A stretch of 64,000 nucleotides of DNA, taken from contig JAUIKM010000003.1 in NCBI GenBank assembly GCA_030430495.1, positions 124,001 to 188,000 of the forward strand. Reading direction: 5' to 3'. This document shows positions 1 to 64,000 of the stretch, one piece after another (positions within the stretch are counted from its first letter, which is position 1; the number at the start of each line of letters is the position of its first letter). The DNA comes from a bacterium. Lineage in GTDB: Bacteria > Bacteroidota > Ignavibacteria > Kapaibacteriales > UBA7675. The notes under the pieces were generated by a model that searched no databases, was not told the origin of the DNA, and saw nothing but the letters and a program-made list of their open reading frames with translations. The position numbers and the translations under genes were made by a program.

Positions 1-1705
<1,705 letters not shown>

Positions 1706-1879
1706 AGGACATCAGTGTGTAAGGTCTGGAAGAACATTCGGAGTAGAACAGTCGGCGGTCGCCGCGGACCGCGCGCCAAATATGCAACGTCCGGCCGGGA
1801 ATTCCAATCCGCGCGGGAGGCGCAAACGGGAGCTCGCGGCCGGACGTAAACAGGCCATCCTTCCGGCTATGGGCCGCCG

Positions 1880-2392
1880 TCAGGAACTGTGTGCGCCGTC
1901 GGCGCGCAGCTTTTTCACCATCTCGCGATGCTGCAGGCGCTGCTCGCGGCGCAGCGCGGCTTCGTTGAAGCGCCGCTTCTCTTCATCGCTTTCCACTTCC
2001 AGCGGCGGCACCTTCAAGGGACGACCGTATGTGTCGATCGCGACAAAGGTCAGGTAGGCCGAGCTGGTATGTACGCTGGAGTTGTTAAGCGGATCTTCGC
2101 GCAGGACGCGCACGCCTATTTCCAGCGACGTGGTAAACGCTCGGTTTATCATCGCCTGCAGCGTCACCACGTGCCCGAGTTTAATCGGCTCAAAAAAGTT
2201 GATTTCGTCTACGGAGGCCGTGACGCAGACTTTGCTCGAGTGACGCATGGCCACCATCGCCGCGGCGATGTCGATCCAGTGCATCAGGCGGCCGCCCAAC
2301 AGATTTCCAAGCTGGTTCGTATCGTTCGGCAGGACCAGCTCCGTCATTTCAACACTTGAGTCCTTCGGTCTGCGCGCTTGCAACTGGCTCAT
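1880..2392 (-). CDS. Acyl-CoA thioesterase, hotdog fold (YciA/ACOT type)
   Basis: Hydrolyses acyl-CoA thioesters to free acid and CoA. The 170-residue protein carries the hotdog signature of the acyl-CoA hydrolase family: PNDTNQLGNLLGGRLMHWID near residues 22-41, where the Asn/Asp-rich segment and the Gly-Gly turn precede the long hotdog helix, then a strand-rich core containing SVDEINFFEPIKLG. After residue about 130 comes a charged Glu/Arg-rich helix typical of these enzymes. Its ATG overlaps the bamD stop by 4 bp (ATGA at 2389-2392), so the two are probably translationally coupled. Substrate chain length cannot be read from the sequence. Confidence 0.9.
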   Translation of the reverse strand: MSQLQARRPKDSSVEMTELVLPNDTNQLGNLLGGRLMHWIDIAAAMVAMRHSSKVCVTASVDEINFFEPIKLGHVVTLQAMINRAFTTSLEIGVRVLREDPLNNSSVHTSSAYLTFVAIDTYGRPLKVPPLEVESDEEKRRFNEAALRREQRLQHREMVKKLRADGAHSS

Positions 2393-3201
2393 TTTTCGCC
2401 TTTCTCTCCAAGGGATAATCTTTCTTCCACTTCACGCCCGATGTCGTTGATTTCATCAAGTAATTCACCGGACGGAAAACGCTTTCTGTACAGTCGTACT
2501 GTCTCGCGCGCTTCGTCGTAGCGCTCCAGAATCATGAGCGACTGCAATTTGCCCAGGAAGGCGGGCTCCAGGTAGGAGGTGTCGTCGAAGTTGTCGATCA
2601 CGCCGTCGTAGTACACAATCGACGCGCCGCGCAGCCGCATTTTGGTGTAGAGCACCGCCGTCTCAAACTCGCGGCGGCCCAGTTTCTCGCGCAGCTCTTC
2701 AATAATGCGCGTGCATTCATCCGCGTGCTCGTCGCCCGGGAACAGCGCCTGGTATTCCGTCATTTTCAGGATAGCCTGATGCGTGTAAGTCTGGTCGCGG
2801 TTGAAGCTCGGCGACAGTGAGTAGTAACACATCGCCTCCTGCAGGTGCGCCCGCCGCATCAGGTCGCTGCGCGGATAGGAGCGGTAGACCGAGGAAAACT
2901 TGAAAGCCGCCAGAATGTACTCGCCCATCTCGTAGTGGATCTGCGCCAGGTGGAAATCCGCGTCGTCCGCATATTCGCTGGCCGGGTATTGCAGACTGAT
3001 CACGTCGAACAGGCGCCGCGCTTCCAGCCAGTCCTCATCCTCAAAGAGCTTCATGGCCTGCGTGTACAATTCATCGACGCTTTCATCGCGCGAACCAGCG
3101 CGGCCCGAGCCGCAGGAAACCAGAATAAGACAGGGAACCACGACCATCGCAACAAAGCGGAAAGTGCGCAGAACAGGCATGTTTGGCAGGAGTTGATTCA
3201 T
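2389..3201 (-). CDS. bamD: Outer-membrane assembly lipoprotein BamD
   Basis: Periplasmic lipoprotein of the BAM complex, which inserts beta-barrel proteins in the outer membrane. The ATG at 3201 gives 270 residues with a signal peptide ending in the lipobox LVSC (a TTG three codons upstream would also be in frame). The mature part is made of TPR-like helical pairs: DELYTQAMKLFEDEDWLEARRLF, then ASEYADDADFHLAQIHYEMG, then the Tyr/Pro-rich YRSYPRSD segment, the standard BamD/YfiO arrangement. Length is close to that of the family. It opens the minus-strand pair with the thioesterase (4-bp overlap) and is divergent from thyX across about 245 bp. Confidence 0.9.
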   Translation of the reverse strand: MNQLLPNMPVLRTFRFVAMVVVPCLILVSCGSGRAGSRDESVDELYTQAMKLFEDEDWLEARRLFDVISLQYPASEYADDADFHLAQIHYEMGEYILAAFKFSSVYRSYPRSDLMRRAHLQEAMCYYSLSPSFNRDQTYTHQAILKMTEYQALFPGDEHADECTRIIEELREKLGRREFETAVLYTKMRLRGASIVYYDGVIDNFDDTSYLEPAFLGKLQSLMILERYDEARETVRLYRKRFPSGELLDEINDIGREVEERLSLGEKGEK

Positions 3202-3445
3202 AATGTACAAAGCTACGTCAAGCCAGATTCACGTGAAAACGCCGCAGGCAGAATTCTGCTCGCCGCCCGGAATTGAACGAGAAATGCACGGTCCGCAACC
3301 GCGGAAAATAGTATCTTACACGTTTGCACGGGAATGCTACGGTGTGGAAACGTCGTACCGCATGAAAAATTGGTTGCTGATTCGCGCCGGCATGGGCCGT
3401 CCGGCGGCATGCGCCTCACTCTTTATTTCTTCCTCAGCTTGACGA

Positions 3446-4324
3446 ATGGAACAACACGAACAACAATCGCCTCCCTCCGTTGACTCGATCAAAGGGATGC
3501 GTATCGATTGTCTTGACAAAGGTTTTGTGCGCCTCGTGGATTACATGGGCGACGACAGCGCTATCGTCCAGGCGGCGCGCGTATCCTACGGCGCCGGCAC
3601 CAAACGCGTGCACGAGGACCGCGGTCTTATCCGCTACCTCATGCGCCACGCTCATACGACACCGTTTGAGATGGTAGAGTTAAAATTTCATGTAAAGTTG
3701 CCGATCTTCGTCGCCCGTCAGTGGATCCGCCACCGCACCGCCAACGTGAACGAGTACAGCGGTCGCTACTCCGTCATGAGCGATGAATTTTACGTGCCCG
3801 AGGCCGAACAAATCCGCCCGCAGAGCCGCTCCAACCGCCAGGGACGCGGTGAGGAAGCCTTCCCCGCCGAGTCCGCCGAACGAATCCGCACCTCGCTGCA
3901 GGACTTCCAGCGCCGCTCCTACGACCAATACGAAGAACTGCTGGAGCAGGACCTCGCGCGCGAACTGGCACGCATCAACCTGCCGCTCTCAATGTACACC
4001 GAGTGGTACTGGAAAATTGACCTGCACAACCTCTTCCACTTCCTCCGTTTGCGCCTGGACGACCACGCCCAGCACGAAATCCGCGTCTACGGCGATGCCA
4101 TGGCCGAAATCGTCCGCCAGGTAACTCCGATGGCCTACGAGGCGTTTGAGGACTATCGCCTCAACTCCATGTTCCTCTCCGGCGCCGAACAGAAAGCCCT
4201 CCGCGGTATGCTCAACGCCGACGCTCTCGACTCCGTGGAAGACGAATCCCTGCGCGAACACGGCTTGTCCAAACGCGAGATCCGCGAATTCCGCGCCAAG
4301 TTCAAACGCCTCTTCCACGACTGA
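3446..4324 (+). CDS. thyX: Flavin-dependent thymidylate synthase
   Basis: Makes dTMP from dUMP using methylenetetrahydrofolate and FADH2. The diagnostic ThyX motif RHRx7S is present as RHRTANVNEYSGR at residues 95-107, followed by RYSVMSDEFYVPE. The C-terminal half has the conserved block LPLSMYTEWYWKIDLHNLFHFLRLR, which forms the flavin and nucleotide pocket. At 292 residues it is longer than the minimal ThyX because of a C-terminal charged helical extension (residues about 235-292), as seen in some Bacteroidota members. It is transcribed alone, divergent from bamD. Its presence suggests that the organism may use ThyX rather than ThyA, but ThyA could lie elsewhere. Confidence 0.97.
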   Translation: MEQHEQQSPPSVDSIKGMRIDCLDKGFVRLVDYMGDDSAIVQAARVSYGAGTKRVHEDRGLIRYLMRHAHTTPFEMVELKFHVKLPIFVARQWIRHRTANVNEYSGRYSVMSDEFYVPEAEQIRPQSRSNRQGRGEEAFPAESAERIRTSLQDFQRRSYDQYEELLEQDLARELARINLPLSMYTEWYWKIDLHNLFHFLRLRLDDHAQHEIRVYGDAMAEIVRQVTPMAYEAFEDYRLNSMFLSGAEQKALRGMLNADALDSVEDESLREHGLSKREIREFRAKFKRLFHD

Positions 4325-4378
4325 CGCAGCCCGGCTGAATTTTTTCCCCCGACCATACCAAATCCGCTTTTGTTAATC

Positions 4379-4397
4379 GCCGGGTGGCAAACCCGGC
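4379..4397. terminator. GC hairpin downstream of thyX
   Basis: Seven-bp perfect stem GCCGGGT/ACCCGGC with loop GGCAA, 55 bp after the thyX stop. It is preceded rather than followed by T-rich sequence, so it is not a classical intrinsic terminator on the plus strand. A role as a transcript-end or stability hairpin is inference. Confidence 0.4.
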
Positions 4398-4533
4398 GCC
4401 ATTGAATCTGCGTCAGGTCTGAACATCGCTTCGCCGCATGCCGGCGTCGGCCTCGCAGTCGGACGCAGTTGTGTTGCGCCCGCAACTTTCTCCTCGCCCG
4501 ATCCACGCCCCGTGCTTTAAAACATGTTTAAAA

Positions 4534-4567
4534 TGACGAAGGAATGCTGTTGGGCATTCCTTCGTCA
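4534..4567. repeat. Perfect 14-bp inverted repeat
   Basis: Arms TGACGAAGGAATGC (4534-4547) and its exact complement (4554-4567) enclose a 6-nt loop, TGTTGG. No T-run follows on either strand. It could be a factor-assisted terminator, the stem of a small RNA or a protein-binding site; the sequence does not decide between these. Confidence 0.7.
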
Positions 4568-5132
4568 CTGATCCCCTTCCGCCGGGTATTCTGCCTGTCT
4601 GTTGCGTGTGCAACTCCGAATCCGCTGGATACGGAGCCAACTTTCATTCAGGGCTGCGCTCGTTGACGCAAACTTTGGAGTATTGCGGAATTTAAAAACC
4701 GCCTTCGTCAGTTCCTACAACCAGAAAAGAAACAGATGGTTACATTCCATTTCATTCGAATATGAAGCTGATATCCGGGAAAAGACTTGTACTCAGATAT
4801 TAACCAGAGTTGATGAAACAAAAAATGACTGAACGCTCTGATAACTCGCTGAAATACAGTGGAAACGACTTGGGTGTATCAGGACTTTACGACTCTGAAA
4901 GCCTCTGTACGGCGGTCAATATACAATTTTTTGTTATAGATGTCTGTAGGACAATCTATTATTTTTATCTAAGGGTTTTTCTGATGCGGACAACAATCGG
5001 CACACTCTTCCGACATTTTCACCGCTTTTCAAGGCATTTCCGAATGCCCTGCCGGAAATTTCAACGATATAAGTCCATGAATCGTTGTAGCTGAAGAATT
5101 TGAACTGCTCTTGTGGAAATCTGGAAATCGGG

Positions 5133-5792
5133 ATGACGGTTATGCAGGAACTCGCCGACAAACGCAATGACTACAATGACGGCCGACTGGAAAAAAGCGA
5201 TGTAAGTTCCACACCCTTTGAACAATTTGAACGCTGGATGAGGAACGCTCTGGACAAAGTCAGCCTGGATCCGACGGCCTTCAGCCTGGCGACAGCCGAT
5301 GATCAGGGCCGCCCGAGCGTTCGCATTGTGTTGTTGAAGGGCGCCGCGAACGACCGCTTTACTTTTTTCACCAACTACAACAGCCGCAAAGCGCAGGACA
5401 TCGCAGCCAATCCACAGGCCGCCATGCTCTTTTTCTGGCCGGAACTGCAACGCCAGATCCGCATTTCCGGGCCGCTGGCCAAAGTGCCGCGCCCCGAATC
5501 CGAAGAGTATTTCGACTCGCGTCCCTACGAAAGCCGCATCGGCGCAATCGCCTCCCGGCAGAGCGCCGTACTGGAAAACCGCGAACTGCTCGAATCACGG
5601 ATGGATCAACTCAAACAACGCCACGCCGAAGACAGCAAGGTGCCGCTGCCCGAACACTGGGGCGGCTATCGCATCACCGCGCTGGAATACGAGTTCTGGC
5701 AGGGCCGTGCATCCCGCCTGCACGATCGCTGGCGTTTCCGCCGCACGGCGGTCACCTCCAGCGACTGGCAGCTCGACCGACTCTTCCCCTGA
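5133..5792 (+). CDS. pdxH: Pyridoxamine/pyridoxine 5'-phosphate oxidase
   Basis: FMN enzyme that oxidises pyridoxine or pyridoxamine phosphate to pyridoxal phosphate, the cofactor used by alr and the HisC-type aminotransferase in this window. With the ATG at 5133 the protein has 219 residues, the usual length. It aligns along its whole length with PdxH: FEQFERWM, DPTAFSLAT, the FMN/PLP-contact block RIVLLKG, FFTNYNSRKAQDI, FFWPELQRQIRISG, SRIGAIASRQSAV, and the C-terminal signature WGGYRITALEYEFWQGRASRLHDR ending in DRLFP. Another ATG at 5142 is possible. An upstream in-frame start at 5100 would add residues without family support. Single-gene unit. Confidence 0.96.
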   Translation: MTVMQELADKRNDYNDGRLEKSDVSSTPFEQFERWMRNALDKVSLDPTAFSLATADDQGRPSVRIVLLKGAANDRFTFFTNYNSRKAQDIAANPQAAMLFFWPELQRQIRISGPLAKVPRPESEEYFDSRPYESRIGAIASRQSAVLENRELLESRMDQLKQRHAEDSKVPLPEHWGGYRITALEYEFWQGRASRLHDRWRFRRTAVTSSDWQLDRLFP

Positions 5793-5896
5793 CTCGACGC
5801 AAGCAACTCGATGACAAACAAGAATGGCTTTGGTGGAGTTTTCCGTCAGGTCTGAACCAGCATGCCGGGAAGTGAACCGACAACCGCTTTAAAACG

Positions 5897-5930
5897 ACAA
5901 CCGCCCCCTCGCAAGCGACAGGGCGGTCGT
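5897..5930 (-). terminator. Intrinsic terminator of the rpsR cluster
   Basis: Read on the minus strand, ACGACCGCCC pairs with GGGCGGTTGT (one G-U) around a 14-nt loop and is followed by CGTTTTAAAG. It lies about 48 bp past the rpsR stop. Confidence 0.65.
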
Positions 5931-5977
5931 TCTGTAAGTCTTTTCAGGCGACGGAATTGCGCACCGCCGCGAGCGGA

Positions 5978-6226
5978 TCAGTTGATGTCCTGGGCCACGA
6001 AAGGCAGGAGCGCCAACGCACGAGCGTGTTTAATGGCGCGGGCTACCTGGCGTTGCTGGAACGCCGTCACTCCGGTCAGGCGACGCGGAAGGATGCGGCC
6101 CTGATCATTGATAAACTTCTGGAGAAGTTTGGTATCGAAGTAGTCTACATGGCGAGCTTCGCCGAGCGGATTGGGTCGTTTGCGATTCCGCTGATCCTGA
6201 CGTTTTCTGCCTCTGCGTGGATACAC
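5978..6226 (-). CDS. rpsR: 30S ribosomal protein bS18
   Basis: Small-subunit ribosomal protein that binds 16S rRNA together with bS6. The 82-residue protein has the S18 core: [20 protein letters not shown], then [20 protein letters not shown], then [11 protein letters not shown], matching the family consensus (SRITGT...QRQLARAIKRAR...LLP). The start is a GTG at 6226, preceded at good spacing by AAGGTG; no ATG lies in the conserved N-terminal part. It is the last gene of a minus-strand cluster with bL31 (44 bp upstream) and the 59-residue protein. In many bacteria rpsR sits with rpsF, which is not seen here. Confidence 0.95.
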
Positions 6227-6270
6227 GGTTCAGTCACCTTACACTATGAGTTGAAAAATGATATTCTCGA

Positions 6271-6561
6271 TCAATTATCGCCTGCCGCCGTAGCCGTCTC
6301 GGTTGCGGCGCCATCGCCTGCATCACCGGTAGTTTTGCGTTGGTCGCGCAGTTTCTTCGTTTTCTCGAAGCGCTTGTTAAAGCGATCCACACGACCGGCC
6401 GTATCGACCAGGCGCTGTTTACCCGTAAAAAAGGGGTGCGATTTGGAGTCGATTTCGAGCACCATGCGATCCCCCGGGTAGCAGGAACGCGTCTTGAAAG
6501 TCGAGCCGTCCGTCATGACGATCTCGACGGTATGATAGTCGGGATGTAAATCTTTTTTCAT
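6271..6561 (-). CDS. rpmE: 50S ribosomal protein bL31 (zinc-free form)
   Basis: Large-subunit ribosomal protein that bridges to the small subunit. [20 protein letters not shown] at the start and the signature [10 protein letters not shown]...[10 protein letters not shown] identify L31. The CxxC pair that binds zinc in the C+ form is missing (only one Cys, in RSCYPGD), so this is a C- paralogue, usually associated with zinc-independent ribosomes. The last 25 residues are a Gly/Ala/Thr-rich tail beyond the usual end. Its ATG overlaps the stop of the upstream 59-residue gene (ATGA at 6558-6561), indicating translational coupling. Confidence 0.95.
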
Positions 6562-6737
6562 TGTTTTCTCAGATCGATTGAATCGACATCCTTGATATCG
6601 GCAACGCGCACAAAGCGCTCGTAGTATTTGACGGTTCCGGTTTCCGAGCGGTAGCCCTGAATAACCTTGACGTTCAGCCCGCTGTCGGCTTCTTTGCCTT
6701 TTTTGAGCTTATCGCCGAATGTCTGTTTCTTAGCCAT
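6558..6737 (-). CDS. 59-residue basic protein coupled to bL31
   Basis: A short gene with a clear ribosome site (AAAGGGG, 8 nt before the ATG at 6737), overlapping the bL31 start by 4 bp. The product begins [20 protein letters not shown] and is Lys/Arg-rich at the N-terminus and strand-like later ([10 protein letters not shown]). The MAKK start, basic nature and position beside two ribosomal proteins suggest a ribosome-associated protein like the small DUF4295-type proteins that accompany ribosomal genes in Bacteroidota. That family link is a guess from size and context, because I cannot align it. That it is a real gene is much more secure than its function. Confidence 0.75.
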
Positions 6738-6830
6738 TTTCGGCCCCTTTTAGCTTGCGTAGAACAAGATTACAAACTTAAAATTCCGGTCTGTAAAAAC
6801 CAAGTAAAATCACCGACTCTAAAGAAAAAA

Positions 6831-6852
6831 GCGCGCCGTCAAGACGGCGCGC
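6831..6852 (-). terminator. Intrinsic terminator of the glutamate dehydrogenase gene
   Basis: GCGCGCCGTC and GACGGCGCGC form a near-perfect GC stem followed on the minus strand by TTTTTTC. It lies 40 bp past the dehydrogenase stop. Confidence 0.85.
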
Positions 6853-6892
6853 CGGACTCAGTGATAATTATAGGTCAGTCCGGTCGGCCTTG

Positions 6893-8344
6893 TCAGGGGA
6901 ACAGTCCCAGCTGCATGTAGGCCGTTGCGACTTTGTCCAGCGCCGACACGTAGGCCGCTGTGCGCATGTCCTGAATTTTCTTGTTGCCGTGCCAGAAGCC
7001 CTTGATCTCGTCGTAAGCGAACATCATTGTGTCTTCCAGCCCCGAATAAACCAGATCGCGCTCGCCCGCCCCGGTGATCAGCATTTTGCGTTCGGTCTCG
7101 CCGAAGGTCTTGCCGGTCATCATCTCGATCGAGTCGATCATGCGCTGGTTGACGCCCTCGTCAAAGCGTTTGCCCATGCGGCCGAAGCGAATGTGCGAGA
7201 TGTTTTTGAGCCATTCAAAGTACGATACCGTCACACCGCCGGCGTTGAGGTACATGTCCGGCACGATGAAAATGCCCTTGTCCAGCAGCACCTGCTCGGC
7301 CTGCGAGGTAATCGGGCCATTGGCCGCCTCGCCGATGATTTTGGCTTTGATATGCGGCGCGTTTTTGTAGTGGATCTGATTTTCGAGCGCTGCCGGAATC
7401 AGAATATCGCACTCGTATTCGAGCAGTGCGGCGCTGTCCTTGATGGTCTCCGCGCCGGGAAAATTGGTAATCGATCCTGTTTCGACGCGGTGTTTGTGCA
7501 GCGCCTCCACATTGATGCCTTTGGGGTTGTACACGCCGCCGTCCCACTCGGCGATACCCGTAATCACGCCGCCGCCCATCTCCTGGATGAACTTGGCGGC
7601 GTGGTAACCCACATTGCCGAAACCCTGCACAATGACGGTTTTACCGTCCATGCCGAGTTCCATGCCGAGCGGCTTCATGACTTCGGGATCTTCGACGGTC
7701 TGGCGCAGACCGAAGTACGTGCCGAGGCCCGTGGCCTCGGTGCGTCCGCGGACGCCTCCCTGTGCAATCGGTTTACCGGTCACACAGGCCAGCGCGTTGA
7801 TGTCCTGGCCGTAGGTAAAAGCGCCGTAGGTATCGGCAATCCACGCCATTTCGCGCTCGCCGGTGCCGTAGTCGGGTGCGGGCACGTCGACGGAAGGGCT
7901 GATAAAGTTTTTCTGGACCAGCTGGGCGGCATAGCGCCTCGTGATCCGCTCGAGTTCTTCCACGGTGTAGTTGGCCGGGTTGATCTTGACGCCGCCTTTT
8001 GCACCGCCGAAGGGCACGTGCACGATGGCGCATTTGAAGGTCATCAGCGCGGCAAGCGCCATGACTTCGTCCTGGTCCACCAGGTTGCTGAAACGAATAC
8101 CGCCCTTGGTGGGCAGTTTGTGCTGGCTGTGCTCCACGCGCCACGCTTCAATTACCTGGATTTCCCCCTGTATTCGCACCGGGAACTGGAAGTAGTACAC
8201 GGAGTTGCAAACGCGAATCTGCTCGGTCAGGCCGCGCGGGTATTCCGTCACGGCTACGGCTTTTTCGAAGTTCTCGCTGACCGACTTGTAGAAGGGAATC
8301 ACATGCGATTCAGCCTGCCCCGTGCTTGACTGGGTTGTGGACAT
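6893..8344 (-). CDS. Glu/Leu/Phe/Val-type dehydrogenase (glutamate dehydrogenase)
   Basis: Reversible oxidative deamination of an amino acid, most likely glutamate, to the 2-oxo acid and ammonia with NAD(P). The 483-residue protein has the N-terminal ELFV dimerisation/catalytic domain with KGGIRF and the active-site block VPFGGAKGG at residues 110-118. The Rossmann domain follows, with GFGNVG at 241-246. IPAALENQI and the late block NAGGVTVSYFEW are also family-typical. The ATG at 8344 starts a hydrophilic N-terminus. It lies downstream of hpd (119 bp, containing an inverted repeat) and has its own terminator. Next to hpd and an aminotransferase it could recycle the amino-group acceptor 2-oxoglutarate; this is inference. 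The long open frame on the opposite strand (6890-8329) is a codon-bias shadow. Confidence 0.95.
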   Translation of the reverse strand: MSTTQSSTGQAESHVIPFYKSVSENFEKAVAVTEYPRGLTEQIRVCNSVYYFQFPVRIQGEIQVIEAWRVEHSQHKLPTKGGIRFSNLVDQDEVMALAALMTFKCAIVHVPFGGAKGGVKINPANYTVEELERITRRYAAQLVQKNFISPSVDVPAPDYGTGEREMAWIADTYGAFTYGQDINALACVTGKPIAQGGVRGRTEATGLGTYFGLRQTVEDPEVMKPLGMELGMDGKTVIVQGFGNVGYHAAKFIQEMGGGVITGIAEWDGGVYNPKGINVEALHKHRVETGSITNFPGAETIKDSAALLEYECDILIPAALENQIHYKNAPHIKAKIIGEAANGPITSQAEQVLLDKGIFIVPDMYLNAGGVTVSYFEWLKNISHIRFGRMGKRFDEGVNQRMIDSIEMMTGKTFGETERKMLITGAGERDLVYSGLEDTMMFAYDEIKGFWHGNKKIQDMRTAAYVSALDKVATAYMQLGLFP

Positions 8345-8401
8345 AGATCGTTACTCGAACTGGAAATGTACGGGATTTGGAAAGGTCGATTTTGGGGTCA
8401 T

Positions 8402-8445
8402 CCGGCGGGCCGGGATAGAGTGACGTGGAGCGCCCCACCCGCCGG
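8402..8445. terminator. Inverted repeat between hpd and the dehydrogenase
   Basis: CCGGCGGG at 8402-8409 and CCCGCCGG at 8438-8445 can form an 8-bp GC stem with a 28-nt loop just after the hpd stop. There is no clear T-run, so termination is uncertain; it may attenuate between hpd and the next gene. Confidence 0.4.
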
Positions 8446-8463
8446 AAAACGGACGGTTTCTCG

Positions 8464-9594
8464 TCAAAGATTGCCGCGCAGTCCTTGCTCGCGCTCGATC
8501 GATTCAAACAAGGCCTTGAAGTTGCCCTTGCCGAACGACTCCGCGCCGCGGCGCTGGATAATCTCGATAAACAGGGTCGGACGATCTTCCAGCGGTTTTG
8601 TGAACAGCTGCAGCATATAGCCTTTGTCGTCGCGATCCACCAGGATTTTCAGTGAGCGCAGACGCTCCACGTCTTCGTCGATATCGCCGACGCGCTCTTT
8701 GAGCTCCGTGTAGTAGGTATCCGGCGTTTCGAGGAAGTCCACGCCGTTTTCGCGCAGCGCGGCAACCGTGCTGATAATATCGTTCGTGTGCATGGCGATA
8801 TGCTGCACGCCGGGACCGTTGTTGAATTCCACGTATTCTTCGATCTGGGACTTGCGCAGGCCCTCTGCCGGCTCGTTGATCGGGAATTTGATCCAGCGAT
8901 TCTCGTTGGCCACCACCGTCGAGCGCAGCGCAGTGTATTCCGTCGAGATGTCCTTGTCGTCAAAGGAGACAAAGCGCGAAAAGCCAAAGACGTTTTTGTA
9001 GAATTCGACCGTGTTGTTCATCTCGTCCCACGACACATTACCAACGACATGGTCGACAAATTGCAGACCGACCGATTTGCCCATGCCCTTGTCGTCGCGC
9101 GCCTCAAAGTGCGGCAGGAAGGGACCCGTGTAGTCGCTGCCGCGTTCCACAAAGGTGTGCACCGTGTCGCCGTAGGTTGCAATCGTCGCCAGTTTGACTT
9201 TGCCGTGTTTGTCTTCGATCACATGCGGTGCAGCTACGGCTTTGGCGCCGCGCTCCGTCGTGATGCGGAAAGCTTCCTCGGCGTCTTCAACGTGCATGGC
9301 GATATCGCGCACGCCGTCGCCGTGATTGCGCATAAAGTCGTTGGCCTGGTGGTTCGCAATGAGCGGAGTCGTCAGCACAAGGACGATTTTGCCCTGGCGC
9401 AATGCGTAGGAACAGGCTTCGCGCACGCCGGTTTCCGGCCCGCTGTAGGCGAACAACTCAAAGCCGAAGGCGCGGCGGTAGAAGTAGGCGGCCTGTTTGG
9501 CGTTGCCGACAAAAAATTCAAGGTGATGGGTTCCCTTGATTGTAAACAAGTCCTTAGCGGGACTTCCGTTCGTTTCAGGTGCAGCCGTAGACAT
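8464..9594 (-). CDS. hpd: 4-hydroxyphenylpyruvate dioxygenase
   Basis: Fe(II) dioxygenase converting 4-hydroxyphenylpyruvate to homogentisate in tyrosine breakdown. The 376-residue protein has two vicinal-oxygen-chelate halves. The metal ligands are visible at the expected spacing: His182 in VDHVV, His265 in VQHIAMHT and Glu344 in FIEIIQR. The C-terminal segment GAESFGKGNFKALFESIEREQ is also a family hallmark. The ATG at 9594 has GGAGAG six bases upstream. Upstream (91 bp) on the same strand is a HisC-type aminotransferase that could supply the substrate from tyrosine; homogentisate dioxygenase is not in this window. Confidence 0.97.
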   Translation of the reverse strand: MSTAAPETNGSPAKDLFTIKGTHHLEFFVGNAKQAAYFYRRAFGFELFAYSGPETGVREACSYALRQGKIVLVLTTPLIANHQANDFMRNHGDGVRDIAMHVEDAEEAFRITTERGAKAVAAPHVIEDKHGKVKLATIATYGDTVHTFVERGSDYTGPFLPHFEARDDKGMGKSVGLQFVDHVVGNVSWDEMNNTVEFYKNVFGFSRFVSFDDKDISTEYTALRSTVVANENRWIKFPINEPAEGLRKSQIEEYVEFNNGPGVQHIAMHTNDIISTVAALRENGVDFLETPDTYYTELKERVGDIDEDVERLRSLKILVDRDDKGYMLQLFTKPLEDRPTLFIEIIQRRGAESFGKGNFKALFESIEREQGLRGNL

Positions 9595-9685
9595 AAGTTC
9601 TCTCCGATGTTTTTTCAGAGTATAAAATCAATTCTGTTGTATTCCTCGATCAGCTCATTTACCCGGCCGTGACGGCTGCGCGCAC

Positions 9686-10789
9686 TTACGGGGCGATCGC
9701 CCCGATCGCTTCTTTCAATACCTGCATACAGCGCGCATTTTCTTCCGCCGTTCCCGTACTGATTCGCAGGCAGTGCGGCAGTCCAAAACCTGTCAGCGGG
9801 CGTGTAATAACGCCGCGTATCAACATTTCGTGGTACAGCGCCGACACGTTCTCCGGCGTGCCGCGGTCCAGCAGCACGAAGTTCGCAACGGAGCGCGGCG
9901 CCTCCAGCCCCATGGCCGACAACTCGCGGGTAAAATATTGCAGCGCGTCGCGATTGACCGTTACGGTCTGCTGCAGAAATTCATCATCGTCCATCGCACC
10001 CAGCGCGGCGGACTGCGCCACCGTGGACGGTTCAAAGGGCAGTTTAACTTTGTGCAGCGCTTCAATCACGCGCGGACTGCCCAGGCCATAGCCGATGCGC
10101 AGACCGGCCAGACCGTAGACTTTGGAAAAGGTGCGCAATGTCAACACGTTTTCGTGCCGATATGCAAAACTGTCGGGATAGTCATCGACGACGGCGCAGC
10201 TGTACTCGAAGTAGGCCTCGTCCAAGATCAGCAAAACGTCGTCGGGAACGCGGCTGTGCAGGTATTCGAATTCGGCGGCGGTTAAGTACGTGCCGCTGGG
10301 ATTGTTGGGATTGGCGACGTACACCAGGCGCGTGGCCGGCGTGATTGCATCGGCTATCGCCTCAACGTCAAAACGAAAATCTGGCGTCAGATCGCAGTAG
10401 TGCGTCCGGCAGGCGCTCGCATGCGCCAGTACCTGGAATCCAACAAATGTGCCGCGGCTGGAAACCATTTCCGCGCCGGGTTCCAGCATGGCTTTCAAGG
10501 CCGCCATCAGCACGCTCTCCGATCCCGCCGCGCATACGACATTCTCGGCCGTGCATTTGAGCCGTTCGGCAAGTGCGTTGCGCAGGTCCAGCCCGCTGTT
10601 GGGATAGTAGTGCAGATTGGCGGCGTGTTCGGCCATGCGCGCCAGCGCTTTGGGCGAGGGGCCAAAGGGATTTTCGTTTGAAGCGAGTTTTATCAGTTCG
10701 GTCAGGCCCAGCTCGCGCTGGACAGATTCGATGGATTTCCCGGGTTTATAAGGCTTGAGTGATTGAATGTGCTCCGGGAGTCGAATCAT
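9686..10789 (-). CDS. hisC: HisC-family class I/II aminotransferase
   Basis: PLP-dependent aminotransferase of the histidinol-phosphate aminotransferase family. Counting from the ATG at 10789 it has 367 residues; a TTG 27 bp upstream is in frame but less likely. Visible features are KLASNENPFGPSP, YYPNSG, the nucleotide/PLP block YVANPNNPSGT, LILDEAYFEY, and the Schiff-base lysine (about residue 223) in TFSKVYGLAGLRIGY. HisC enzymes often also accept aromatic amino acids. With hpd directly downstream and no other his genes nearby, a role as tyrosine aminotransferase is as likely as histidine synthesis. The gene symbol reflects family, not proven substrate. Confidence 0.9.
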   Translation of the reverse strand: MIRLPEHIQSLKPYKPGKSIESVQRELGLTELIKLASNENPFGPSPKALARMAEHAANLHYYPNSGLDLRNALAERLKCTAENVVCAAGSESVLMAALKAMLEPGAEMVSSRGTFVGFQVLAHASACRTHYCDLTPDFRFDVEAIADAITPATRLVYVANPNNPSGTYLTAAEFEYLHSRVPDDVLLILDEAYFEYSCAVVDDYPDSFAYRHENVLTLRTFSKVYGLAGLRIGYGLGSPRVIEALHKVKLPFEPSTVAQSAALGAMDDDEFLQQTVTVNRDALQYFTRELSAMGLEAPRSVANFVLLDRGTPENVSALYHEMLIRGVITRPLTGFGLPHCLRISTGTAEENARCMQVLKEAIGAIAP

Positions 10790-10905
10790 ACCGTCTAGCT
10801 GCCAGAAATTGCCCAAAAATTCACGTTCTGCGGAAGAGGCAAATTACAAAAAGCCCGCGCGATTTCCACATTTGAAATTGGTTGAAATCAAATGCGGCCC
10901 GTGTT

Positions 10906-12717
10906 TTATTCGCGAAGCATGGCGTTGATGACGATCCTGCGCTGCAATTCGTACGGCAGTGGGTCAGCCTCGGTAACCACCGTTCCGTTAATTTCAAATT
11001 CCACACGGTCGCGCACCTGGCGGTAAACATCGGTGCATTCAAGCCGCGAGATGAGTTCACAGGCTGTGAAATAGGCGCGCATGCGCGAAAGAATCTGGTT
11101 GTCGACGCGCTGTCCGCGGTCGATATACATGTTTAAGCCCGGATCGGCAATTGCTTCATCGGCATAACGCGCCGCGTCGAAAATTGGCCGCGGATCGGCA
11201 AAACCCTCGACGCTGATGACAAGCTTTGACGTGCCATCCCAGCAATTATCCAGAAACTGGCGCATGTAGTCCACCAGCAGCATCGACGTGCGCTCCAGCG
11301 CTATCTCGACTTCCTCCGCGATGTTGTCGTAGACTTCGCCCGGAAATTCAATGTAGGACGTGCTGTCTTCACCGATGAGGTTATAGGCAAACTTCAGGCG
11401 CAGATCGTGAATGTTCTCCGGCGTACTCGGTTTGTAGTACCCGGTGACAAAAAAGGGAACGGCATAATCCGGCAGGTCAGGCGGTCCGGGGCGCGACGGC
11501 GGCGCGTCGAATCCCATGCGAATAATCGTCGGGTCCGCCGAACACATCGTTTCAACTGTTATCGGCTCCACCGCCGCTGGATTACAGGGATTGTAGTACT
11601 CGAAGGTGTACGTGCCGCCGGGCTGTACGCGATATTCAAAATCGCCGTCGTGGCTGACGTCGAGTGCGGCCACCTGAATGCCTGAATCATCAGTTACCAG
11701 AATCTGCTCGCGCTTGTGCAGCTCGGGCGCTGAATTCACAACGCCGCGCACAATCACGGCTTCACACACGCGCTCGGCGTAGAGGTCGTAGCCGCCGCAG
11801 CCGCCGGCGCGGTCCGAGGCAAAGTAGAGCGAATCGGCCCAGGGAGCCGGACTGTGGTCGTTGCCCACCGGATCGTTAAACGGCCAGGGCAGAAATTCGC
11901 CGGGGCCCCACTCCCCCGCTCCCAGATTGCGCGCCACGGCGATGTCGTAATTCTGGTTGGCGCTTTCCCTGCGCTGCGCATAATACAGATCGTTGCCGAT
12001 GCCGAAGGCCGGGGTGATGTCGTCCGATTCGCTGTTGATGTGGTTTGAGAGACGCACCGGAGCGGCCCACGACCCGTCAGGCAGGCGACGCGAAACGTAG
12101 AGGTCGATGTCGTTGACTTCGGCGCCGTTTTCTTCAAAGCGATTGGGCCGGTCGGAGGAAAACACGAGGAACCGGCCGTCGGCCGAAATGGCGGGCTGCG
12201 CGTCCCACTCGGTGGAATTGATGCGCGGCCCGAGGCTGACCGCCGGCGTCCAGTGGCCGTCGATGTAGGTCGTCATGAACAGGTCCGCATCGCTACGCGG
12301 CCCGTCGTTGCGGAAACGCGCAAAGTAGAGTTCCACCCGGTTGCTGCGCGGGTCGATGTACACGCCGGCGGAACCGTCGTTGCGCAGCGTATTGAGCGGC
12401 GGATCTTCGATCAGGATCGGATCGACGGGCAGACCGCCCTTGAATCCCGCCGCATAGATGTTCTCACCGTAGGCGGACAGCGAGTCGACGAACTCGAGGT
12501 CGTGATCGCCGGCCGGCCGGTTCGATGTGAACAGCAGGCGGTCGTCGTTGTACATCAGCGGCGCGTAGTCGTCGTACGGAGAGTTGACGTCGCTGCCTAA
12601 ATTGTGCTCGGCGTAGATGTCGCCGCATTCATAAAGCGGCGTCCGGCAGCTTGCCAGAAGTGCCAGACAGACAAGCCCGCAGGCTTGCATCCACGGGAGG
12701 GTCGGGTTGCTGCGCAT
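10906..12717 (-). CDS. Lipoprotein with WD40-like (PD40) propeller and OmpA-like C-terminus
   Basis: Predicted outer-membrane lipoprotein of 603 residues starting at the ATG at 12717. The signal peptide ends in lipobox LLASC. The N-terminal half has TolB/PD40-type blade repeats: LLFTSNRPAGDHD, PAISADGRFLVFSSDRPN, DDITPAFGIGNDLYYAQR, SLYFASDRAGGCGGYDLY. A carboxypeptidase-regulatory-like beta segment follows (VRGVVNSAPELHKREQIL). The C-terminal 170 residues resemble a divergent peptidoglycan-binding OmpA domain (LVISVEGFADPRP, RVDNQILSRMRAYFTACEL). This order (PD40, beta-sandwich, OmpA) matches the PorE/PorW-adjacent T9SS accessory lipoproteins of Bacteroidota in general layout, but assignment to PorE is only a possibility. 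Divergent from asparaginase. Confidence 0.8.
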   Translation of the reverse strand: MRSNPTLPWMQACGLVCLALLASCRTPLYECGDIYAEHNLGSDVNSPYDDYAPLMYNDDRLLFTSNRPAGDHDLEFVDSLSAYGENIYAAGFKGGLPVDPILIEDPPLNTLRNDGSAGVYIDPRSNRVELYFARFRNDGPRSDADLFMTTYIDGHWTPAVSLGPRINSTEWDAQPAISADGRFLVFSSDRPNRFEENGAEVNDIDLYVSRRLPDGSWAAPVRLSNHINSESDDITPAFGIGNDLYYAQRRESANQNYDIAVARNLGAGEWGPGEFLPWPFNDPVGNDHSPAPWADSLYFASDRAGGCGGYDLYAERVCEAVIVRGVVNSAPELHKREQILVTDDSGIQVAALDVSHDGDFEYRVQPGGTYTFEYYNPCNPAAVEPITVETMCSADPTIIRMGFDAPPSRPGPPDLPDYAVPFFVTGYYKPSTPENIHDLRLKFAYNLIGEDSTSYIEFPGEVYDNIAEEVEIALERTSMLLVDYMRQFLDNCWDGTSKLVISVEGFADPRPIFDAARYADEAIADPGLNMYIDRGQRVDNQILSRMRAYFTACELISRLECTDVYRQVRDRVEFEINGTVVTEADPLPYELQRRIVINAMLRE

Positions 12718-12849
12718 ATACAAAAATTAAGAAAAGTGATCAATAAAATGGCATCAAGGCCGTTCAGTTGTCGTCGCCTGCCTAACTTGCGGCTGCACAA
12801 TTGCGCAGGCCCGGCCTGAAACACCTGAACCTCCGGTGGACGAACTGCT

Positions 12850-13857
12850 ATGGCACAGGCGAATCCGAACAGACAAAAAGTTGTCATCATTTTCACGGGT
12901 GGAACGATCTCCATGAAGATCGATCCAACCTTCGGCGGCATCCAGCCCGCCCTCTCGGCCCAGGAAATCCTGGACCTCAGTCCCAGCCTGCACAAACTGG
13001 CCGACATCGTTCTGCACGAATTCGGTGCGTACCCCGGACCGCACTTTACGCCGACCATGATGCTGAACCTGGGCGAGATCGTACGCGGATATTTGCGCGA
13101 CGACGAAATTGCCGGCGTCGTGATCACGCACGGCACCGACACACTGGAAGAAACCGCCTGTTTCCTCGATTGTTATCTGGATTCGCCCAAACCCGTTGTC
13201 GTCGTCGGTTCAATGCGCAATGCCAGCGATCTGGACTGGGACGGACCGCGCAATCTGCGCGACAGCGTGCTGCTCGCAACATCGCCGCGAGCGCGCAACA
13301 TGGGCGTGCTGGTCTGCATGGCGGAAACCGTCCACGCCGCATCGGAAGTGTCCAAAGTCGACACCAGCAACATCCAGACTTTTGAGAGCGTCGACTTCGG
13401 TCCCCTGGGGCGCGTCGTCCAGGGCGCAGTACAAATCTACCGCAGCGCCGTGCACCGCGATAGCATTCCGGTCAAAACAATCCCGCGCATGGTTCCGATT
13501 CTGACCACGTACAGCGGCCAGGAAACGGAAATCGCCGAATTTATTGTCAATCAACAACCAGATGGAATCGTCGTCGAGGCAATGGGCGTCGGCAACGTAC
13601 CGCCTTCGGTCGCGCCGATCCTGATGAAAGCCGCGGCAGACGGCATCCCGCTTATCGTGGTTTCGCGCTGTCTGGTGGGACGCGTCGAGCGCATTTACTC
13701 CTATGACGGCGCGGGCAAAATGCTCTACGAAGCCGGGCTGATTTTTGCCGACTACATCAACGCCCAGAAAGCCAGGATCAAATTGTTAATGGCCGTCGGG
13801 GCGAACATCGACAAACAGGAATTGCGTGACATCTTTGAATGGAGTCACGTGGATTGA
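12850..13857 (+). CDS. L-asparaginase
   Basis: Hydrolyses asparagine to aspartate and ammonia. The 335-residue protein carries both threonine active-site motifs: TGGTIS at residues 16-21 and THGTDTLEETA from residue 93. VVGSMRNASDLDWDGPRNLRDS matches the substrate-site loop. No signal peptide is present, so it is probably the cytoplasmic type I (AnsA-like) enzyme. ATG at 12850. It leads a plus-strand run with a small membrane protein, alr and the guanylyltransferase, with short gaps (48, 62 and -4 bp), so these may be cotranscribed. Confidence 0.93.
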   Translation: MAQANPNRQKVVIIFTGGTISMKIDPTFGGIQPALSAQEILDLSPSLHKLADIVLHEFGAYPGPHFTPTMMLNLGEIVRGYLRDDEIAGVVITHGTDTLEETACFLDCYLDSPKPVVVVGSMRNASDLDWDGPRNLRDSVLLATSPRARNMGVLVCMAETVHAASEVSKVDTSNIQTFESVDFGPLGRVVQGAVQIYRSAVHRDSIPVKTIPRMVPILTTYSGQETEIAEFIVNQQPDGIVVEAMGVGNVPPSVAPILMKAAADGIPLIVVSRCLVGRVERIYSYDGAGKMLYEAGLIFADYINAQKARIKLLMAVGANIDKQELRDIFEWSHVD

Positions 13858-13905
13858 TCGGTTCCGCGCAAAGGTGGACCGAGGCATTATTACACACGGA
13901 AACGC

Positions 13906-14280
13906 ATGCGAGCCAGCGGAATATATTTAATCGGATACGGCGTATTTTCCGCCCTCGCTTTTTCGTCCGTCAGCATCAACGCCCAGGACTCGCTGGTTGT
14001 GGTCCTCGGCGCGGTTTTTGGAACGCTGCTGATTTACTCGGGCTATATGTTGCTCTCGGGACGGCACAGCGGCTTCACGATCGGGACGTTTACCTGCGCT
14101 ACGCTGAGCGGATTCTACACATACCTGATTGTTTTCAGCGCCGACTGGCTCAGCCTTGCTTCGCGCCTTGCTGATACCCTCATGCTTGTCGGCGGGATTT
14201 TTGGTCTGGCCCTCTGCCTGACGGCGCGCAAACGCTCGTATCGCAGCATTCAGTCGAACTCCGGCGACGGCCCGCTCTGA
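13906..14280 (+). CDS. Small membrane protein of unknown function, four helices
   Basis: A 124-residue hydrophobic protein that I do not recognise. Four probable membrane segments are visible, at about residues 5-24, 30-52, 58-78 and 86-106, and a basic tail follows (LTARKRSYRSIQS). The length and four-helix plan resemble generic small integral membrane proteins. It sits between asparaginase and alr with small gaps on the same strand, which supports it being a real gene, but gives no specific role. Confidence 0.7.
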   Translation: MRASGIYLIGYGVFSALAFSSVSINAQDSLVVVLGAVFGTLLIYSGYMLLSGRHSGFTIGTFTCATLSGFYTYLIVFSADWLSLASRLADTLMLVGGIFGLALCLTARKRSYRSIQSNSGDGPL

Positions 14281-14342
14281 TCGGGCGCATTGCGTTTAAT
14301 TAAACAACTGACTTCAACATAGAACTGGCGATTGGAAACACG

Positions 14343-15521
14343 TTGAGCCACTCTCCCGCGCGCGGAATTCTGCGCTGTCACGCACGTATCGACCTGGCGC
14401 AATTGCGCGGCAATCTTGCGGCGGTGCGCCGTCACGCCCCCGGCAAACAGGTCATGGCCATGGTTAAAGCCAATGCCTACGGCCACGGAATGATTGAATG
14501 CGCGCGCGTGCTGCGCGGCGAAGGCGTTGAATATCTCGGTGTAGCCTTTGCCGAGGAAGGGCAGGCCCTGCGCAATGCCGGCGACGCCGGCAACATTCTG
14601 GTGCTCTCCCCGCCCCTGCCGCAGGAAGCGGCCATGTTCTGCGAATACAACCTGGAATTTGTCGCTTGCGACGCCGAGGTCTTGAATGCCTTCAACCACG
14701 AGGCCGGCACCCGCAATCTGACCTTGAACGCCCATGTGTACATCGACACCGGCATGCACCGCGACGGCATTTTTACGGCACAGGCCTGTGAATTTGCCGA
14801 CAAACTGAGCCGCTGTTCTCATCTGGCGTTTCGCGGGCTCTGCACGCACTTTGCACACGCGGACGCGGCCGATAAAACGTTTACCCTGCAGCAGCTTTCT
14901 CTGTTTAATTCTGCAGCGGAACAACTTAAACAGGCGGGTTATTCTTTTGACTTGCTGCACGCCGCCAACACCGCCGCGATGAGCGACATAGCTGCAAGTC
15001 ATTTTTCACTCGTTCGTCTCGGGATTTCCCTGTACGGCTATCCGGCCTCGGCGGAAATTGAACAAGCTCCCGCCGTTCAGCCCGTCCTCGAACTGCGCGC
15101 GCGCGTCAACGCCCTCCGAATTGTCGAGGCCGGAGAAAGCGTCAGCTATGGACGGCGTTATACGGCGCAGCGGCGCGAGCGGATTGCAACGCTCAGCCTG
15201 GGTTACGGCGACGGCCTGATGCGCTCGCTCAGCAACCGCGGCCACTGCCTGATTCGCGGACGCGTGTTCGACCTGGTCGGCACGATCTGCATGGACGAAT
15301 GCATGGCGCGCGTCGACGACAGCATTAAAACCGGCGATGAAGTCGTCATCATCGGTCGGCAGGGGGATCTAATGATTGGAGCCGACCGCGTTGCGGAGGA
15401 AGCCGGAACGATCGCCTACGAAGTTTTGGCGGGTATTTCAGCCCGCGTACCACGTCACTATTCAGACCACACGGAAGCTGCTTCCGGTATTGAGAATCAG
15501 TCGAGGGAATTCGGAGCATGA
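14343..15521 (+). CDS. alr: Alanine racemase
   Basis: PLP enzyme converting L- to D-alanine for peptidoglycan. The PLP lysine is Lys42 in MAMVKANAYGHG. Other family blocks are YIDTGMHRDG, GLCTHFAHAD, HAANTAAM, RLGISLYGYPAS, SYGRRYTA, the catalytic-tyrosine region LGYGDGLMR, and VGTICMDECMARV. The conserved domain begins at about residue 11, so a TTG start at 14343 (preceded by GGAAA) is needed; no ATG is suitable. The last 25 residues are an extra tail. The stop overlaps the next gene's ATG by 4 bp (15518-15521). With murC at the other end of the window it marks a peptidoglycan-making cell. Confidence 0.95.
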   Translation: MSHSPARGILRCHARIDLAQLRGNLAAVRRHAPGKQVMAMVKANAYGHGMIECARVLRGEGVEYLGVAFAEEGQALRNAGDAGNILVLSPPLPQEAAMFCEYNLEFVACDAEVLNAFNHEAGTRNLTLNAHVYIDTGMHRDGIFTAQACEFADKLSRCSHLAFRGLCTHFAHADAADKTFTLQQLSLFNSAAEQLKQAGYSFDLLHAANTAAMSDIAASHFSLVRLGISLYGYPASAEIEQAPAVQPVLELRARVNALRIVEAGESVSYGRRYTAQRRERIATLSLGYGDGLMRSLSNRGHCLIRGRVFDLVGTICMDECMARVDDSIKTGDEVVIIGRQGDLMIGADRVAEEAGTIAYEVLAGISARVPRHYSDHTEAASGIENQSREFGA

Positions 15522-16609
15522 GACGAGTTGCGGTAGTAATGGCGGGTGGTTACGGCGTGCGCCTTTGGCCCTATAGTCGCGAACGCCGCCCCAAACAGTT
15601 CATTCACATTATCGGCGACGGCACGATGATTCAGGAAACTGTCGGCCGTCTGAGCCCGCTGTTTGCCCCTGAAGATATTTTTATTGTCACCGGGCCTGAC
15701 GGCGAAGAACTGGTGCGTGAGCAGTTGCCGGCTATACCGGCGGAAAACATCATCGTCGAACCATTCGGCCGCAATACGGCGCCCTGTATCGCCCTGGCGG
15801 CCTGCATCATCGAAGAACGACTTGGCGAAGACGCCGTCATGGCCGTCTTCCCCTCCGACCACCTGATCATGAATGTCGGTGAGTTCCAGGTCGCGGTAAA
15901 AACCGCCGCCGACGTCGCGGAACAGATCAACGGCGTGGTCACGCTCGGCGTGACGCCCACACGACCGGAAACGGGCTTCGGCTACATCCAGATCGAAGAC
16001 GAACAGGAAGGCGAACGAAACGCGTTTTACGAGCGCGGCCTGCGCCTGATGTCCAATTTTGCCGAAAAACCCGACATTGAAACGGCCAAGCGTTTTCTTG
16101 TCGCCGGCGACTTCCTGTGGAACTCGGGCATTTTTGTGTGGAAGATTTCGATTATCTGGGAAGCGTTTGCCAAGTACCTGCCGGACCACTATCCCCTGTT
16201 TCAACTGCTCAAGAAACACGTGGCCAAAGACAGCTACGCCGAGACCCTGGAAAACGTCTACCGCCAGATGCGCAACATCTCGCTCGACTACGGCATCATG
16301 GAAAAAGCGCGCGACATGTACGTACTGGAAGTCTCCTTCGGCTGGAGCGACGTCGGCACCTGGGACGAGGTGCACCGCCTGCGCCTGAAGGACGCGCAGG
16401 ACAACGTCATTGACGGCAACGTGATCACCATTGACTCCAGCAATTGTTTGATCTCCGCACGCGACAAACTGATCAGCACGGTCGGCGTCAGCGATCTGAT
16501 CATCATCGAGACGGACGACACAATCATGATCTGCAAGCGCTCCGAGTCTCAGAAAGTCAAGGAAATCATCGACTTCCTGCGCCGCAAACGCATCAACCAC
16601 TTTCTCTGA
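15518..16609 (+). CDS. Mannose-1-phosphate guanylyltransferase
   Basis: Makes GDP-mannose from GTP and mannose-1-phosphate for glycans. The 363-residue protein has the nucleotidyltransferase start VVMAGGYGVRLWPYSRERRPKQF (GG-x-G-x-R-L-x-P-x5-PKQ, here in two short reads) and the metal-binding block FPSDHLI. ETGFGYIQ, EKPD, WNSGIFVW, DYGIMEKA and VSFGWSDVGTWD follow, all typical of ManC-like GMPs. The C-terminal isomerase domain of bifunctional ManC/AlgA is absent, so it is the short monofunctional type. Translationally coupled to alr through a 4-bp overlap, an unusual partner. It converges with purH. Confidence 0.94.
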   Translation: MRRVAVVMAGGYGVRLWPYSRERRPKQFIHIIGDGTMIQETVGRLSPLFAPEDIFIVTGPDGEELVREQLPAIPAENIIVEPFGRNTAPCIALAACIIEERLGEDAVMAVFPSDHLIMNVGEFQVAVKTAADVAEQINGVVTLGVTPTRPETGFGYIQIEDEQEGERNAFYERGLRLMSNFAEKPDIETAKRFLVAGDFLWNSGIFVWKISIIWEAFAKYLPDHYPLFQLLKKHVAKDSYAETLENVYRQMRNISLDYGIMEKARDMYVLEVSFGWSDVGTWDEVHRLRLKDAQDNVIDGNVITIDSSNCLISARDKLISTVGVSDLIIIETDDTIMICKRSESQKVKEIIDFLRRKRINHFL

Positions 16610-16929
16610 TAAAATTTCACCTCACATACCGGCGCCACCGCTCTGAACCGATCTGATCGTGTAGAATGCGTCGAAAGATCAAAGGTTTTTGTCCGGTCCT
16701 TCGGCGGCTGTCTGATGTAAAAAAGCGCCCGAACGAGGCTGTGACCGGAGTTTGCGGGTGCGGAGCACACTATGGGAGCGCGTGAGGGCCGGAGGTTTTG
16801 GCTTCGAGACAGAAACCACGCAAAAACAAAAGAGCCGTGTGCCCTCAGGGCTCACAGCTCTTTGTTAAAACACCTCTGACAGAATACTGAAATCATTCAA
16901 ATTCCGGCATCAAACCACGGTCCCCGCGC
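16610..16929. other. Convergent intergenic region with fold potential
   Basis: 320 bp between the guanylyltransferase and purH stops. The right part holds the purH terminator (16829-16863). The left-middle part contains a nested pair of stems: CCTTCGGC (16698-16705) with GCCGGAGG (16788-16795), and inside it GCGCCCG (16725-16731) with CGGGTGC (16755-16761), each with one G-U. No open frame here looks like a gene. Whether this is a non-coding RNA is unknown. Confidence 0.5.
16829..16863 (-). terminator. Intrinsic terminator of purH
   Basis: AAAGAGC/GCTCTTT outer stem with an inner GAGCCCT/AGGGC-type stem; on the minus strand it is followed by TTGTTTTTG. Located about 65 bp after the purH stop. 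Confidence 0.8.
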
Positions 16930-18486
16930 TCAGTGCCTGAAGTGGCGATTCCCCGCAAATACCATCGCCACGTCATGCTCGTCCGCCGCGGCGATAACCT
17001 CTTTGTCGCGGATAGAACCGCCGGGCTGGATGACCGCCCGCGCGCCGGCTTCCACCGTTTGCAGCAGTCCATCCGGAAAAGGGAAAAATGCGTCTGAGGC
17101 CACGGCCGAACCCCGCAGACTCAGGCCAAAACGCTCCGCTTTGGCGGCGGCGACGCTGGCCGAATCCACGCGCGACATCTGACCGGCTCCGACGGACAGG
17201 ACGCGGTCGGCGGCGGCATAGACAATGGCGTTGGACTTGACGTGTTTGGCTACGCGCCAGGCGAACATCAGCGCCTGCATTTCTTCGTCGCTCGGAGCGC
17301 GTTTGGTCACGACGCGCAGACCAGATTCGGCGATCAACTCCTCGTCCGTGGACTGCACCAGGAATCCGCCGGCGACGCTGCGGAACTCCATGCCGAGCGA
17401 TTCGCGCAGTGTGTTCAGATCCAGTTGAATCAGGCGACGGTTCTTTTTCTTCTGCAGCAATTCCAGCGCGTCCGGCGCAAAGGACGGAGCGAGCAGCACT
17501 TCCGTGAAAATCTTGTCGACGGCCTGCGCGGCTTCGATGTCCAGCTCGCGGTTAAACGCTATGATCCCGCCGAAGGGCGACTGCGTATCCGACGCAAAGG
17601 CGCGCTCGTAGGCTTCGGCCGGCGTAGCGCCGATGGCCGTTCCGCAGGGATTGGTGTGTTTAATAATCGCCGCGGCGGGTTCGTCGAACTCGAGGATTAA
17701 TCGCGCGGCCGCGTCCATGTCGACAATGTTGTTGTACGAGAGTTCCTTGCCATGCAGCTTCCGGTGGATTTCCGTGAAACGCCCGTACAACGCCGCCGTC
17801 TGATGCGGGTTTTCACCGTAGCGCAGTTTCTGTTGACGGCGTCCGCCGAAGCTGAGTTCGCCGCGTTCGACGGCGGAGATACCCGTGGCGCGCGTCAGAT
17901 AATCGGCGATAAGACTGTCGTAACGCGCCGTATGTGCAAAGGCTTCGCGCGCCAGATCCATGCGCAGTTGTTCGGTCACGGCGCCGTCATGTGCGTCGAG
18001 ATCGGAGAGCAGATCGGCATAACGATCTACATTGGTGACAACCGCGGTCCAGCGGTAGTTTTTGGCCGAAGCGCGCACCATGGCGGGCCCGCCGATATCG
18101 ATGTTTTCGATGATGTCGGCATGGCCGGCGCCCGACTGAATTGTCTGTTCAAAAGGATAGAGGTTGCAGACCAGCAGGTCAATGGATTCAATGCCGTGTT
18201 CGTCCATCTGCGCGCGGTGCTGATCGTTGTCCAGCAGTGCGAGCAGCGCGCCGTGCACGCGCGGGTGCAGCGTTTTCACGCGCCCGTCCATCACTTCGGG
18301 AAAACCTGTCACGTCGGATATCGAGCGCACTTCCACCCCTGCTTCGCGCAGTTTGGCCGCCGTACCGCCGGTGGAAATGATTTCTATGTCGCGGTCGCGC
18401 AGCCCCTGCGCCAGTTCAACAACGCCGCTTTTGTCTGAAACGCTGATCAGCGCCCGACGGATTTTGTAGGTATCCGGATGCATCAT
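16930..18486 (-). CDS. purH: Bifunctional AICAR transformylase/IMP cyclohydrolase
   Basis: Catalyses the last two steps of IMP synthesis. The 518 residues begin with the MGS-like cyclohydrolase domain ([46 protein letters not shown]). The transformylase domain follows, with the [11 protein letters not shown] motif and the substrate block [22 protein letters not shown] and [13 protein letters not shown] also match, and the protein ends in the conserved FAGNRHFRH. The ATG at 18486 has GGGAGAA at good spacing; the next codon is also ATG. Stand-alone gene with its own terminator, just downstream of folC, so two folate-linked functions are neighbours. Confidence 0.98.
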
Positions 18487-18549
18487 AAGGTTCTCCCGCT
18501 ACGATTCACATGTTAAGCTGTGTGCTGTATTCAAATGTTCGTTTGCTGT

Positions 18550-19923
18550 TTAATTCGGCTGCGTCTGACTGTTAAACCAGCGCATCACTTCCTCGGCCAG
18601 GTAAAACGATCCGGCCGCCAGCACGTCGCGCCCGCCGGCGCAGGCCTTCTTTAAGGCTTCGGACGCAGACATTGGTTCGCTGACATTGTCGTACCCGAGC
18701 CTTCGCGCGATTCGCGCAATTTCTGCGGGATCCGCCGCGCGCTCGTTCTCCGGCAAGACAAGCAAAAAAAGGCTGTTAATAAACGGGCGAGCGGCAGTGA
18801 GCATTTTTTCGATTTCCTTGTCGGCCATGACGGCCATGACCAGGTCGAAGCTGTGCTCGGGACGGCCGGCCAGCGATAATGTCTGCGCCAGGCGTTCGAA
18901 TGCGGCCGCGTTGTGCGCCACGTCCAGAATCAGCATGTGCGGCTCGCGGCGCAGCACCTCCAGGCGTCCACGAAAGCCCGCGTTCTGGCGAAGATTGAGA
19001 ATGCCGCGGCGCACCTGGTCCTCGTTCCAGGTCCAGAAATCCAGATGGGCAAGCGCCGTGAGAGCCGTGCGCAGATTGTCGATATATTGCATTCCGGCCG
19101 GCATGCCGCGCAGGTTTTCCAGGCGGCGCTCGCCTATCCTGATATCGACGGACATGCTGAAATCGGGCTCAATACTGGCGCGTTCAAAGGGGTCGTCGTG
19201 ATCCACCTGCACAAAACGCGCGCCAACTTCCGCGCTGCGGCGCAGTACTACATCCCGAAGTTCGGGCTCGCGCAGACCGCAGACGGCAAGCGAATGTTCG
19301 TTGATAATCGCGGCTTTTTCGGCCGCAATACCGGCCGGATCGTCTCCCAGCACGTGCATGTGGTCGAGGCTGATCGAGGTAATGATGGCCATGTCCGACC
19401 GCACGATGTTGGTCGAGTCCAGACGGCCGCCCAGACCGGTTTCGAGCACAACTACGTCGACTTTGTTGTCGGCAAAGTAGCGCAGGGCCATGGCGGTCGT
19501 GGTCTCAAAGAAGGTGCCGCCGATGCGCCGCGCCTCGGGCATGAGTCGCTCGGCCAGCCGCGCAAGGTCGGCGTCGGAAATTTTCCTGCCGTCGATGCGG
19601 ATACGTTCGTTAAATTCGAGGATGTGCGGCGAGGTGTACAAACCGACGCGCAGGCCGGCCTCGTGCAAAACGGACGCAATCAGTGAACAGACACTGCCTT
19701 TTCCGTTCGTGCCGGCAACATGTATGAACCGTAATTCGTCCTGAGGGCTGCCGCAGAATTCGAGCAAAGCGGCAATATTATTAAGTCCGGGGCGCATTCC
19801 GAAGCGACGGAAACCATAGAGTTCCCGCAGGACGGCATCCAGCGATGCTTCGGCTGCGGCCGCAGCGGAGGCCTGCGATTGTGGGGCCGGGCGGCTCGAC
19901 ATGTTCAACAACTGCCACGTCAT
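18550..19923 (-). CDS. folC: Folylpolyglutamate synthase/dihydrofolate synthase
   Basis: Adds glutamate to dihydropteroate and to folates using ATP. The P-loop GTNGKGS is at residues 71-77, after the typical LNNIAALL lead-in. SPHILEFNERIRIDG, the metal/ATP block VVLETGLGGRLDSTN, ITSISLDHMHVLGD, and the ligase domain blocks FRGRLEVL and LDVAHN follow. 457 residues from the ATG at 19923; a start at 19902 (MSSRPAP) is equally plausible because the first 27 residues are Ala/Gln-rich and not conserved. Divergent from the FMN reductase with a gap of about 33 bp, so promoters overlap. Confidence 0.95.
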   Translation of the reverse strand: MTWQLLNMSSRPAPQSQASAAAAAEASLDAVLRELYGFRRFGMRPGLNNIAALLEFCGSPQDELRFIHVAGTNGKGSVCSLIASVLHEAGLRVGLYTSPHILEFNERIRIDGRKISDADLARLAERLMPEARRIGGTFFETTTAMALRYFADNKVDVVVLETGLGGRLDSTNIVRSDMAIITSISLDHMHVLGDDPAGIAAEKAAIINEHSLAVCGLREPELRDVVLRRSAEVGARFVQVDHDDPFERASIEPDFSMSVDIRIGERRLENLRGMPAGMQYIDNLRTALTALAHLDFWTWNEDQVRRGILNLRQNAGFRGRLEVLRREPHMLILDVAHNAAAFERLAQTLSLAGRPEHSFDLVMAVMADKEIEKMLTAARPFINSLFLLVLPENERAADPAEIARIARRLGYDNVSEPMSASEALKKACAGGRDVLAAGSFYLAEEVMRWFNSQTQPN

Positions 19924-19956
19924 TGTTTACAATCATTCAAACGAAGCCTGCAAATT

Positions 19957-20538
19957 ATGAAAATTCTGGCAGTCCTCGCGAGTCCAAGGCAGAAGTCGCT
20001 CTCGGAAGCCGCTCTGCAGTATTGCGTTCCCGTCGCCATGCAGTTTGAAGCGGAATTCCAGATTCTCGATCTGCGCGAAACGGCCTTGCCGCTCTACACT
20101 CCGGAGACGGCGGACGCGGCGGAGAACTTCATGGCCATCAAAGGCCTGGTGGACGACTCGGACGCATTGATTCTGGCCACGCCGGATTACCACGGTTCGA
20201 TGTCCGGCATGCTCAAAAATTTTCTGGACTATTTCTGGACGGAATTTGCCGGTAAAACATTCGGCTATATCTGCGCTTCACACGAGAAAGGTTTAACGGC
20301 CATGGATCAGATCCGCACGGTGGTGCGGCAGTGTTACGGCTGGTCCCTGCCCTACGGCGTAGCTGTCAGCAATGACGATGTGGACGAAGAAAACCGCATC
20401 ATACGGCCGGCAAAACAGGCACGCCTGGAAATGTTTATTCGCGATATGACGGTGTACGGACGTCTACTCACGCGTCAACGCCGCGAGGACCTGACGAGCG
20501 ACGAAGTTCGCACGTTCATGGCAAAATATCGCCCTTAA
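19957..20538 (+). CDS. NADPH-dependent FMN reductase-like flavoprotein
   Basis: A 193-residue flavodoxin-fold oxidoreductase. The start MKILAVLASPRQKSLSEAA is the phosphate-binding loop of the FMN_red family, and PDYHGSMSGMLKNFLDYF matches the flavin-contact motif (PEYNGSxPxxLKNAIDW in relatives). I chose the ATG at 19957 because the beta-strand begins there; the in-frame extension back to 19879 has no family support. Physiological substrate unknown; quinone, chromate, azo or flavin reduction are typical of the family. Divergent from folC. Confidence 0.88.
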   Translation: MKILAVLASPRQKSLSEAALQYCVPVAMQFEAEFQILDLRETALPLYTPETADAAENFMAIKGLVDDSDALILATPDYHGSMSGMLKNFLDYFWTEFAGKTFGYICASHEKGLTAMDQIRTVVRQCYGWSLPYGVAVSNDDVDEENRIIRPAKQARLEMFIRDMTVYGRLLTRQRREDLTSDEVRTFMAKYRP

Positions 20539-20645
20539 GTTCATTTGTTTAACACGTCGTTTTTAACGCGGCTGCGGCCGCAGGTCTAATCGGCACGCTC
20601 CACGGTTAAACACGCGAATCGGTAGACTACAAAGGAGAAATACAC

Positions 20646-21212
20646 ATGGCAGCAACTGAATCGGTGATGGTTCCGCTGGGCTCTCCGGCGCCGGACTTTA
20701 CTCTGCTGGACGCCCGCACGGGCAAGGAAGACTCTCTCAGTGATTTGCGCGGCGCTCGCGTAACCGTAATTATGTTTATCTGCAATCACTGTCCATTTGT
20801 TAAACACCTCATTGACGACATCGTCAAATGTGCGCGGCACTACGAGGAAGAGGAAGTCGACTTTATTGCAATCAGTTCCAACGATGCCGAACACTACCCC
20901 GAGGACTCGCCCGCCAAAATGCGCGAATACGCGGAGGAGGGTGACTATCCCTTCCCCTATCTTTACGACGAGTCGCAGGAAGTGGCCAAGGCCTACAAAG
21001 CTGTCTGCACGCCCGACTTTTTTGTGTACGACTCGGACATGCAGCTGGCTTACCGCGGTCAGTATGACGACAGCCGTCCGGGCAACGACGTCAAGGTTAC
21101 GGGCGCGGACCTTCGCGCGGCGATCGACGCACTTCTGGAGGGTCATCAGCCGGGCAAACACCAGAAGCCGAGCATCGGCTGCAATATCAAGTGGAAACGC
21201 GCGGACATTTAA
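20646..21212 (+). CDS. Thioredoxin-like (AhpC/TSA/Redoxin) protein
   Basis: A 188-residue cytoplasmic thioredoxin-fold protein. The N-terminus LGSPAPDFTLLDARTGKEDS is the redoxin lead-in. The active site is CNHCP, with Cys46 and Cys49, in VIMFICNHCPFVKH. FIAISSNDAEHYPEDSPAKM and the cis-Pro region VCTPDFFVYD complete the fold. This matches the family of stand-alone thiol-disulfide redoxins with CNHCPFV that is common in Bacteroidota. The ribosome site AAGGAG before the ATG is strong. It ends in a strong terminator. A link to bacillithiol redox balance is possible but not shown. Confidence 0.92.
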   Translation: MAATESVMVPLGSPAPDFTLLDARTGKEDSLSDLRGARVTVIMFICNHCPFVKHLIDDIVKCARHYEEEEVDFIAISSNDAEHYPEDSPAKMREYAEEGDYPFPYLYDESQEVAKAYKAVCTPDFFVYDSDMQLAYRGQYDDSRPGNDVKVTGADLRAAIDALLEGHQPGKHQKPSIGCNIKWKRADI

Positions 21213-21243
21213 ACAGACTTTTGTTTAAGTGCAGGTGTTAATA

Positions 21244-21285
21244 AACGAACCTCTCACGGCGCAGCTGTGAGAGGTTCGTTTTTTT
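21244..21285 (+). terminator. Strong intrinsic terminator after the redoxin gene
   Basis: Perfect 14-bp stem AACGAACCTCTCAC/GTGAGAGGTTCGTT with a 9-nt loop, followed by a T-run, 31 bp after the stop. Confidence 0.93.
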
Positions 21286-21454
21286 GGCTTTTCTACTGAG
21301 AACAACGACCTCTGACTCATGAGCGCTTCGCCTCCTCGTTTGGGACTCGGCGGCTTGCTTTTTCCTTTTGCTTGTCAGCGGGATTGATGCCGAAAACCAC
21401 CGAACTTGTTGACAACCCTTGAACAATGCGCTCTGCGTGCAAATAGCCCGAGTG

Positions 21455-22162
21455 TTATTCCTTTGAACCAAAAAGATCAATGCGCGTGGCAAGCGCCAGG
21501 TAATAGAGCGGCACCGCGTCGATGTCGCCCGAAGAGGCAAAGATGTAGCCGTGACCGGCTTCAAGCAAAAGCTGATAACGCGGGTGCAATTCCAGTTGAG
21601 CGCCAAGACTCAACAGGAGTGTGTGCGTGTTTGGAACTTCCGGTACGTCGGCCACGTCGGATACCGAGCCGCTGAACAGTTCGCCGTCCTCGTAGCCGAT
21701 GCTGAAAGCATAACGCGGCGATGCGTAGAAATTAATCGTTTCGTCCTTTGTGCTGCCGAAGGTCAGACCGATGTCGCCGCCGAGAGCATCCAGATCGGAA
21801 TCGTCGATCATTCCCAGCCCGGCCTCCAGGCGCACGTTTTCAGCAAGCATCGTCCGACCGAAGATTTTGGCGCCAAAATACGCGTTAAAGTCACCGCGGT
21901 CAACCCAGAGAACATCGGCTCCAATGTCCAGGTCTTCGCCGATGCCATAGGCAAATCGCCCGCCAAAACCTGCACCGTCGTCAGGATCGCGATTCTCAAG
22001 GTTAACAAATCCGCCGCCGCCGGCCAGCGTGAGTTCTCCTTCACCCGGCGCAACGGTTTCAGGCCCGCCGAGCGTCGCGAGAGGAATCGGCGGCGTAACG
22101 GTTGTGCAGGCGCTGAACCCCAAAAAAACAGGCAAAAGAGCAATGAGCGTACGTCGCAACAT
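21455..22162 (-). CDS. Predicted outer-membrane beta-barrel lipoprotein
   Basis: A 235-residue protein with a signal peptide ending in the lipobox FSAC. The mature part is built from alternating amphipathic strands (GELTLAGGGGFVNLE, GFGGRFAYGIGEDLDIGADV, FNAYFGAKIFGRTML, VRLEAGLGMI, YASPRYAFSIGYE, HTLLLSLGAQLEL, YQLLLEAGHGYIF, YYLALATRIDLF), suggesting an 8- to 10-strand barrel or barrel-like fold. I do not recognise a specific family. A barrel carrying a lipobox is unusual but known. Single gene. Confidence 0.75.
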   Translation of the reverse strand: MLRRTLIALLPVFLGFSACTTVTPPIPLATLGGPETVAPGEGELTLAGGGGFVNLENRDPDDGAGFGGRFAYGIGEDLDIGADVLWVDRGDFNAYFGAKIFGRTMLAENVRLEAGLGMIDDSDLDALGGDIGLTFGSTKDETINFYASPRYAFSIGYEDGELFSGSVSDVADVPEVPNTHTLLLSLGAQLELHPRYQLLLEAGHGYIFASSGDIDAVPLYYLALATRIDLFGSKE

Positions 22163-22296
22163 GTGAGTCTCGCAGCAAGAGTTTTCAACCAGTTCAGGTG
22201 GGCAAGTCTCAATATAACACTATCTGCGAAGATGACCTGCGCCGTGCAGGACAGGTTTGCCACCGGCGCGAACGCAAGGACAGACGAGCAAAAAGT

Positions 22297-22851
22297 CTAC
22301 TCATAAATTCGGCCGAGGACCAGCAGCAATTCGACGAGTTCCCAACTCAGGATCTGGATGTCGGCATCCAGTGATTGAGTACGGGCCGTTGTTAACATCT
22401 GTTGATTATTGCACACTCGTGGCAGAGTAGCCGGAGGCTGAGCGGCGAGGCAGGCGGCGGCAGCGCCGAGGAATGCATCCGTCGAGAAATTGTCCCGGCC
22501 CGCACGGGTGTGTGATTCGAAACCGAAGCTGCGCTCAAGGTCTTGCAGTTTTGCGGTGGACTCAAAAGATTCAAGATCGGAGACCTGGCGTTTGAGGGTC
22601 GTCTCAAACTGAAAATATTCCTGAACACAATCGCGGCGCGCAACCGGCACAGCCGTGCAGGCACAACACAGCGACGTATTCAGAATTTCAGTTAAACGCT
22701 GCCGCGAGATTCCCGGCATGTGGCAATGCACTCGCAAATGCGTCAGCAGCCGTCCCAGGAATGTCATAAGAGTCAATTGTTCATCGATTTTTACGCGTTC
22801 CGAAAGTTGAAACAACGAGTCGCTCAGTTTTTGGATACTTGCCTGGGTCAT
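22297..22851 (-). CDS. Hypothetical protein, Cys-containing helical
   Basis: A 184-residue protein I do not recognise. It reads as mostly helical (IQKLSDSLFQLSERVKIDEQ, LMTFLGRLLTHLRVHCHM, EILNTSLCCACTAV, YFQFETTLKRQVSDLESFE). A CCAC cluster lies at about residues 62-65 and a hydrophobic C-terminal helix follows (LSWELVELLLVLGRI). Composition is protein-like rather than shadow-like, and there is no longer frame on either strand. The Cys/His cluster (HCH...CCAC...C) could bind metal; this is speculation. Confidence 0.6.
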   Translation of the reverse strand: MTQASIQKLSDSLFQLSERVKIDEQLTLMTFLGRLLTHLRVHCHMPGISRQRLTEILNTSLCCACTAVPVARRDCVQEYFQFETTLKRQVSDLESFESTAKLQDLERSFGFESHTRAGRDNFSTDAFLGAAAACLAAQPPATLPRVCNNQQMLTTARTQSLDADIQILSWELVELLLVLGRIYE

Positions 22852-23603
22852 CGTGCTTGTTCGATTCTATTACCTGACTTTCATTTGACTTCAGCGTGCG
22901 ACTTGCAGAGACTGAAACCACGCGGCTACGTGGAATCTACTGAATGTTGAAGACCTGCCGACAATGCCCCGGAGCTTTCTGATCCTTGGATCCACGTTGA
23001 AACTCAACACTCAACTCCCGGCCCCTTTGACGTTTTCTGTTGGATTCTCACAGAGACTTGTCGATCCGAACTCGAAGAATCGCCATTTCCGGTTGATTAA
23101 CTCGGGGTTGTTCAGTGCTGTTCAAGTTCGCAGACGAATTGATCTGTTCTGACGACGTTCTGTTCTTTCCGATGACGTTCTGTTCTTTTATTCAAAAATC
23201 CAATGACAAAAAATTAAACGCCGTGTAATTGTGGTTAAACGGACCTCGGAGCGGATTAAACGCATTTTTGGGTGATCAATCTGGGCCCTACGCCCGCCAC
23301 CACCGCCAACATTTTTTTCACCCCCTGACACTCCTCTCCCTGCCCGCGCTGATTCACGCGGGTTCCTGGAGGCCATTAAACTTTCCGCATATCCGGCCGG
23401 ATACTCCACAAGCATACAAGCTTTCAGGTTCATTTTCCAGCAGAAAAAAGTAAACGGCACAGGAATCGTGTTAAACGCAGCGTAAACCATGTTAAACGTG
23501 TTGGCCGGCGGTTCGAAACACGTCTGAAGACTCACATGTTTGCGGCGGGAACAATCGCATCAGCAGTTTGCCCTGATATTACACGACCAACAAACCAATG
23601 GTA
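22852..23603. other. Gene-free intergenic region with TTAAAC cluster
   Basis: About 750 bp without a credible gene. It contains a short direct repeat, GACGACGTTCTGTTCTTT at 23151 and GATGACGTTCTGTTCTTT at 23171 (20-bp spacing). Six TTAAAC words lie within 23213-23495. No terminator, tRNA or regulatory RNA was recognised. Confidence 0.6.
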
Positions 23604-24083
23604 TCAACTTCCGTGAGAAGAAACCTCCCGGAATCTCCAGATCCGGAAGGCCAGTACCGATACGCTGAAAAGCGCAAAGGCCAACAAACGGTAGCGATGG
23701 GCCTCGTCGAAAATCGCGTAGACGAGAAAAAACACAACCACCGCGGACAATACCGGAACCGCAATCCTGTGCACCGCCGGATCTTCCATGCTGTTGCGGG
23801 TGTACCACGTTAATATGCGCCCGTGCTCACAGGTAAAATGATGATTGCCGTAGCCACGATATGTTCCTGTCGGCAAATTGTCGATGCTGAATTCTTCAGT
23901 CGTGGCGCACACTGCCGCATTAACTTGCAGATTGTTTGCAAGAAGTGGATTTACTGAAGTGACCAATTTGCGGTGGACGTGCTTCGCCTGCCGGTCGCTG
24001 ACGGCTGTGCACGTGGTAGAGTATTGGACTCCCACTCCAACATCAATGCCTCTCCCCCCGCCCTCACAAAATGCCGGCCACAA
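23604..24083 (-). CDS. Possible membrane protein, uncertain start
   Basis: An open frame of up to 159 residues. The C-terminal 55 residues hold two convincing hydrophobic helices (VPVLSAVVVFFLVYAIFDE and YRLLAFALFSVSVLAFRIW). The middle part reads like protein (IDNLPTGTYRGYGNHHFTCE, ILTWYTRNSMED). The first 30 residues overlap the tRNA-like remnant at 24011-24040 and look non-coding, so if this is a gene it starts later, at a non-ATG codon. No family recognised. Confidence 0.4.
   Translation of the reverse strand: MWPAFCEGGGRGIDVGVGVQYSTTCTAVSDRQAKHVHRKLVTSVNPLLANNLQVNAAVCATTEEFSIDNLPTGTYRGYGNHHFTCEHGRILTWYTRNSMEDPAVHRIAVPVLSAVVVFFLVYAIFDEAHRYRLLAFALFSVSVLAFRIWRFREVSSHGS
24011..24040 (+). 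pseudogene. tRNA-Gly(CCC)-like fragment
   Basis: The stretch GTGGTAGAG followed by a perfect anticodon stem TTGGA/TCCAA around the 7-nt loop CTCCCAC reproduces the D-loop-to-anticodon-arm part of a bacterial tRNA-Gly with anticodon CCC (U33 and A37 in place). Neither a matching acceptor stem nor a T-arm with the TTCRA motif is found on either side. It is therefore best read as a remnant rather than a working tRNA. Confidence 0.5.
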
Positions 24084-24154
24084 AAAAAAGCGCCGCTTTT
24101 ACGACGCTTTTTGTTTCTGCAACTGAAATCAGATTCTCAACTACCCGGGCGCAC

Positions 24155-26182
24155 TCAGTCCTGACGCACAACCCTCGTGTGATAAATCTTCTCACCGACG
24201 TTTAACTCGAGGATATACATGCCGGCCGGCAGATTGTCCAGCGGAACGCGGTAGTTAACATTGCCGCTCACCGTCCCGAGTTCCGTATCGAAGGTCGTTG
24301 CTCCGCGCACGTCGATTAACCGCAGCGTGACGCTCTCACTCTGCGCCAGACCAAAGTTGACATCCACGTAGTTGACAGCCGGGTTGGGACCGACGCGGAA
24401 ACCGGGCAGTTCCGTCGCTTCCGCCACCGATGTTGAAGTCCGCTCAAATTCGGCGTCGGCAAAAACTCCCTGGCTCTGGTTGTAATACGAGCCGCTGGGA
24501 CTTTCCTGCAAAACAGCCGCGCGCACCATATAGTAGTTGACGCCGTTCTGAGCCGTGGCATCGTCGTAGCTCGTAGCCGTGATACCTTCGTCGTTGATCC
24601 GCAGGAACGGTCCGTCGGCTTCGGCAGAGCGGTAAACATTGTAAAACGCCACGTCTTCGTCTTCAGGTGCTTCCCAGTTTAATCCAACCACATTGTCGCC
24701 TGCCGCGGCGCTCAGATTGTTAACCGGCGCGGCGACGTGCATGCGGATAGAAGGATCGCCCATCAGCGCCATCGTGATGCCCAGTCTGTTGTTGCCGGCG
24801 GCGTAATACGTCGTAACTGAGTTTCCGTTGTTCTGCGAACGCAGCGTCGCTTCGCCCGTTGTAGCGCCCAGCGCCATGAAGTGCATGTGCCAGTGCGGAC
24901 GACCGGACCAGACGTTCATCAGGCAATAACCATCGGCGGCGAGCGGTGCGCGCAGGAAATTGTTGCTCGCATCCCAGTCGCCGAAATACGAACCAAAAAG
25001 CATGGTAAAGACAGTCTTGAAGTGCCCCTGCGTAAAACCATCCGTGTCGCCGATACCGCCGGCGCTGCGGTAGGTTCCGCCGCCGCAACCGTAACTCCAC
25101 AGGTAGTCGTCCTCGCGCAGAACGGGCATGTAGTCGATCAATATCTCCGAAGAAACATTGTTGTAAATGTTCTCGCGGCCGACCAGCGGCGCATAACTGC
25201 GGTAAGCGGAGGAAGCAAAAGCCTCGCCGCCGAAAAAGCCGAAATTGTCGTCGATCAGCGCACGCGTCTGCACCGTAAATTCTTTAAAGCGCCAGGCATG
25301 CGCGCGGTTCAGATACTGACGCAGCAATTCAACCTCGCTCTTTTCAAAGGCGGGCATATTGGCCATGTCGACCCGGCCGACGGCCAGTTCGAGCGTGCTC
25401 GGAAAAAAAGACTGATCGTATTTACCGTCGCCGATGAGGTTGTCGTTCTGATCGCGGCGGGCGCTGTCCTGATCAAAAAAGTTGTCGGTCCAGAAACCGT
25501 TCATATCTGCGTAAAAGCAGTCGGCCGGCCAAGCGCCGATGTGATCAAGGTGACCGTCCGGCGCCGTATGGCCCGAGTATGGAACGGGCACGTGACCGAG
25601 AATGTACACCGCCTTTGTTTCAGCCTGATTCTCGCGCCAGGTCTCAATCACGGTCTCCTGCACATCCGGAACGGCGGCGTCGCGCGCAACATCGCGACGT
25701 ATTACCTGCCAGCCGTCGCCGATCAGATCGCGTTTCAGGCGCTCGATTTCACTCTCAAGCTCATCCGCTACTGACGCGTCGACGAGCAAAATAATCCGGC
25801 CGCGATTGTCCACCGCAGGCAGTTCCTGTCCGACCGTAATGTAGCCAAGTCCCGAACGGTCCTGATCGTTCACCTTAAACACGCGCTGAGCGACGTATTC
25901 CTCCACCCGGCTCAGGTCGGCGCCCTCAACTGCAAAACTGCCGTCGGATACCGGCGCTTCACCGAGATATTCGCCGAGGCCCGTGGAGACGGGAACGCGA
26001 CGCCAGATGTGAATCGTACCTTCGGGTGAAATGGTCGGATCCCACTGCAGCTCAATGCTCGTTGGTCCGGTCACGACCGCATTCAGCTGCACGGCAGCGT
26101 GCCACGCGCTTAATTGAGCTTCGGACTGCGTGGTAAACAAAGTCAATAGCAGAGCAGCAATGCCGCAGAGGCGCAGTTTCAT
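24155..26182 (-). CDS. T9SS-exported protein with C25-peptidase-like region and Fn3 domain
   Basis: Secreted protein of about 675 residues from the ATG at 26182, with a clear signal peptide (CGIAALLLTLFTTQSEAQ). An Fn3-like strand region comes first. A central alpha/beta part recalls gingipain-type C25 caspase-fold domains: AVYILGHVPVPYSGH, LELAVGRVDMAN, WSYGCGGGTYRS, then FGSYFGDWDASNNFLRAPLA. A second Fn3 domain follows (VVGLNWEAPEDEDVAFYNVYR). The last 75 residues are a type A T9SS sorting domain (GPNPAVNYVDVNF...LRLIDVRG...NLPAGMYILELNVGEK). The C25 assignment rests on motif resemblance; the catalytic Cys would be that of YGCGGG and the His is uncertain. Single gene. Confidence 0.8.
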   Translation of the reverse strand: MKLRLCGIAALLLTLFTTQSEAQLSAWHAAVQLNAVVTGPTSIELQWDPTISPEGTIHIWRRVPVSTGLGEYLGEAPVSDGSFAVEGADLSRVEEYVAQRVFKVNDQDRSGLGYITVGQELPAVDNRGRIILLVDASVADELESEIERLKRDLIGDGWQVIRRDVARDAAVPDVQETVIETWRENQAETKAVYILGHVPVPYSGHTAPDGHLDHIGAWPADCFYADMNGFWTDNFFDQDSARRDQNDNLIGDGKYDQSFFPSTLELAVGRVDMANMPAFEKSEVELLRQYLNRAHAWRFKEFTVQTRALIDDNFGFFGGEAFASSAYRSYAPLVGRENIYNNVSSEILIDYMPVLREDDYLWSYGCGGGTYRSAGGIGDTDGFTQGHFKTVFTMLFGSYFGDWDASNNFLRAPLAADGYCLMNVWSGRPHWHMHFMALGATTGEATLRSQNNGNSVTTYYAAGNNRLGITMALMGDPSIRMHVAAPVNNLSAAAGDNVVGLNWEAPEDEDVAFYNVYRSAEADGPFLRINDEGITATSYDDATAQNGVNYYMVRAAVLQESPSGSYYNQSQGVFADAEFERTSTSVAEATELPGFRVGPNPAVNYVDVNFGLAQSESVTLRLIDVRGATTFDTELGTVSGNVNYRVPLDNLPAGMYILELNVGEKIYHTRVVRQD

Positions 26183-26359
26183 GTCTGTGATTCCCAGGAT
26201 AGTTTGCACGGAATGCCGATAATCTACAGAATTTCTCAGCTCGAATGAACACGTTCTGCGGCGCGGCCTGATTTCGCGAGTGCAACAATCAAGGTGTTCC
26301 GCCCGGTTCCTCTGGACGGTAATTTATTAAAATACAAAGGCTTATGCGGATTGGTCGAA

Positions 26360-27445
26360 TCAGAATTCGCCGGACGTATCGGCGGCTGCAGCAGAGGGAT
26401 TGCGGTCGGTGAGGCGTTTTTCGCGCTGGCGTTTGGCGTATTCGCGCAGGTCCTTGATGCGGTCGTCCTCGTCCAGAATCTCCTCGCCCAGGATCGTCTC
26501 GAGCACGTCTTCCATCGTTATGATTCCCTCAACGCCGCCGTATTCGTCCACGGCAATAAAGAGGTGGCCGCGGCGCTTGAGAAAGTCTTCCAATGCGTCG
26601 TCCAACGGGGCGGTTTTGGGAATCATGTGCACATCGCGAACAAGTTCGCGCAGCGTCGATTGCGGCGCGCTGTTGATGGCGGCCCACAGCACGTCTTTGG
26701 TGCGCACGTATCCGAGGATGCGATCCTGCGATCCGGCCTCCCAGACCGGAAAGCGCGAGTACTGGCGCAGCCCGTGCAGCGGCAGGGTCTGTTCGATAGT
26801 CAGATCGGCGTCACAGCCGAACACGACCGTACGCGGCGTCATCACATCGGCCACCAGTACTTCGTGAAACTTCATGATGCTTTTCAGGAAACGGTATTCA
26901 TCCGAGTCGAGCGAACCTTCCTCGTGCGCCGTTTCCAGGATGTCGTCGATGTCCTCGCGCGCTTCTTCTTCGGTATAGTCGTCGCCGCCGCGTATGGTGT
27001 TTTTCAGAAAGGTACCCGGCACCGCAAAAGGACGCATAATTTTGTCGGCCACGTCGATGGTCAGCGCCATGCGGTTGACGTGGGCGGACGGATTGCGCTC
27101 ACCGGCGCCTTCGGCCGCGGCGCGCACAAAAAGCAGAAGAATATAGACGACGGCGGCGACAAGCGCCATGCCCCACGGCGCGTTTTGACTGCCGATCATA
27201 TCCATCACGGCGATGCCCGCCAGCAATGCGGCCGCCATGTGCGCCGTGCCGGCAAGAATGCGCACCGCCAGCAGCGGTCGCTCCGATTCTGTTTTCCAGG
27301 TGTGTAAAAGGCCGGCACGCGGGTGGTTGCCCGCCGCCAGTTCGGCGATGCGGGCGAAGCTGAGTTCCGTAAAGGCCGCCGCAGCAAGTGAACAGAGCGC
27401 CGTCAGCACAATGCACATCACGATGACTAACCAGAAAAGTATCAT
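26360..27445 (-). CDS. CNNM/CBS-domain membrane protein (CorC/HlyC type)
   Basis: A 361-residue membrane protein. The N-terminal 130 residues form a DUF21/CNNM transmembrane domain (segments about 1-25, 58-80, 88-110), with the short linker ARIAELAAGNHPRA. A pair of CBS domains follows at about 190-320, starting with the hallmark VADVMTPRTVVFGCDAD and containing SRFPVWE, ILGYVRTKDVL and LFIAVDEYGGVEGIITMEDVLE. The transporter-associated CorC_HlyC domain is truncated, ending in a charged tail. Family members handle Mg2+/Co2+. It is followed in the same direction after the LEA-like lipoprotein gene (68 bp). Confidence 0.88.
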   Translation of the reverse strand: MILFWLVIVMCIVLTALCSLAAAAFTELSFARIAELAAGNHPRAGLLHTWKTESERPLLAVRILAGTAHMAAALLAGIAVMDMIGSQNAPWGMALVAAVVYILLLFVRAAAEGAGERNPSAHVNRMALTIDVADKIMRPFAVPGTFLKNTIRGGDDYTEEEAREDIDDILETAHEEGSLDSDEYRFLKSIMKFHEVLVADVMTPRTVVFGCDADLTIEQTLPLHGLRQYSRFPVWEAGSQDRILGYVRTKDVLWAAINSAPQSTLRELVRDVHMIPKTAPLDDALEDFLKRRGHLFIAVDEYGGVEGIITMEDVLETILGEEILDEDDRIKDLREYAKRQREKRLTDRNPSAAAADTSGEF

Positions 27446-27512
27446 GCCGGTTGCACTGCGTCCCGCACAGCGCGCTGCTGCGTTCCGGGCGGCCCCATCA
27501 GGTGGTACAAGT

Positions 27513-28142
27513 TTACTGTCGGAATTCTTTGTCGATAACTTTGATGCGCCCCGGGTAAGTCACCTTGCCCAGAATCGAAGTCTCAACGGTCGGTTTGATG
27601 TCCAGCGTCAGCCGCGCCGCGGATCCTTCCACGCCGCCCAGCGCCAGCGCCAGGCGCGCCACGTCCTCGTAGCTTTTGTCGCCGAAGAACCTGGCCAGGT
27701 CGACCGTCATCTGGATTGGAATGGTCTGCGTCTGTCCGCCGCCCGGCACCGTAACCGGCGAATTGATGTCGCCCTGAATCGTTTGTTTGTCGTCGATGTA
27801 GAGGCGGAAATCAATGGAATTGAGCGTCACCGGCGTGGAAGTGCGCCCCTCCTTGCCGTCGTTGGGATTGTGCGCCAACAGGTTTAACGTGAAGGTCGCA
27901 GGCAGCTCGCCGCTCGTAAAGGCGCGCGTAAGTTTGAGGGCGTCCAGCGCGCTGAAATCGCTGACCGAGCGTTTGTCGTCCAGGCGCACGCCCGCCAGTC
28001 GGTAGTTGTCCACCGCCCCGAGTTTGTACTGCAGGCTTTTGATGTTGTTGAGCGTCTGCGTAATGTCCTTGATCGAACAGGCAGGCAGCAGCATGGCCGC
28101 CAGCACCAGCAGGGTCCAGTTGAAAGAGCGTTGTTTTTTCAT
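27513..28142 (-). CDS. Lipoprotein with LEA14/WHy-like domain
   Basis: Starting at the ATG at 28142 the protein has about 209 residues, with a signal peptide ending in lipobox LLPAC. The mature part resembles the LEA type 2 (WHy) beta-sandwich: FTLNLLAHNPND (the NPN motif typical of this domain), TLNSIDFRLYIDDKQTIQGD, then QTIPIQMTVDLARFFG. The in-frame extension upstream to 28223 lacks a reason to be translated. It lies between the response-regulator and CNNM genes on the same strand. Periplasmic role unknown. Confidence 0.8.
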   Translation of the reverse strand: MKKQRSFNWTLLVLAAMLLPACSIKDITQTLNNIKSLQYKLGAVDNYRLAGVRLDDKRSVSDFSALDALKLTRAFTSGELPATFTLNLLAHNPNDGKEGRTSTPVTLNSIDFRLYIDDKQTIQGDINSPVTVPGGGQTQTIPIQMTVDLARFFGDKSYEDVARLALALGGVEGSAARLTLDIKPTVETSILGKVTYPGRIKVIDKEFRQ

Positions 28143-28228
28143 GGTATTGGAAATGACGTCGTTGGGGGCTGCAATCCGCCGGAAGGATTTGCCCGTTAAA
28201 TGCAGAGACAATCTACGCGCCAAAAAGT

Positions 28229-28714
28229 TTATTCAGCGGAAAACTCCGCCAGTGCGCGCTCGCGTTCGCCGGCGTCCAGCGTTCCCGCCAGCGCCTTGTC
28301 GAGCAGCTCGTTGAGCACCGCCACCTGGCGTCGCTGCAAACTGAGATTTGTCAGCAGGCGCACTTTGGCAATGAGCAACTTGTCTTCTATCGGTTTGCTC
28401 AAAAAGTCGTCGGCGCCGGCTTCTATGGCTTTGACCTGGTTGGCGACGTCATTCAGCGCTGTAACAATTACCACGGGAATATTGCGATTTTCCGCTTCCG
28501 CCTTCAAACGCCGCACAGTCTCGTATCCGTCCATGCGCGGCATCATCACGTCCAGGACGATGGCATCCGGTTTGGCTTCTTCAACTTTTTCAAGGCACTC
28601 GACACCGTCGTATGCTTCCTTGACGTTAAATCCGGCCGGGGTCAGATAGCGATTCAGAAGTTTGGTCGTAATCTTGTTGTCGTCTACGACCAACACCAAC
28701 GGTTTACTGTTCAT
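28229..28714 (-). CDS. Single-domain response regulator
   Basis: A 161-residue CheY-like receiver. The acidic pocket DD is at residues 11-12, the phospho-accepting Asp55 lies in IVLDVMMPRMDG, the Thr/Ser switch in VVIVTAL and Lys107 in DDFLSKPI. There is no DNA-binding output domain. A charged helical tail of about 40 residues (LQRRQVAVLNELLDKALAG) follows. The nearest candidate partner in the window is the receiver-kinase at the right end. Three 11-bp direct repeats lie 16-48 bp upstream of its start. Confidence 0.92.
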   Translation of the reverse strand: MNSKPLVLVVDDNKITTKLLNRYLTPAGFNVKEAYDGVECLEKVEEAKPDAIVLDVMMPRMDGYETVRRLKAEAENRNIPVVIVTALNDVANQVKAIEAGADDFLSKPIEDKLLIAKVRLLTNLSLQRRQVAVLNELLDKALAGTLDAGERERALAEFSAE

Positions 28715-28729
28715 GCGGCTTCACTCTAA

Positions 28730-28762
28730 GATATTCACAGGAGATTCACAGGAGATTCACGA
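28730..28762. repeat. Three 11-bp direct repeats upstream of the response regulator
   Basis: GATATTCACAG, GAGATTCACAG and GAGATTCACGA follow one another without gaps at 28730, 28741 and 28752. The spacing of one helical turn and the position just upstream of the response-regulator start would suit a multi-site operator. That function is inference. Confidence 0.5.
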
Positions 28763-28946
28763 GTTTGATGGCGCGGCAGCCAGGCCGCTGCCTTCCCCGG
28801 ACATTTGTACTGCCGGATAGCGATCTTGCGTTTTCGAGAAGATCGGGTGCAAACCGCGCCGCAGTTCCGGCACGGGAAATTGTGACAAATATACGGAAAA
28901 TTGCTTGAGCCGACCGGATAAAACGCAACAATACGGCGTCTTTTGA

Positions 28947-30572
28947 TCACTCGCCAATGGCAAAGATCATTTCCCCTTCTTCCCACATTTCGGCCGCGCG
29001 CAGCACAAAATCGCGAAAAACCTGCATGCCGTAGCGCGACGCCATAAAGCCGGAGCTGGTGTTGCGGTCCTGCGGTCCCCCGCGCGGGTAGTACTCCGAA
29101 TGCATGCGATGCACTCTGCGCAGGTCGTCCTGGTGACGGCGGCGCACGGCGCGACGCACCTTGGCGTCCAGCCTGGTCAAACCATCGAGCGCCTTGTGCA
29201 TTTCCTGCTCAACGACAGCGTCCAGACTGGAATCGATGCGACCGACTTCGCCGGCCAGGGCGGCGTAGATGTCCCTCAGATTCGCTTCGGCACTGTGAGC
29301 CCGGCTTGTCCACTCTTCCGGCGACCACCGTTGCACAAGTTCGCCATTCACCGCGTCCGCGGCGCGCCGCAGATCGTCAAAGTCGAGGCCCAGCTGCTCG
29401 CGGCGGCGCTGGAAACCGGCTGAAAGCAGTGTCGCGTGCGGACGCGCCATCCAGGCCGACATCGGCACGTCGTAGCGCTCGTACAGCTCGCGCAATTGCG
29501 CGGCATAACTGCGCTCGCCGGGACCGGCAATGTAGGCCAGCGTCGGAAAAATGCTGTCCTGCATGACGGGGCGCAGCAAAACGTTGGGCGACAGCACGGA
29601 AGGATCGGACGCAACCCGCTCTTCAATCCGCCTGCGGTCCACCGGCAAACCCTCCGCCGTGACGTTGTGATCGGCGTCGATGTCCATTTTCATACGACGG
29701 CCGTTTTCAACCAGAAACAGGTTAAGCGCCGAGGGCTCCACCTGCGCCTTGATTCCTCGCGTATCCAGGTCGCGCAGCAACGGCTGCATGCACTCGCGCG
29801 ACGCACCCGGTTCGGCGAGTTCGCGCCCGGCGATTTCGGCGAACAGGCCGGCATTTCGGCATTCCGACGCCATGACAAACAAGAGGCCTTTTTCAGCAAA
29901 CAGTGTGTGGAGCCAGTCGCGGAAGGCACGTCCGGGCGAAACGCCCACGCGGTAAATCGAGCGCAACACTTTGACCGTTTCGTCGAGGTGCAGGCTGCGC
30001 AGTGTCAGCATTTCCCAGTCCGTAAACAACTGGTCCAGCGACGGACCAAATTCCAGTTGCGACACCATCGTTCGCCGACGCAGACCGGGCCAGCGCAACT
30101 GCATGTGAGCGGCTTCCTGCTCGCGATCCAGAAAGTCCAGCTCTGAAATTTCCTCGACGTCGTGGTCGTTGTCTTCCATCCAGAAGATCGGCACGACGTT
30201 AAAATCAGTTGAGACGCCGTCGAGGCGCTGCGCCATGTTGATCGCGCCGGCGGCTTTGAGTGCGGTGAACACCGGCCCGCCGAAGATGCCCGCCTGCTGA
30301 CCGGAGACGACGGCCAGCGTCTCTTCCCCGCCGAAGGCTTCGAGATTGGAGCGTTGCGCCGCGCTCAGCTGCAAGCCTTCCATCGATGTTCGCAGAACCT
30401 TCAGTGCGGCGGCGCGCGAACCATAACGCCGCGCCACGTCCTCAAATCGGCGTGGATCGTCGAGGCGCGCATTGGCGGGAAAACGGTGTTCGTTGAAATC
30501 GGCGTCGCTCCGCAGAGCGTGCAGAACGGAGGTCGGCGACGGATTCAGCGGCCGACTGCAAAGGTATTCCAT
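28947..30572 (-). CDS. bshC: Bacillithiol biosynthesis cysteine-adding enzyme BshC
   Basis: Adds cysteine to glucosaminyl-malate, the last step of bacillithiol synthesis. The 541-residue protein carries the BshC blocks VVSGQQAGIFGGPVFTALKA and VPIFWMEDNDHDVEEI, then RVGVSPGRAFRDWL, VLLRPVMQDSIFPTLAYIAGPGE and the C-terminal coiled region. Length matches the family. It starts 11 bp after the stop of the membrane glycosyltransferase, so the two are probably cotranscribed. The bacilliredoxin at 55.6 kb supports a working bacillithiol system; BshA and BshB are not in the window. Confidence 0.95.
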   Translation of the reverse strand: MEYLCSRPLNPSPTSVLHALRSDADFNEHRFPANARLDDPRRFEDVARRYGSRAAALKVLRTSMEGLQLSAAQRSNLEAFGGEETLAVVSGQQAGIFGGPVFTALKAAGAINMAQRLDGVSTDFNVVPIFWMEDNDHDVEEISELDFLDREQEAAHMQLRWPGLRRRTMVSQLEFGPSLDQLFTDWEMLTLRSLHLDETVKVLRSIYRVGVSPGRAFRDWLHTLFAEKGLLFVMASECRNAGLFAEIAGRELAEPGASRECMQPLLRDLDTRGIKAQVEPSALNLFLVENGRRMKMDIDADHNVTAEGLPVDRRRIEERVASDPSVLSPNVLLRPVMQDSIFPTLAYIAGPGERSYAAQLRELYERYDVPMSAWMARPHATLLSAGFQRRREQLGLDFDDLRRAADAVNGELVQRWSPEEWTSRAHSAEANLRDIYAALAGEVGRIDSSLDAVVEQEMHKALDGLTRLDAKVRRAVRRRHQDDLRRVHRMHSEYYPRGGPQDRNTSSGFMASRYGMQVFRDFVLRAAEMWEEGEMIFAIGE

Positions 30573-30583
30573 AGGTGCTGGGC

Positions 30584-32164
30584 TCAGATGCGCTTGTATA
30601 CCCGGAAAGACTCGAACTCATGCTGCAAACGGAAATCCTCGCGCAGAATTTTTGCCGCGGCCGAATTATCGTTGATAACGTCCGCGCCGGTTTTGTCCGT
30701 GCCGTTGACCTGGTAGTAGCGGTCGTTGGTATGCACGATGATCCAGTCGGCTTTGGCCATGCGCGGCGCAAACTCGCGCACCCAGGCTTCGGGGCTCATC
30801 GGCGTGCCGTAGAACTGGCTGCTCGGGAACTTGGGCACCGGCTCCTCGTTCAGGAAGTAGTACAGGGGGCCGGCCTGCGTCGCCACAACAAATGTGCGCT
30901 CGCCCGGCGCCCGCAGCGAATCGACGTAGTTGACCACCTCCAGTTGCTGCTCGCGAATCACGCTGCTGTCGTCCTCCATGCCGCGCTCGTAAATGGCGTC
31001 GTATTTGGCTCGGTCGGTAAAGTAGTACACGCTCGGCCGCAGGATATTGACGAAGCGCGTCACGGGCGAGAACACGAAGGTTGTGCCCGCCAGTACAACG
31101 ACAAGCATCCTGACGCCGGCGTCGCCCGCGCGGAATACGTCCCGCAGAAAGTGATACGCCGCCACGAGGCCAACCGCCGCCAGCGGCAGCAGAAAGACGT
31201 ACATCCGGCCGAAGTGATAGGGGGTGAACTTTTTCTCCACCAACACGGAGACAAACAAAAAAATCGCCACAAGAAAGGCCGTCGGCGTCCAGCGGTCCTC
31301 CGCGTTCGCGCCGGAGCGCACGCCCCGGAAATACTGCAACAGCACCGCGCCCAGACCCAGCAAGAGCGCCATCGAGAATTTTTCGCCGAAGTAATACGGG
31401 ATGAGTTTGAGCGACGTGCGGATGTAGTCGAGCGTCCACTGCTGAATCTCGACGTAACCGACGGTGAATTGCGCCATCAGGGCGTAACCCTCCATCGCCT
31501 GTCCTTTCATCAGCGGCAGAACAAACAGCAGCGCCACGGAAATCAGGAATCCCGCGCCGATTCCCAGCCAGCGTTTGACCAGTGCGCCGAAGCCGACCTT
31601 GTCGATGAAAATGTCGCTGAGGAGCAGCGGGACAAACACGATGCCGAGCGTGAATTTGAGGCAGAAGGCAAAACCGACCAGAAATCCGATCAGCATGCGA
31701 TGCAGGCCGCTCGCGCGTTTGTCCAGAAACCAGTGCACCGCCCAGAGCAATGGCAGCGCCCCCAGCGACTCGCACTGCATCGTCGAGGTATAGTTCTGCG
31801 CCGTGTACGCCAGCGTGTAGAGGCAAGCCCCGCTGACCGCCTGCAGAACAGAAAACTTTTGTTGGCGCAGCACCGCGACGATCGAAACGACCGTGCCGAT
31901 CTGCCAGAAGAAGTCGAAGATGCGGATGTTCAACTCGCCTTCCCCGAAGAGCCATTGCGCCACGGCCAGCACGTAAAACACCAGCGGCGGTTTGATGTCC
32001 ACGAAGTCGGCGTACATGGCGCCGCCGTCCAGCAGAACGCGCCCGCCCAGCGCAAAAAGCGCCAGGTCCGACGAAATCGGGAAAAGCAGGCAGGGCGCCA
32101 GAAAGAGCAGGCACAACGCGCCGCCGATCCACATGATGTTCTGTTCGCGTCGGGTAAAAGTCAT
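30584..32164 (-). CDS. Polytopic membrane glycosyltransferase-like protein (GT39/ArnT type)
   Basis: About 526 residues from the ATG at 32164 (the open frame upstream to 32269 is not conserved-looking). Ten to twelve membrane helices fill residues 10-400. The first loop holds ALGGRVLLDGGAMYADFVDIKPP, the acidic loop-1 pattern of the GT-C superfamily (Asp near a D-x-K-P-P motif), which in dolichyl- or undecaprenyl-phosphate-sugar transferases carries the catalytic Asp. The C-terminal 150 residues form a soluble domain. It probably transfers a sugar from a lipid carrier in the periplasm; substrate unknown. Upstream of bshC by 11 bp. Confidence 0.75.
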   Translation of the reverse strand: MTFTRREQNIMWIGGALCLLFLAPCLLFPISSDLALFALGGRVLLDGGAMYADFVDIKPPLVFYVLAVAQWLFGEGELNIRIFDFFWQIGTVVSIVAVLRQQKFSVLQAVSGACLYTLAYTAQNYTSTMQCESLGALPLLWAVHWFLDKRASGLHRMLIGFLVGFAFCLKFTLGIVFVPLLLSDIFIDKVGFGALVKRWLGIGAGFLISVALLFVLPLMKGQAMEGYALMAQFTVGYVEIQQWTLDYIRTSLKLIPYYFGEKFSMALLLGLGAVLLQYFRGVRSGANAEDRWTPTAFLVAIFLFVSVLVEKKFTPYHFGRMYVFLLPLAAVGLVAAYHFLRDVFRAGDAGVRMLVVVLAGTTFVFSPVTRFVNILRPSVYYFTDRAKYDAIYERGMEDDSSVIREQQLEVVNYVDSLRAPGERTFVVATQAGPLYYFLNEEPVPKFPSSQFYGTPMSPEAWVREFAPRMAKADWIIVHTNDRYYQVNGTDKTGADVINDNSAAAKILREDFRLQHEFESFRVYKRI

Positions 32165-32287
32165 GGAGTGAGCCTGCCTGGAATCGTAATAATTGCGCCG
32201 CACGTGCGGCGAGGCCCACTGATTAACAGTCAGTGGACCGCATGGACTTGATGTTCGGCTTCGGCGCATAACACGGCCGCAGTCCGA

Positions 32288-35269
<2,982 letters not shown>

Positions 35270-37543
35270 TCATCTGTTAACAAGTACAACGCGGCGTTCG
35301 CTGCGGCCGGAGCCGTCGACATGCAGGATGTACATTCCGGCAGCCAGATTCGATGTGTTTAACTCAAGATCGGATCCGTAGCCGCGCGCAATGCGTCGCT
35401 CCAGCTGCAACACACCGGTGATGTCGTACAGACGCAGGGTGCGTTCGCCGTCGGGCGCGGCGTCCAGCGCGATGTGCAGGCGTCCGTCCGCGGGCTGCGG
35501 ATAACATTTGAGGCCGGAATTATCAGGTGCGTACGCGCTGTTATCTTCGACCGACACAACCTCTCCATCGCAGTCAAGTGCGACCGTCGGCAGCTCGAGC
35601 GTGAAAATTTCGTAGTCGCGCGGCACCGCCGTGTATTCGATGTTACAGACATCTCGATTGATGGCAATGCGATAACTGCCCAGCCCGAGGCGATCCAGAG
35701 CAAATTCGCCCTGCTCGTCGACAACGGCGTAGTCGATCATTTTGTCCGCTTCGTCAAATGCATAAGCGAGTGCGCCGTGCGCATATTCGGTCACGGTGGT
35801 ATCGGCCGGAAAGTACAGTACCCGGCCGCGCGTATTCAGTATGCCCTGATAGGGCGCAAGCGCTCTGCTGATAAAGCTGAACTGTCCTTCGTAGCTGTCG
35901 TCGATGCTGAAAACTTTCGCGTCCCTGATATCGATTACCGGGCCGGACGCGCTGTAATAGTACACGGGATAAGCGGCGCTCCACGGCACAAACTGCACCA
36001 CGTAGTCGCCCGCTTCCAGGTTGTAGGCCGTGAGCGTACGCCCGGCCGAGGCGGATTCCGGCCGCCAGGTTTGCACTTCCCAGGGCGTCTCATCGCGGTT
36101 GACGCGCTGAAAAACGGCGGTGCCGCCAAGACTGAGGCTCTGCACCGGATCGTTGACGTCGAAGGAAATGCTGTTGCCGGCTTGCGACAGTTCGCGCAGG
36201 CGAAAGTGTATCTCACCTTCAATCTGTGCGGGATGCAGCAGCGGCGCTTCGAGCGGCGAGTCGGCGCCGCCGTTGAAACGGTTGGCGTGCGCGGGCAATT
36301 CCGTCTGCGGGTCCACGTGCAGCGACACCGCTTCGGCCACGTAGACGACATCGTCAAAGAGGCCGGCGGAAAAACTTCCATCGTTTTCCGTGAAGGCGGC
36401 ATATACGTCCGAAGCACCGTAGAGATCGGGTACGGGGTGGCCGGGCGCGGGCTGGAAGACCACCAGCGAACGAATGCCCTTGCTGCCGGATTCGCTGACG
36501 ACACGCCCCCGGACAACGGTGCGTTTGCCGCTGCCGCGCCGTGCGGCGGCTTTGATCCTGACAACGCCGCCGCCGGACTGCTGTCCGCAGCGCAGACTGA
36601 CGGGAACCGCCTCGCGCGGGTCTTCGACGTCGCCATTCCAGGTTGTGTTGATCGAGTTGCCTTCGGCCTTGAAGATGTAGTCGCCGGCGGCGAGGTCGAG
36701 TGTGGCGTAGCCCTGCTCGACGCGCGCGCAGACGACGTCGCCGGCGCGCACGGCGTAGTCTTCGGCGGCCGTGACGAGTCGCTCGGTGCGAAGGGCGGTC
36801 ACCTTGCCTTCGTAGAGCGCGTAACCGTCCTCGTTGACTACTTCCGCGGTGACGCGGATACAGGCTTCGAGCGGATTGTCTTCCGCCGCGATGACCTGGA
36901 TCTGCCAGGACTGAAATGCTTCTATCTGCGGGTCGTTTGCGACACTTGCACGCAGCGTGGCCCGGACGATGCCGGGCGCAGTGGGCTGCCAGGCGACGAC
37001 GCCCGTTTCGGCATCGATCCTCATGCCATATGGTTTTTCGACCAGTGCATAGTGCAGCGGCTTGTTGTATTCTTCGCGCGCCGTCACGACAAACTCAAAG
37101 GGCTGCCCGGCGACGGCTTTGCGCGGAGCGGGACTGATGAAGACAATCTGTTGACCACCGGCGGGATAATCCATGTCGTCGCGCGAGACGTCGATGGAAG
37201 CCATGCGCGCCGCACCGACGAACTCGCCGTACTGCGGAACGACGACGACGGTGTACCGTCCGGCCATGGCAATCGGGAAGCGATGGCGCGTGCCGCGACA
37301 GACCGAATAAAATCTGACGTGTCCTTCCCCCCCGTAGCCGGTAAAAACGCTGTAGTGATCGACGGGCGTTGCGGGAGCATCCCAGCGCACATCGACGACT
37401 GCGGAACCTTCGTTCCTGAAATGCAGTTCCAGATTGGCAACGGGTTCCGGCTCCTGCGCCGACAGCCCGGCGGACGCAAACGCGAGCAGGAAGAGCGGTA
37501 AAATTATGCAGCTGATAATGTATCCAAATCGCGCTTGCGTCAT
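35270..37543 (-). CDS. Large T9SS-exported beta-rich protein
   Basis: About 757 residues from the ATG at 37543, with GAGG at good spacing; an in-frame TTG precedes it. A signal peptide ends near LSAQE. The protein is almost all beta: an Fn3-like start (ANLELHFRNEGSAVVDVRWD), a cadherin/Ig-like putative segment (PYGMRIDAETGVVAWQPTAPG), and several carboxypeptidase-regulatory-like modules (VVRGRVVSESGSKGIRSLVV). The end is a T9SS sorting domain (CYPQPADGRLHIALDA...LRLYDITGV...NLAAGMYILHVDG). No catalytic motif recognised; surface adhesion or structure is a guess. It faces the sigma-factor operon across about 200 bp. Confidence 0.85.
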   Translation of the reverse strand: MTQARFGYIISCIILPLFLLAFASAGLSAQEPEPVANLELHFRNEGSAVVDVRWDAPATPVDHYSVFTGYGGEGHVRFYSVCRGTRHRFPIAMAGRYTVVVVPQYGEFVGAARMASIDVSRDDMDYPAGGQQIVFISPAPRKAVAGQPFEFVVTAREEYNKPLHYALVEKPYGMRIDAETGVVAWQPTAPGIVRATLRASVANDPQIEAFQSWQIQVIAAEDNPLEACIRVTAEVVNEDGYALYEGKVTALRTERLVTAAEDYAVRAGDVVCARVEQGYATLDLAAGDYIFKAEGNSINTTWNGDVEDPREAVPVSLRCGQQSGGGVVRIKAAARRGSGKRTVVRGRVVSESGSKGIRSLVVFQPAPGHPVPDLYGASDVYAAFTENDGSFSAGLFDDVVYVAEAVSLHVDPQTELPAHANRFNGGADSPLEAPLLHPAQIEGEIHFRLRELSQAGNSISFDVNDPVQSLSLGGTAVFQRVNRDETPWEVQTWRPESASAGRTLTAYNLEAGDYVVQFVPWSAAYPVYYYSASGPVIDIRDAKVFSIDDSYEGQFSFISRALAPYQGILNTRGRVLYFPADTTVTEYAHGALAYAFDEADKMIDYAVVDEQGEFALDRLGLGSYRIAINRDVCNIEYTAVPRDYEIFTLELPTVALDCDGEVVSVEDNSAYAPDNSGLKCYPQPADGRLHIALDAAPDGERTLRLYDITGVLQLERRIARGYGSDLELNTSNLAAGMYILHVDGSGRSERRVVLVNR

Positions 37544-37750
37544 TCTATATACCTCAGGACTCAATGGCCGAAACGCGGCGGGAATTACCCGGGCGTTGCA
37601 GCGAGCACTAACACTGCCTGACTGCGGGCGTTACAGAGCCTGAAAACTACTGTCCATAAAAATAATTGTGCACCAAATTGTCTCTTTCGTGTTACTGCCT
37701 ACATCGGACAAGCGGCAAGCGGAGAGTTAAACAGTGCGGGTGGAAATATC

Positions 37751-38311
37751 ATGAACAGCAACATTGAGCAATATTCGGATGAAAGGCTCTTTGCAATGTT
37801 GAGAGGGCCGAAAGCGAAGTCGGAAGCAGCGTTTGGTGAACTCTACAACAGATATTCACCGCGCATCAAAGCATACTGCCTGCGAGTAGTGGGCAATATG
37901 GAACAAGCCGAGGATCTGTTTCAGGAGACCTTCCTGCGCTTTTACAAGAGCGCTCAGGTCGACCGTAAAATGACAAACGTCCCCGGCTTTTTGCTGCGCA
38001 TCGCCCGCAACCTGTGCCTCAATTACAAGCGCGACAAACGCGACACGGTCACACTCGAAAATTTCCACTTCTCCACCAAGCCGCATTCTCATGAGCGCGC
38101 CGAACTGCTCGACCTCATTGCAACCGCTCTCGAGTTGCTTGAGTTCGACTACCGCGAGGCATTTGTCCTGCGCGAGTACGACGGACTGTCGTACAAGGAA
38201 ATCTCCGCAATTGTCGGTGATTCCGTCTCCGCGGTAAAGACGCGCGTGTTCCGGGCAAAACAAAAAATTCGGAACATTCTCTCTCCGTACCTCGAGGATC
38301 TGGCGCATTGA
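37751..38311 (+). CDS. ECF-type sigma-70 family RNA polymerase sigma factor
   Basis: A 186-residue extracytoplasmic-function sigma factor. Region 2 runs from about residue 27 (FGELYNRYSPRIKAYCLRVV, then MEQAEDLFQETFLRFYK). A linker with ARNLCLNYKRDKRD follows. Region 4 is at about 122-180 (FDYREAFVLREYDGLSYKEI with the HTH VGDSVSAVKTRVFRAKQKIR). It is followed after 38 bp by a membrane protein with an anti-sigma-like N-terminus and two lipoproteins on the same strand, the usual layout of a sigma factor controlled from the envelope. It is likely to drive its own operon, but no promoter was identified. Confidence 0.95.
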   Translation: MNSNIEQYSDERLFAMLRGPKAKSEAAFGELYNRYSPRIKAYCLRVVGNMEQAEDLFQETFLRFYKSAQVDRKMTNVPGFLLRIARNLCLNYKRDKRDTVTLENFHFSTKPHSHERAELLDLIATALELLEFDYREAFVLREYDGLSYKEISAIVGDSVSAVKTRVFRAKQKIRNILSPYLEDLAH

Positions 38312-38349
38312 GCCGGAACGCCAACTTCCTCTAACACACATTCTCTGCT

Positions 38350-39630
38350 ATGGATTATTCGGAACTTCTTCACGACTTTCTGGACGGTGAGCTCAATCCC
38401 ATTCACGAAGACGCCCTCTTTGGTGCGCTTCAGCGAAATGAGCACCTCCGTTTGGAAATGAAAGATTTGCTGGAAATGCGCCGCGCCGTGGAAGCGGACA
38501 AAGCGGCCTTCCTGCCTTCGGCAAGCAGCACCAACGCGATCTTTTCGCAGTTGGGATTCGCCGCGCCGACGGCGGCCGGCGGAGCGGCTGCGCTCGCCGG
38601 AGAATCGACCGCCGTCGCTGCCGCCTCGGGATTTGGTCTGGCGCAGATGGCCGGAGTATTTGCCGGCGCCGCCCTGCTGACCAGTCTCGTCTTTGTCGGC
38701 CTCATCATGCCGGCGCTTGACGACCAGACCGGCGGCAGCCTGGCTCAGGCCGATGCGCCCGCTCGCATCCTCGAAGCCGACCCGATCGAATTTACCCTCG
38801 TCAGCCCGCCGGAAACCATCGTCCTCAACAACGGCATTGCCGCGGCAACCGCAGCGCCCACCGTTGACACGCAACGCAAGGACGGACTGCCGGCCGCTGC
38901 GGACAGGCGCGGATTCAGCGCCACGACACCGGTTGAACACTCCTCTCACGTTGACAAACAAGAAAATCATGCCTGGTCAGAAATCGCTGTTGAAGAGGCA
39001 ATCGCTTCATCGCAGCTTCTGGCCGGAGAGTCCAGGTTGTCCAGGCCGACGGACGCGGAGCAATCGACGCAGTTCCACACGATCGAATCCGTTCCCGTGG
39101 CCATGAACCTTTCGGACGAATTCACGCCGGAAGGTATGCCCAGCGTCACCTTTGAGTTGCGCGGCAACGGCGACGCCAAATTTTTCCAGAAAACCGACGT
39201 GGAATCCGTTGGCGATCCCTGGTTCAACGAAATGTCCGCTTCGATGCTGCTGCCGGTCAACGAGCACTTTGAATTCGGCGTCACTTTTGGTCAGGAAGTA
39301 TTTTCGCAGGTGTTTTACCGCGACGAGGCCAATGGCGAACGCATCGAATATCAGCAGCGGCCGCGCCTCTTCTGGGGCGGCGTGACGGGACGAGCATATC
39401 CGCTCACGGAAAATACCGCTATGCTGGCGCCCTACACGCAGTTGACATTCGGCTTTAACTTTTTCGGGACGGTGATCAAACCGTCGACGGGACTGCGGTT
39501 TACGCCGGACAACAGCCGCCTGAGCATGTACCTGGGCGCGGAGTATTCCCACCTGCTGTATTGGGAGGATCAGAATATGTTCAGTTCGGGCAAATTGAAT
39601 CTCAATTACGGCGTCTCCTACCGACTGTAA
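38350..39630 (+). CDS. Anti-sigma factor fused to an outer-membrane-barrel-like domain
   Basis: A 426-residue protein directly after the sigma factor. Residues 1-50 (YSELLHDFLDGELNPIHEDA, then LQRNEHLRLEMKDLLEM) look like the cytoplasmic helical anti-sigma domain, without the HxxxCxxC zinc motif. One membrane helix spans about 97-120. An Ala/Pro/Thr-rich linker reaches about residue 240. The C-terminal 180 residues are amphipathic strands of barrel type (MSASMLLPVNEHFEFGVTFG, RPRLFWGGVTGRAYPL, YTQLTFGFNFFGTVIKP, SMYLGAEYSHLLYW) ending in GKLNLNYGVSYRL with a barrel-like last strand. It may link an outer-membrane sensor directly to an inner-membrane anti-sigma domain; this is inference. Confidence 0.75.
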   Translation: MDYSELLHDFLDGELNPIHEDALFGALQRNEHLRLEMKDLLEMRRAVEADKAAFLPSASSTNAIFSQLGFAAPTAAGGAAALAGESTAVAAASGFGLAQMAGVFAGAALLTSLVFVGLIMPALDDQTGGSLAQADAPARILEADPIEFTLVSPPETIVLNNGIAAATAAPTVDTQRKDGLPAAADRRGFSATTPVEHSSHVDKQENHAWSEIAVEEAIASSQLLAGESRLSRPTDAEQSTQFHTIESVPVAMNLSDEFTPEGMPSVTFELRGNGDAKFFQKTDVESVGDPWFNEMSASMLLPVNEHFEFGVTFGQEVFSQVFYRDEANGERIEYQQRPRLFWGGVTGRAYPLTENTAMLAPYTQLTFGFNFFGTVIKPSTGLRFTPDNSRLSMYLGAEYSHLLYWEDQNMFSSGKLNLNYGVSYRL

Positions 39631-39649
39631 GCAGGAGAAGCAGGAAAGC

Positions 39650-40294
39650 ATGACGCAGAGAACGAACAGAATGGCATGGACGGGAACATGGATGCGCTCA
39701 ACGGCAATCGCGCTGCTGATGGCGGCCGCAACGTTTATGAGCGCATGTGAGTCGGCAACACAAATTGACACGCCGTTCAAGACAAATCCCGCCAGGATCA
39801 CGCCAATCGAGACGGAGATAAATGTTGAGATTACGGAGCTGGTGTACTACAACAAAACCGACGCCTGGCTCTGGAACCACAACGCTTCACACAAGGCATT
39901 TACGATCGATACTTCCGACGGCGCACCGATCTGTTCGGCCGATGTCGAACTGATCGAACTGCCCTCATCAACCGACAATAATGAACTGATTGCGCTGCGC
40001 AACATGCGCCTGCACCTGGACGATATGAAAGCGGGCGTGGTGAAAACCTGCCGCTCTTCCACGCAGTCAAACGGCCAGGAATCCTACGTCGACCTGAAAT
40101 ACCTGCTGGAAATGAATGGACAGCAACAGCTGCGCAACCACCAGGCCGAGTTCACGCTGGAAATGACGGAACGCGAATTGCCGGCGGGCCTGGAAGGTCA
40201 ACGCCAGGTTGAAATCACCTTTGAAACGACGATCGACGGTCCGGCCGAAGCACTCAAATACGAGGTTAAAGGCTCCATCACGCTACATTTCTGA
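39650..40294 (+). CDS. Lipoprotein of the sigma-factor operon, first copy
   Basis: A 214-residue lipoprotein with AGGAAAG before the ATG at 39650. The signal sequence is long; the hydrophobic part begins at about residue 15 and ends in lipobox FMSAC. The mature protein begins CESATQIDTPFK and continues as a beta-rich domain (INVEITELVYYNKTDAW, EFTLEMTERELPAG, RQVEITFETTIDG, YEVKGSITLHF). Its start resembles that of the next gene (C-x-S-x3-I-D/E-TP), suggesting they are paralogues. No named family recognised. Confidence 0.8.
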   Translation: MTQRTNRMAWTGTWMRSTAIALLMAAATFMSACESATQIDTPFKTNPARITPIETEINVEITELVYYNKTDAWLWNHNASHKAFTIDTSDGAPICSADVELIELPSSTDNNELIALRNMRLHLDDMKAGVVKTCRSSTQSNGQESYVDLKYLLEMNGQQQLRNHQAEFTLEMTERELPAGLEGQRQVEITFETTIDGPAEALKYEVKGSITLHF

Positions 40295-40297
40295 CCC

Positions 40298-40924
40298 ATG
40301 AAAACGCTCCTTTTTTTCATACCGATTCTCTGCCTGGCGTCCTGCAGCAACTCGCTGGACATCGAAACGCCGCGCAAGGAACAGGTGACGGAAGTGGACA
40401 CGACGCAACATCACCAGGAGAGTGCGGAGCTGATCCCGACGCGCTATGAACTTCAGGTGGAAGAAATCATGCGCGTGAGCTACAGCAACGGCGGCGGCGA
40501 GACCTATTCAACTTCGGTCTGGAAACACAAGGAACTGCGTTCGGACCTGCTGATGTTGCGGCAGGACAACGACGATCTGCACCTGTCGGCCAATCTTCTG
40601 CTGCGCGCCACGGATGCGTTTACACGCTACGGCATCACGGAAATAGAACTGCGCCTGGGCGGCATCAACAGCGTGGGACGCAGAACGATCAATGCACAGC
40701 CACAGGGCTCGAGTTTTGTGCGCGTCGTGTTCAGACCAATTGAAAATTATCCGGGTTCGACCACTGTGACCCAATACGTTCCCGCAGACGTGGAGTTTGT
40801 GCGGCCGGCCGGCGACAATTCCCACATTCAGATGAAGCTGAATTTCGACCTCGGCATTCCCCTGCCATCCAGCATCAGTCCGGGTAGCGCCAACATCCGG
40901 CTCGACCTCTTTTTTGACCAATAA
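40298..40924 (+). CDS. Lipoprotein of the sigma-factor operon, second copy
   Basis: A 208-residue lipoprotein that starts 3 bp after the previous stop, so coupling is likely. The signal peptide ends in lipobox CLASC and the mature start is SNSLDIETPRKE, like the IDTP motif of its neighbour. A strand-rich body follows (RYELQVEEIMRVSYSN, LRSDLLMLRQDNDDLHLSAN, GITEIELRLGG, SHIQMKLNFDLGIPLP, ANIRLDLFF). The paired lipoproteins may be sensed by, or be targets of, the sigma/anti-sigma pair upstream. Function unknown. Confidence 0.8.
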   Translation: MKTLLFFIPILCLASCSNSLDIETPRKEQVTEVDTTQHHQESAELIPTRYELQVEEIMRVSYSNGGGETYSTSVWKHKELRSDLLMLRQDNDDLHLSANLLLRATDAFTRYGITEIELRLGGINSVGRRTINAQPQGSSFVRVVFRPIENYPGSTTVTQYVPADVEFVRPAGDNSHIQMKLNFDLGIPLPSSISPGSANIRLDLFFDQ

Positions 40925-40951
40925 AACCCGACCAAATCCATTTTTGTTCGT

Positions 40952-40972
40952 CCCGCGGTTGCACGTCGCGGG
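40952..40972. terminator. GC hairpin after the sigma-factor operon
   Basis: CCCGCG/CGCGGG stem with loop GTTGCACGT, about 27 bp after the last stop. It is preceded by TTTTTGTTCG rather than followed by T's, as at thyX, so terminator function is uncertain. Confidence 0.4.
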
Positions 40973-41070
40973 CAGATGAATCAGTACCGGGTATTCGCGG
41001 CGGCGGTGCGGCGTCCGTCAGGCGCGCCCGGCCTTTTTATCGGCGTGCGCCACAGCAGGCTCTTTTAACA

Positions 41071-41241
41071 TCACCAGTGCTTTGGCGCTGCGGCGTTGGC
41101 GAGTATCGGCTTTAAGCCTTTGGTGATCCAGTCGTTGTACTCGCGTTTATGCGAAGGCGGCAGGCGATCAAATTCTTCCGAGGCGGCGGCATCGCCGGCC
41201 GGCGCTTCACGCAATTCGTCGGGAATAATGGTATCAGACAT
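41071..41241 (-). CDS. Short YdeI/OmdA-type domain protein, apparently truncated
   Basis: A 56-residue gene starting at the ATG at 41241, eight bases inside the 2H phosphoesterase gene. The core IIPDELREA...FDRLPPSHKREYNDWI is the C-terminal OmdA (bacteriocin-protection YdeI/OmpD-associated) motif, whose consensus is D-x-P-x-D-L-x-x-A...F-x-x-L-P-P-S-H-x-x-E-Y-x-x-W-I. The usual following Arg-rich end (K-x-x-E-T-R-x-x-R-I) is missing and the large N-terminal part of YdeI is absent. It may be a mini-gene or a fragment. Tight overlap with the upstream gene argues that it is translated. Confidence 0.65.
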   Translation of the reverse strand: MSDTIIPDELREAPAGDAAASEEFDRLPPSHKREYNDWITKGLKPILANAAAPKHW

Positions 41242-41761
41242 TTTTTCTATCGTGTTTGATGTTCTGAACAAAATTCCATTTTCCGATCTCGGCGGAGGTC
41301 TCCACAAAAGCGATGGCGTCAAACTCAAGTTCATCTGCTTTGAGCGCTGTTGCGGCGCGCACCTGCATTGCATCTTTTTGCTGCGGCGTAGCGGGGCCGT
41401 AGAGCAGGCTGACATGCGGATCGTATTTTTCGGCCGCATACGATTGCGCGTCGGGGCCGGGGCGCACCGCCGCCTGCAGAGCCTGGCGCAGATCGAGCAC
41501 GTTCGGGCTGATCCGCACGCGGCGAATGAGGGAGCGAAAATACTTGTCGCTCCGCACAAACTCATCGACCTGCAGACGCAGCGGCAGAAACTGATTGACT
41601 ATGCGACTCAGCGACTGATCGTCCAGGGCATGCGCCTGCACAACCAGGGTCACATGCGCCGCAAAGGACGGGCGACTGACTTCGCGCGCGCAGAGATCAA
41701 TCTGCAATTGGTACGCAGCGGCGTCGCGTGCAGCCGGCAGAAGCCAGAATGAACCGATCAT
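41234..41761 (-). CDS. 2H phosphoesterase (2'-5' RNA ligase/CPDase-like)
   Basis: A 175-residue member of the 2H family, which hydrolyses or makes 2',5' or cyclic phosphodiester bonds. The two HxT/S catalytic motifs are present: HVT at residues 36-38 (SFAAHVTLVVQ) and HVS at 116-118 (YDPHVSLLYG), with spacing normal for the family. It is closest in feel to the plant/bacterial cyclic phosphodiesterase subgroup because of the PHVSLLYG block. Substrate unknown. It overlaps the OmdA-like gene by 8 bp. Confidence 0.85.
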   Translation of the reverse strand: MIGSFWLLPAARDAAAYQLQIDLCAREVSRPSFAAHVTLVVQAHALDDQSLSRIVNQFLPLRLQVDEFVRSDKYFRSLIRRVRISPNVLDLRQALQAAVRPGPDAQSYAAEKYDPHVSLLYGPATPQQKDAMQVRAATALKADELEFDAIAFVETSAEIGKWNFVQNIKHDRKNV

Positions 41762-41778
41762 GAGTCAAGTTTTACTCC

Positions 41779-43128
41779 CTACTCGCCGCGGCTGAAAGCG
41801 CCGGGATCCAGATTGCACAGGAGCCGGACAAAGTCCGAATTGTCTCTGGTCAACTCGCGCCGTTGAAAAAACGCACAGAAAGCAGACAGCTCCCGCTCAA
41901 AGACGTCACCTTCTACGTCCAGATCGGGCAGTGTTTCATCGCCGGAACGGTTGGCGTACATAATGTTGCCGCTGATCTCAAAACCCTCGGGAACCGCATG
42001 CCCGGCGAGCGGACTCTGATAGCAGAATAACTCGGCGGCGTCAAGGCGCTCATCCTGTCCGGTCTTCACCAATAGGTTGTCGTTAAACAACCCGAGGTCG
42101 TCCTCAAAACCCGTCACACTTATCATTGCGCCGCAGGCTCCGGTGTGGTAGATGATATTGTGTTGAATCATTCCCACCGGCGATTGATCGCCCGTCTGCC
42201 AGAGCGCCACGCCCCAGGTAGTAATGTGCTCGATGATATTGTCTTTCACGATTCCGTCGGCGTTGTCGCGAATTCCGACGCCCTTGTAGCAGCGTTTAAT
42301 CAGGTTGTTTTTGAGTTGGCCGGTGGCGTTGTCTTTCAGCAGTACCGCAGTGCTCTCACCGCGTACTCGCGCCCTCGGTCTTGTTCCGGGTGCAACGCGC
42401 GTCGTATCTGTGTTGACGTCCAGACTGCCGTCGATGAGATTATCGCGCAGTGTGGCGCGCGCGTCCGCGCCGACAACGACGGAGCTGCCGTTAAACGCGC
42501 TAAATCTGTTGCCTTTGATTGAGACACGGCCGCCCTCGCCCGCTTCCAGTGCAATGACGAGCGATTCCGCATCGGACGGATCGGACGGCAAAGGCGCATC
42601 GAGTTGAAAGGTTGAAGTAAGAATGTCGGCGTCGCTGTTTACGATCGAGACAAAACTCAGCGTGTCGATCGGATTAAACGCCGGTTTAACCAGAAAGTCG
42701 AGGTTATTCATTGAACAATGATTGCAGCGTTCAAAACGCAGACCGTGGCGCGCCTCAACAATTATCTTCACCGTACCCGCCTTTTCAGCGCCGAAGTTGA
42801 GGCGCTCCCCGGAGAGGCGCAGAGCGTAGCCCTGCGCGGCCATGCGCTCGGAGATCAGTTCCGGATCGTCAAAGTGATATTCGCCGGGCGCCAGCACCAC
42901 GTCGACAAAATCGATGGGATCTTCCAGCAGGTCGAGCAGGTCTTCGACGTTGTCGACTTCGATGCGATCCAGTTCGTATGCCTGCGGCTGTGCGGCGAGA
43001 CGGGCAGGCAGCAACACAACAGGCAAAACAATCGCAGCAAGGACGGAGCAAACGAGCGCCAGTTGCGGCCAGGGCTTGCTGGTTTGCGCCCTTTCGGCGC
43101 AGGACAGTGATAATTGCGACATTTCCAT
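41779..43128 (-). CDS. Secreted right-handed beta-helix (parallel) protein
   Basis: A 449-residue exported protein. An extended N-region is followed by a hydrophobic signal segment (LALVCSVLAAIVLPVVLL) and a cut near LAAQ. The body shows repeated short strands with Asn ladders typical of parallel beta-helices: GRVSIKGNRFSAFNG, ARATLRDNLIDGSLD, ATGQLKNNLIKRCYKGVGIR, ADGIVKDNIIEHITTWGVAL, GMIQHNIIYHTGA. Such folds occur in pectate-lyase-like and NosD-type proteins. No catalytic set could be assigned. No T9SS domain at the end. Confidence 0.82.
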   Translation of the reverse strand: MEMSQLSLSCAERAQTSKPWPQLALVCSVLAAIVLPVVLLPARLAAQPQAYELDRIEVDNVEDLLDLLEDPIDFVDVVLAPGEYHFDDPELISERMAAQGYALRLSGERLNFGAEKAGTVKIIVEARHGLRFERCNHCSMNNLDFLVKPAFNPIDTLSFVSIVNSDADILTSTFQLDAPLPSDPSDAESLVIALEAGEGGRVSIKGNRFSAFNGSSVVVGADARATLRDNLIDGSLDVNTDTTRVAPGTRPRARVRGESTAVLLKDNATGQLKNNLIKRCYKGVGIRDNADGIVKDNIIEHITTWGVALWQTGDQSPVGMIQHNIIYHTGACGAMISVTGFEDDLGLFNDNLLVKTGQDERLDAAELFCYQSPLAGHAVPEGFEISGNIMYANRSGDETLPDLDVEGDVFERELSAFCAFFQRRELTRDNSDFVRLLCNLDPGAFSRGE

Positions 43129-43255
43129 CCCACTCCCTCTTCAACTCCGAGACTTGCCGACGGCTTCTCAGTCAAAAACGCAACCAGAGACTAAACGATT
43201 CGCGCCTCCAAAAATTCTGCCTGTTTTGTCGCGCGATGAATTGGATCTGCTGTTT

Positions 43256-43711
43256 CGCGGATCGACGACGTTGGGTTGGCTGACTGGTATGCGGTGTTTG
43301 ATGACGCCTCGCGGATCGACGACGTTGGGTTGGCTGCCCGGTACGCGGTGTTTGATGACGCCTCGCGGATCGACGACGTTGGGTTGGCTGACTGGTACGC
43401 GGTGTTTGATGACGCCTCGCGGATCGACGATGTTGGGTTGGCTGCCCGGTACGCGGTGTTTGATGACGCCTCGCGGATCGACGATGTTGGGTTGGCTGCC
43501 CGGCACGCGGTGTTTGATGACGCCTCGCGGATCGACGACGTTGGGTTGGCTGACTGGTATGCGGTGTTTGATGACGCCTCGCGGATCGACGATGTTGGGT
43601 TGGCTGACTGGTATGCGGTGTTTGATGACGCCTCGCGGATCGACGATGTTGGGCTGGCTGCCCGGTACGCGGTGTTTGATGACGCCTCGCGGATCGACGA
43701 CGTTGGGTTGG
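43256..43711. repeat. 54-bp tandem repeat array, 8.4 copies
   Basis: Eight full units start at 43256 and every 54 bp to 43634, followed by a 24-bp partial unit. Each begins CGCGGATCGACGAYGTTGGG and ends GCGGTGTTTGATGACGCCT. Units differ only at a few bases (GAC/GAT, TGACTGG/TGCCCGG, TAT/TAC/CAC, TTG/CTG). Because 54 is divisible by three, long frames stay open on both strands, giving 18-residue repeats; none has a credible start, signal or family. In one plus frame (I-D-D-V-G-L-A) most differences are synonymous. There are no spacers, so this is not a CRISPR array. Confidence 0.97.
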
Positions 43712-43811
43712 TCACTGAACGCCTGGCGGACGGACTTGAGACTGAACGACTGATCATTCGATGAAAAACAAGAGCGGATTTTGCAGGGAGCGTATAACAA
43801 GAGTTTGGAAT

Positions 43812-43831
43812 ACATTCCCATATGGGAATGT
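43812..43831. promoter_or_regulatory. Perfect 20-bp palindrome before the arsR remnant
   Basis: ACATTCCCATATGGGAATGT is fully self-complementary and ends 9 bp before the ATG of the ArsR-type pseudogene. The position and symmetry are those of an ArsR-family autoregulatory operator; binding is inferred. Confidence 0.7.
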
Positions 43832-43840
43832 GTTTGTGTT

Positions 43841-44204
43841 ATGGCACGAGCAGCAACCACTTCCGATGTGTACAACGCAATCGCCGAACCGCAGCGAAGG
43901 ATTATCCTGGATTTGCTGGCGACCGGCGAATACCCCGTCAATGACATGTCCAACGAGCGGGGACTTAAACAACCGCAAGTGTCCAAACACCTGCGCGTGC
44001 TGTAGGAAGTCGGGCTGGTCGCCGTGCGCGAGGATGGTCGCCGCCGACTCTACTTCCCTGAACGGCGAAGCATTAAAGCCGATGCAACATTGGGTCAACA
44101 ACCTGTTTAAAATCTGGAACGACCGCTTTGACAGGCTGGATATCTTGTTAAACGAACTACAATCCAGGGATCAACAAGATGGAAACCGCGATGAACAAAC
44201 CTGA
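43841..44204 (+). pseudogene. ArsR-family regulator, broken by a TAG and a frameshift
   Basis: The reading frame from the ATG at 43841 encodes the classical ArsR winged-helix start (YNAIAEPQRRIILDLLATGE, then the recognition segment LKQPQVSKHLRVL). It stops at TAG 44003-44005, where relatives have Lys or Arg before E-x-G-L-V. The frame then continues with EVGLVAVREDGRRRLY. About one extra T near 44054 shifts it, and the tail resumes in the next frame as SLNGEALKPMQHWVNNLFKI, then DRFDRLDILLNEL. The tail has the length and sequence expected of ArsR proteins paired with an SRPBCC gene. Two independent lesions make function unlikely, unless they are sequencing errors. Confidence 0.85.
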
Positions 44205-44700
44205 TCCGGACGAAGCGGTCAAGAGCACCCAGGTGCTGATGACGCGATTTTTTTAAGCGCCGCGCGAGCTGGTATTTAAGACATGGACCAGAGCGGACCT
44301 GCTCGAGCGTCGGCGGAGCTCCAAAATCTTCACAACTCCGACTGTCAGGATTGACTTTCGCATTGGCGGTAGCTTTGTTTTCTGCATGCGTACGCCGGAT
44401 GGGCAGGGGTTCCGGGCCAAGGGCGAATACCTGGAAATTGTCGAACCGGAGCGCATTGTACACCGCGACTTTTTTCTCGACGCCGATGAAAACGTCATTC
44501 CTCCCTACGCATACGGCATAAAGTCGGACGACCTGTCGCCCTCTATGGTAACGGTGACCTTCACGGAAGAAAACGGCGGCACGCACATGATTTTAAGAAC
44601 CGACAGCACCGTGTTCACCGAACGGGAAACTCACATGGCCAGGCCGGGCTGGAACGAAATGTTCGACAAGCTGGATGTTTTACCGGCCGAGCCGTCCTGA
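44179..44700 (+). pseudogene. SRPBCC/AHSA1-domain protein, broken by an in-frame TAA
   Basis: Frame from the ATG at 44179, overlapping the tail of the ArsR remnant, as is normal for this gene pair. After 25 codons a TAA (44254-44256) interrupts the first strand (MTRFF*APRELVFKTW, where relatives have Asp). The frame then continues without a stop to 44700: FTTPTVRIDFRIGGSFVF, GEYLEIVEPERIVHRDFF, VTVTFTEENGGTHMILR, PGWNEMFDKLDVL. The usual Trp-Trp-Gly-Pro after LLER is changed to Arg-Arg-Ser-Ser. Activator of Hsp90-like START-fold proteins bind hydrophobic ligands. It is decaying together with its regulator. Confidence 0.85.
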
Positions 44701-44920
44701 CAGCAGCGATCGACATGACGCCGGCGGATTCATCACTTGTTAAAAAGTGTGAATGTTACTCAACCTGACGGCAGAGGGTTGGTTGGCATTCCGACTTCCA
44801 GTCCAACAGCACGGTAGATCCGCGAGCCGGAAACGGGTTAACAAATGAGTGCAAAGTGAGTTTAAAGCTCCGACAGTCGCCCGTCTGGAATGTGTCGACG
44901 AGATTACTATGTCGATGCTT

Positions 44921-46390
44921 TTACTCTTCGTCAGTCCGAACGACCGACTCGCCCGGGGCTTTGACATCCAGCGCCGACGTTTTCTGCCGCACCAAGACCT
45001 GAATACTGTCTTTTAACTCGTTGACATAGCGGCCGTAGCGGTACACAAAACTCTGGTTGCGAACTTCGCTGTTAAGCGACATGTCAAAAAGCCGAATGGC
45101 CATTTTGTAGCGCTTCAGTTCCATGCTGGTCAATGCCAACATGTAGACGACCTGCGAGTCGCGCTGGTCGCTCATCATCAAGGGATGCAGAATTGCGTAG
45201 GCCTCTTTGTAGTCGCCCATGTGATATCGACATACGCCGTAGTGCGCTTCATCCCGACGCAGTCCGGTGGAGCGGGTCAGGTAGAGGGCATGTGGAAAAG
45301 CGGCCCCGGGATCAAAGGCTGTGGTTTCCTCGTTCAGCAGCAGATTGACCAGTTTGCGCCTGTGGTAAATGTCGAGGCTGTCGCGCTCGACGATCGCGGT
45401 GTAACTCCTGCGTGCGGATTCGAAATCGCCGTTGCGCTCGCCGAGTTCCGCGGCGATCTGATGGTACACACGCGAGTCCGGCGGCGCGAGTTGTTTAAGC
45501 GAGTCGAGATAGTTTAACTCCTGATCTCTGTGCGTGCCGAAGACGATGCCGGGCGCAAGATCCAACATGGCAAAACGCAAATAGTTGGACGGATCGCTCG
45601 CTGGAAGAAGGCGCATGCCGAGTTGCGCAAAGTAGCGTTGCCCCACCGGATTTTTGGATGACTCGCTGTCGTGCGCCAGTTGTTCAAGATTATCGGCGAT
45701 TTGCTGTGTCGCAAAGGATGGCAGTCGCAGCAGAAGCGTCGGCACAGCCAACAGAATAAGCGGCGCGCAGACTCCCACAAGAAAGGTGGAAAATCCTGGT
45801 CCACGCTGCTCCCTCAAAGCGCCGTACAGGCGCAGCACCGAAAGGACGACACATGCCAGGAGCCACAGAGCAACGCCGAATTCAAGAATCTTGAACACGA
45901 CTGACGCGTCCGGCCCGCTCGACAGACGCAGGATACTGTCAATTTCACCAAAAAAGGACAACCAGAATGCCGCAATCAGAGATATCATGTAGACCGGCAC
46001 TCCGGCAAACAACACAAGGTGCCGCACCGACTGCACGCTCAGATTGATGCCGGTCATCGACACAAACAATCCCATCAGGCCGCCGGCAACCCAGTAGTAC
46101 AACATGCCCATCGCAAAGCCGCAGGGCAGCAGAAGCAAGAGGTAGGTGTAGAGATTTGCCGTCTGCTCCAGGAGCGAAGGCCAAAACAGAACCAGAATCC
46201 AGTTGTTCAGCAAAGCCCACAGGCTGATTCCCGCGATCGCAATGAATACTATTATCAACCAGGGTTGCTCCACGGGAATGGCGTACCGCGCAACGTTGCG
46301 GAAGCGGAAAAAGCAGTTCCACAGGAAGATGCTCGGCTTACGCTCACGCGCCGACAGGTCTTCGTCTATTGTCTCCTGCAGAAAGCTCAT
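44921..46390 (-). CDS. Membrane protein with Yip1-like N-terminus and TPR-like C-terminus
   Basis: About 489 residues from the ATG at 46390, preceded by GGTGATGGGA; the frame is open further up to 46441 but inside the RadC-like gene. The N-terminal half has five or six membrane helices in the layout of Yip1-type domains (PWLIIVFIAIAGISLWALL, LYTYLLLLLPCGFAMGMLYY, HLVLFAGVPVYMISLIAAFW, CAPLILLAVPTLLL). The C-terminal half is helical and TPR-like (YHQIAAELGERNGDFESARR, YGVCRYHMGDYKEAYAILH, LALTSMELKRYKMAIRLFD). No enzyme motif is visible. It overlaps the 3' end of the RadC-like gene by about 47 bp. Confidence 0.75.
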   Translation of the reverse strand: MSFLQETIDEDLSARERKPSIFLWNCFFRFRNVARYAIPVEQPWLIIVFIAIAGISLWALLNNWILVLFWPSLLEQTANLYTYLLLLLPCGFAMGMLYYWVAGGLMGLFVSMTGINLSVQSVRHLVLFAGVPVYMISLIAAFWLSFFGEIDSILRLSSGPDASVVFKILEFGVALWLLACVVLSVLRLYGALREQRGPGFSTFLVGVCAPLILLAVPTLLLRLPSFATQQIADNLEQLAHDSESSKNPVGQRYFAQLGMRLLPASDPSNYLRFAMLDLAPGIVFGTHRDQELNYLDSLKQLAPPDSRVYHQIAAELGERNGDFESARRSYTAIVERDSLDIYHRRKLVNLLLNEETTAFDPGAAFPHALYLTRSTGLRRDEAHYGVCRYHMGDYKEAYAILHPLMMSDQRDSQVVYMLALTSMELKRYKMAIRLFDMSLNSEVRNQSFVYRYGRYVNELKDSIQVLVRQKTSALDVKAPGESVVRTDEE

Positions 46391-47060
46391 TCCCATCACC
46401 GATTGAAAGTTGGTTGTGCTCCGCGAAACTAAAATACGCATCGTCGGAGAATATCACATGGTCAATTAACTCGATTCCGACAATTTCTCCGCTGGTTCGC
46501 ACCCGCTGGGTCACGCTGTGGTCTGTCAGGCTGGGCTGGAGATTGCCAGAGGGATGGTTGTGCGCCAGGAAAATTCCGACGGCGCGGTCGCAGATTGCCG
46601 GAGCAAAAATCTCGCGCGGGTGCACCAGCACGGAATCGGCCAGGCCCATGCCGATATGATGCACGTTGCAGACTTCGTGCGCACCGTTCACACTCACCAG
46701 CCACAGATTTTCGATGTCGGGACGACCGCGATTGCGCAGCAGAACGGCCACATCGCCCGGCGAAGTTATGGTCGTCCCGCCGCGGGTCTGACGACGAACC
46801 AACTCAAACAGGCGACGCATCGCGTCCTGCTCGGCGGGTTCGACATCTGCTTTCACCGCCTCTTCCAGCAGTCAGTTGTATCCGTCCCGCGCGGTCTGCA
46901 GGCGGCGCCACAGGCGTTCCATTTGTGCACCCAGTTCGCTGCTGAAAACTTTTCCGGGCGCAACAAAACTGTGCAGCAGCTGCGCGTCGCTCATTCCTGC
47001 CACGTCCACGAAACGCCGCTCACAAACGCCGCCGATTCCGTCGGGCATGCCGTATTGCAT
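46344..47060 (-). pseudogene. radC: RadC-family (JAMM/MPN) protein interrupted by an in-frame TGA
   Basis: A strong ribosome site (GGGAGGAGG) precedes the ATG at 47060. The first 62 codons contain a RadC-like N-terminal segment (AGMSDAQLLHSFV) and end at TGA 46872-46874. The same frame then runs on for about 175 codons with LLEEAVKADVEPAEQDAM, VLVHPREIFAPAI, the metal-binding signature AHNHPSG...SLTD and IELIDHVIFSDDAYFSFAEH, which is the complete RadC catalytic domain. Either the gene is inactivated by one nonsense mutation, or the catalytic part is made from an internal start (ATG at 46856). Its real cellular role is unsettled for the family. Confidence 0.8.
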
Positions 47061-47272
47061 GTCGCCTCCTCCCTTTTTGACTGATTTTTTTGTTTGGCCC
47101 TGGTCACCCTGTGGCAAACAAGAAAATCATGCAGGGTTCAGCAAACAAGCGGAAAAAGTCAAGCGGGCGAGTTAAGCCCCTGAACGTCGCGTTTCACGTG
47201 ATTAAACGGGCCAACAAGATTAATACGCGCGATTCTCACGTCGGCGGCTCAACACCAAAACAAGCAAAAAAA

Positions 47273-47300
47273 AGCCGCTCCCCCGGATCGGAGAGCGGCT
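47273..47300 (-). terminator. Intrinsic terminator of the ABC/GldFG/DUF4340 operon
   Basis: AGCCGCTC/GAGCGGCT stem, 12-nt loop, followed on the minus strand by a run of eight T's. It lies about 29 bp past the DUF4340 gene stop. Confidence 0.9.
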
Positions 47301-47328
47301 CGGCGTTAAACACGTCACGTGCGTGAAG

Positions 47329-48687
47329 TTAGCCGGCGGGATCCTTCAACAGGTCGCTGCGGTTAATATCCAGCGCGTCAAAACTGGCGGCCGGAATCAC
47401 GTAGTACCACTGCGCAAAACGGCGGTTCAGCTCGCGCGTGCGCTCGCGGCCCTGCTCGATCTTGCGCTGCCAGTCCTCATAGGCAATCTGCATTTGTTGG
47501 TTCTGGCGATCGGCTTCCGTGCGCAGACTGTCCGGTTTGTTCTGATAATCCAGGTTGGCGGGCTGCGCGGGCTCGGGGAAGTAGGACGGGTCAAACTCCG
47601 CCGTGACAAAGAGATAGCGGTTTTCAGCCGGTCCCGCGGCGTCGGCCTGCTCGCCGCCGGCCGTGAGTTCCAGTCCGCTGCCGTACGCCACCTCGCCAAA
47701 ACGCAATGTGTAGCTGACGCCTTCCTCGGTCTTGAGCTGCATCTCCCCCTCGTTGGAAACGAGCTGGCCGGAGCCGGAGATGTAAAAACCCTTGTCCTGC
47801 AGACTGCGCTGAGCGCTTGCGTCGAGCTGGATGGCGGACTCGCCGAAGTTTTCCAGCCCGGCGGTCAGACCTTCGGGTTTCTTGCGCACGCCGACGATTT
47901 TCAGCTCGTCGAGCGTCTTCAGCATGTTGTCGATTTTACTCGTGTTTAACTCTCGTCCGGCGGGCATGCCCTCCATTTTCCAGTTGTTGCCGTCTTTGGC
48001 AATTCGGAATGCCTGCCCCGGTTCGATGGTGCCGGTGAGTTCGTTAATCGAGTAGTCGTCGACGGTAATGCGGTTGACTTTGGCTTTGTCCAGCAGCAGC
48101 AGATCGGTCTCGATCCAGTCGGCAAAGTTCGTGGACAGTTCCAGATTCATTTTAACCGCGTAGACGCGTTTCTGTTCGGGCAGGCGCACAAAGAACATGT
48201 CTTCGCGGTCTTCGACGTTGTTGCCGACAATCAGGTCGGCGAGCACCTTGTCGCCTTCGCCGCGAATTGTGATGCGCTGGCCGCGTCCCTCGCTGGGAGC
48301 GGTTTCGTCGAGCGGATCGTAAACGCCGAGTTTGTCGTAGTCAATCGGATTGTCGGTTCGGAAGTCGTCGCGCGTCAGGCCGATAAGTCCCGCGGCGGTC
48401 TGCGCCAGGCGGTCCTTGCCGTCGGCCGGATAGTTATTGTGCGAAGGGATCGTCCAGATACCGTTGTTGTTGGCCACTTTAAATGCAAAGGGCGAGCCTG
48501 TTTCCACGTCGTAGCGGATGGCTTCGAGCGAAGTCGCCGCGTTGGGATCTGTAAAATCCGGGAAGAAAATCTCACCGACGTCGCTGAACTCTTCGGGGGC
48601 GGCGGCTTTGGGCTGCGTGACGATTGCCAGCAACAGCAGGACAACAGCGCCGCCGGAGAACACCAGGGTTTTGTTTAATTCACTCAT
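47329..48687 (-). CDS. DUF4340-type membrane-anchored periplasmic protein
   Basis: A 452-residue protein with one N-terminal anchor (TLVFSGGAVVLLLLAIVTQ) and a large outside domain containing DUF4340-like repeats. These include IWTIPSHNNYPADGKDRLAQ, LGVYDP, ADLIVGNNVEDREDMFFVRL, FADWIETDLLLLD, FRIAKDGNNWKME and YTLRFGEVAYGSGLEL. Such proteins regularly accompany GldFG-type ABC exporters. It is the last gene of the minus-strand operon, 1 bp after the GldFG-like gene, and is followed by a strong terminator. The molecular function of the family is not known. Confidence 0.9.
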   Translation of the reverse strand: MSELNKTLVFSGGAVVLLLLAIVTQPKAAAPEEFSDVGEIFFPDFTDPNAATSLEAIRYDVETGSPFAFKVANNNGIWTIPSHNNYPADGKDRLAQTAAGLIGLTRDDFRTDNPIDYDKLGVYDPLDETAPSEGRGQRITIRGEGDKVLADLIVGNNVEDREDMFFVRLPEQKRVYAVKMNLELSTNFADWIETDLLLLDKAKVNRITVDDYSINELTGTIEPGQAFRIAKDGNNWKMEGMPAGRELNTSKIDNMLKTLDELKIVGVRKKPEGLTAGLENFGESAIQLDASAQRSLQDKGFYISGSGQLVSNEGEMQLKTEEGVSYTLRFGEVAYGSGLELTAGGEQADAAGPAENRYLFVTAEFDPSYFPEPAQPANLDYQNKPDSLRTEADRQNQQMQIAYEDWQRKIEQGRERTRELNRRFAQWYYVIPAASFDALDINRSDLLKDPAG

Positions 48688-48688
48688 A

Positions 48689-51382
48689 TCAGCCTCTCAA
48701 CCTCCGCGCCATTGCGGCTCCTTCGCGTTCGCGGCGCTGACGGCGGACAAAGATGACGACGCCGATGACGAGAACGGGAATGGGAGGAATCAAAATGGCG
48801 ATGTATTTAATGATATTAATAATGTCCAGGATCTGACTTTCCATGTCTTCCTTGGCTTCCGCAATCGTGGCTTCCTTCTCCTGATCGATGCGCTCTTTGG
48901 CGACCTCGAACTTGCGGTTTTCGACTTCCTGGATGTTGCGCGCCATAATCTGTTTGGCTTGTTCATCCAGGTCGCTACGCGTGCGCACTTCGTCGATTTT
49001 GCGATCCAGTTCGGCCTGCGCCTGGTTCAGTTTGGTCTGGGCGGCCGCCTCGGCTTCGCGTTCGCGTTCGATGCTGGCTTCAACGAAGTCGGACTTCTGG
49101 TTCTCGACCAATTCCAGGGTGCGGTGTTTAACCCGCTTTTTGCGCAGATCGATAAAGGAGTCGTCGCCCATCACCAGGTCGACGCAGTTCAGGAAGAAGG
49201 TCACGTTGTCGAAGTTAAGTCCTTCGATGCCCATGCGACGCAGGCGGAAGAGCTGTTCGGACACAAAGTCGATATCGCTGATAACCACCAGGTTCATGCC
49301 GGGATCGGCTGCGGAAGCGGCTTCGTCGTCGTCAGATTCTTCGTCGTCCGCGGCGGCTTTGCCGGAGGTGACGTGCGCCGCGACGGTAAATGCCGTGCCG
49401 GTCGGGTTGTTATGCGGCAGATTGGGATTGATTTGCGATCCGAAGAAGGTGCGCATCATCACCTGATTGTAGTTATGCGCGCCCGAGGTATACCCCGTTT
49501 CCAGCAGCGGCTGGAAGTTGAAGCTCGAACCCGGCGACGGGAAAATCGAACCGGGATAGAGCAGGACGAGTTCCTGCAGACCGGAGCTGGCGACACTTGC
49601 CGGGCTGACGGAGTTTTCGTTGCCGCTGCCGGGGCCGATGAAGACAAATTCGGCCGGCACATTCTGCAACTGCGGATGCGGGTTGTAGGTGTCCCAGATA
49701 ATCTGTCCGCTGTTCCAGCTGACGCCGAGCGAGTTCAGCATCGTCTGGATGTCGCCTTTGGGCGTCGGCGGCGGTCCCTGGCGCTGCTGAAAAGGATTTT
49801 GCTGGCCGCCGGGTTGTTCGAGCGGAGCAAGCGCGGGATTGACGAGCGGCAGCGGATCCACCAGCAGGACGGCCGGATTGCCCTGCTCGATATAGGCTTT
49901 CACATTGTCGATAGCCGGCTGCCCGAGCGATGAGGGCAGGACCGCCAGCAGGCCGTCCAGATCTTCGGTAATCGGGTTGGCCGGGTCGATTTCAACAAGG
50001 TCGTATTGTTTGCGCAGTTCTTCCACCATTTCCCATGGCGGGTTACTGCTCATGGCCTGGAAGTCAAAACCGCCGAACACTTTTGCTTCGGTTTTCACGA
50101 CGCCGAGTTTCTTGCGCTGGGTGCGCGCCACGACGCGGATGCTGCGCGCCAGTTCGTATTCGACCGGCAGGCCGCGATCAAAGAACGGCACAACTTCTTC
50201 TTCGGCGCCGCAGGTGTATGCCAGGCCGAGGAAGACCTGCATGGAACCGGCGCGCGCGTTGCTGGGGTCGCTGATTTCGCGCGGCAGGATGTTAAACTTC
50301 TCACGCGCCTCGCGGGCTTCCTCGGTGTAGGGCTCGGTGTCGTACACGACGACCTGAACCTTGCCGCCGGCTTCGGCGTCGATTTCGCGCAGGAAACTGA
50401 TGAGATTCTCACGTGTCTGCACAAACTCGGCGGGCACCTGCGGGCTGACAAAAGCCTGCACAAAGACGGGGCGATCCGAGTCGAGCTGATCGATGAGCGA
50501 ATAGGTTTGATCCGACAGCGAGTGCAGGCCTTCGGCCGTGACGTCCAGACGCATGCCCGCGCGACCGACAATGGTCGTAAGGCAGACAAGGGCGAGCGCG
50601 ATGGCCGCGGAACGGACGATGTAATGCAGCAGCATGCCCGATCCCTCTTTTTTGGCCTGCCAGTGACGGCGGCCGAGAATCGCGACATTCAGATACAAAA
50701 ACAGCGCCGCAACGAGCAGGAAGTACAACAGTCCGGAGAATGTGACCACGCCGCGCGCAAAGTCCTGGAAGTGACTGACCAGACCGACTTCGTAGAGCAG
50801 GCGCTCCGTGTCCGGTCCAAAGACGCCGAAGATTTCCGGCAGGAACATCAGAATGGCCGTAAAGACCGAACCCAGAATGAATGCCACCGTCGAGTTGGGC
50901 GTCAGCAGCGAGGCGAGCATGCCGACGGCGATGAGCGCACCGCCGAACAACCAGTAGCCCATGTAGTTGGCCAGCATCAATCCCAGGTCGGGCGCGCCGA
51001 GCCAGAAGAGCACCACCACGTGACTGAGCGACAGCACGATCGAGGCGGTGTAAATTCCGAGTGCGGCCAGATATTTGCCGAGCGTGACTTCAAAGTCGGT
51101 GGCGGGCAGAGTCAGCAGCAGCTCGTCGGTGCCGCCATTGATCTCGTCCGACCAGATCCCCATTGACAACGCGGGGACAAACAAAATGAGCAGGTAAGGG
51201 AACCAGGCGTTGAGCTGGTTGAGGTTCGCCAGGTTTTCGCGGAAGAAGTCCGCCTGCCAGAACGCGCCGATCGCGCTGATAAAAATGAAGAGCGTAATAA
51301 AGACGTAGCCCGTCGGGCTTGTAAAGTAGCGCGCGATATCGCGGCGGAAAATTGCGTTGACGATTGTCCAGTTCAGTTTCAT
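48689..51382 (-). CDS. ABC permease fused to GldG-type auxiliary protein
   Basis: An 897-residue fusion. Residues 1-240 are a GldF/NosY-type ABC-2 permease with six membrane helices (YFTSPTGYVFITLFIFISAI at the start). From about residue 255 a second anchor leads into the GldG/ABC_transp_aux domain (LRLDVTAEGLHSLSDQTYSL-like start, FVSPQVPAEFVQTRENLISF, FGGFDFQAMSS, LLAVLPSSLG). A long Glu/Arg/Gln coiled coil lies at about 740-840, and a last membrane helix ends in a basic tail. GldF and GldG are separate proteins in gliding Flavobacteria. The ATG overlaps the ATPase stop by 4 bp. No frameshift is visible, so the fusion is real in this assembly. Confidence 0.92.
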   Translation of the reverse strand: MKLNWTIVNAIFRRDIARYFTSPTGYVFITLFIFISAIGAFWQADFFRENLANLNQLNAWFPYLLILFVPALSMGIWSDEINGGTDELLLTLPATDFEVTLGKYLAALGIYTASIVLSLSHVVVLFWLGAPDLGLMLANYMGYWLFGGALIAVGMLASLLTPNSTVAFILGSVFTAILMFLPEIFGVFGPDTERLLYEVGLVSHFQDFARGVVTFSGLLYFLLVAALFLYLNVAILGRRHWQAKKEGSGMLLHYIVRSAAIALALVCLTTIVGRAGMRLDVTAEGLHSLSDQTYSLIDQLDSDRPVFVQAFVSPQVPAEFVQTRENLISFLREIDAEAGGKVQVVVYDTEPYTEEAREAREKFNILPREISDPSNARAGSMQVFLGLAYTCGAEEEVVPFFDRGLPVEYELARSIRVVARTQRKKLGVVKTEAKVFGGFDFQAMSSNPPWEMVEELRKQYDLVEIDPANPITEDLDGLLAVLPSSLGQPAIDNVKAYIEQGNPAVLLVDPLPLVNPALAPLEQPGGQQNPFQQRQGPPPTPKGDIQTMLNSLGVSWNSGQIIWDTYNPHPQLQNVPAEFVFIGPGSGNENSVSPASVASSGLQELVLLYPGSIFPSPGSSFNFQPLLETGYTSGAHNYNQVMMRTFFGSQINPNLPHNNPTGTAFTVAAHVTSGKAAADDEESDDDEAASAADPGMNLVVISDIDFVSEQLFRLRRMGIEGLNFDNVTFFLNCVDLVMGDDSFIDLRKKRVKHRTLELVENQKSDFVEASIEREREAEAAAQTKLNQAQAELDRKIDEVRTRSDLDEQAKQIMARNIQEVENRKFEVAKERIDQEKEATIAEAKEDMESQILDIINIIKYIAILIPPIPVLVIGVVIFVRRQRREREGAAMARRLRG

Positions 51383-52215
51383 GATGCTGCGCCCTCCCTG
51401 CTGTCGTCATCGGCTTCGTCCGATCCGGGCGCGTAATCGGCATGGGCTTCGGCGGCCTCCGCTTCGGCTTTGGCGGCTACGCTGCGTCCGTGATCGGTCA
51501 GTTCGTAAAAGGATTCTTCGAGCGAGCCCTTGCGGCGCAGGTCATCGACCTTGCCGTCGAACACGAGATGGCCGGCGTGCACAAAAATGACGCGTTCGGC
51601 CACGGCGTCGACTTCCTGCAGGATGTGGGTCGACAGCAGAATCGTCTTGGTTTTACCGAGTTCGGAGATGTTTTTGCGGAAGTCGCGGATCTGATTCGGG
51701 TCCAGACCACTGGTGGGTTCGTCCATGATCAGGACGTCGGGATCGTGCAGGAGGGCCTGCGCCAGACCGACGCGCTGCCGGAAACCCTTGGAGAGTTTGC
51801 CCGTGGGTTTATCGAGAACTTCCAGCAGCGAACACTGCTCCACGACGGTGTGGATGCGCGCTTTGGCGGTGTTTTCATCCAGTCCGCGCGCGGCCGCAAA
51901 GAAACTCAGCAGTTCCTGCGGCGTCATGTCGTCGTATAAAGGGCCGTTCTCGGGCAGGTAGCCCAGGCGCCTGGCGGCGCTCAGTCTGTCCTTGTGAATA
52001 TCAATTCCCGCGATGGACACCGTTCCTTTGGACGGCGCCGAATAACCGGTCAGGATGCGCATCGTCGTCGACTTCCCGGCGCCGTTCGGCCCCATGAATG
52101 CAACGATTTGTCCTTCCGGTATCGCGAAACTGATGTCTTCAATGGCCACGAAACTCCCGTAGTATTTGGAGAGCCCGCGCGCATCGATCATCGTTTTGCT
52201 AGGTAATACCGACAT
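51379..52215 (-). CDS. ABC transporter ATPase (GldA type)
   Basis: About 278 residues from the ATG at 52215 (GAGGAAC upstream; a GTG or ATG further up is weaker). Walker A is GPNGAGKST, followed by TGYSAPSKGTVSIAG, the Q-loop region LGYLPENGPLYDDMT, the signature LSKGFRQRVGLAQAL, Walker B VLIMDEPTSGLD and the H-loop STHILQEVD, all as in the GldA/NatA group. The last 40 residues are an acidic Ala/Asp/Ser tail. It heads the operon with the GldFG fusion and the DUF4340 protein. The cargo is unknown; only in gliding Flavobacteria has this exporter been tied to motility. Confidence 0.95.
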   Translation of the reverse strand: MSVLPSKTMIDARGLSKYYGSFVAIEDISFAIPEGQIVAFMGPNGAGKSTTMRILTGYSAPSKGTVSIAGIDIHKDRLSAARRLGYLPENGPLYDDMTPQELLSFFAAARGLDENTAKARIHTVVEQCSLLEVLDKPTGKLSKGFRQRVGLAQALLHDPDVLIMDEPTSGLDPNQIRDFRKNISELGKTKTILLSTHILQEVDAVAERVIFVHAGHLVFDGKVDDLRRKGSLEESFYELTDHGRSVAAKAEAEAAEAHADYAPGSDEADDDSREGAAS

Positions 52216-52233
52216 ATAATGTTCCTCTACCAT

Positions 52234-52583
52234 TCAGGTGCGTTTGCAATTGAATGATTTGTTGACATATTCACATAGTTCATGACGTTGTAATACGGCA
52301 GCCGCCCGGACAAGCGACCACTGACTCAATGGTTGAGCGGCGTGAAAAGAACCGCTGCGGCCCGCGCAAAACGGGCAATCGACACACTTCGGCGGAGCGG
52401 AGGCTGCATTTGACCGAAGGATGTGCAAAAAGTCCCAAATTACATCACACACGTGCTCAAAATCAAGTCAATCGAACGGCGAGGGCCGCGCCTCAATTTT
52501 TCATTCAGACGGCAATGCCGCGACGCACGGATCGTCCCAGCGCATAACTGCCTAACAATATCCTTCGCGCCGGGAACGCGTCC
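52234..52583. other. Divergent promoter region
   Basis: About 350 bp between the ABC operon and the DtxR-family gene. An AT-richer segment at 52240-52300 probably contains promoters for the ABC operon. I see no convincing operator palindrome, terminator or small gene. Confidence 0.4.
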
Positions 52584-53255
52584 GTGAGCACGAATCAGGA
52601 ACTGCAATCCGCCGTAGTCGAGGACTACCTGCGGATGATTTACAAAATTCAGAGTGAGTCGGGCTCCGTCACGACCAGCGAGCTGGCGCAGGCGATGAAC
52701 GTTTCATCGGCTTCGGCGTCGGACATGCTGAAGAAGCTGGCCCGCAAAAAGTTCATCACCTACAAACCCTATTACGGTGCGGCGCTGACGCCGACCGGGC
52801 GCAGCAACGCTTTACTTGTGACGCGGCGGCACCGCCTCTGGGAGATGTTTCTGGTCAAGACGCTGGATTTTTCCTGGGACGAGGTGCACGCCATCGCGGA
52901 CAAACTGGAGCACGCCACGAGCGTGGAGTTGGAGCGGCGCATCGACGAAAAACTGGGCTTCCCGACGACCGACCCGCACGGCGACCCGATTCCACGCGAC
53001 GGCGAACTTGTCACCCGCGAGCTTGTCGCACTGACGGATCTGCCGCTCCACACACCGGCGCGCATCGCCCGCGTATCGGACGACAACCCCGAGATTCTGC
53101 AATACCTGGCGCAGATCGGTTTAAGGCTGGAGCAGCACATCGTGGTCAAGGAATCGGTACCATTTGACAACAGCCTGCACATTGAACTCGACGGCCTCAA
53201 TGTTTTCCTCAGCGAAAAACTCTCACATTCGATCTTCGTAACTCCGGCGGCGTAG
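52584..53255 (+). CDS. DtxR/MntR-family metal-dependent transcription regulator
   Basis: A 223-residue regulator starting at the GTG at 52584. The N-terminal winged helix reads VVEDYLRMIYKIQSESGSVT, then SELAQAMNVSSASASDMLKK and LTPTGRSNALLVTRRHRLWE. The Fe/Mn-binding dimerisation domain follows (VHAIADKLEHATSVELERRI, then DPHGDPIP, a sequence typical of IdeR/MntR-like proteins). A C-terminal FeoA/SH3-like part reads LHTPARIARVSDDNPEILQY. It would repress metal-uptake genes when Mn(II) or Fe(II) is bound; which metal cannot be told. No transporter gene is adjacent. Confidence 0.93.
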   Translation: MSTNQELQSAVVEDYLRMIYKIQSESGSVTTSELAQAMNVSSASASDMLKKLARKKFITYKPYYGAALTPTGRSNALLVTRRHRLWEMFLVKTLDFSWDEVHAIADKLEHATSVELERRIDEKLGFPTTDPHGDPIPRDGELVTRELVALTDLPLHTPARIARVSDDNPEILQYLAQIGLRLEQHIVVKESVPFDNSLHIELDGLNVFLSEKLSHSIFVTPAA

Positions 53256-54178
53256 AGACGTCGCAGGCAACGATTTGTTCCAGAAAATCACGGGAGACTG
53301 GTGTGTGTTGGGGCGACCCGGCGCGTCAAACATTCTTGCGGGACTAATCGGCGTGGCGCTCCCCTTCCTGCAAAGTGGCGTACAAAGCGGAATCTGCCGC
53401 CATAGCGGTTCCAGGCGCTGAGGGTCATCTACGTGTTGATACGTTGCTCTTGCGGTCTCCCGGATGGCGGAAGTTTTTGTTGCAATAACGGCTTTTTAAT
53501 TGATCTGCTTCCGACCTCTACGGAATGCATCTTTTGTTTGTCAATGAGTGTCTGGTTTGAGGCCCGGTGGTTCAACACTGCTGTGTTTAAGGGTGGAGAC
53601 AACACTCCGGGGCGCGGGTCCAGGATCGGGATCGGAAGTATTGAGTCCGCAAGTTAATATCCTGAGAACTGAGGGTGGAATGTTAAAGCGGGAGATGAAG
53701 CCGTCAGACCGCTCGATGCATACTTGAGGCTCGAACGTCAGACCTTGAGGCGGGTAGGTGTAGCCGGCGGACTGATCGATGCATACTTGAGGCTCGAAAC
53801 TGATGCCTTGAGACTGGAAGTACAACTTCAAGACTTTTAGTTTAACACGGAAAACTTCCTGGGCCCATAAATGGGCCCCACCCCCTCCTCCGCCTGTCCG
53901 AAATTCCCAATTTTTCGTCACTTCCGAACACGACCGCCCGCCCCCGTTTTTCACGGCGTTTTTTTCGGGCATACCTCGGGCTCTCGCTTCCCGTCCCACG
54001 GGAATGCCCTCTGCGGCGCAGTTGAAACCTCCGGAAGATTCAACAGGTGCAATGTGTGGACTCTCACATCACTGCACAACCAGAAAAACGCCAACGGGAG
54101 AGTTTCACCGCTGAGCGGTCGGGAAAACGTGGGTAAACGGACCGGGGAATTGCCACGTGTCAAAACCGGCGCAACAGA
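53256..54178. other. Gene-free region with a 63-bp duplicated segment
   Basis: About 920 bp without a credible gene. A 23-bp word (TCGATGCATACTTGAGGCTCGAA, read as two halves) occurs at 53713 and 53776, 63 bp apart, within a longer imperfect duplication at about 53695-53830. A minus-strand frame at 53541-53999 reads through it but has shadow-like ends. Confidence 0.6.
53695..53830. repeat. Two-copy imperfect 63-bp direct repeat
   Basis: Units starting near 53700 and 53763 share GATGCATACTTGAGGCTCGA and a second CTTGAG block further on. The period is divisible by three, like the 54-bp array, so minus-strand translation gives a 21-residue repeat (FEPQVCI then Q/R-S core). Likely an old minisatellite. 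Confidence 0.7.
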
Positions 54179-55447
54179 TCAGGCGGAAGCGGGCGGCTGC
54201 ACACTTGTCTCCGGCGCAATATCCACCGCGTCGTGATGCGCGCTGTCCGTTGCCCTGGCCATCCAGTCCTTGAAAAACATCACCAGAACGGCGGTGGTGG
54301 GAACCGCGATCAACAATCCGATGATGCCAAAGAAAAAGCCAAAAACAAACAGTGAGCCGATCAGCAGCAGTGGGTGTAAACCGACGCGTTTGCCGACGAC
54401 GCGCGGCTGCAGATAGTAGTTGTCCACAAAATGCAGCGCCAGAATCGTGACGCTGATGAGACTGATATTAAGCAGAAACTGATCGTTGCCAGTGAGCAAA
54501 AGAGCCAGACCGCCGACGAGAATACTCGAGAAAATGCCCACATAAGGCACCGGATTCAGCAATCCCGCCACGATGCCAAGCACGATGCCGTAGGGAATAT
54601 TCAGAATCTCAAAAATGATCGAAGCGCCGGCGCCCACCAGCAGAGCCGCCAGCAACTGACCGCTGACGTAGGCTTTCAACAGCCCGTTGATGCGCCCCAG
54701 ATTGTGCAGCAGACGTTGGTTTTTGGTCTCAAGTACAGTCCGGATCAGATCCTTGACTTTGTCGAAATCGCGCAGTGAGTAAAAAAACAGGATCGGCACC
54801 AGAATGATGTTCACGATTTGGTTAACAAGACCGGACAAGCTGGTAAAAAATGTCAACAAAGCAGTGATGACCGTTTGCGTGGTGTCGCGAATTGCAGGGC
54901 TGACTTCCGTGGCGATGATCTGCCGCAGCATCTCCTTTTCCACGCCAAAGGGTTTAAAGAAGACGTAGAGCTGATCGACGTCCAGGAAATTGTTAACATC
55001 GTTGACGACCTGGCCGAGTTCCTTCTGGATTGTATTCAGCTGCACGTAAAGGTCGGGGAACACAACAATGGACAAAGCGGCAATTGCGCCGACAACTGTC
55101 ACTACGATCACACCGGCCAGCACGACCCGCGGCACGCGATAGCGCTTTTTCAGGGTCGTCACAAAGGGATCGAGTACATAGGCCAGCACAAAGGCGATAA
55201 TGAACGGGGCCAGTATGGCGATGACCTCGTTAAAAATCCAGATGGTAAAGGTTAACACCGTCAAAGTGATCAGACGGCGGACCAGATATGATTGACCGCG
55301 GAACGGTACAAGAATGAAGATGATCGCGCCAAAGAGCACGAAGGAGTTCAGACCGATACCGCTGAAGTAGAGGAAAAAACAGTAGAGCACCAGCGCCGCC
55401 GCAACCGTAATGATCGTGACCGCCTGACTCATGTTCCAATTTTTCAC
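54179..55447 (-). CDS. AI-2E family transporter (PerM/YdiK type)
   Basis: A 422-residue polytopic inner-membrane protein of the AI-2E transporter family. Hydrophobic segments lie at about 10-30, 34-52, 60-100, 110-135, 205-225, 255-290, 295-325 and 355-395. The family blocks IIAFVLAYVLDPFV, LVPILFFYSLRDFD, YVSGQLLAALLVGA, IPYGIVLGIVAGLLNPVPYVG and NYYLQPRVVGKRVGLHPLLL, with the late GIIGLLIAVPTTA, are all present. Members export autoinducer-2, ions or other solutes; here the substrate is unknown. Single gene. Confidence 0.93.
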   Translation of the reverse strand: MKNWNMSQAVTIITVAAALVLYCFFLYFSGIGLNSFVLFGAIIFILVPFRGQSYLVRRLITLTVLTFTIWIFNEVIAILAPFIIAFVLAYVLDPFVTTLKKRYRVPRVVLAGVIVVTVVGAIAALSIVVFPDLYVQLNTIQKELGQVVNDVNNFLDVDQLYVFFKPFGVEKEMLRQIIATEVSPAIRDTTQTVITALLTFFTSLSGLVNQIVNIILVPILFFYSLRDFDKVKDLIRTVLETKNQRLLHNLGRINGLLKAYVSGQLLAALLVGAGASIIFEILNIPYGIVLGIVAGLLNPVPYVGIFSSILVGGLALLLTGNDQFLLNISLISVTILALHFVDNYYLQPRVVGKRVGLHPLLLIGSLFVFGFFFGIIGLLIAVPTTAVLVMFFKDWMARATDSAHHDAVDIAPETSVQPPASA

Positions 55448-55505
55448 GCTTGCCCCCGCCTACCTCGTTTTCCAGCCCTTCCTGCCTGAGTGCAAAAATA
55501 CAAAA

Positions 55506-55535
55506 GCGGCGTACAAAGTCACTTTTGTACGCCGC
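55506..55535 (-). terminator. Intrinsic terminator of the bacilliredoxin gene
   Basis: GCGGCGTACAAA with its complement forms a 12- to 13-bp stem around a tiny loop, followed on the minus strand by TTTTGTATTTTT. It lies about 35 bp past the stop. Confidence 0.85.
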
Positions 55536-55569
55536 CTGCGATCAGTCTGATTCTGCTGTGAGTCGTCGA

Positions 55570-56007
55570 TTACTCCGCCTTGCTGGGCATGCGATCGGCG
55601 CAAAACTCGTCAAATGCAAATTCGAGCGCCTGCGCAATCATTTCCGGGCTGCGACCTTCAACAAAATGGCGCGGAATGAAATGCACCAGTTCGCCGTCGC
55701 GCATCAGCGCGATGGACGGGGACGAAGGCGGTTGATTCGTAAAGTAGGTCCGCGCGCGTTCGGTGGCTTCTTTATCCTGTCCGGCAAATACCGTCACCGT
55801 ATGGTCCGGCTGAACCGGGTGACGACGTGAGAGAGCGATGCCGGGGCGGGCGGCGCCCGCGGCGCAACCACACACGGAGTTGATCACCACGAGCGTGGTG
55901 CCGTCCTGCGCCATGGCGGCGTCAACGTCATCGGCAGTCCGCAATTCTTTGATGCCCAGGCTGGTCAGCTCATCGCGCATCGGTTGGACCAAAATCGGAT
56001 CGTACAT
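55570..56007 (-). CDS. Bacilliredoxin (BrxA/BrxB, YphP/YqiW family)
   Basis: Reduces mixed disulfides between bacillithiol and proteins. The 145-residue protein has the CGC active site Cys46-Gly-Cys48 in VVINSVCGCAAGAARPG, and PPSSPSIALMRDGELVHFIP and HFVEGRSPEMIAQAL towards the end, exactly the order of BrxA/BrxB. Together with bshC at 28.9-30.6 kb it shows that the cell makes and uses bacillithiol. Start MYDPILVQPMRDEL is the family start. Own terminator downstream. Confidence 0.95.
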   Translation of the reverse strand: MYDPILVQPMRDELTSLGIKELRTADDVDAAMAQDGTTLVVINSVCGCAAGAARPGIALSRRHPVQPDHTVTVFAGQDKEATERARTYFTNQPPSSPSIALMRDGELVHFIPRHFVEGRSPEMIAQALEFAFDEFCADRMPSKAE

Positions 56008-56175
56008 GACCCCGTGTCCTTTCTGTATTATTCACTTGTCATTCACGATTTAAGCCCACGACGTGCGAGCGCGGAAATTATCGTGCGCCGCGGGCGTGCA
56101 ACAATTGCCCGACGGCCTGCGTCACGAATTCGATGAACCAATTTTGAACTGATTTTTGAACGCCTGCAGGTTGCC

Positions 56176-57810
56176 ATGTCCGGAATCAGCCGTCAGATTC
56201 TACTACTCATCGCCGCGACAGTCGGCGCCGGTCTGATCCTGCCGCTCAGTTGCGGCAGCGTGCATTCGCCCGAGTTTTCCGAGGATTTCAGTCCGGAACG
56301 CGGTCGGATGCTCGTGGAAGCGCTGGCCCACGACAGTCTGCAGGGCCGCAATACACCCAGTCCCGGTCTGGACGGCGCGGCGCGTTTGATTGCCCGCGAG
56401 TTTGATGCGGCGGGCCTCAAAGCCCTGCGACCCGGTTTTCTGCATCCCTATGAGCTGGAGAGGCTGCATCTGGACACGAACTCCGGCATGCGCATTCAAT
56501 TCAAGGGAAGCAACAGCCGGCTACAGCTGAAGGACGACTTTATTCCCTATGCTTTCAGTGCGGCGGCGGCGCTGGACGGACTGCCGGTCGTCTTTGCCGG
56601 ATACGGCATCGACGACAGCACACGCAACTACAACGACTACGACGGCATCGATGTAACGGGCGCGGCGGTAATGATTATGCGCGGCGAACCATCGATGAGC
56701 GATGCCGACTCCCCGTTTGATGGTTTGCGACTTACCACCGCGGCGCAATTGCAAACCAAAGTCCGCACGGCGCGCGAACGCGGCGCGGCGGCGGTTCTGC
56801 TGGTCAACGGGCCGCGTCAGTCCGCTTCGCTCAAGCCGCGCGGGTACGACTGGCCCGCGCTGTATCCGGAAGCGGGACTTAAACAACTGCCCTATCGCCC
56901 GGCTTTCAAATCTGAGCGTCTTATTCCGGTTGTGCACGTAGGCGAGCGCTGCGTAAAAATCCTATTAAACAATGCCGACAGTCTGACGGCCCTGCAACAA
57001 CTGATTGACTCGACGGGGCAACCGCACTCAATGACCATCCAGAATGCGGCTGTTGATCTGGATGTGCGCCTGCGGACAGAAATCGCCATCGCCAACAATG
57101 TCGTCGGCGTTCTGCCGGGCCGAAGCGAGCCGGCTTCCGTGGTCGTCGGCGCACACTACGATCACGTCGGCGTGTACTACTTTGGTCAGACCGCTCTGGA
57201 TGCGGTTGACACCGGCGAGGACGCAATTCTCGACTCTATCTGCAACGGCGCGGACGACAACGCCTCGGGCACGGCCGCGTTAATTCTGTGCGCGCGCAGC
57301 CTGGCGTCGATTCCGACGCCGCCAAAACGAACGATCTACTTTGTGGCTTTCAGCGGCGAGGAGCGCGGACTGTACGGCTCCGAGGCTTTTGTCATGGCGG
57401 ATTCGCTGTTTAATCGCGAGACATGCACAGCGATGTTAAACATGGACATGGTGGGCCGCAACGCTCTCGACAGCCTGCACCTGGGCGGCGGCGACCGCTC
57501 ACCGCAACTTCGCGACATGTGTTTAAGTTCCAATGATGCATTGCCGGTGAGTTTTATATTGGCAGAGGATATCGAAACCTTCTACAAACGCAGCGACCAA
57601 TGGAACTTTGCCAAATACGGAATCCCATCGCTGTTTTTCTTTTCCGGCATACACGAGGATTATCACCGACCGGGCGACGAAGCACACAAACTGAACTACG
57701 ACAAACTGGCGCGGGCGGCGGAACTCTGCGCGCGCACCACGTGGCGGACGGCCAATGCACAGGAAGCGCCCGCCTACGTTATACAGGGCGACGAAGCTGA
57801 ATCACAGTAA
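56176..57810 (+). CDS. Exported M28-family zinc peptidase with PA domain
   Basis: A 544-residue peptidase. The N-terminal signal ends near the lipobox-like LPLSC, so it may be a lipoprotein. A protease-associated insert spans about 130-240 (FAGYGIDDSTRNYNDYDGID). The M28 catalytic domain follows with its zinc ligands in order: GAHYDHVG (about residue 325), GADDNASG (about 360), the Glu pair in FSGEERGLYGSEAF (about 394), NMDMVGR (about 434) and HEDYHRPGDE (about 497). Aminopeptidase activity on peptides in the periplasm is the likely role. Single gene ending in a bidirectional terminator. Confidence 0.93.
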   Translation: MSGISRQILLLIAATVGAGLILPLSCGSVHSPEFSEDFSPERGRMLVEALAHDSLQGRNTPSPGLDGAARLIAREFDAAGLKALRPGFLHPYELERLHLDTNSGMRIQFKGSNSRLQLKDDFIPYAFSAAAALDGLPVVFAGYGIDDSTRNYNDYDGIDVTGAAVMIMRGEPSMSDADSPFDGLRLTTAAQLQTKVRTARERGAAAVLLVNGPRQSASLKPRGYDWPALYPEAGLKQLPYRPAFKSERLIPVVHVGERCVKILLNNADSLTALQQLIDSTGQPHSMTIQNAAVDLDVRLRTEIAIANNVVGVLPGRSEPASVVVGAHYDHVGVYYFGQTALDAVDTGEDAILDSICNGADDNASGTAALILCARSLASIPTPPKRTIYFVAFSGEERGLYGSEAFVMADSLFNRETCTAMLNMDMVGRNALDSLHLGGGDRSPQLRDMCLSSNDALPVSFILAEDIETFYKRSDQWNFAKYGIPSLFFFSGIHEDYHRPGDEAHKLNYDKLARAAELCARTTWRTANAQEAPAYVIQGDEAESQ

Positions 57811-57815
57811 AACAG

Positions 57816-57850
57816 AAAACGCCGCCCGGGACAAACCAGAGCGGCGTTTT
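57816..57850. terminator. Bidirectional intrinsic terminator
   Basis: AAAACGCCGC (57816-57825) and GCGGCGTTTT (57841-57850) form a 10-bp stem with T's on both strands. It lies between the convergent M28 peptidase gene and the PpiC-type gene and would serve both. Confidence 0.9.
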
Positions 57851-57878
57851 TCAGAATTTCAGGGCAGGTCGGTTGCGC

Positions 57879-59177
57879 TCAGAGCGTAATTTTCCAGAAG
57901 ATCTCATCGCGCAGTTTAACAAACCACTCTTCCATTTTGTCGGCGCGTTTGCGACGCAGGGCCAGATCCTCAAGCAGCGTGTAGTCGTCCTCCAGATTCA
58001 TGGAGTGTTCCGGCAGGAACTTCTTGAGGTACACGATGTGAAAGGCCGGACGCGCGGGGTTCTTGGGATAGGTCAGAGCTTCGGTCACCTCGCCTTCCTG
58101 CATTTCCAGCACCAGGCTCTGCAAGTCGGGCGAGAGCTGCTGAATGGGCCAGCGGCGCTCCATGTATCCATCAAAAGCACGCGTTTCCTCTTCCTCCGAA
58201 TGCTCGCGCGCCAGGTCTTCAAATGACATGCCTCCGCGCACTTCCGTGCCGAGCGAATCGAGAAAGCGGCGGGTATTCTGGACGTCGGAATCCGACTGGC
58301 CGAGGTTAAACAGAATGTGCCGCACGTGCACATCGTTCTCGGATTTGTCCAGCACCTCTATCACGTGATAACCGAAAGGCGTTTTAACGGGCTGCGAAAT
58401 CTCACCGATGGCGAGCTCAAAAGCGGCCTGTTCAAACTCGGGAATAAAGGTCTCGCGGCTGACGCGACCGAGGTCGCCGCCGTTGTTGGCCGAGCCGGCG
58501 TCGCTGGAATAACGCGCGGCAAACTCGGCAAAGTCACCGCCTGCGGCGATGGAATCGCGGACTTTGCGCGCCAGGTCGCGCACTTCGGTTTCGCGAGCGG
58601 CTTCCGAGGCGACGTACTTAACAATGTGATAGAGATCCACGGAGGGCGGCACGAGTGGAAGCGAATCCTTGAACCTGGCGTAAAAGTCCTCGACCTCGCG
58701 CTGCGAAACCTTCAGGCTGTAGAACTGCTGCTGCGCCATTTTCTGCCCCAGCAGAGTTTTGCGCATGGTCTCGCGGAAACGCGCCTTGATTTCGGAGATC
58801 GTCATGTTGTAGACTTCCTGCACGCGAGCGTCCGAGCCGTAGGCGCGGCGCAACTGCTCCAGCTGATAGTCGATGGCGCGGTCCAGTTCTTCGTCGGTCA
58901 CCTCGACGCTGTCGCGGATGGCTTTGGCTACCACGAGCTTTTCATTGATCAGGTCGTTCAGCACGGATTTGTACTGCTTCTGATCGTTGATGTCGAGCGC
59001 CGGGTTGACCTGGCGATTGTAGGCCAGGCGCGCCATGACGTCGGAATGCAGGATCACGTCGTCGGCCACCTGAGCGACGGTGCGGTCCAGCGGTTCACCT
59101 TCACGCGGTTGCTGCGCCAGTGCGGCGGAGCAGACCAGAACCAGCAGGCCGGCCAGAATACTGAACTTGCGTATCAT
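57879..59177 (-). CDS. SurA-like periplasmic chaperone with two PpiC domains
   Basis: About 432 residues from the ATG at 59177 (AGAGGGAAG upstream). A signal peptide ends near AALAQ. The N-terminal helical SurA-like chaperone domain (VAQVADDVILHSDVMARLAY, LINEKLVVAKAIRDSVEVTD) is followed by a parvulin domain at about 180-280 (FAARYSSDAGSANNGGDLGRV, PVKTPFGYHVIEV) and a second, less complete one (VRHILFNLGQSD, MSFEDLAREHSEE). It guides outer-membrane proteins, which fits bamD in this window. It follows the larger PpiC protein in the same direction by about 60 bp. Confidence 0.9.
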   Translation of the reverse strand: MIRKFSILAGLLVLVCSAALAQQPREGEPLDRTVAQVADDVILHSDVMARLAYNRQVNPALDINDQKQYKSVLNDLINEKLVVAKAIRDSVEVTDEELDRAIDYQLEQLRRAYGSDARVQEVYNMTISEIKARFRETMRKTLLGQKMAQQQFYSLKVSQREVEDFYARFKDSLPLVPPSVDLYHIVKYVASEAARETEVRDLARKVRDSIAAGGDFAEFAARYSSDAGSANNGGDLGRVSRETFIPEFEQAAFELAIGEISQPVKTPFGYHVIEVLDKSENDVHVRHILFNLGQSDSDVQNTRRFLDSLGTEVRGGMSFEDLAREHSEEEETRAFDGYMERRWPIQQLSPDLQSLVLEMQEGEVTEALTYPKNPARPAFHIVYLKKFLPEHSMNLEDDYTLLEDLALRRKRADKMEEWFVKLRDEIFWKITL

Positions 59178-59238
59178 CTTCCCTCTCACTTGTTGAAGCA
59201 CCGTTCCGAAGGCGGCCGGGCCGAAGCGCCGGACGACA

Positions 59239-61302
59239 TCACTGTTCCCAGATGTCGTTGATCACATCGTTTTTAACGACGATTTTATGACTGCCGCGCA
59301 GTTCGCTCAACCATTCCTCGATCAACTCTTTCTGCATCATGTCCTGAACTTCAGCGGCAAACTCGGGCAGCGCTTCATCGTAGGTTTTCTCGCGCGGCGG
59401 CGTAATTGCGTTGACGCGCACGATGCTGTAGCCCTGCTCAAACTGGAAGGGCTTGCCGATTTCGCCGACTTTCAGCCCCATGTTGACGGCGCGGATGGCG
59501 AGTGCGCTCTGGTCGCGCGGGCGTACATCGCGCCGGCCGTTGCGCTCGCGGAATCCCTGACGCATCGTGTGTTTGGCCGCGAGGTCGTCAAAGGATGCGC
59601 CGTTCTGAATCTGTTTGTACAGGTCCTGTGCAGTTGAGTCGGCGTAGACGTAAATCTCCGATAAATCGTACAGCGTGTCCGTCACAAAGCGGGATTTGTT
59701 TTGCTCCCAATACTGGCGGGCACGCGTCGAGTCAAAGGTCAGCCGGCTCCAGACTTTTTCGTTTTCAACGCGGAAAATCAGGATGCCGTCGCGGAATTCG
59801 CGCATCAACGCGCCGAATTCCGGGTAGCGCTCTTCCATGCCGTCCGTCACGCGCGCCATGAGTTTTTCGTCCGACATCTTGTGCAGCGCCGTCATCATGC
59901 CGCCGCTGTTGAGACGCGTATTGCGCAAATCGCCGCGCGACTTGAGCGAGTCGATAAATCCGCCAACGAGGAACCGACCGTCTTCGCCCAGATCAAAGAG
60001 CACCCTGTTTCTGAGAGCATCGGAGACATCGGCGTCAAAATCGGTTGCATTGCTCGTGCGCGTCGTGTCGACTGCCGCCAGGAGTTCGGCAAACACCGTC
60101 TGGCGCAGCTTGTGCGAATGCTCTTCGCGCAATTCCTGCAGCAGATTTTCCTTGTCTTCCTCGAAGTACAGGTCCTTGTAGCGCTTTTCGATGTCGCGGC
60201 GCGTGGCAACATCGTGATACGAAGCCACCGAGTCGAGACGGATGATATGCACGCCGTAGACGGTTTTGATCGGCTGTGAAATTTCGCCGGCTTTGAGCGC
60301 AAACATGGCTTCTTCAAACTCCGGCGTCAGACGCCCCTCTCCGGCGATAAAACCGAGCGAACGCGAGTAATAGCCGCCCGGCAGTTGGCCGCCTTTGGAC
60401 GAAGTTTGATTGTCGTCGGAGTTGTCGCCGACGAGCTGGTCAAAAGGCATGCCGCGGTCGATCAATGCACGCAGCGAGTCGGCTTTGGCCATGGCCTCTT
60501 CGGCCGTGCGCTGCGAGTTTTCCATAATCAGGATGTGACTGGCCTTGACGAGTTCGAGCGGCTGCACGGCTTCGAGTTTTACGATAAAGTATCCGGAGCG
60601 CGTGCGGATGAGATGCGGATAGAGCTCGCCGGGTTTCAGCGAGTACATGGCATCTTCCAGCTGACGCAGGATCTGGCCGCTCGTCGCAAAGGGAATCAGG
60701 CCGTCTTTTTCGCGCGAGAGCGGGTCGTCGCTGAATTCAGCGGCGACGGCTGCAAACTCCGCTCCGCCCTTGAGGCGATTGAGCGCGTCTTCGGCGCGGC
60801 GATGCGCCTTGCTTGTGTCCGGCGATTCCGACTGCTGCAGTCCAACGAGGATCACGCGCAGTTGCCGCTCTTCCTTGCGGCGCTCCCACATGGCGTCGAC
60901 CTGCGGCGCCATGACCGTTTTTTCAAAGTATGTCGGTATAGCTATGGCATTGCGATTGCGAATGATCTCAGCCTGGACGGCGGGGTCCTGATCCACTTTG
61001 CGACTGATGGCATCCTGGACCTTGAGGCGGTAGTTGATATACAGGTTGAGGAAATCGAGAACGCTGTCCTTGTCTACTTCCCACAGCTGGGAAGTACCGC
61101 GATTCATGTTTTTGCGGTAGGCGCGTTCCAGATCGGAGTAGGTTACTTCTTCAGAACCCACGGTAGCCAGTACGGTTGAACCAATTTTGTTGATGTAGTT
61201 CTCATCGCCTTTTTTCGCAGCGGTCTGCGCCGGTGCGATCAGCATGCCGCAACACAGAATTGCGGTCAGCATGAGCGTGTACAGTTTGACGGTATTCTGC
61301 AT
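59239..61302 (-). CDS. Large PpiC/parvulin-domain periplasmic foldase
   Basis: 687 residues from the ATG at 61302; the frame is open upstream to 61806 but overlaps murC and is not coding. Signal peptide: LYTLMLTAILCCGMLIAPAQ. A SurA-type N-terminal domain (GSEEVTYSDLERAYRKNMNR) is followed by two parvulin units, near residues 120-225 (FAAVAAEFSDDPLSREKDGL, RTRSGYFIVKLE) and 228-335 (KASHILIMENS, SKGGQLPGGYY, PIKTVYGVHIIRLD). A third degenerate unit closes the protein (FDDLAAKHTMRQGFRERNGR, FEQGYSIVRVN). It is larger than SurA and closer in layout to PpiD, but has a cleavable signal rather than an obvious anchor. Confidence 0.88.
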   Translation of the reverse strand: MQNTVKLYTLMLTAILCCGMLIAPAQTAAKKGDENYINKIGSTVLATVGSEEVTYSDLERAYRKNMNRGTSQLWEVDKDSVLDFLNLYINYRLKVQDAISRKVDQDPAVQAEIIRNRNAIAIPTYFEKTVMAPQVDAMWERRKEERQLRVILVGLQQSESPDTSKAHRRAEDALNRLKGGAEFAAVAAEFSDDPLSREKDGLIPFATSGQILRQLEDAMYSLKPGELYPHLIRTRSGYFIVKLEAVQPLELVKASHILIMENSQRTAEEAMAKADSLRALIDRGMPFDQLVGDNSDDNQTSSKGGQLPGGYYSRSLGFIAGEGRLTPEFEEAMFALKAGEISQPIKTVYGVHIIRLDSVASYHDVATRRDIEKRYKDLYFEEDKENLLQELREEHSHKLRQTVFAELLAAVDTTRTSNATDFDADVSDALRNRVLFDLGEDGRFLVGGFIDSLKSRGDLRNTRLNSGGMMTALHKMSDEKLMARVTDGMEERYPEFGALMREFRDGILIFRVENEKVWSRLTFDSTRARQYWEQNKSRFVTDTLYDLSEIYVYADSTAQDLYKQIQNGASFDDLAAKHTMRQGFRERNGRRDVRPRDQSALAIRAVNMGLKVGEIGKPFQFEQGYSIVRVNAITPPREKTYDEALPEFAAEVQDMMQKELIEEWLSELRGSHKIVVKNDVINDIWEQ

Positions 61303-61463
61303 GGTAATTCGCGTAAAGTCGTGTAATGACCGTTCGTTAACAAAAAAACCGGACCGAAAAACGGGGGGAATGTCCCGGTCGCGGAAGCGGGTAAGAAGAT
61401 TGAGCAAAGCCACAAAAATCGCCAAGGCAGCGCTCAAAAACAAGGAACAAACCCATGGACCCG

Positions 61464-62846
61464 CTATTGGTCGCTTTGTTCGCCGCGGATCCACTGTTCC
61501 CCAAATTTCCAGATGTCGCCCGCGCCCATGGTCAGAACGAGGTCGCCGGAGCGCGTATTGTCGTTCAGCCACTGCGGCACGTCGAACTTGGCCGGCAGAT
61601 ATTCCACGCCGCGGTGCCCAAAACGGCGCGCGGTATCCGCAATCAGTTTGCCGTCGACGCCTTCGATCTGGCTTTCGCGCGCGGGGTAGATGTCGGTCAC
61701 AACCAGCACATCGGCGTCGGAAAAACACTTGCCGAATTCGGCGTAGAACTCCTGCGTGCGGGTATAGGTGTGCGGCTGGAAAATGCAGATGATGCGCCCT
61801 TCCCAACCCGTGCGCGCCGCGCTGAGCGTGGCCGAGACTTCCGTCGGATGATGCGCGTAGTCGTCGATCAGCACGATGCCGTCGCGCTCGCCTTTCTGCT
61901 CAAAACGGCGGTACACGCCGCTGAAGTCGGCCAGCGCCTGCTGAATGTCGGCGAACTTCAGGCCGAGTTTGAGACCGACGGCCACCGCGCCGAGCGCGTT
62001 GCGGATGTTGTGCCGACCCGGAATCTTCAGCGTCATCTCCCCCAGCTTTTCGCCGTCGTACAGGACGTCGCATCTGGTTCCGAAGCCGGCGGCGCGGATG
62101 CGCACGGCGCGCACTTCACACTGCGGCGAGAGGCCGAAGGTGATTTTTTTCTTGTTGATCTCGGGCAGGATTTCCATCACGCCGGGATCGTCGAGGCAGA
62201 CGGCGACGATGCCGTAAAACGGCACTTTGTTGGCAAACTCGATGAAGGTGCGTTTCAGATCCTCAAAGTCTGTGTAGATGTCGAGGTGTTCGAGTTCGAG
62301 GTTGGTTATCACGGCGATCGTCGGCGCGAGCTGCAGGAAAGAGCGGTCGTATTCATCGGCTTCAACGACGGTCCAGGAGCCGTGGCCCAGGCGCGCGTTT
62401 GTGCCGCCGAGGCCGCTGAGTTTGCCGCCGACGATGACGGTGGGATCGATGTCCCCGTTCATCAGCACGAGGCCGGCCATTGACGTGGTGGTGGTTTTGC
62501 CGTGCGTTCCGGCGATGGCCACGCAGTATTTGAGCCGCGTTACTTCGGCCAGCATCTCGGCGCGGCGAATCAGCGGGATGCCGCGGCGGCGCGCCTCGAC
62601 GCATTCCGGATTGACGGTCGGCACGACGGCGCTGGAATAGACCACCACCTCGGCGTCGCCGATATTGTCGGCTTCGTGGCCCTCGTGAATGACGGCCCCC
62701 ATCGAACTGAGGCGGTCGGTGACTTCAGAACGGCTGATATCGGAGCCGCTGACGTGAAAACCCTGATCCAACAGAATTTCGGCAATACCGCTCATGCCGA
62801 TTCCGCCGATGCCAACGAAGTGCAATCGCTGAATCGTTGAAAACAT
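61464..62846 (-). CDS. murC: UDP-N-acetylmuramate--L-alanine ligase
   Basis: ATP-dependent addition of L-Ala to UDP-MurNAc, the first peptide step of peptidoglycan. With the ATG at 62846 (CTGGAG upstream) it has 460 residues, the family length. The nucleotide-binding start HFVGIGGIGMSGIAEIL is followed by the ATP loop GTHGKTTTT at 113-121. ADEYDRSFL, TNLELEHLDIYTD, GRHNIRNALGAVAVG and DDYAHHPTEV follow, all conserved Mur-ligase blocks. The open frame upstream to 62927 is not part of it. It lies in the same direction as the PpiC genes and the kinase. Confidence 0.98.
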   Translation of the reverse strand: MFSTIQRLHFVGIGGIGMSGIAEILLDQGFHVSGSDISRSEVTDRLSSMGAVIHEGHEADNIGDAEVVVYSSAVVPTVNPECVEARRRGIPLIRRAEMLAEVTRLKYCVAIAGTHGKTTTTSMAGLVLMNGDIDPTVIVGGKLSGLGGTNARLGHGSWTVVEADEYDRSFLQLAPTIAVITNLELEHLDIYTDFEDLKRTFIEFANKVPFYGIVAVCLDDPGVMEILPEINKKKITFGLSPQCEVRAVRIRAAGFGTRCDVLYDGEKLGEMTLKIPGRHNIRNALGAVAVGLKLGLKFADIQQALADFSGVYRRFEQKGERDGIVLIDDYAHHPTEVSATLSAARTGWEGRIICIFQPHTYTRTQEFYAEFGKCFSDADVLVVTDIYPARESQIEGVDGKLIADTARRFGHRGVEYLPAKFDVPQWLNDNTRSGDLVLTMGAGDIWKFGEQWIRGEQSDQ

Positions 62847-62990
62847 AGTGCTCCAGATTTCAGATTGCTTCGGGTGCGACAACACCCTCCAGACACAGTG
62901 ACAAACAAAAAGAAGGCCAAGCCGCATGCGGCGAAGGCAATCAAGCAGTTTTTGCAGTCCGCAAGCGCCAAAGAGCGGACCGTGACGGGT

Positions 62991-64000
62991 TTAGTCCCCG
63001 GAGATCTCCGCAAAAGAATCAAAGGCCAGCAGATTGAGGCGAACGGACGTTCCCGCGCCCAGCTTGCTTTCGATGGTCAGGCTGCCCTCGTGCAATTCCG
63101 CCAGCAGCCGCGCCACGGTCAGCCCCAGGCCGACGCCCTGCTGCTCGTACACCTGCCGTTCGAATTGATTGTACGCGCCGATTTTGGCAATCTGATCCTC
63201 GCTCATGCCGCGTCCTTCGTCGCGGATTTCAATTTCACAGGTCGAGCCGTGATTGCGCAGGCGAATTTCAACGCGGTCGCCTTTTTCGGAGAAACGAAAG
63301 GCGTTGTCGAGCAGCTCACTGAGAATTTTGGCGTAGTTCTCGGACGTCATGCGCACGCCTGTATCGTCGACATCCACTTTCAGATCGGCGCGGCGTTCGT
63401 ACTGTTCGGCCGCGGCCTGTGCGCGCTCCACGAGGAAATCGTGTGCGCCGTAGACTTTGTTGGCGCGAATCTCGGCCAGGCGCTCCGGCTGCGTTTGCAG
63501 TATTTGTATCTGCGTGTAGACGAGGAAATTTTCGGTCAGTTTTTCGAGGCGACGTCCGGCTTCCTTGATGGCGTGGGCCAGATCGTTGATATCGGCTTTA
63601 TCCATGGTCGTCGTCGAGGTGTCGGCCGTGGCGCGCACAATCTCCTCGGAATAGCCCAGGATGCCGCTGAGCGCGGTGCGGAATTCGTGCGGCAACGCAT
63701 AGGTGATATTGCCGCGCAGTTCGTCGAGTTTCTCCTCGTATTTTTCGTCCAGCAACTGCTTTTTGCTGAACTGGGAGGTGACGGCGTTGATGAGTTCAAC
63801 GGTGGTGAAGGGTTTGGTCAGATAGTCGTCCGCGCCCAGTTCCATGCCGCGGCGCATGTCGGTTTTCTCGGCCTTGGCGGTCAGGAAAATAAAAGGCGTC
63901 GTGCTGTGTTTGTCGCTCATCTTGCGCAGCTCGGACAGCACGCCGAAGCCGTCGAGGCGCGGCATCGAGACATCGCACAGAATCAGGTCGGGATCGAAGT
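62991..64000 (-). CDS. Receiver-histidine kinase hybrid, 5' end beyond window
   Basis: Partial two-component protein whose start lies beyond the right edge; about 336 residues are visible. The receiver comes first: the phospho-Asp is in LILCDVSMPRLDG at the edge, with the Thr in FIFLTAKAE and Lys in DDYLTKPF. A histidine kinase follows: H box ALPHEFRTALSGILGYSEE, N box ELLDNAFRFSEKG, G1 RDEGRGMSEDQ and G2 GVGLGLTVARLL. The receiver-before-kinase order is that of soluble hybrid kinases that read another kinase's signal. It ends 145 bp before murC. A partner could be the single-domain regulator at 28.2 kb, but this is speculation. Confidence 0.93.
   Translation of the reverse strand, partial: FDPDLILCDVSMPRLDGFGVLSELRKMSDKHSTTPFIFLTAKAEKTDMRRGMELGADDYLTKPFTTVELINAVTSQFSKKQLLDEKYEEKLDELRGNITYALPHEFRTALSGILGYSEEIVRATADTSTTTMDKADINDLAHAIKEAGRRLEKLTENFLVYTQIQILQTQPERLAEIRANKVYGAHDFLVERAQAAAEQYERRADLKVDVDDTGVRMTSENYAKILSELLDNAFRFSEKGDRVEIRLRNHGSTCEIEIRDEGRGMSEDQIAKIGAYNQFERQVYEQQGVGLGLTVARLLAELHEGSLTIESKLGAGTSVRLNLLAFDSFAEISGD

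Follow-up and report, generated by a model that had tools for sequence, protein, structure and literature searches.

A protein layout running from an anti-sigma domain to an outer-membrane barrel, named Dma, was reportedly described in gut Bacteroides in a 2024 study. Dma proteins of Bacteroides consist of the same four-part chain as the protein reported here and are paired with ECF21 sigma factors; Bacteroides thetaiotaomicron has Dma1, Dma2 and Dma3, whose ECF21 sigma factors are called Das, and the signal sensed by Dma is not known (PMC13088901). FecIRA also reports the state of the outer membrane to an ECF sigma factor, as is proposed here, but its TonB-dependent transducer and its anti-sigma factor are separate proteins and its barrel is 22-stranded. 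The class I systems RsiW/SigW and RseA/RpoE share with the model of the present fusion one transmembrane helix and a small helical domain, which is predicted here to hold the sigma factor. However, they lack a barrel, and RseA relies on separate proteins for outer-membrane sensing.

Gene Organization of the Locus

The window was a stretch of 64,000 nucleotides from a 5.6-Mb genome assembly. Positions 37751–40924 contained four + strand genes, encoding an ECF sigma factor, a 426-aa fusion protein and two lipoproteins. Together with the promoter, they constitute one operon (37669–40924). The sigma gene (37751–38311) encoded 186 aa, with both sigma-70 regions above the Pfam cut-offs (Sigma70_r2, E 4.6e-17; Sigma70_r4_2, E 4.1e-16). 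It was followed by the gene of the fusion, a predicted dual-membrane-spanning anti-sigma protein (38350–39630), and by those of lipoprotein 1 (214 aa, 39650–40294, lipobox Cys codon at 39746–39748) and lipoprotein 2 (208 aa, 40298–40924, lipobox Cys codon at 40343–40345), the latter starting 3 bp past the stop of the former. The positions and lengths of the four reading frames, as well as the ECF identity of the first, were in agreement with the preliminary description of this DNA. In the Pfam scan, no family was above the cut-off for the fusion or for either lipoprotein. Moreover, neither a TonB-dependent receptor nor a FecR-type anti-sigma factor (Pfam scan) was found among the four genes. 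Named relatives were Candidatus Kapaibacterium, 'Bacteroidetes/Ignavibacteria' MAGs and further MAGs of the Kapabacteria type, all from within Bacteroidota.

Conservation of the Sigma–Fusion Pair

The fusion family was present in 40 of the 41 genomes searched, frequently as many copies. About six full-length paralogues were found in the own genome, and one genome had 26 match rows; these copy numbers are approximate, with partial matches counted as separate rows. Used as a single query, the fusion retrieved no relatives in a search of the genome contigs. A sigma homologue was located directly upstream of the fusion in all 37 loci found via the fusion. For an unbiased test, loci were gathered by the sigma alignment alone and the best 80 were taken. 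The fusion lay immediately downstream of the sigma gene in 76 of them, and in 3 more when start codons set too far upstream were taken into account, which gave 79 of 79 testable loci; the 80th stopped just past the sigma gene. A few fusions in this set matched over the N-terminal half only, and three were truncated by the end of the contig or locus. The computed sigma–fusion order is far above chance because all of the testable loci keep it. In the tree, the window sigma factor fell into a supported clade whose members are paired with fusions of this family. Furthermore, an automatic rule, which evidently overlooks some cases, detected a lipoprotein downstream of at least 66 of the 88 fusions, and the sigma–fusion–lipoprotein order recurred in related genomes.

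Predicted Architecture of the Fusion Protein

The AlphaFold2 model of the fusion, for which 66 relatives were aligned as input, had a mean pLDDT of 73. The putative anti-sigma domain (residues 1–72, 38350–38565) was composed of four helices between residues 3 and 67, with pLDDT mostly >85, and above 80 up to residue 70. The NCBIfam antisigma model matched 12 of the 66 relatives (best E 3.9e-9), and the plausible profile matches in the PDB were to RsiW, DdvA and RseA, each of them weak (E 0.7–0.9); a PDB search with the fusion as a single sequence gave no match. The domain was without zinc ligands: the motif HxxxCxxC of the zinc-binding class I type occurred in none of the 66 relatives. This motif is optional among class I anti-sigma domains (PMC7406223). 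The inner-membrane helix (residues 99–119, 38644–38706) was predicted by both AlphaFold2 and hydropathy, with a window value of 2.24 at residue 101, and 59 of the 66 relatives exceeded 1.6. The periplasmic linker (residues 124–262, 38719–39135; Ala 21, Ser 13, Glu 13, Thr 12 and Pro 10 over 139 residues) was predicted to be disordered from 124 to about 260–262, with pLDDT mostly <50.

The C-terminus of the fusion (residues 264–426, 39139–39627) was modeled as a barrel of eight strands between residues 267 and 425, with pLDDT mostly >93. In the fold search it superposed on the 8-stranded barrels of OprF (Z 15.2), NspA (Z 14.3) and OmpA (Z 13.9); a family missing from the list of fold matches is uninformative about that family. 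Unlike these proteins, the fusion had no signal peptide and no peptidoglycan-binding domain, and its barrel forms the C-terminus of an inner-membrane protein. On average over the 66 relatives, hydrophobic and polar residues alternated between outside and inside in most strands, and the C-terminal residue was Phe in 45 relatives and F/L/Y/W in 58, both of which are marks of a real outer-membrane barrel. A barrel with an even number of strands has both termini on the periplasmic side, in keeping with a tether that arrives from the inner membrane. The C-terminus is accordingly modeled as an 8-stranded barrel residing in the outer membrane.

The helical N-terminus, the single membrane helix, the disordered Ala-rich linker and the C-terminal strands named in the preliminary description were all predicted by the model. 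Its strand region of 180 residues kept the barrel-type end but shrank to about 163 residues (264–426).

Predicted Sequestration of the Sigma Factor

Fused chains were built from relatives with the sigma factor and the fusion in frame, the stop codon being read as Gly. The read-through sigma/anti-sigma chain of locus L066 gave a pTM of 0.73 (AlphaFold2). Its sigma part superposed on SigW of the SigW:RsiW crystal with Z 16.2 and an rmsd of 2.7 Å over 156 residues, and on CnrH from CnrH:CnrY with 3.1 Å, compared with about 27 Å for RNA-polymerase-bound sigma-E. Because it matched the two inhibited complexes and not the polymerase-bound form, the sigma factor is predicted to adopt a sequestered, RsiW-inhibited arrangement in this model, which is of the fused chain only and in which the short read-through linker may force the contact.

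The divergence of the sigma factor was correlated with that of the anti-sigma domain among paralogues of the same genome (r 0.51, p 0.0005, two genomes pooled, within-genome permutation). For single genomes, p was 0.0045 in G002 and 0.16 in the own genome; the Mantel tests used here remove shared ancestry only in part. The four-helix model, the inhibited sigma arrangement and the NCBIfam matches point to a class I anti-sigma domain, that is, a small helical domain that would bind sigma-2 and sigma-4.

The models gave an outer-membrane-type barrel rather than a soluble periplasmic beta-sandwich, and they placed the sigma factor, joined to the N-terminal domain, in the conformation of anti-sigma-bound SigW, so that neither of the refuting outcomes occurred. 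The trans-envelope reading of the preliminary description, with one chain reaching from the cytoplasm to the outer membrane, is supported by the predicted architecture, localisation and binding being predictions likewise.

Promoter and Probable Autoregulation

A motif search without prior was performed on the regions upstream of 88 sigma genes. The computed family consensus, TGTAAC-N15/16-GTGTTATT, had the form usual for ECF promoters, including a −35 element of the AAC type, and 52 of the 88 regions scored above the 99th percentile of shuffled sequence. The window promoter (37669–37696, + strand) reads TGCACC-N14-GTGTTACT and is located about 55 bp upstream of the sigma start codon. The strict pattern TGCAYC-N14/15-GTGTTAYT had exactly one match in each of three genomes, which add up to 18 Mb, and all three sites preceded the sigma gene of the window operon or of its nearest relative; the reversed control gave one match in total. 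The operon most likely drives itself because the strict promoter is found only at the own operon, and it is thus probably autoregulated, as far as sequence can tell. Sites with one mismatch were no commoner than in the reversed control, a result that speaks neither for nor against a wider regulon. In addition, a generic sigma-70 promoter scan gave one match, which is the chance level. The paralogous operons had variant promoter boxes, which would be consistent with insulated channels.

Lipoproteins and Their Common Tag

The lipoproteins downstream of the fusions were found to carry an N-terminal tag, C-x-S-P-L-D-[ILV]-D-T-P-R, most of them in the looser form C-x-[SD]-P-[LI]-[DG]-[ILV]-[DN]-T-P-R after the lipidated Cys. 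In the window, the tag is CESATQIDTPFK in lipoprotein 1 (39746–39781) and CSNSLDIETPRK in lipoprotein 2 (40343–40378). The core tag was counted in 36 of 88 operon lipoproteins versus 0 of 19 other lipoprotein candidates (Fisher p 1.6e-4), the latter from a 464-kb portion of the own genome. In a looser survey, the other strict tag carriers in the flanking DNA were all further lipoproteins of such operons. A search for relatives of L224 returned only unrelated type IX tails.

The two window lipoproteins had been called paralogous. This was not visible pairwise, where BLASTP gave E 0.14 with an alignment around the lipobox only, but it held in the sense of one superfamily in an iterated profile search with decoys. 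In the last round, lipoprotein 1 had E 3e-20 and lipoprotein 2, which joined only after profile iteration, E 9e-17. With the tag removed, about 60 of 104 lipoproteins, including both from the window, formed one diverse superfamily. No shuffled or reversed decoy was among the superfamily matches listed, and the matches from the background set were operon lipoproteins left in that set. Others among the operon lipoproteins were unrelated, with VWA, DUF4397, Ig-like and META domains. The tag was clear on beta-rich, VWA and DUF4397 lipoproteins and at most weak on the Ig and META ones. The new element here is a common lipoprotein tag borne by unrelated domains. Because one tag sits on unrelated domains, it points to a role in docking or sorting; it could also be read as a signal for export to the surface.

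Tag divergence followed barrel divergence after the sigma and anti-sigma-domain divergence was removed (partial r 0.29, p 0.0005). The correlation with the sigma factor was weak (0.14, p 0.02), and no correlation with the anti-sigma domain was observed (p 0.24). Since the tag tracks the barrel more closely than it tracks the other parts, the barrel is pointed to as its partner, with residual phylogeny a possible contribution and the faster-evolving barrel perhaps simply a better clock. Docking of the tag on the barrel is accordingly put forward as a tentative idea. Among the barrel columns tracking the tag, the best was one isolated residue (Q336) and no clustering was seen, and these columns were not used.

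Relationship to Dma

Like Dma, the fusion combines an N-terminal anti-sigma domain, a transmembrane helix, a long disordered tether and a C-terminal beta-barrel in one predicted chain, and its gene lies beside one for an ECF sigma factor (in all 79 testable loci here) and upstream of one or more small genes. Both families are found in Bacteroidota, and the fusion-carrying genomes shared their phylum code with a Bacteroides-type genome. The single chain was first described as a possible shortcut unlike the known systems; the predicted chain stands, but it is not without precedent, because Dma has the same layout (PMC13088901). The Dma2 locus type was recovered via DUF4943 as sigma, barrel protein, DUF4943 and next gene (L168), and 30 Bacteroidales relatives were gathered for comparison.

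The families differ in that the sigma factors here form a separate clade and the lipoproteins carry a common tag, with no match to the DUF4943, DUF4858 or NigD models in the Pfam scans. The hhalign comparison of the Kapaibacterium-type fusion with Bacteroidales Dma gave 4.7% for the whole proteins and 0.5% for the anti-sigma domains; the barrels aligned out of register only, over 62 columns, and a search of 61 genomes from the order with the Dma profile did not retrieve the fusion family. In the tree, the fusion-linked and the Bacteroidales Dma-linked sigma factors formed two separate supported clades. A firm claim of independent origin was dropped because the AU test did not reject a joint clade of both sigma groups (p 0.47). 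Therefore, the fusion family would work like Dma according to the models, while a sequence relationship is undetectable and a common origin possible.

The closest sigma group beyond the fusion-linked clade in the own genome was paired with proteins that have the same LDGEL-type anti-sigma domain and a transmembrane helix but TPR-like ends. This would be expected if an anti-sigma module that already existed had gained a barrel, or had exchanged another end for one.

Possible Mechanism and Alternative Explanations

The locus is interpreted, with fair confidence and on the basis of the models, as an autoregulated trans-envelope signalling operon whose sensor would gauge the outer membrane or the operon's own lipoproteins. 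The cytoplasmic domain of the fusion is predicted to hold the sigma factor inactive, while the chain would cross the inner membrane once and extend through the periplasm as a disordered tether to the barrel in the outer membrane. The state of the barrel would control release. The trigger would most likely be failed insertion of the barrel or altered binding of the tagged lipoprotein(s), which may expose the tether to proteolysis or pull on it, so that the sigma factor is freed by proteolysis or loss of the tether. An RseP-type site-2 protease homologue was present above the cut-off. As the promoter indicates, the freed sigma factor would transcribe its own operon and yield more sigma factor, anti-sigma factor and lipoprotein. 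The lipoproteins, the main known output, might then be sensed as well as produced, and the many paralogues with differing promoters and lipoprotein domains may act as parallel channels.

A different explanation is that the barrel has no ligand and is a built-in sentinel of outer-membrane assembly, with the lipoproteins merely output. DegS cleaves RseA in response to unfolded porin tails; here, failed assembly would leave the C-terminal signature in the periplasm and cause cleavage of the tether in cis. The aromatic or Leu C-termini of most relatives, the weak similarity of the anti-sigma domain to RseA and RsiW, and the RseP homologue are in line with this explanation. However, it accounts neither for the retention of many paralogues that differ in their barrels nor for tag variation following the barrel, and the window fusion itself ends in Leu; we consider it rather unlikely. 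It is far less credible that the barrel-like domain is soluble, similar to avidin or lipocalin, and serves as the periplasmic sensor of a conventional anti-sigma factor in the inner membrane. Avidins did align to the model (Z about 10–11), but outer-membrane barrels ranked well above them (Z 13–16), most strands had outward hydrophobic alternation, and the C-terminus bears a barrel-assembly signature.

The other explanations concern origin. The family may be a far-diverged branch of Dma/ECF21 with one origin and a Dma-like role such as controlling vesiculation. The same four-part architecture and gene order, the same phylum in the broad sense and the joint sigma clade left standing by the AU test speak for it, and Dma2 likewise precedes a lipobox protein (L168). 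Set against these are the 0.5% for the anti-sigma domains, the out-of-register barrels, the failure of the Dma profile in the 61 genomes and the separate supported clade of each sigma group, and such a branch seems doubtful. Conversely, the family might be a second, independently evolved family of anti-sigma factors reaching from cytoplasm to outer membrane, whose barrel reads the lipoprotein tag as a plug-in for unrelated sensor domains. This is a speculative proposal that we would not expect to hold in full; if true, the tag would enable beta-rich, VWA and DUF4397 sensor domains to signal across the envelope to sigma factors.

With the trans-envelope signalling operon as the preferred reading, the fusion of an outer-membrane barrel with an anti-sigma factor would not be peculiar to Bacteroidales; in a deep sister lineage it would be a standard device present in many copies, and it was perhaps invented twice. 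Moreover, the tag, the autoregulatory promoter and the paralogues make the question of what the barrel senses a testable one.

Partner proteins of related ECF sigma factors

The sigma factors of loci L210-L215 and L234, from the genome that carries the window and from genome G012, formed the group nearest to the clade paired with the barrel-ended fusion. They were paired with the same LDGEL-type domain, the anti-sigma domain type of the fusion family, and the same TM helix, but the C-termini of the partner proteins were different and were TPR-like among those tested. Because the same domain and helix carried other C-termini, the sensor end looks exchangeable. In the window-carrying genome, the protein 3' of another ECF sigma (L220:81-1394, minus strand, contig C73) possessed a TM helix and a long linker, together with an unrelated N-terminus and a weakly OMP-like C-terminal half, and it is possibly a third barrel-ended anti-sigma type within this genome.

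Surroundings of the operon and the Dma2-type locus

The intergenic region holding the operon promoter is shared with the gene of the divergent neighbour, a secreted protein of 757 aa with a type IX sorting domain (window 35270-37543, minus strand). Elsewhere in the window, a 54-bp unit was repeated in tandem at 43255-43711 (8.5 copies, 94% matches), adjoining an unrelated gene.

At the Bacteroides-type Dma2 locus, the DUF4943 protein 3' of Dma2 (L168:3139-3666, minus strand) likewise had a lipobox. Directly behind it lay an acidic, NNPD-containing stretch (CNEEAVDYNNPDVD) that bears a loose resemblance to the tag of the Kapaibacteriales operon lipoproteins.

ECF sigma loci with type IX tails

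Four loci, namely L223 (G000:C46, near 47655-49684), L224 (G000:C63:192800-194726), and L241 and L243 (both in G012), contained sigma genes of an ECF clade other than the fusion-paired one. The proteins 3' of these genes had a short N-terminus and a single TM helix, and at the C-terminus they carried a sorting domain for type IX secretion (Por_Secre_tail, above the Pfam cut-off in all four). If real, these proteins are anti-sigma candidates, and their N-termini would be putative anti-sigma domains. The tail, directed to the type IX secretion system, would then be a further link between cytoplasm and surface.
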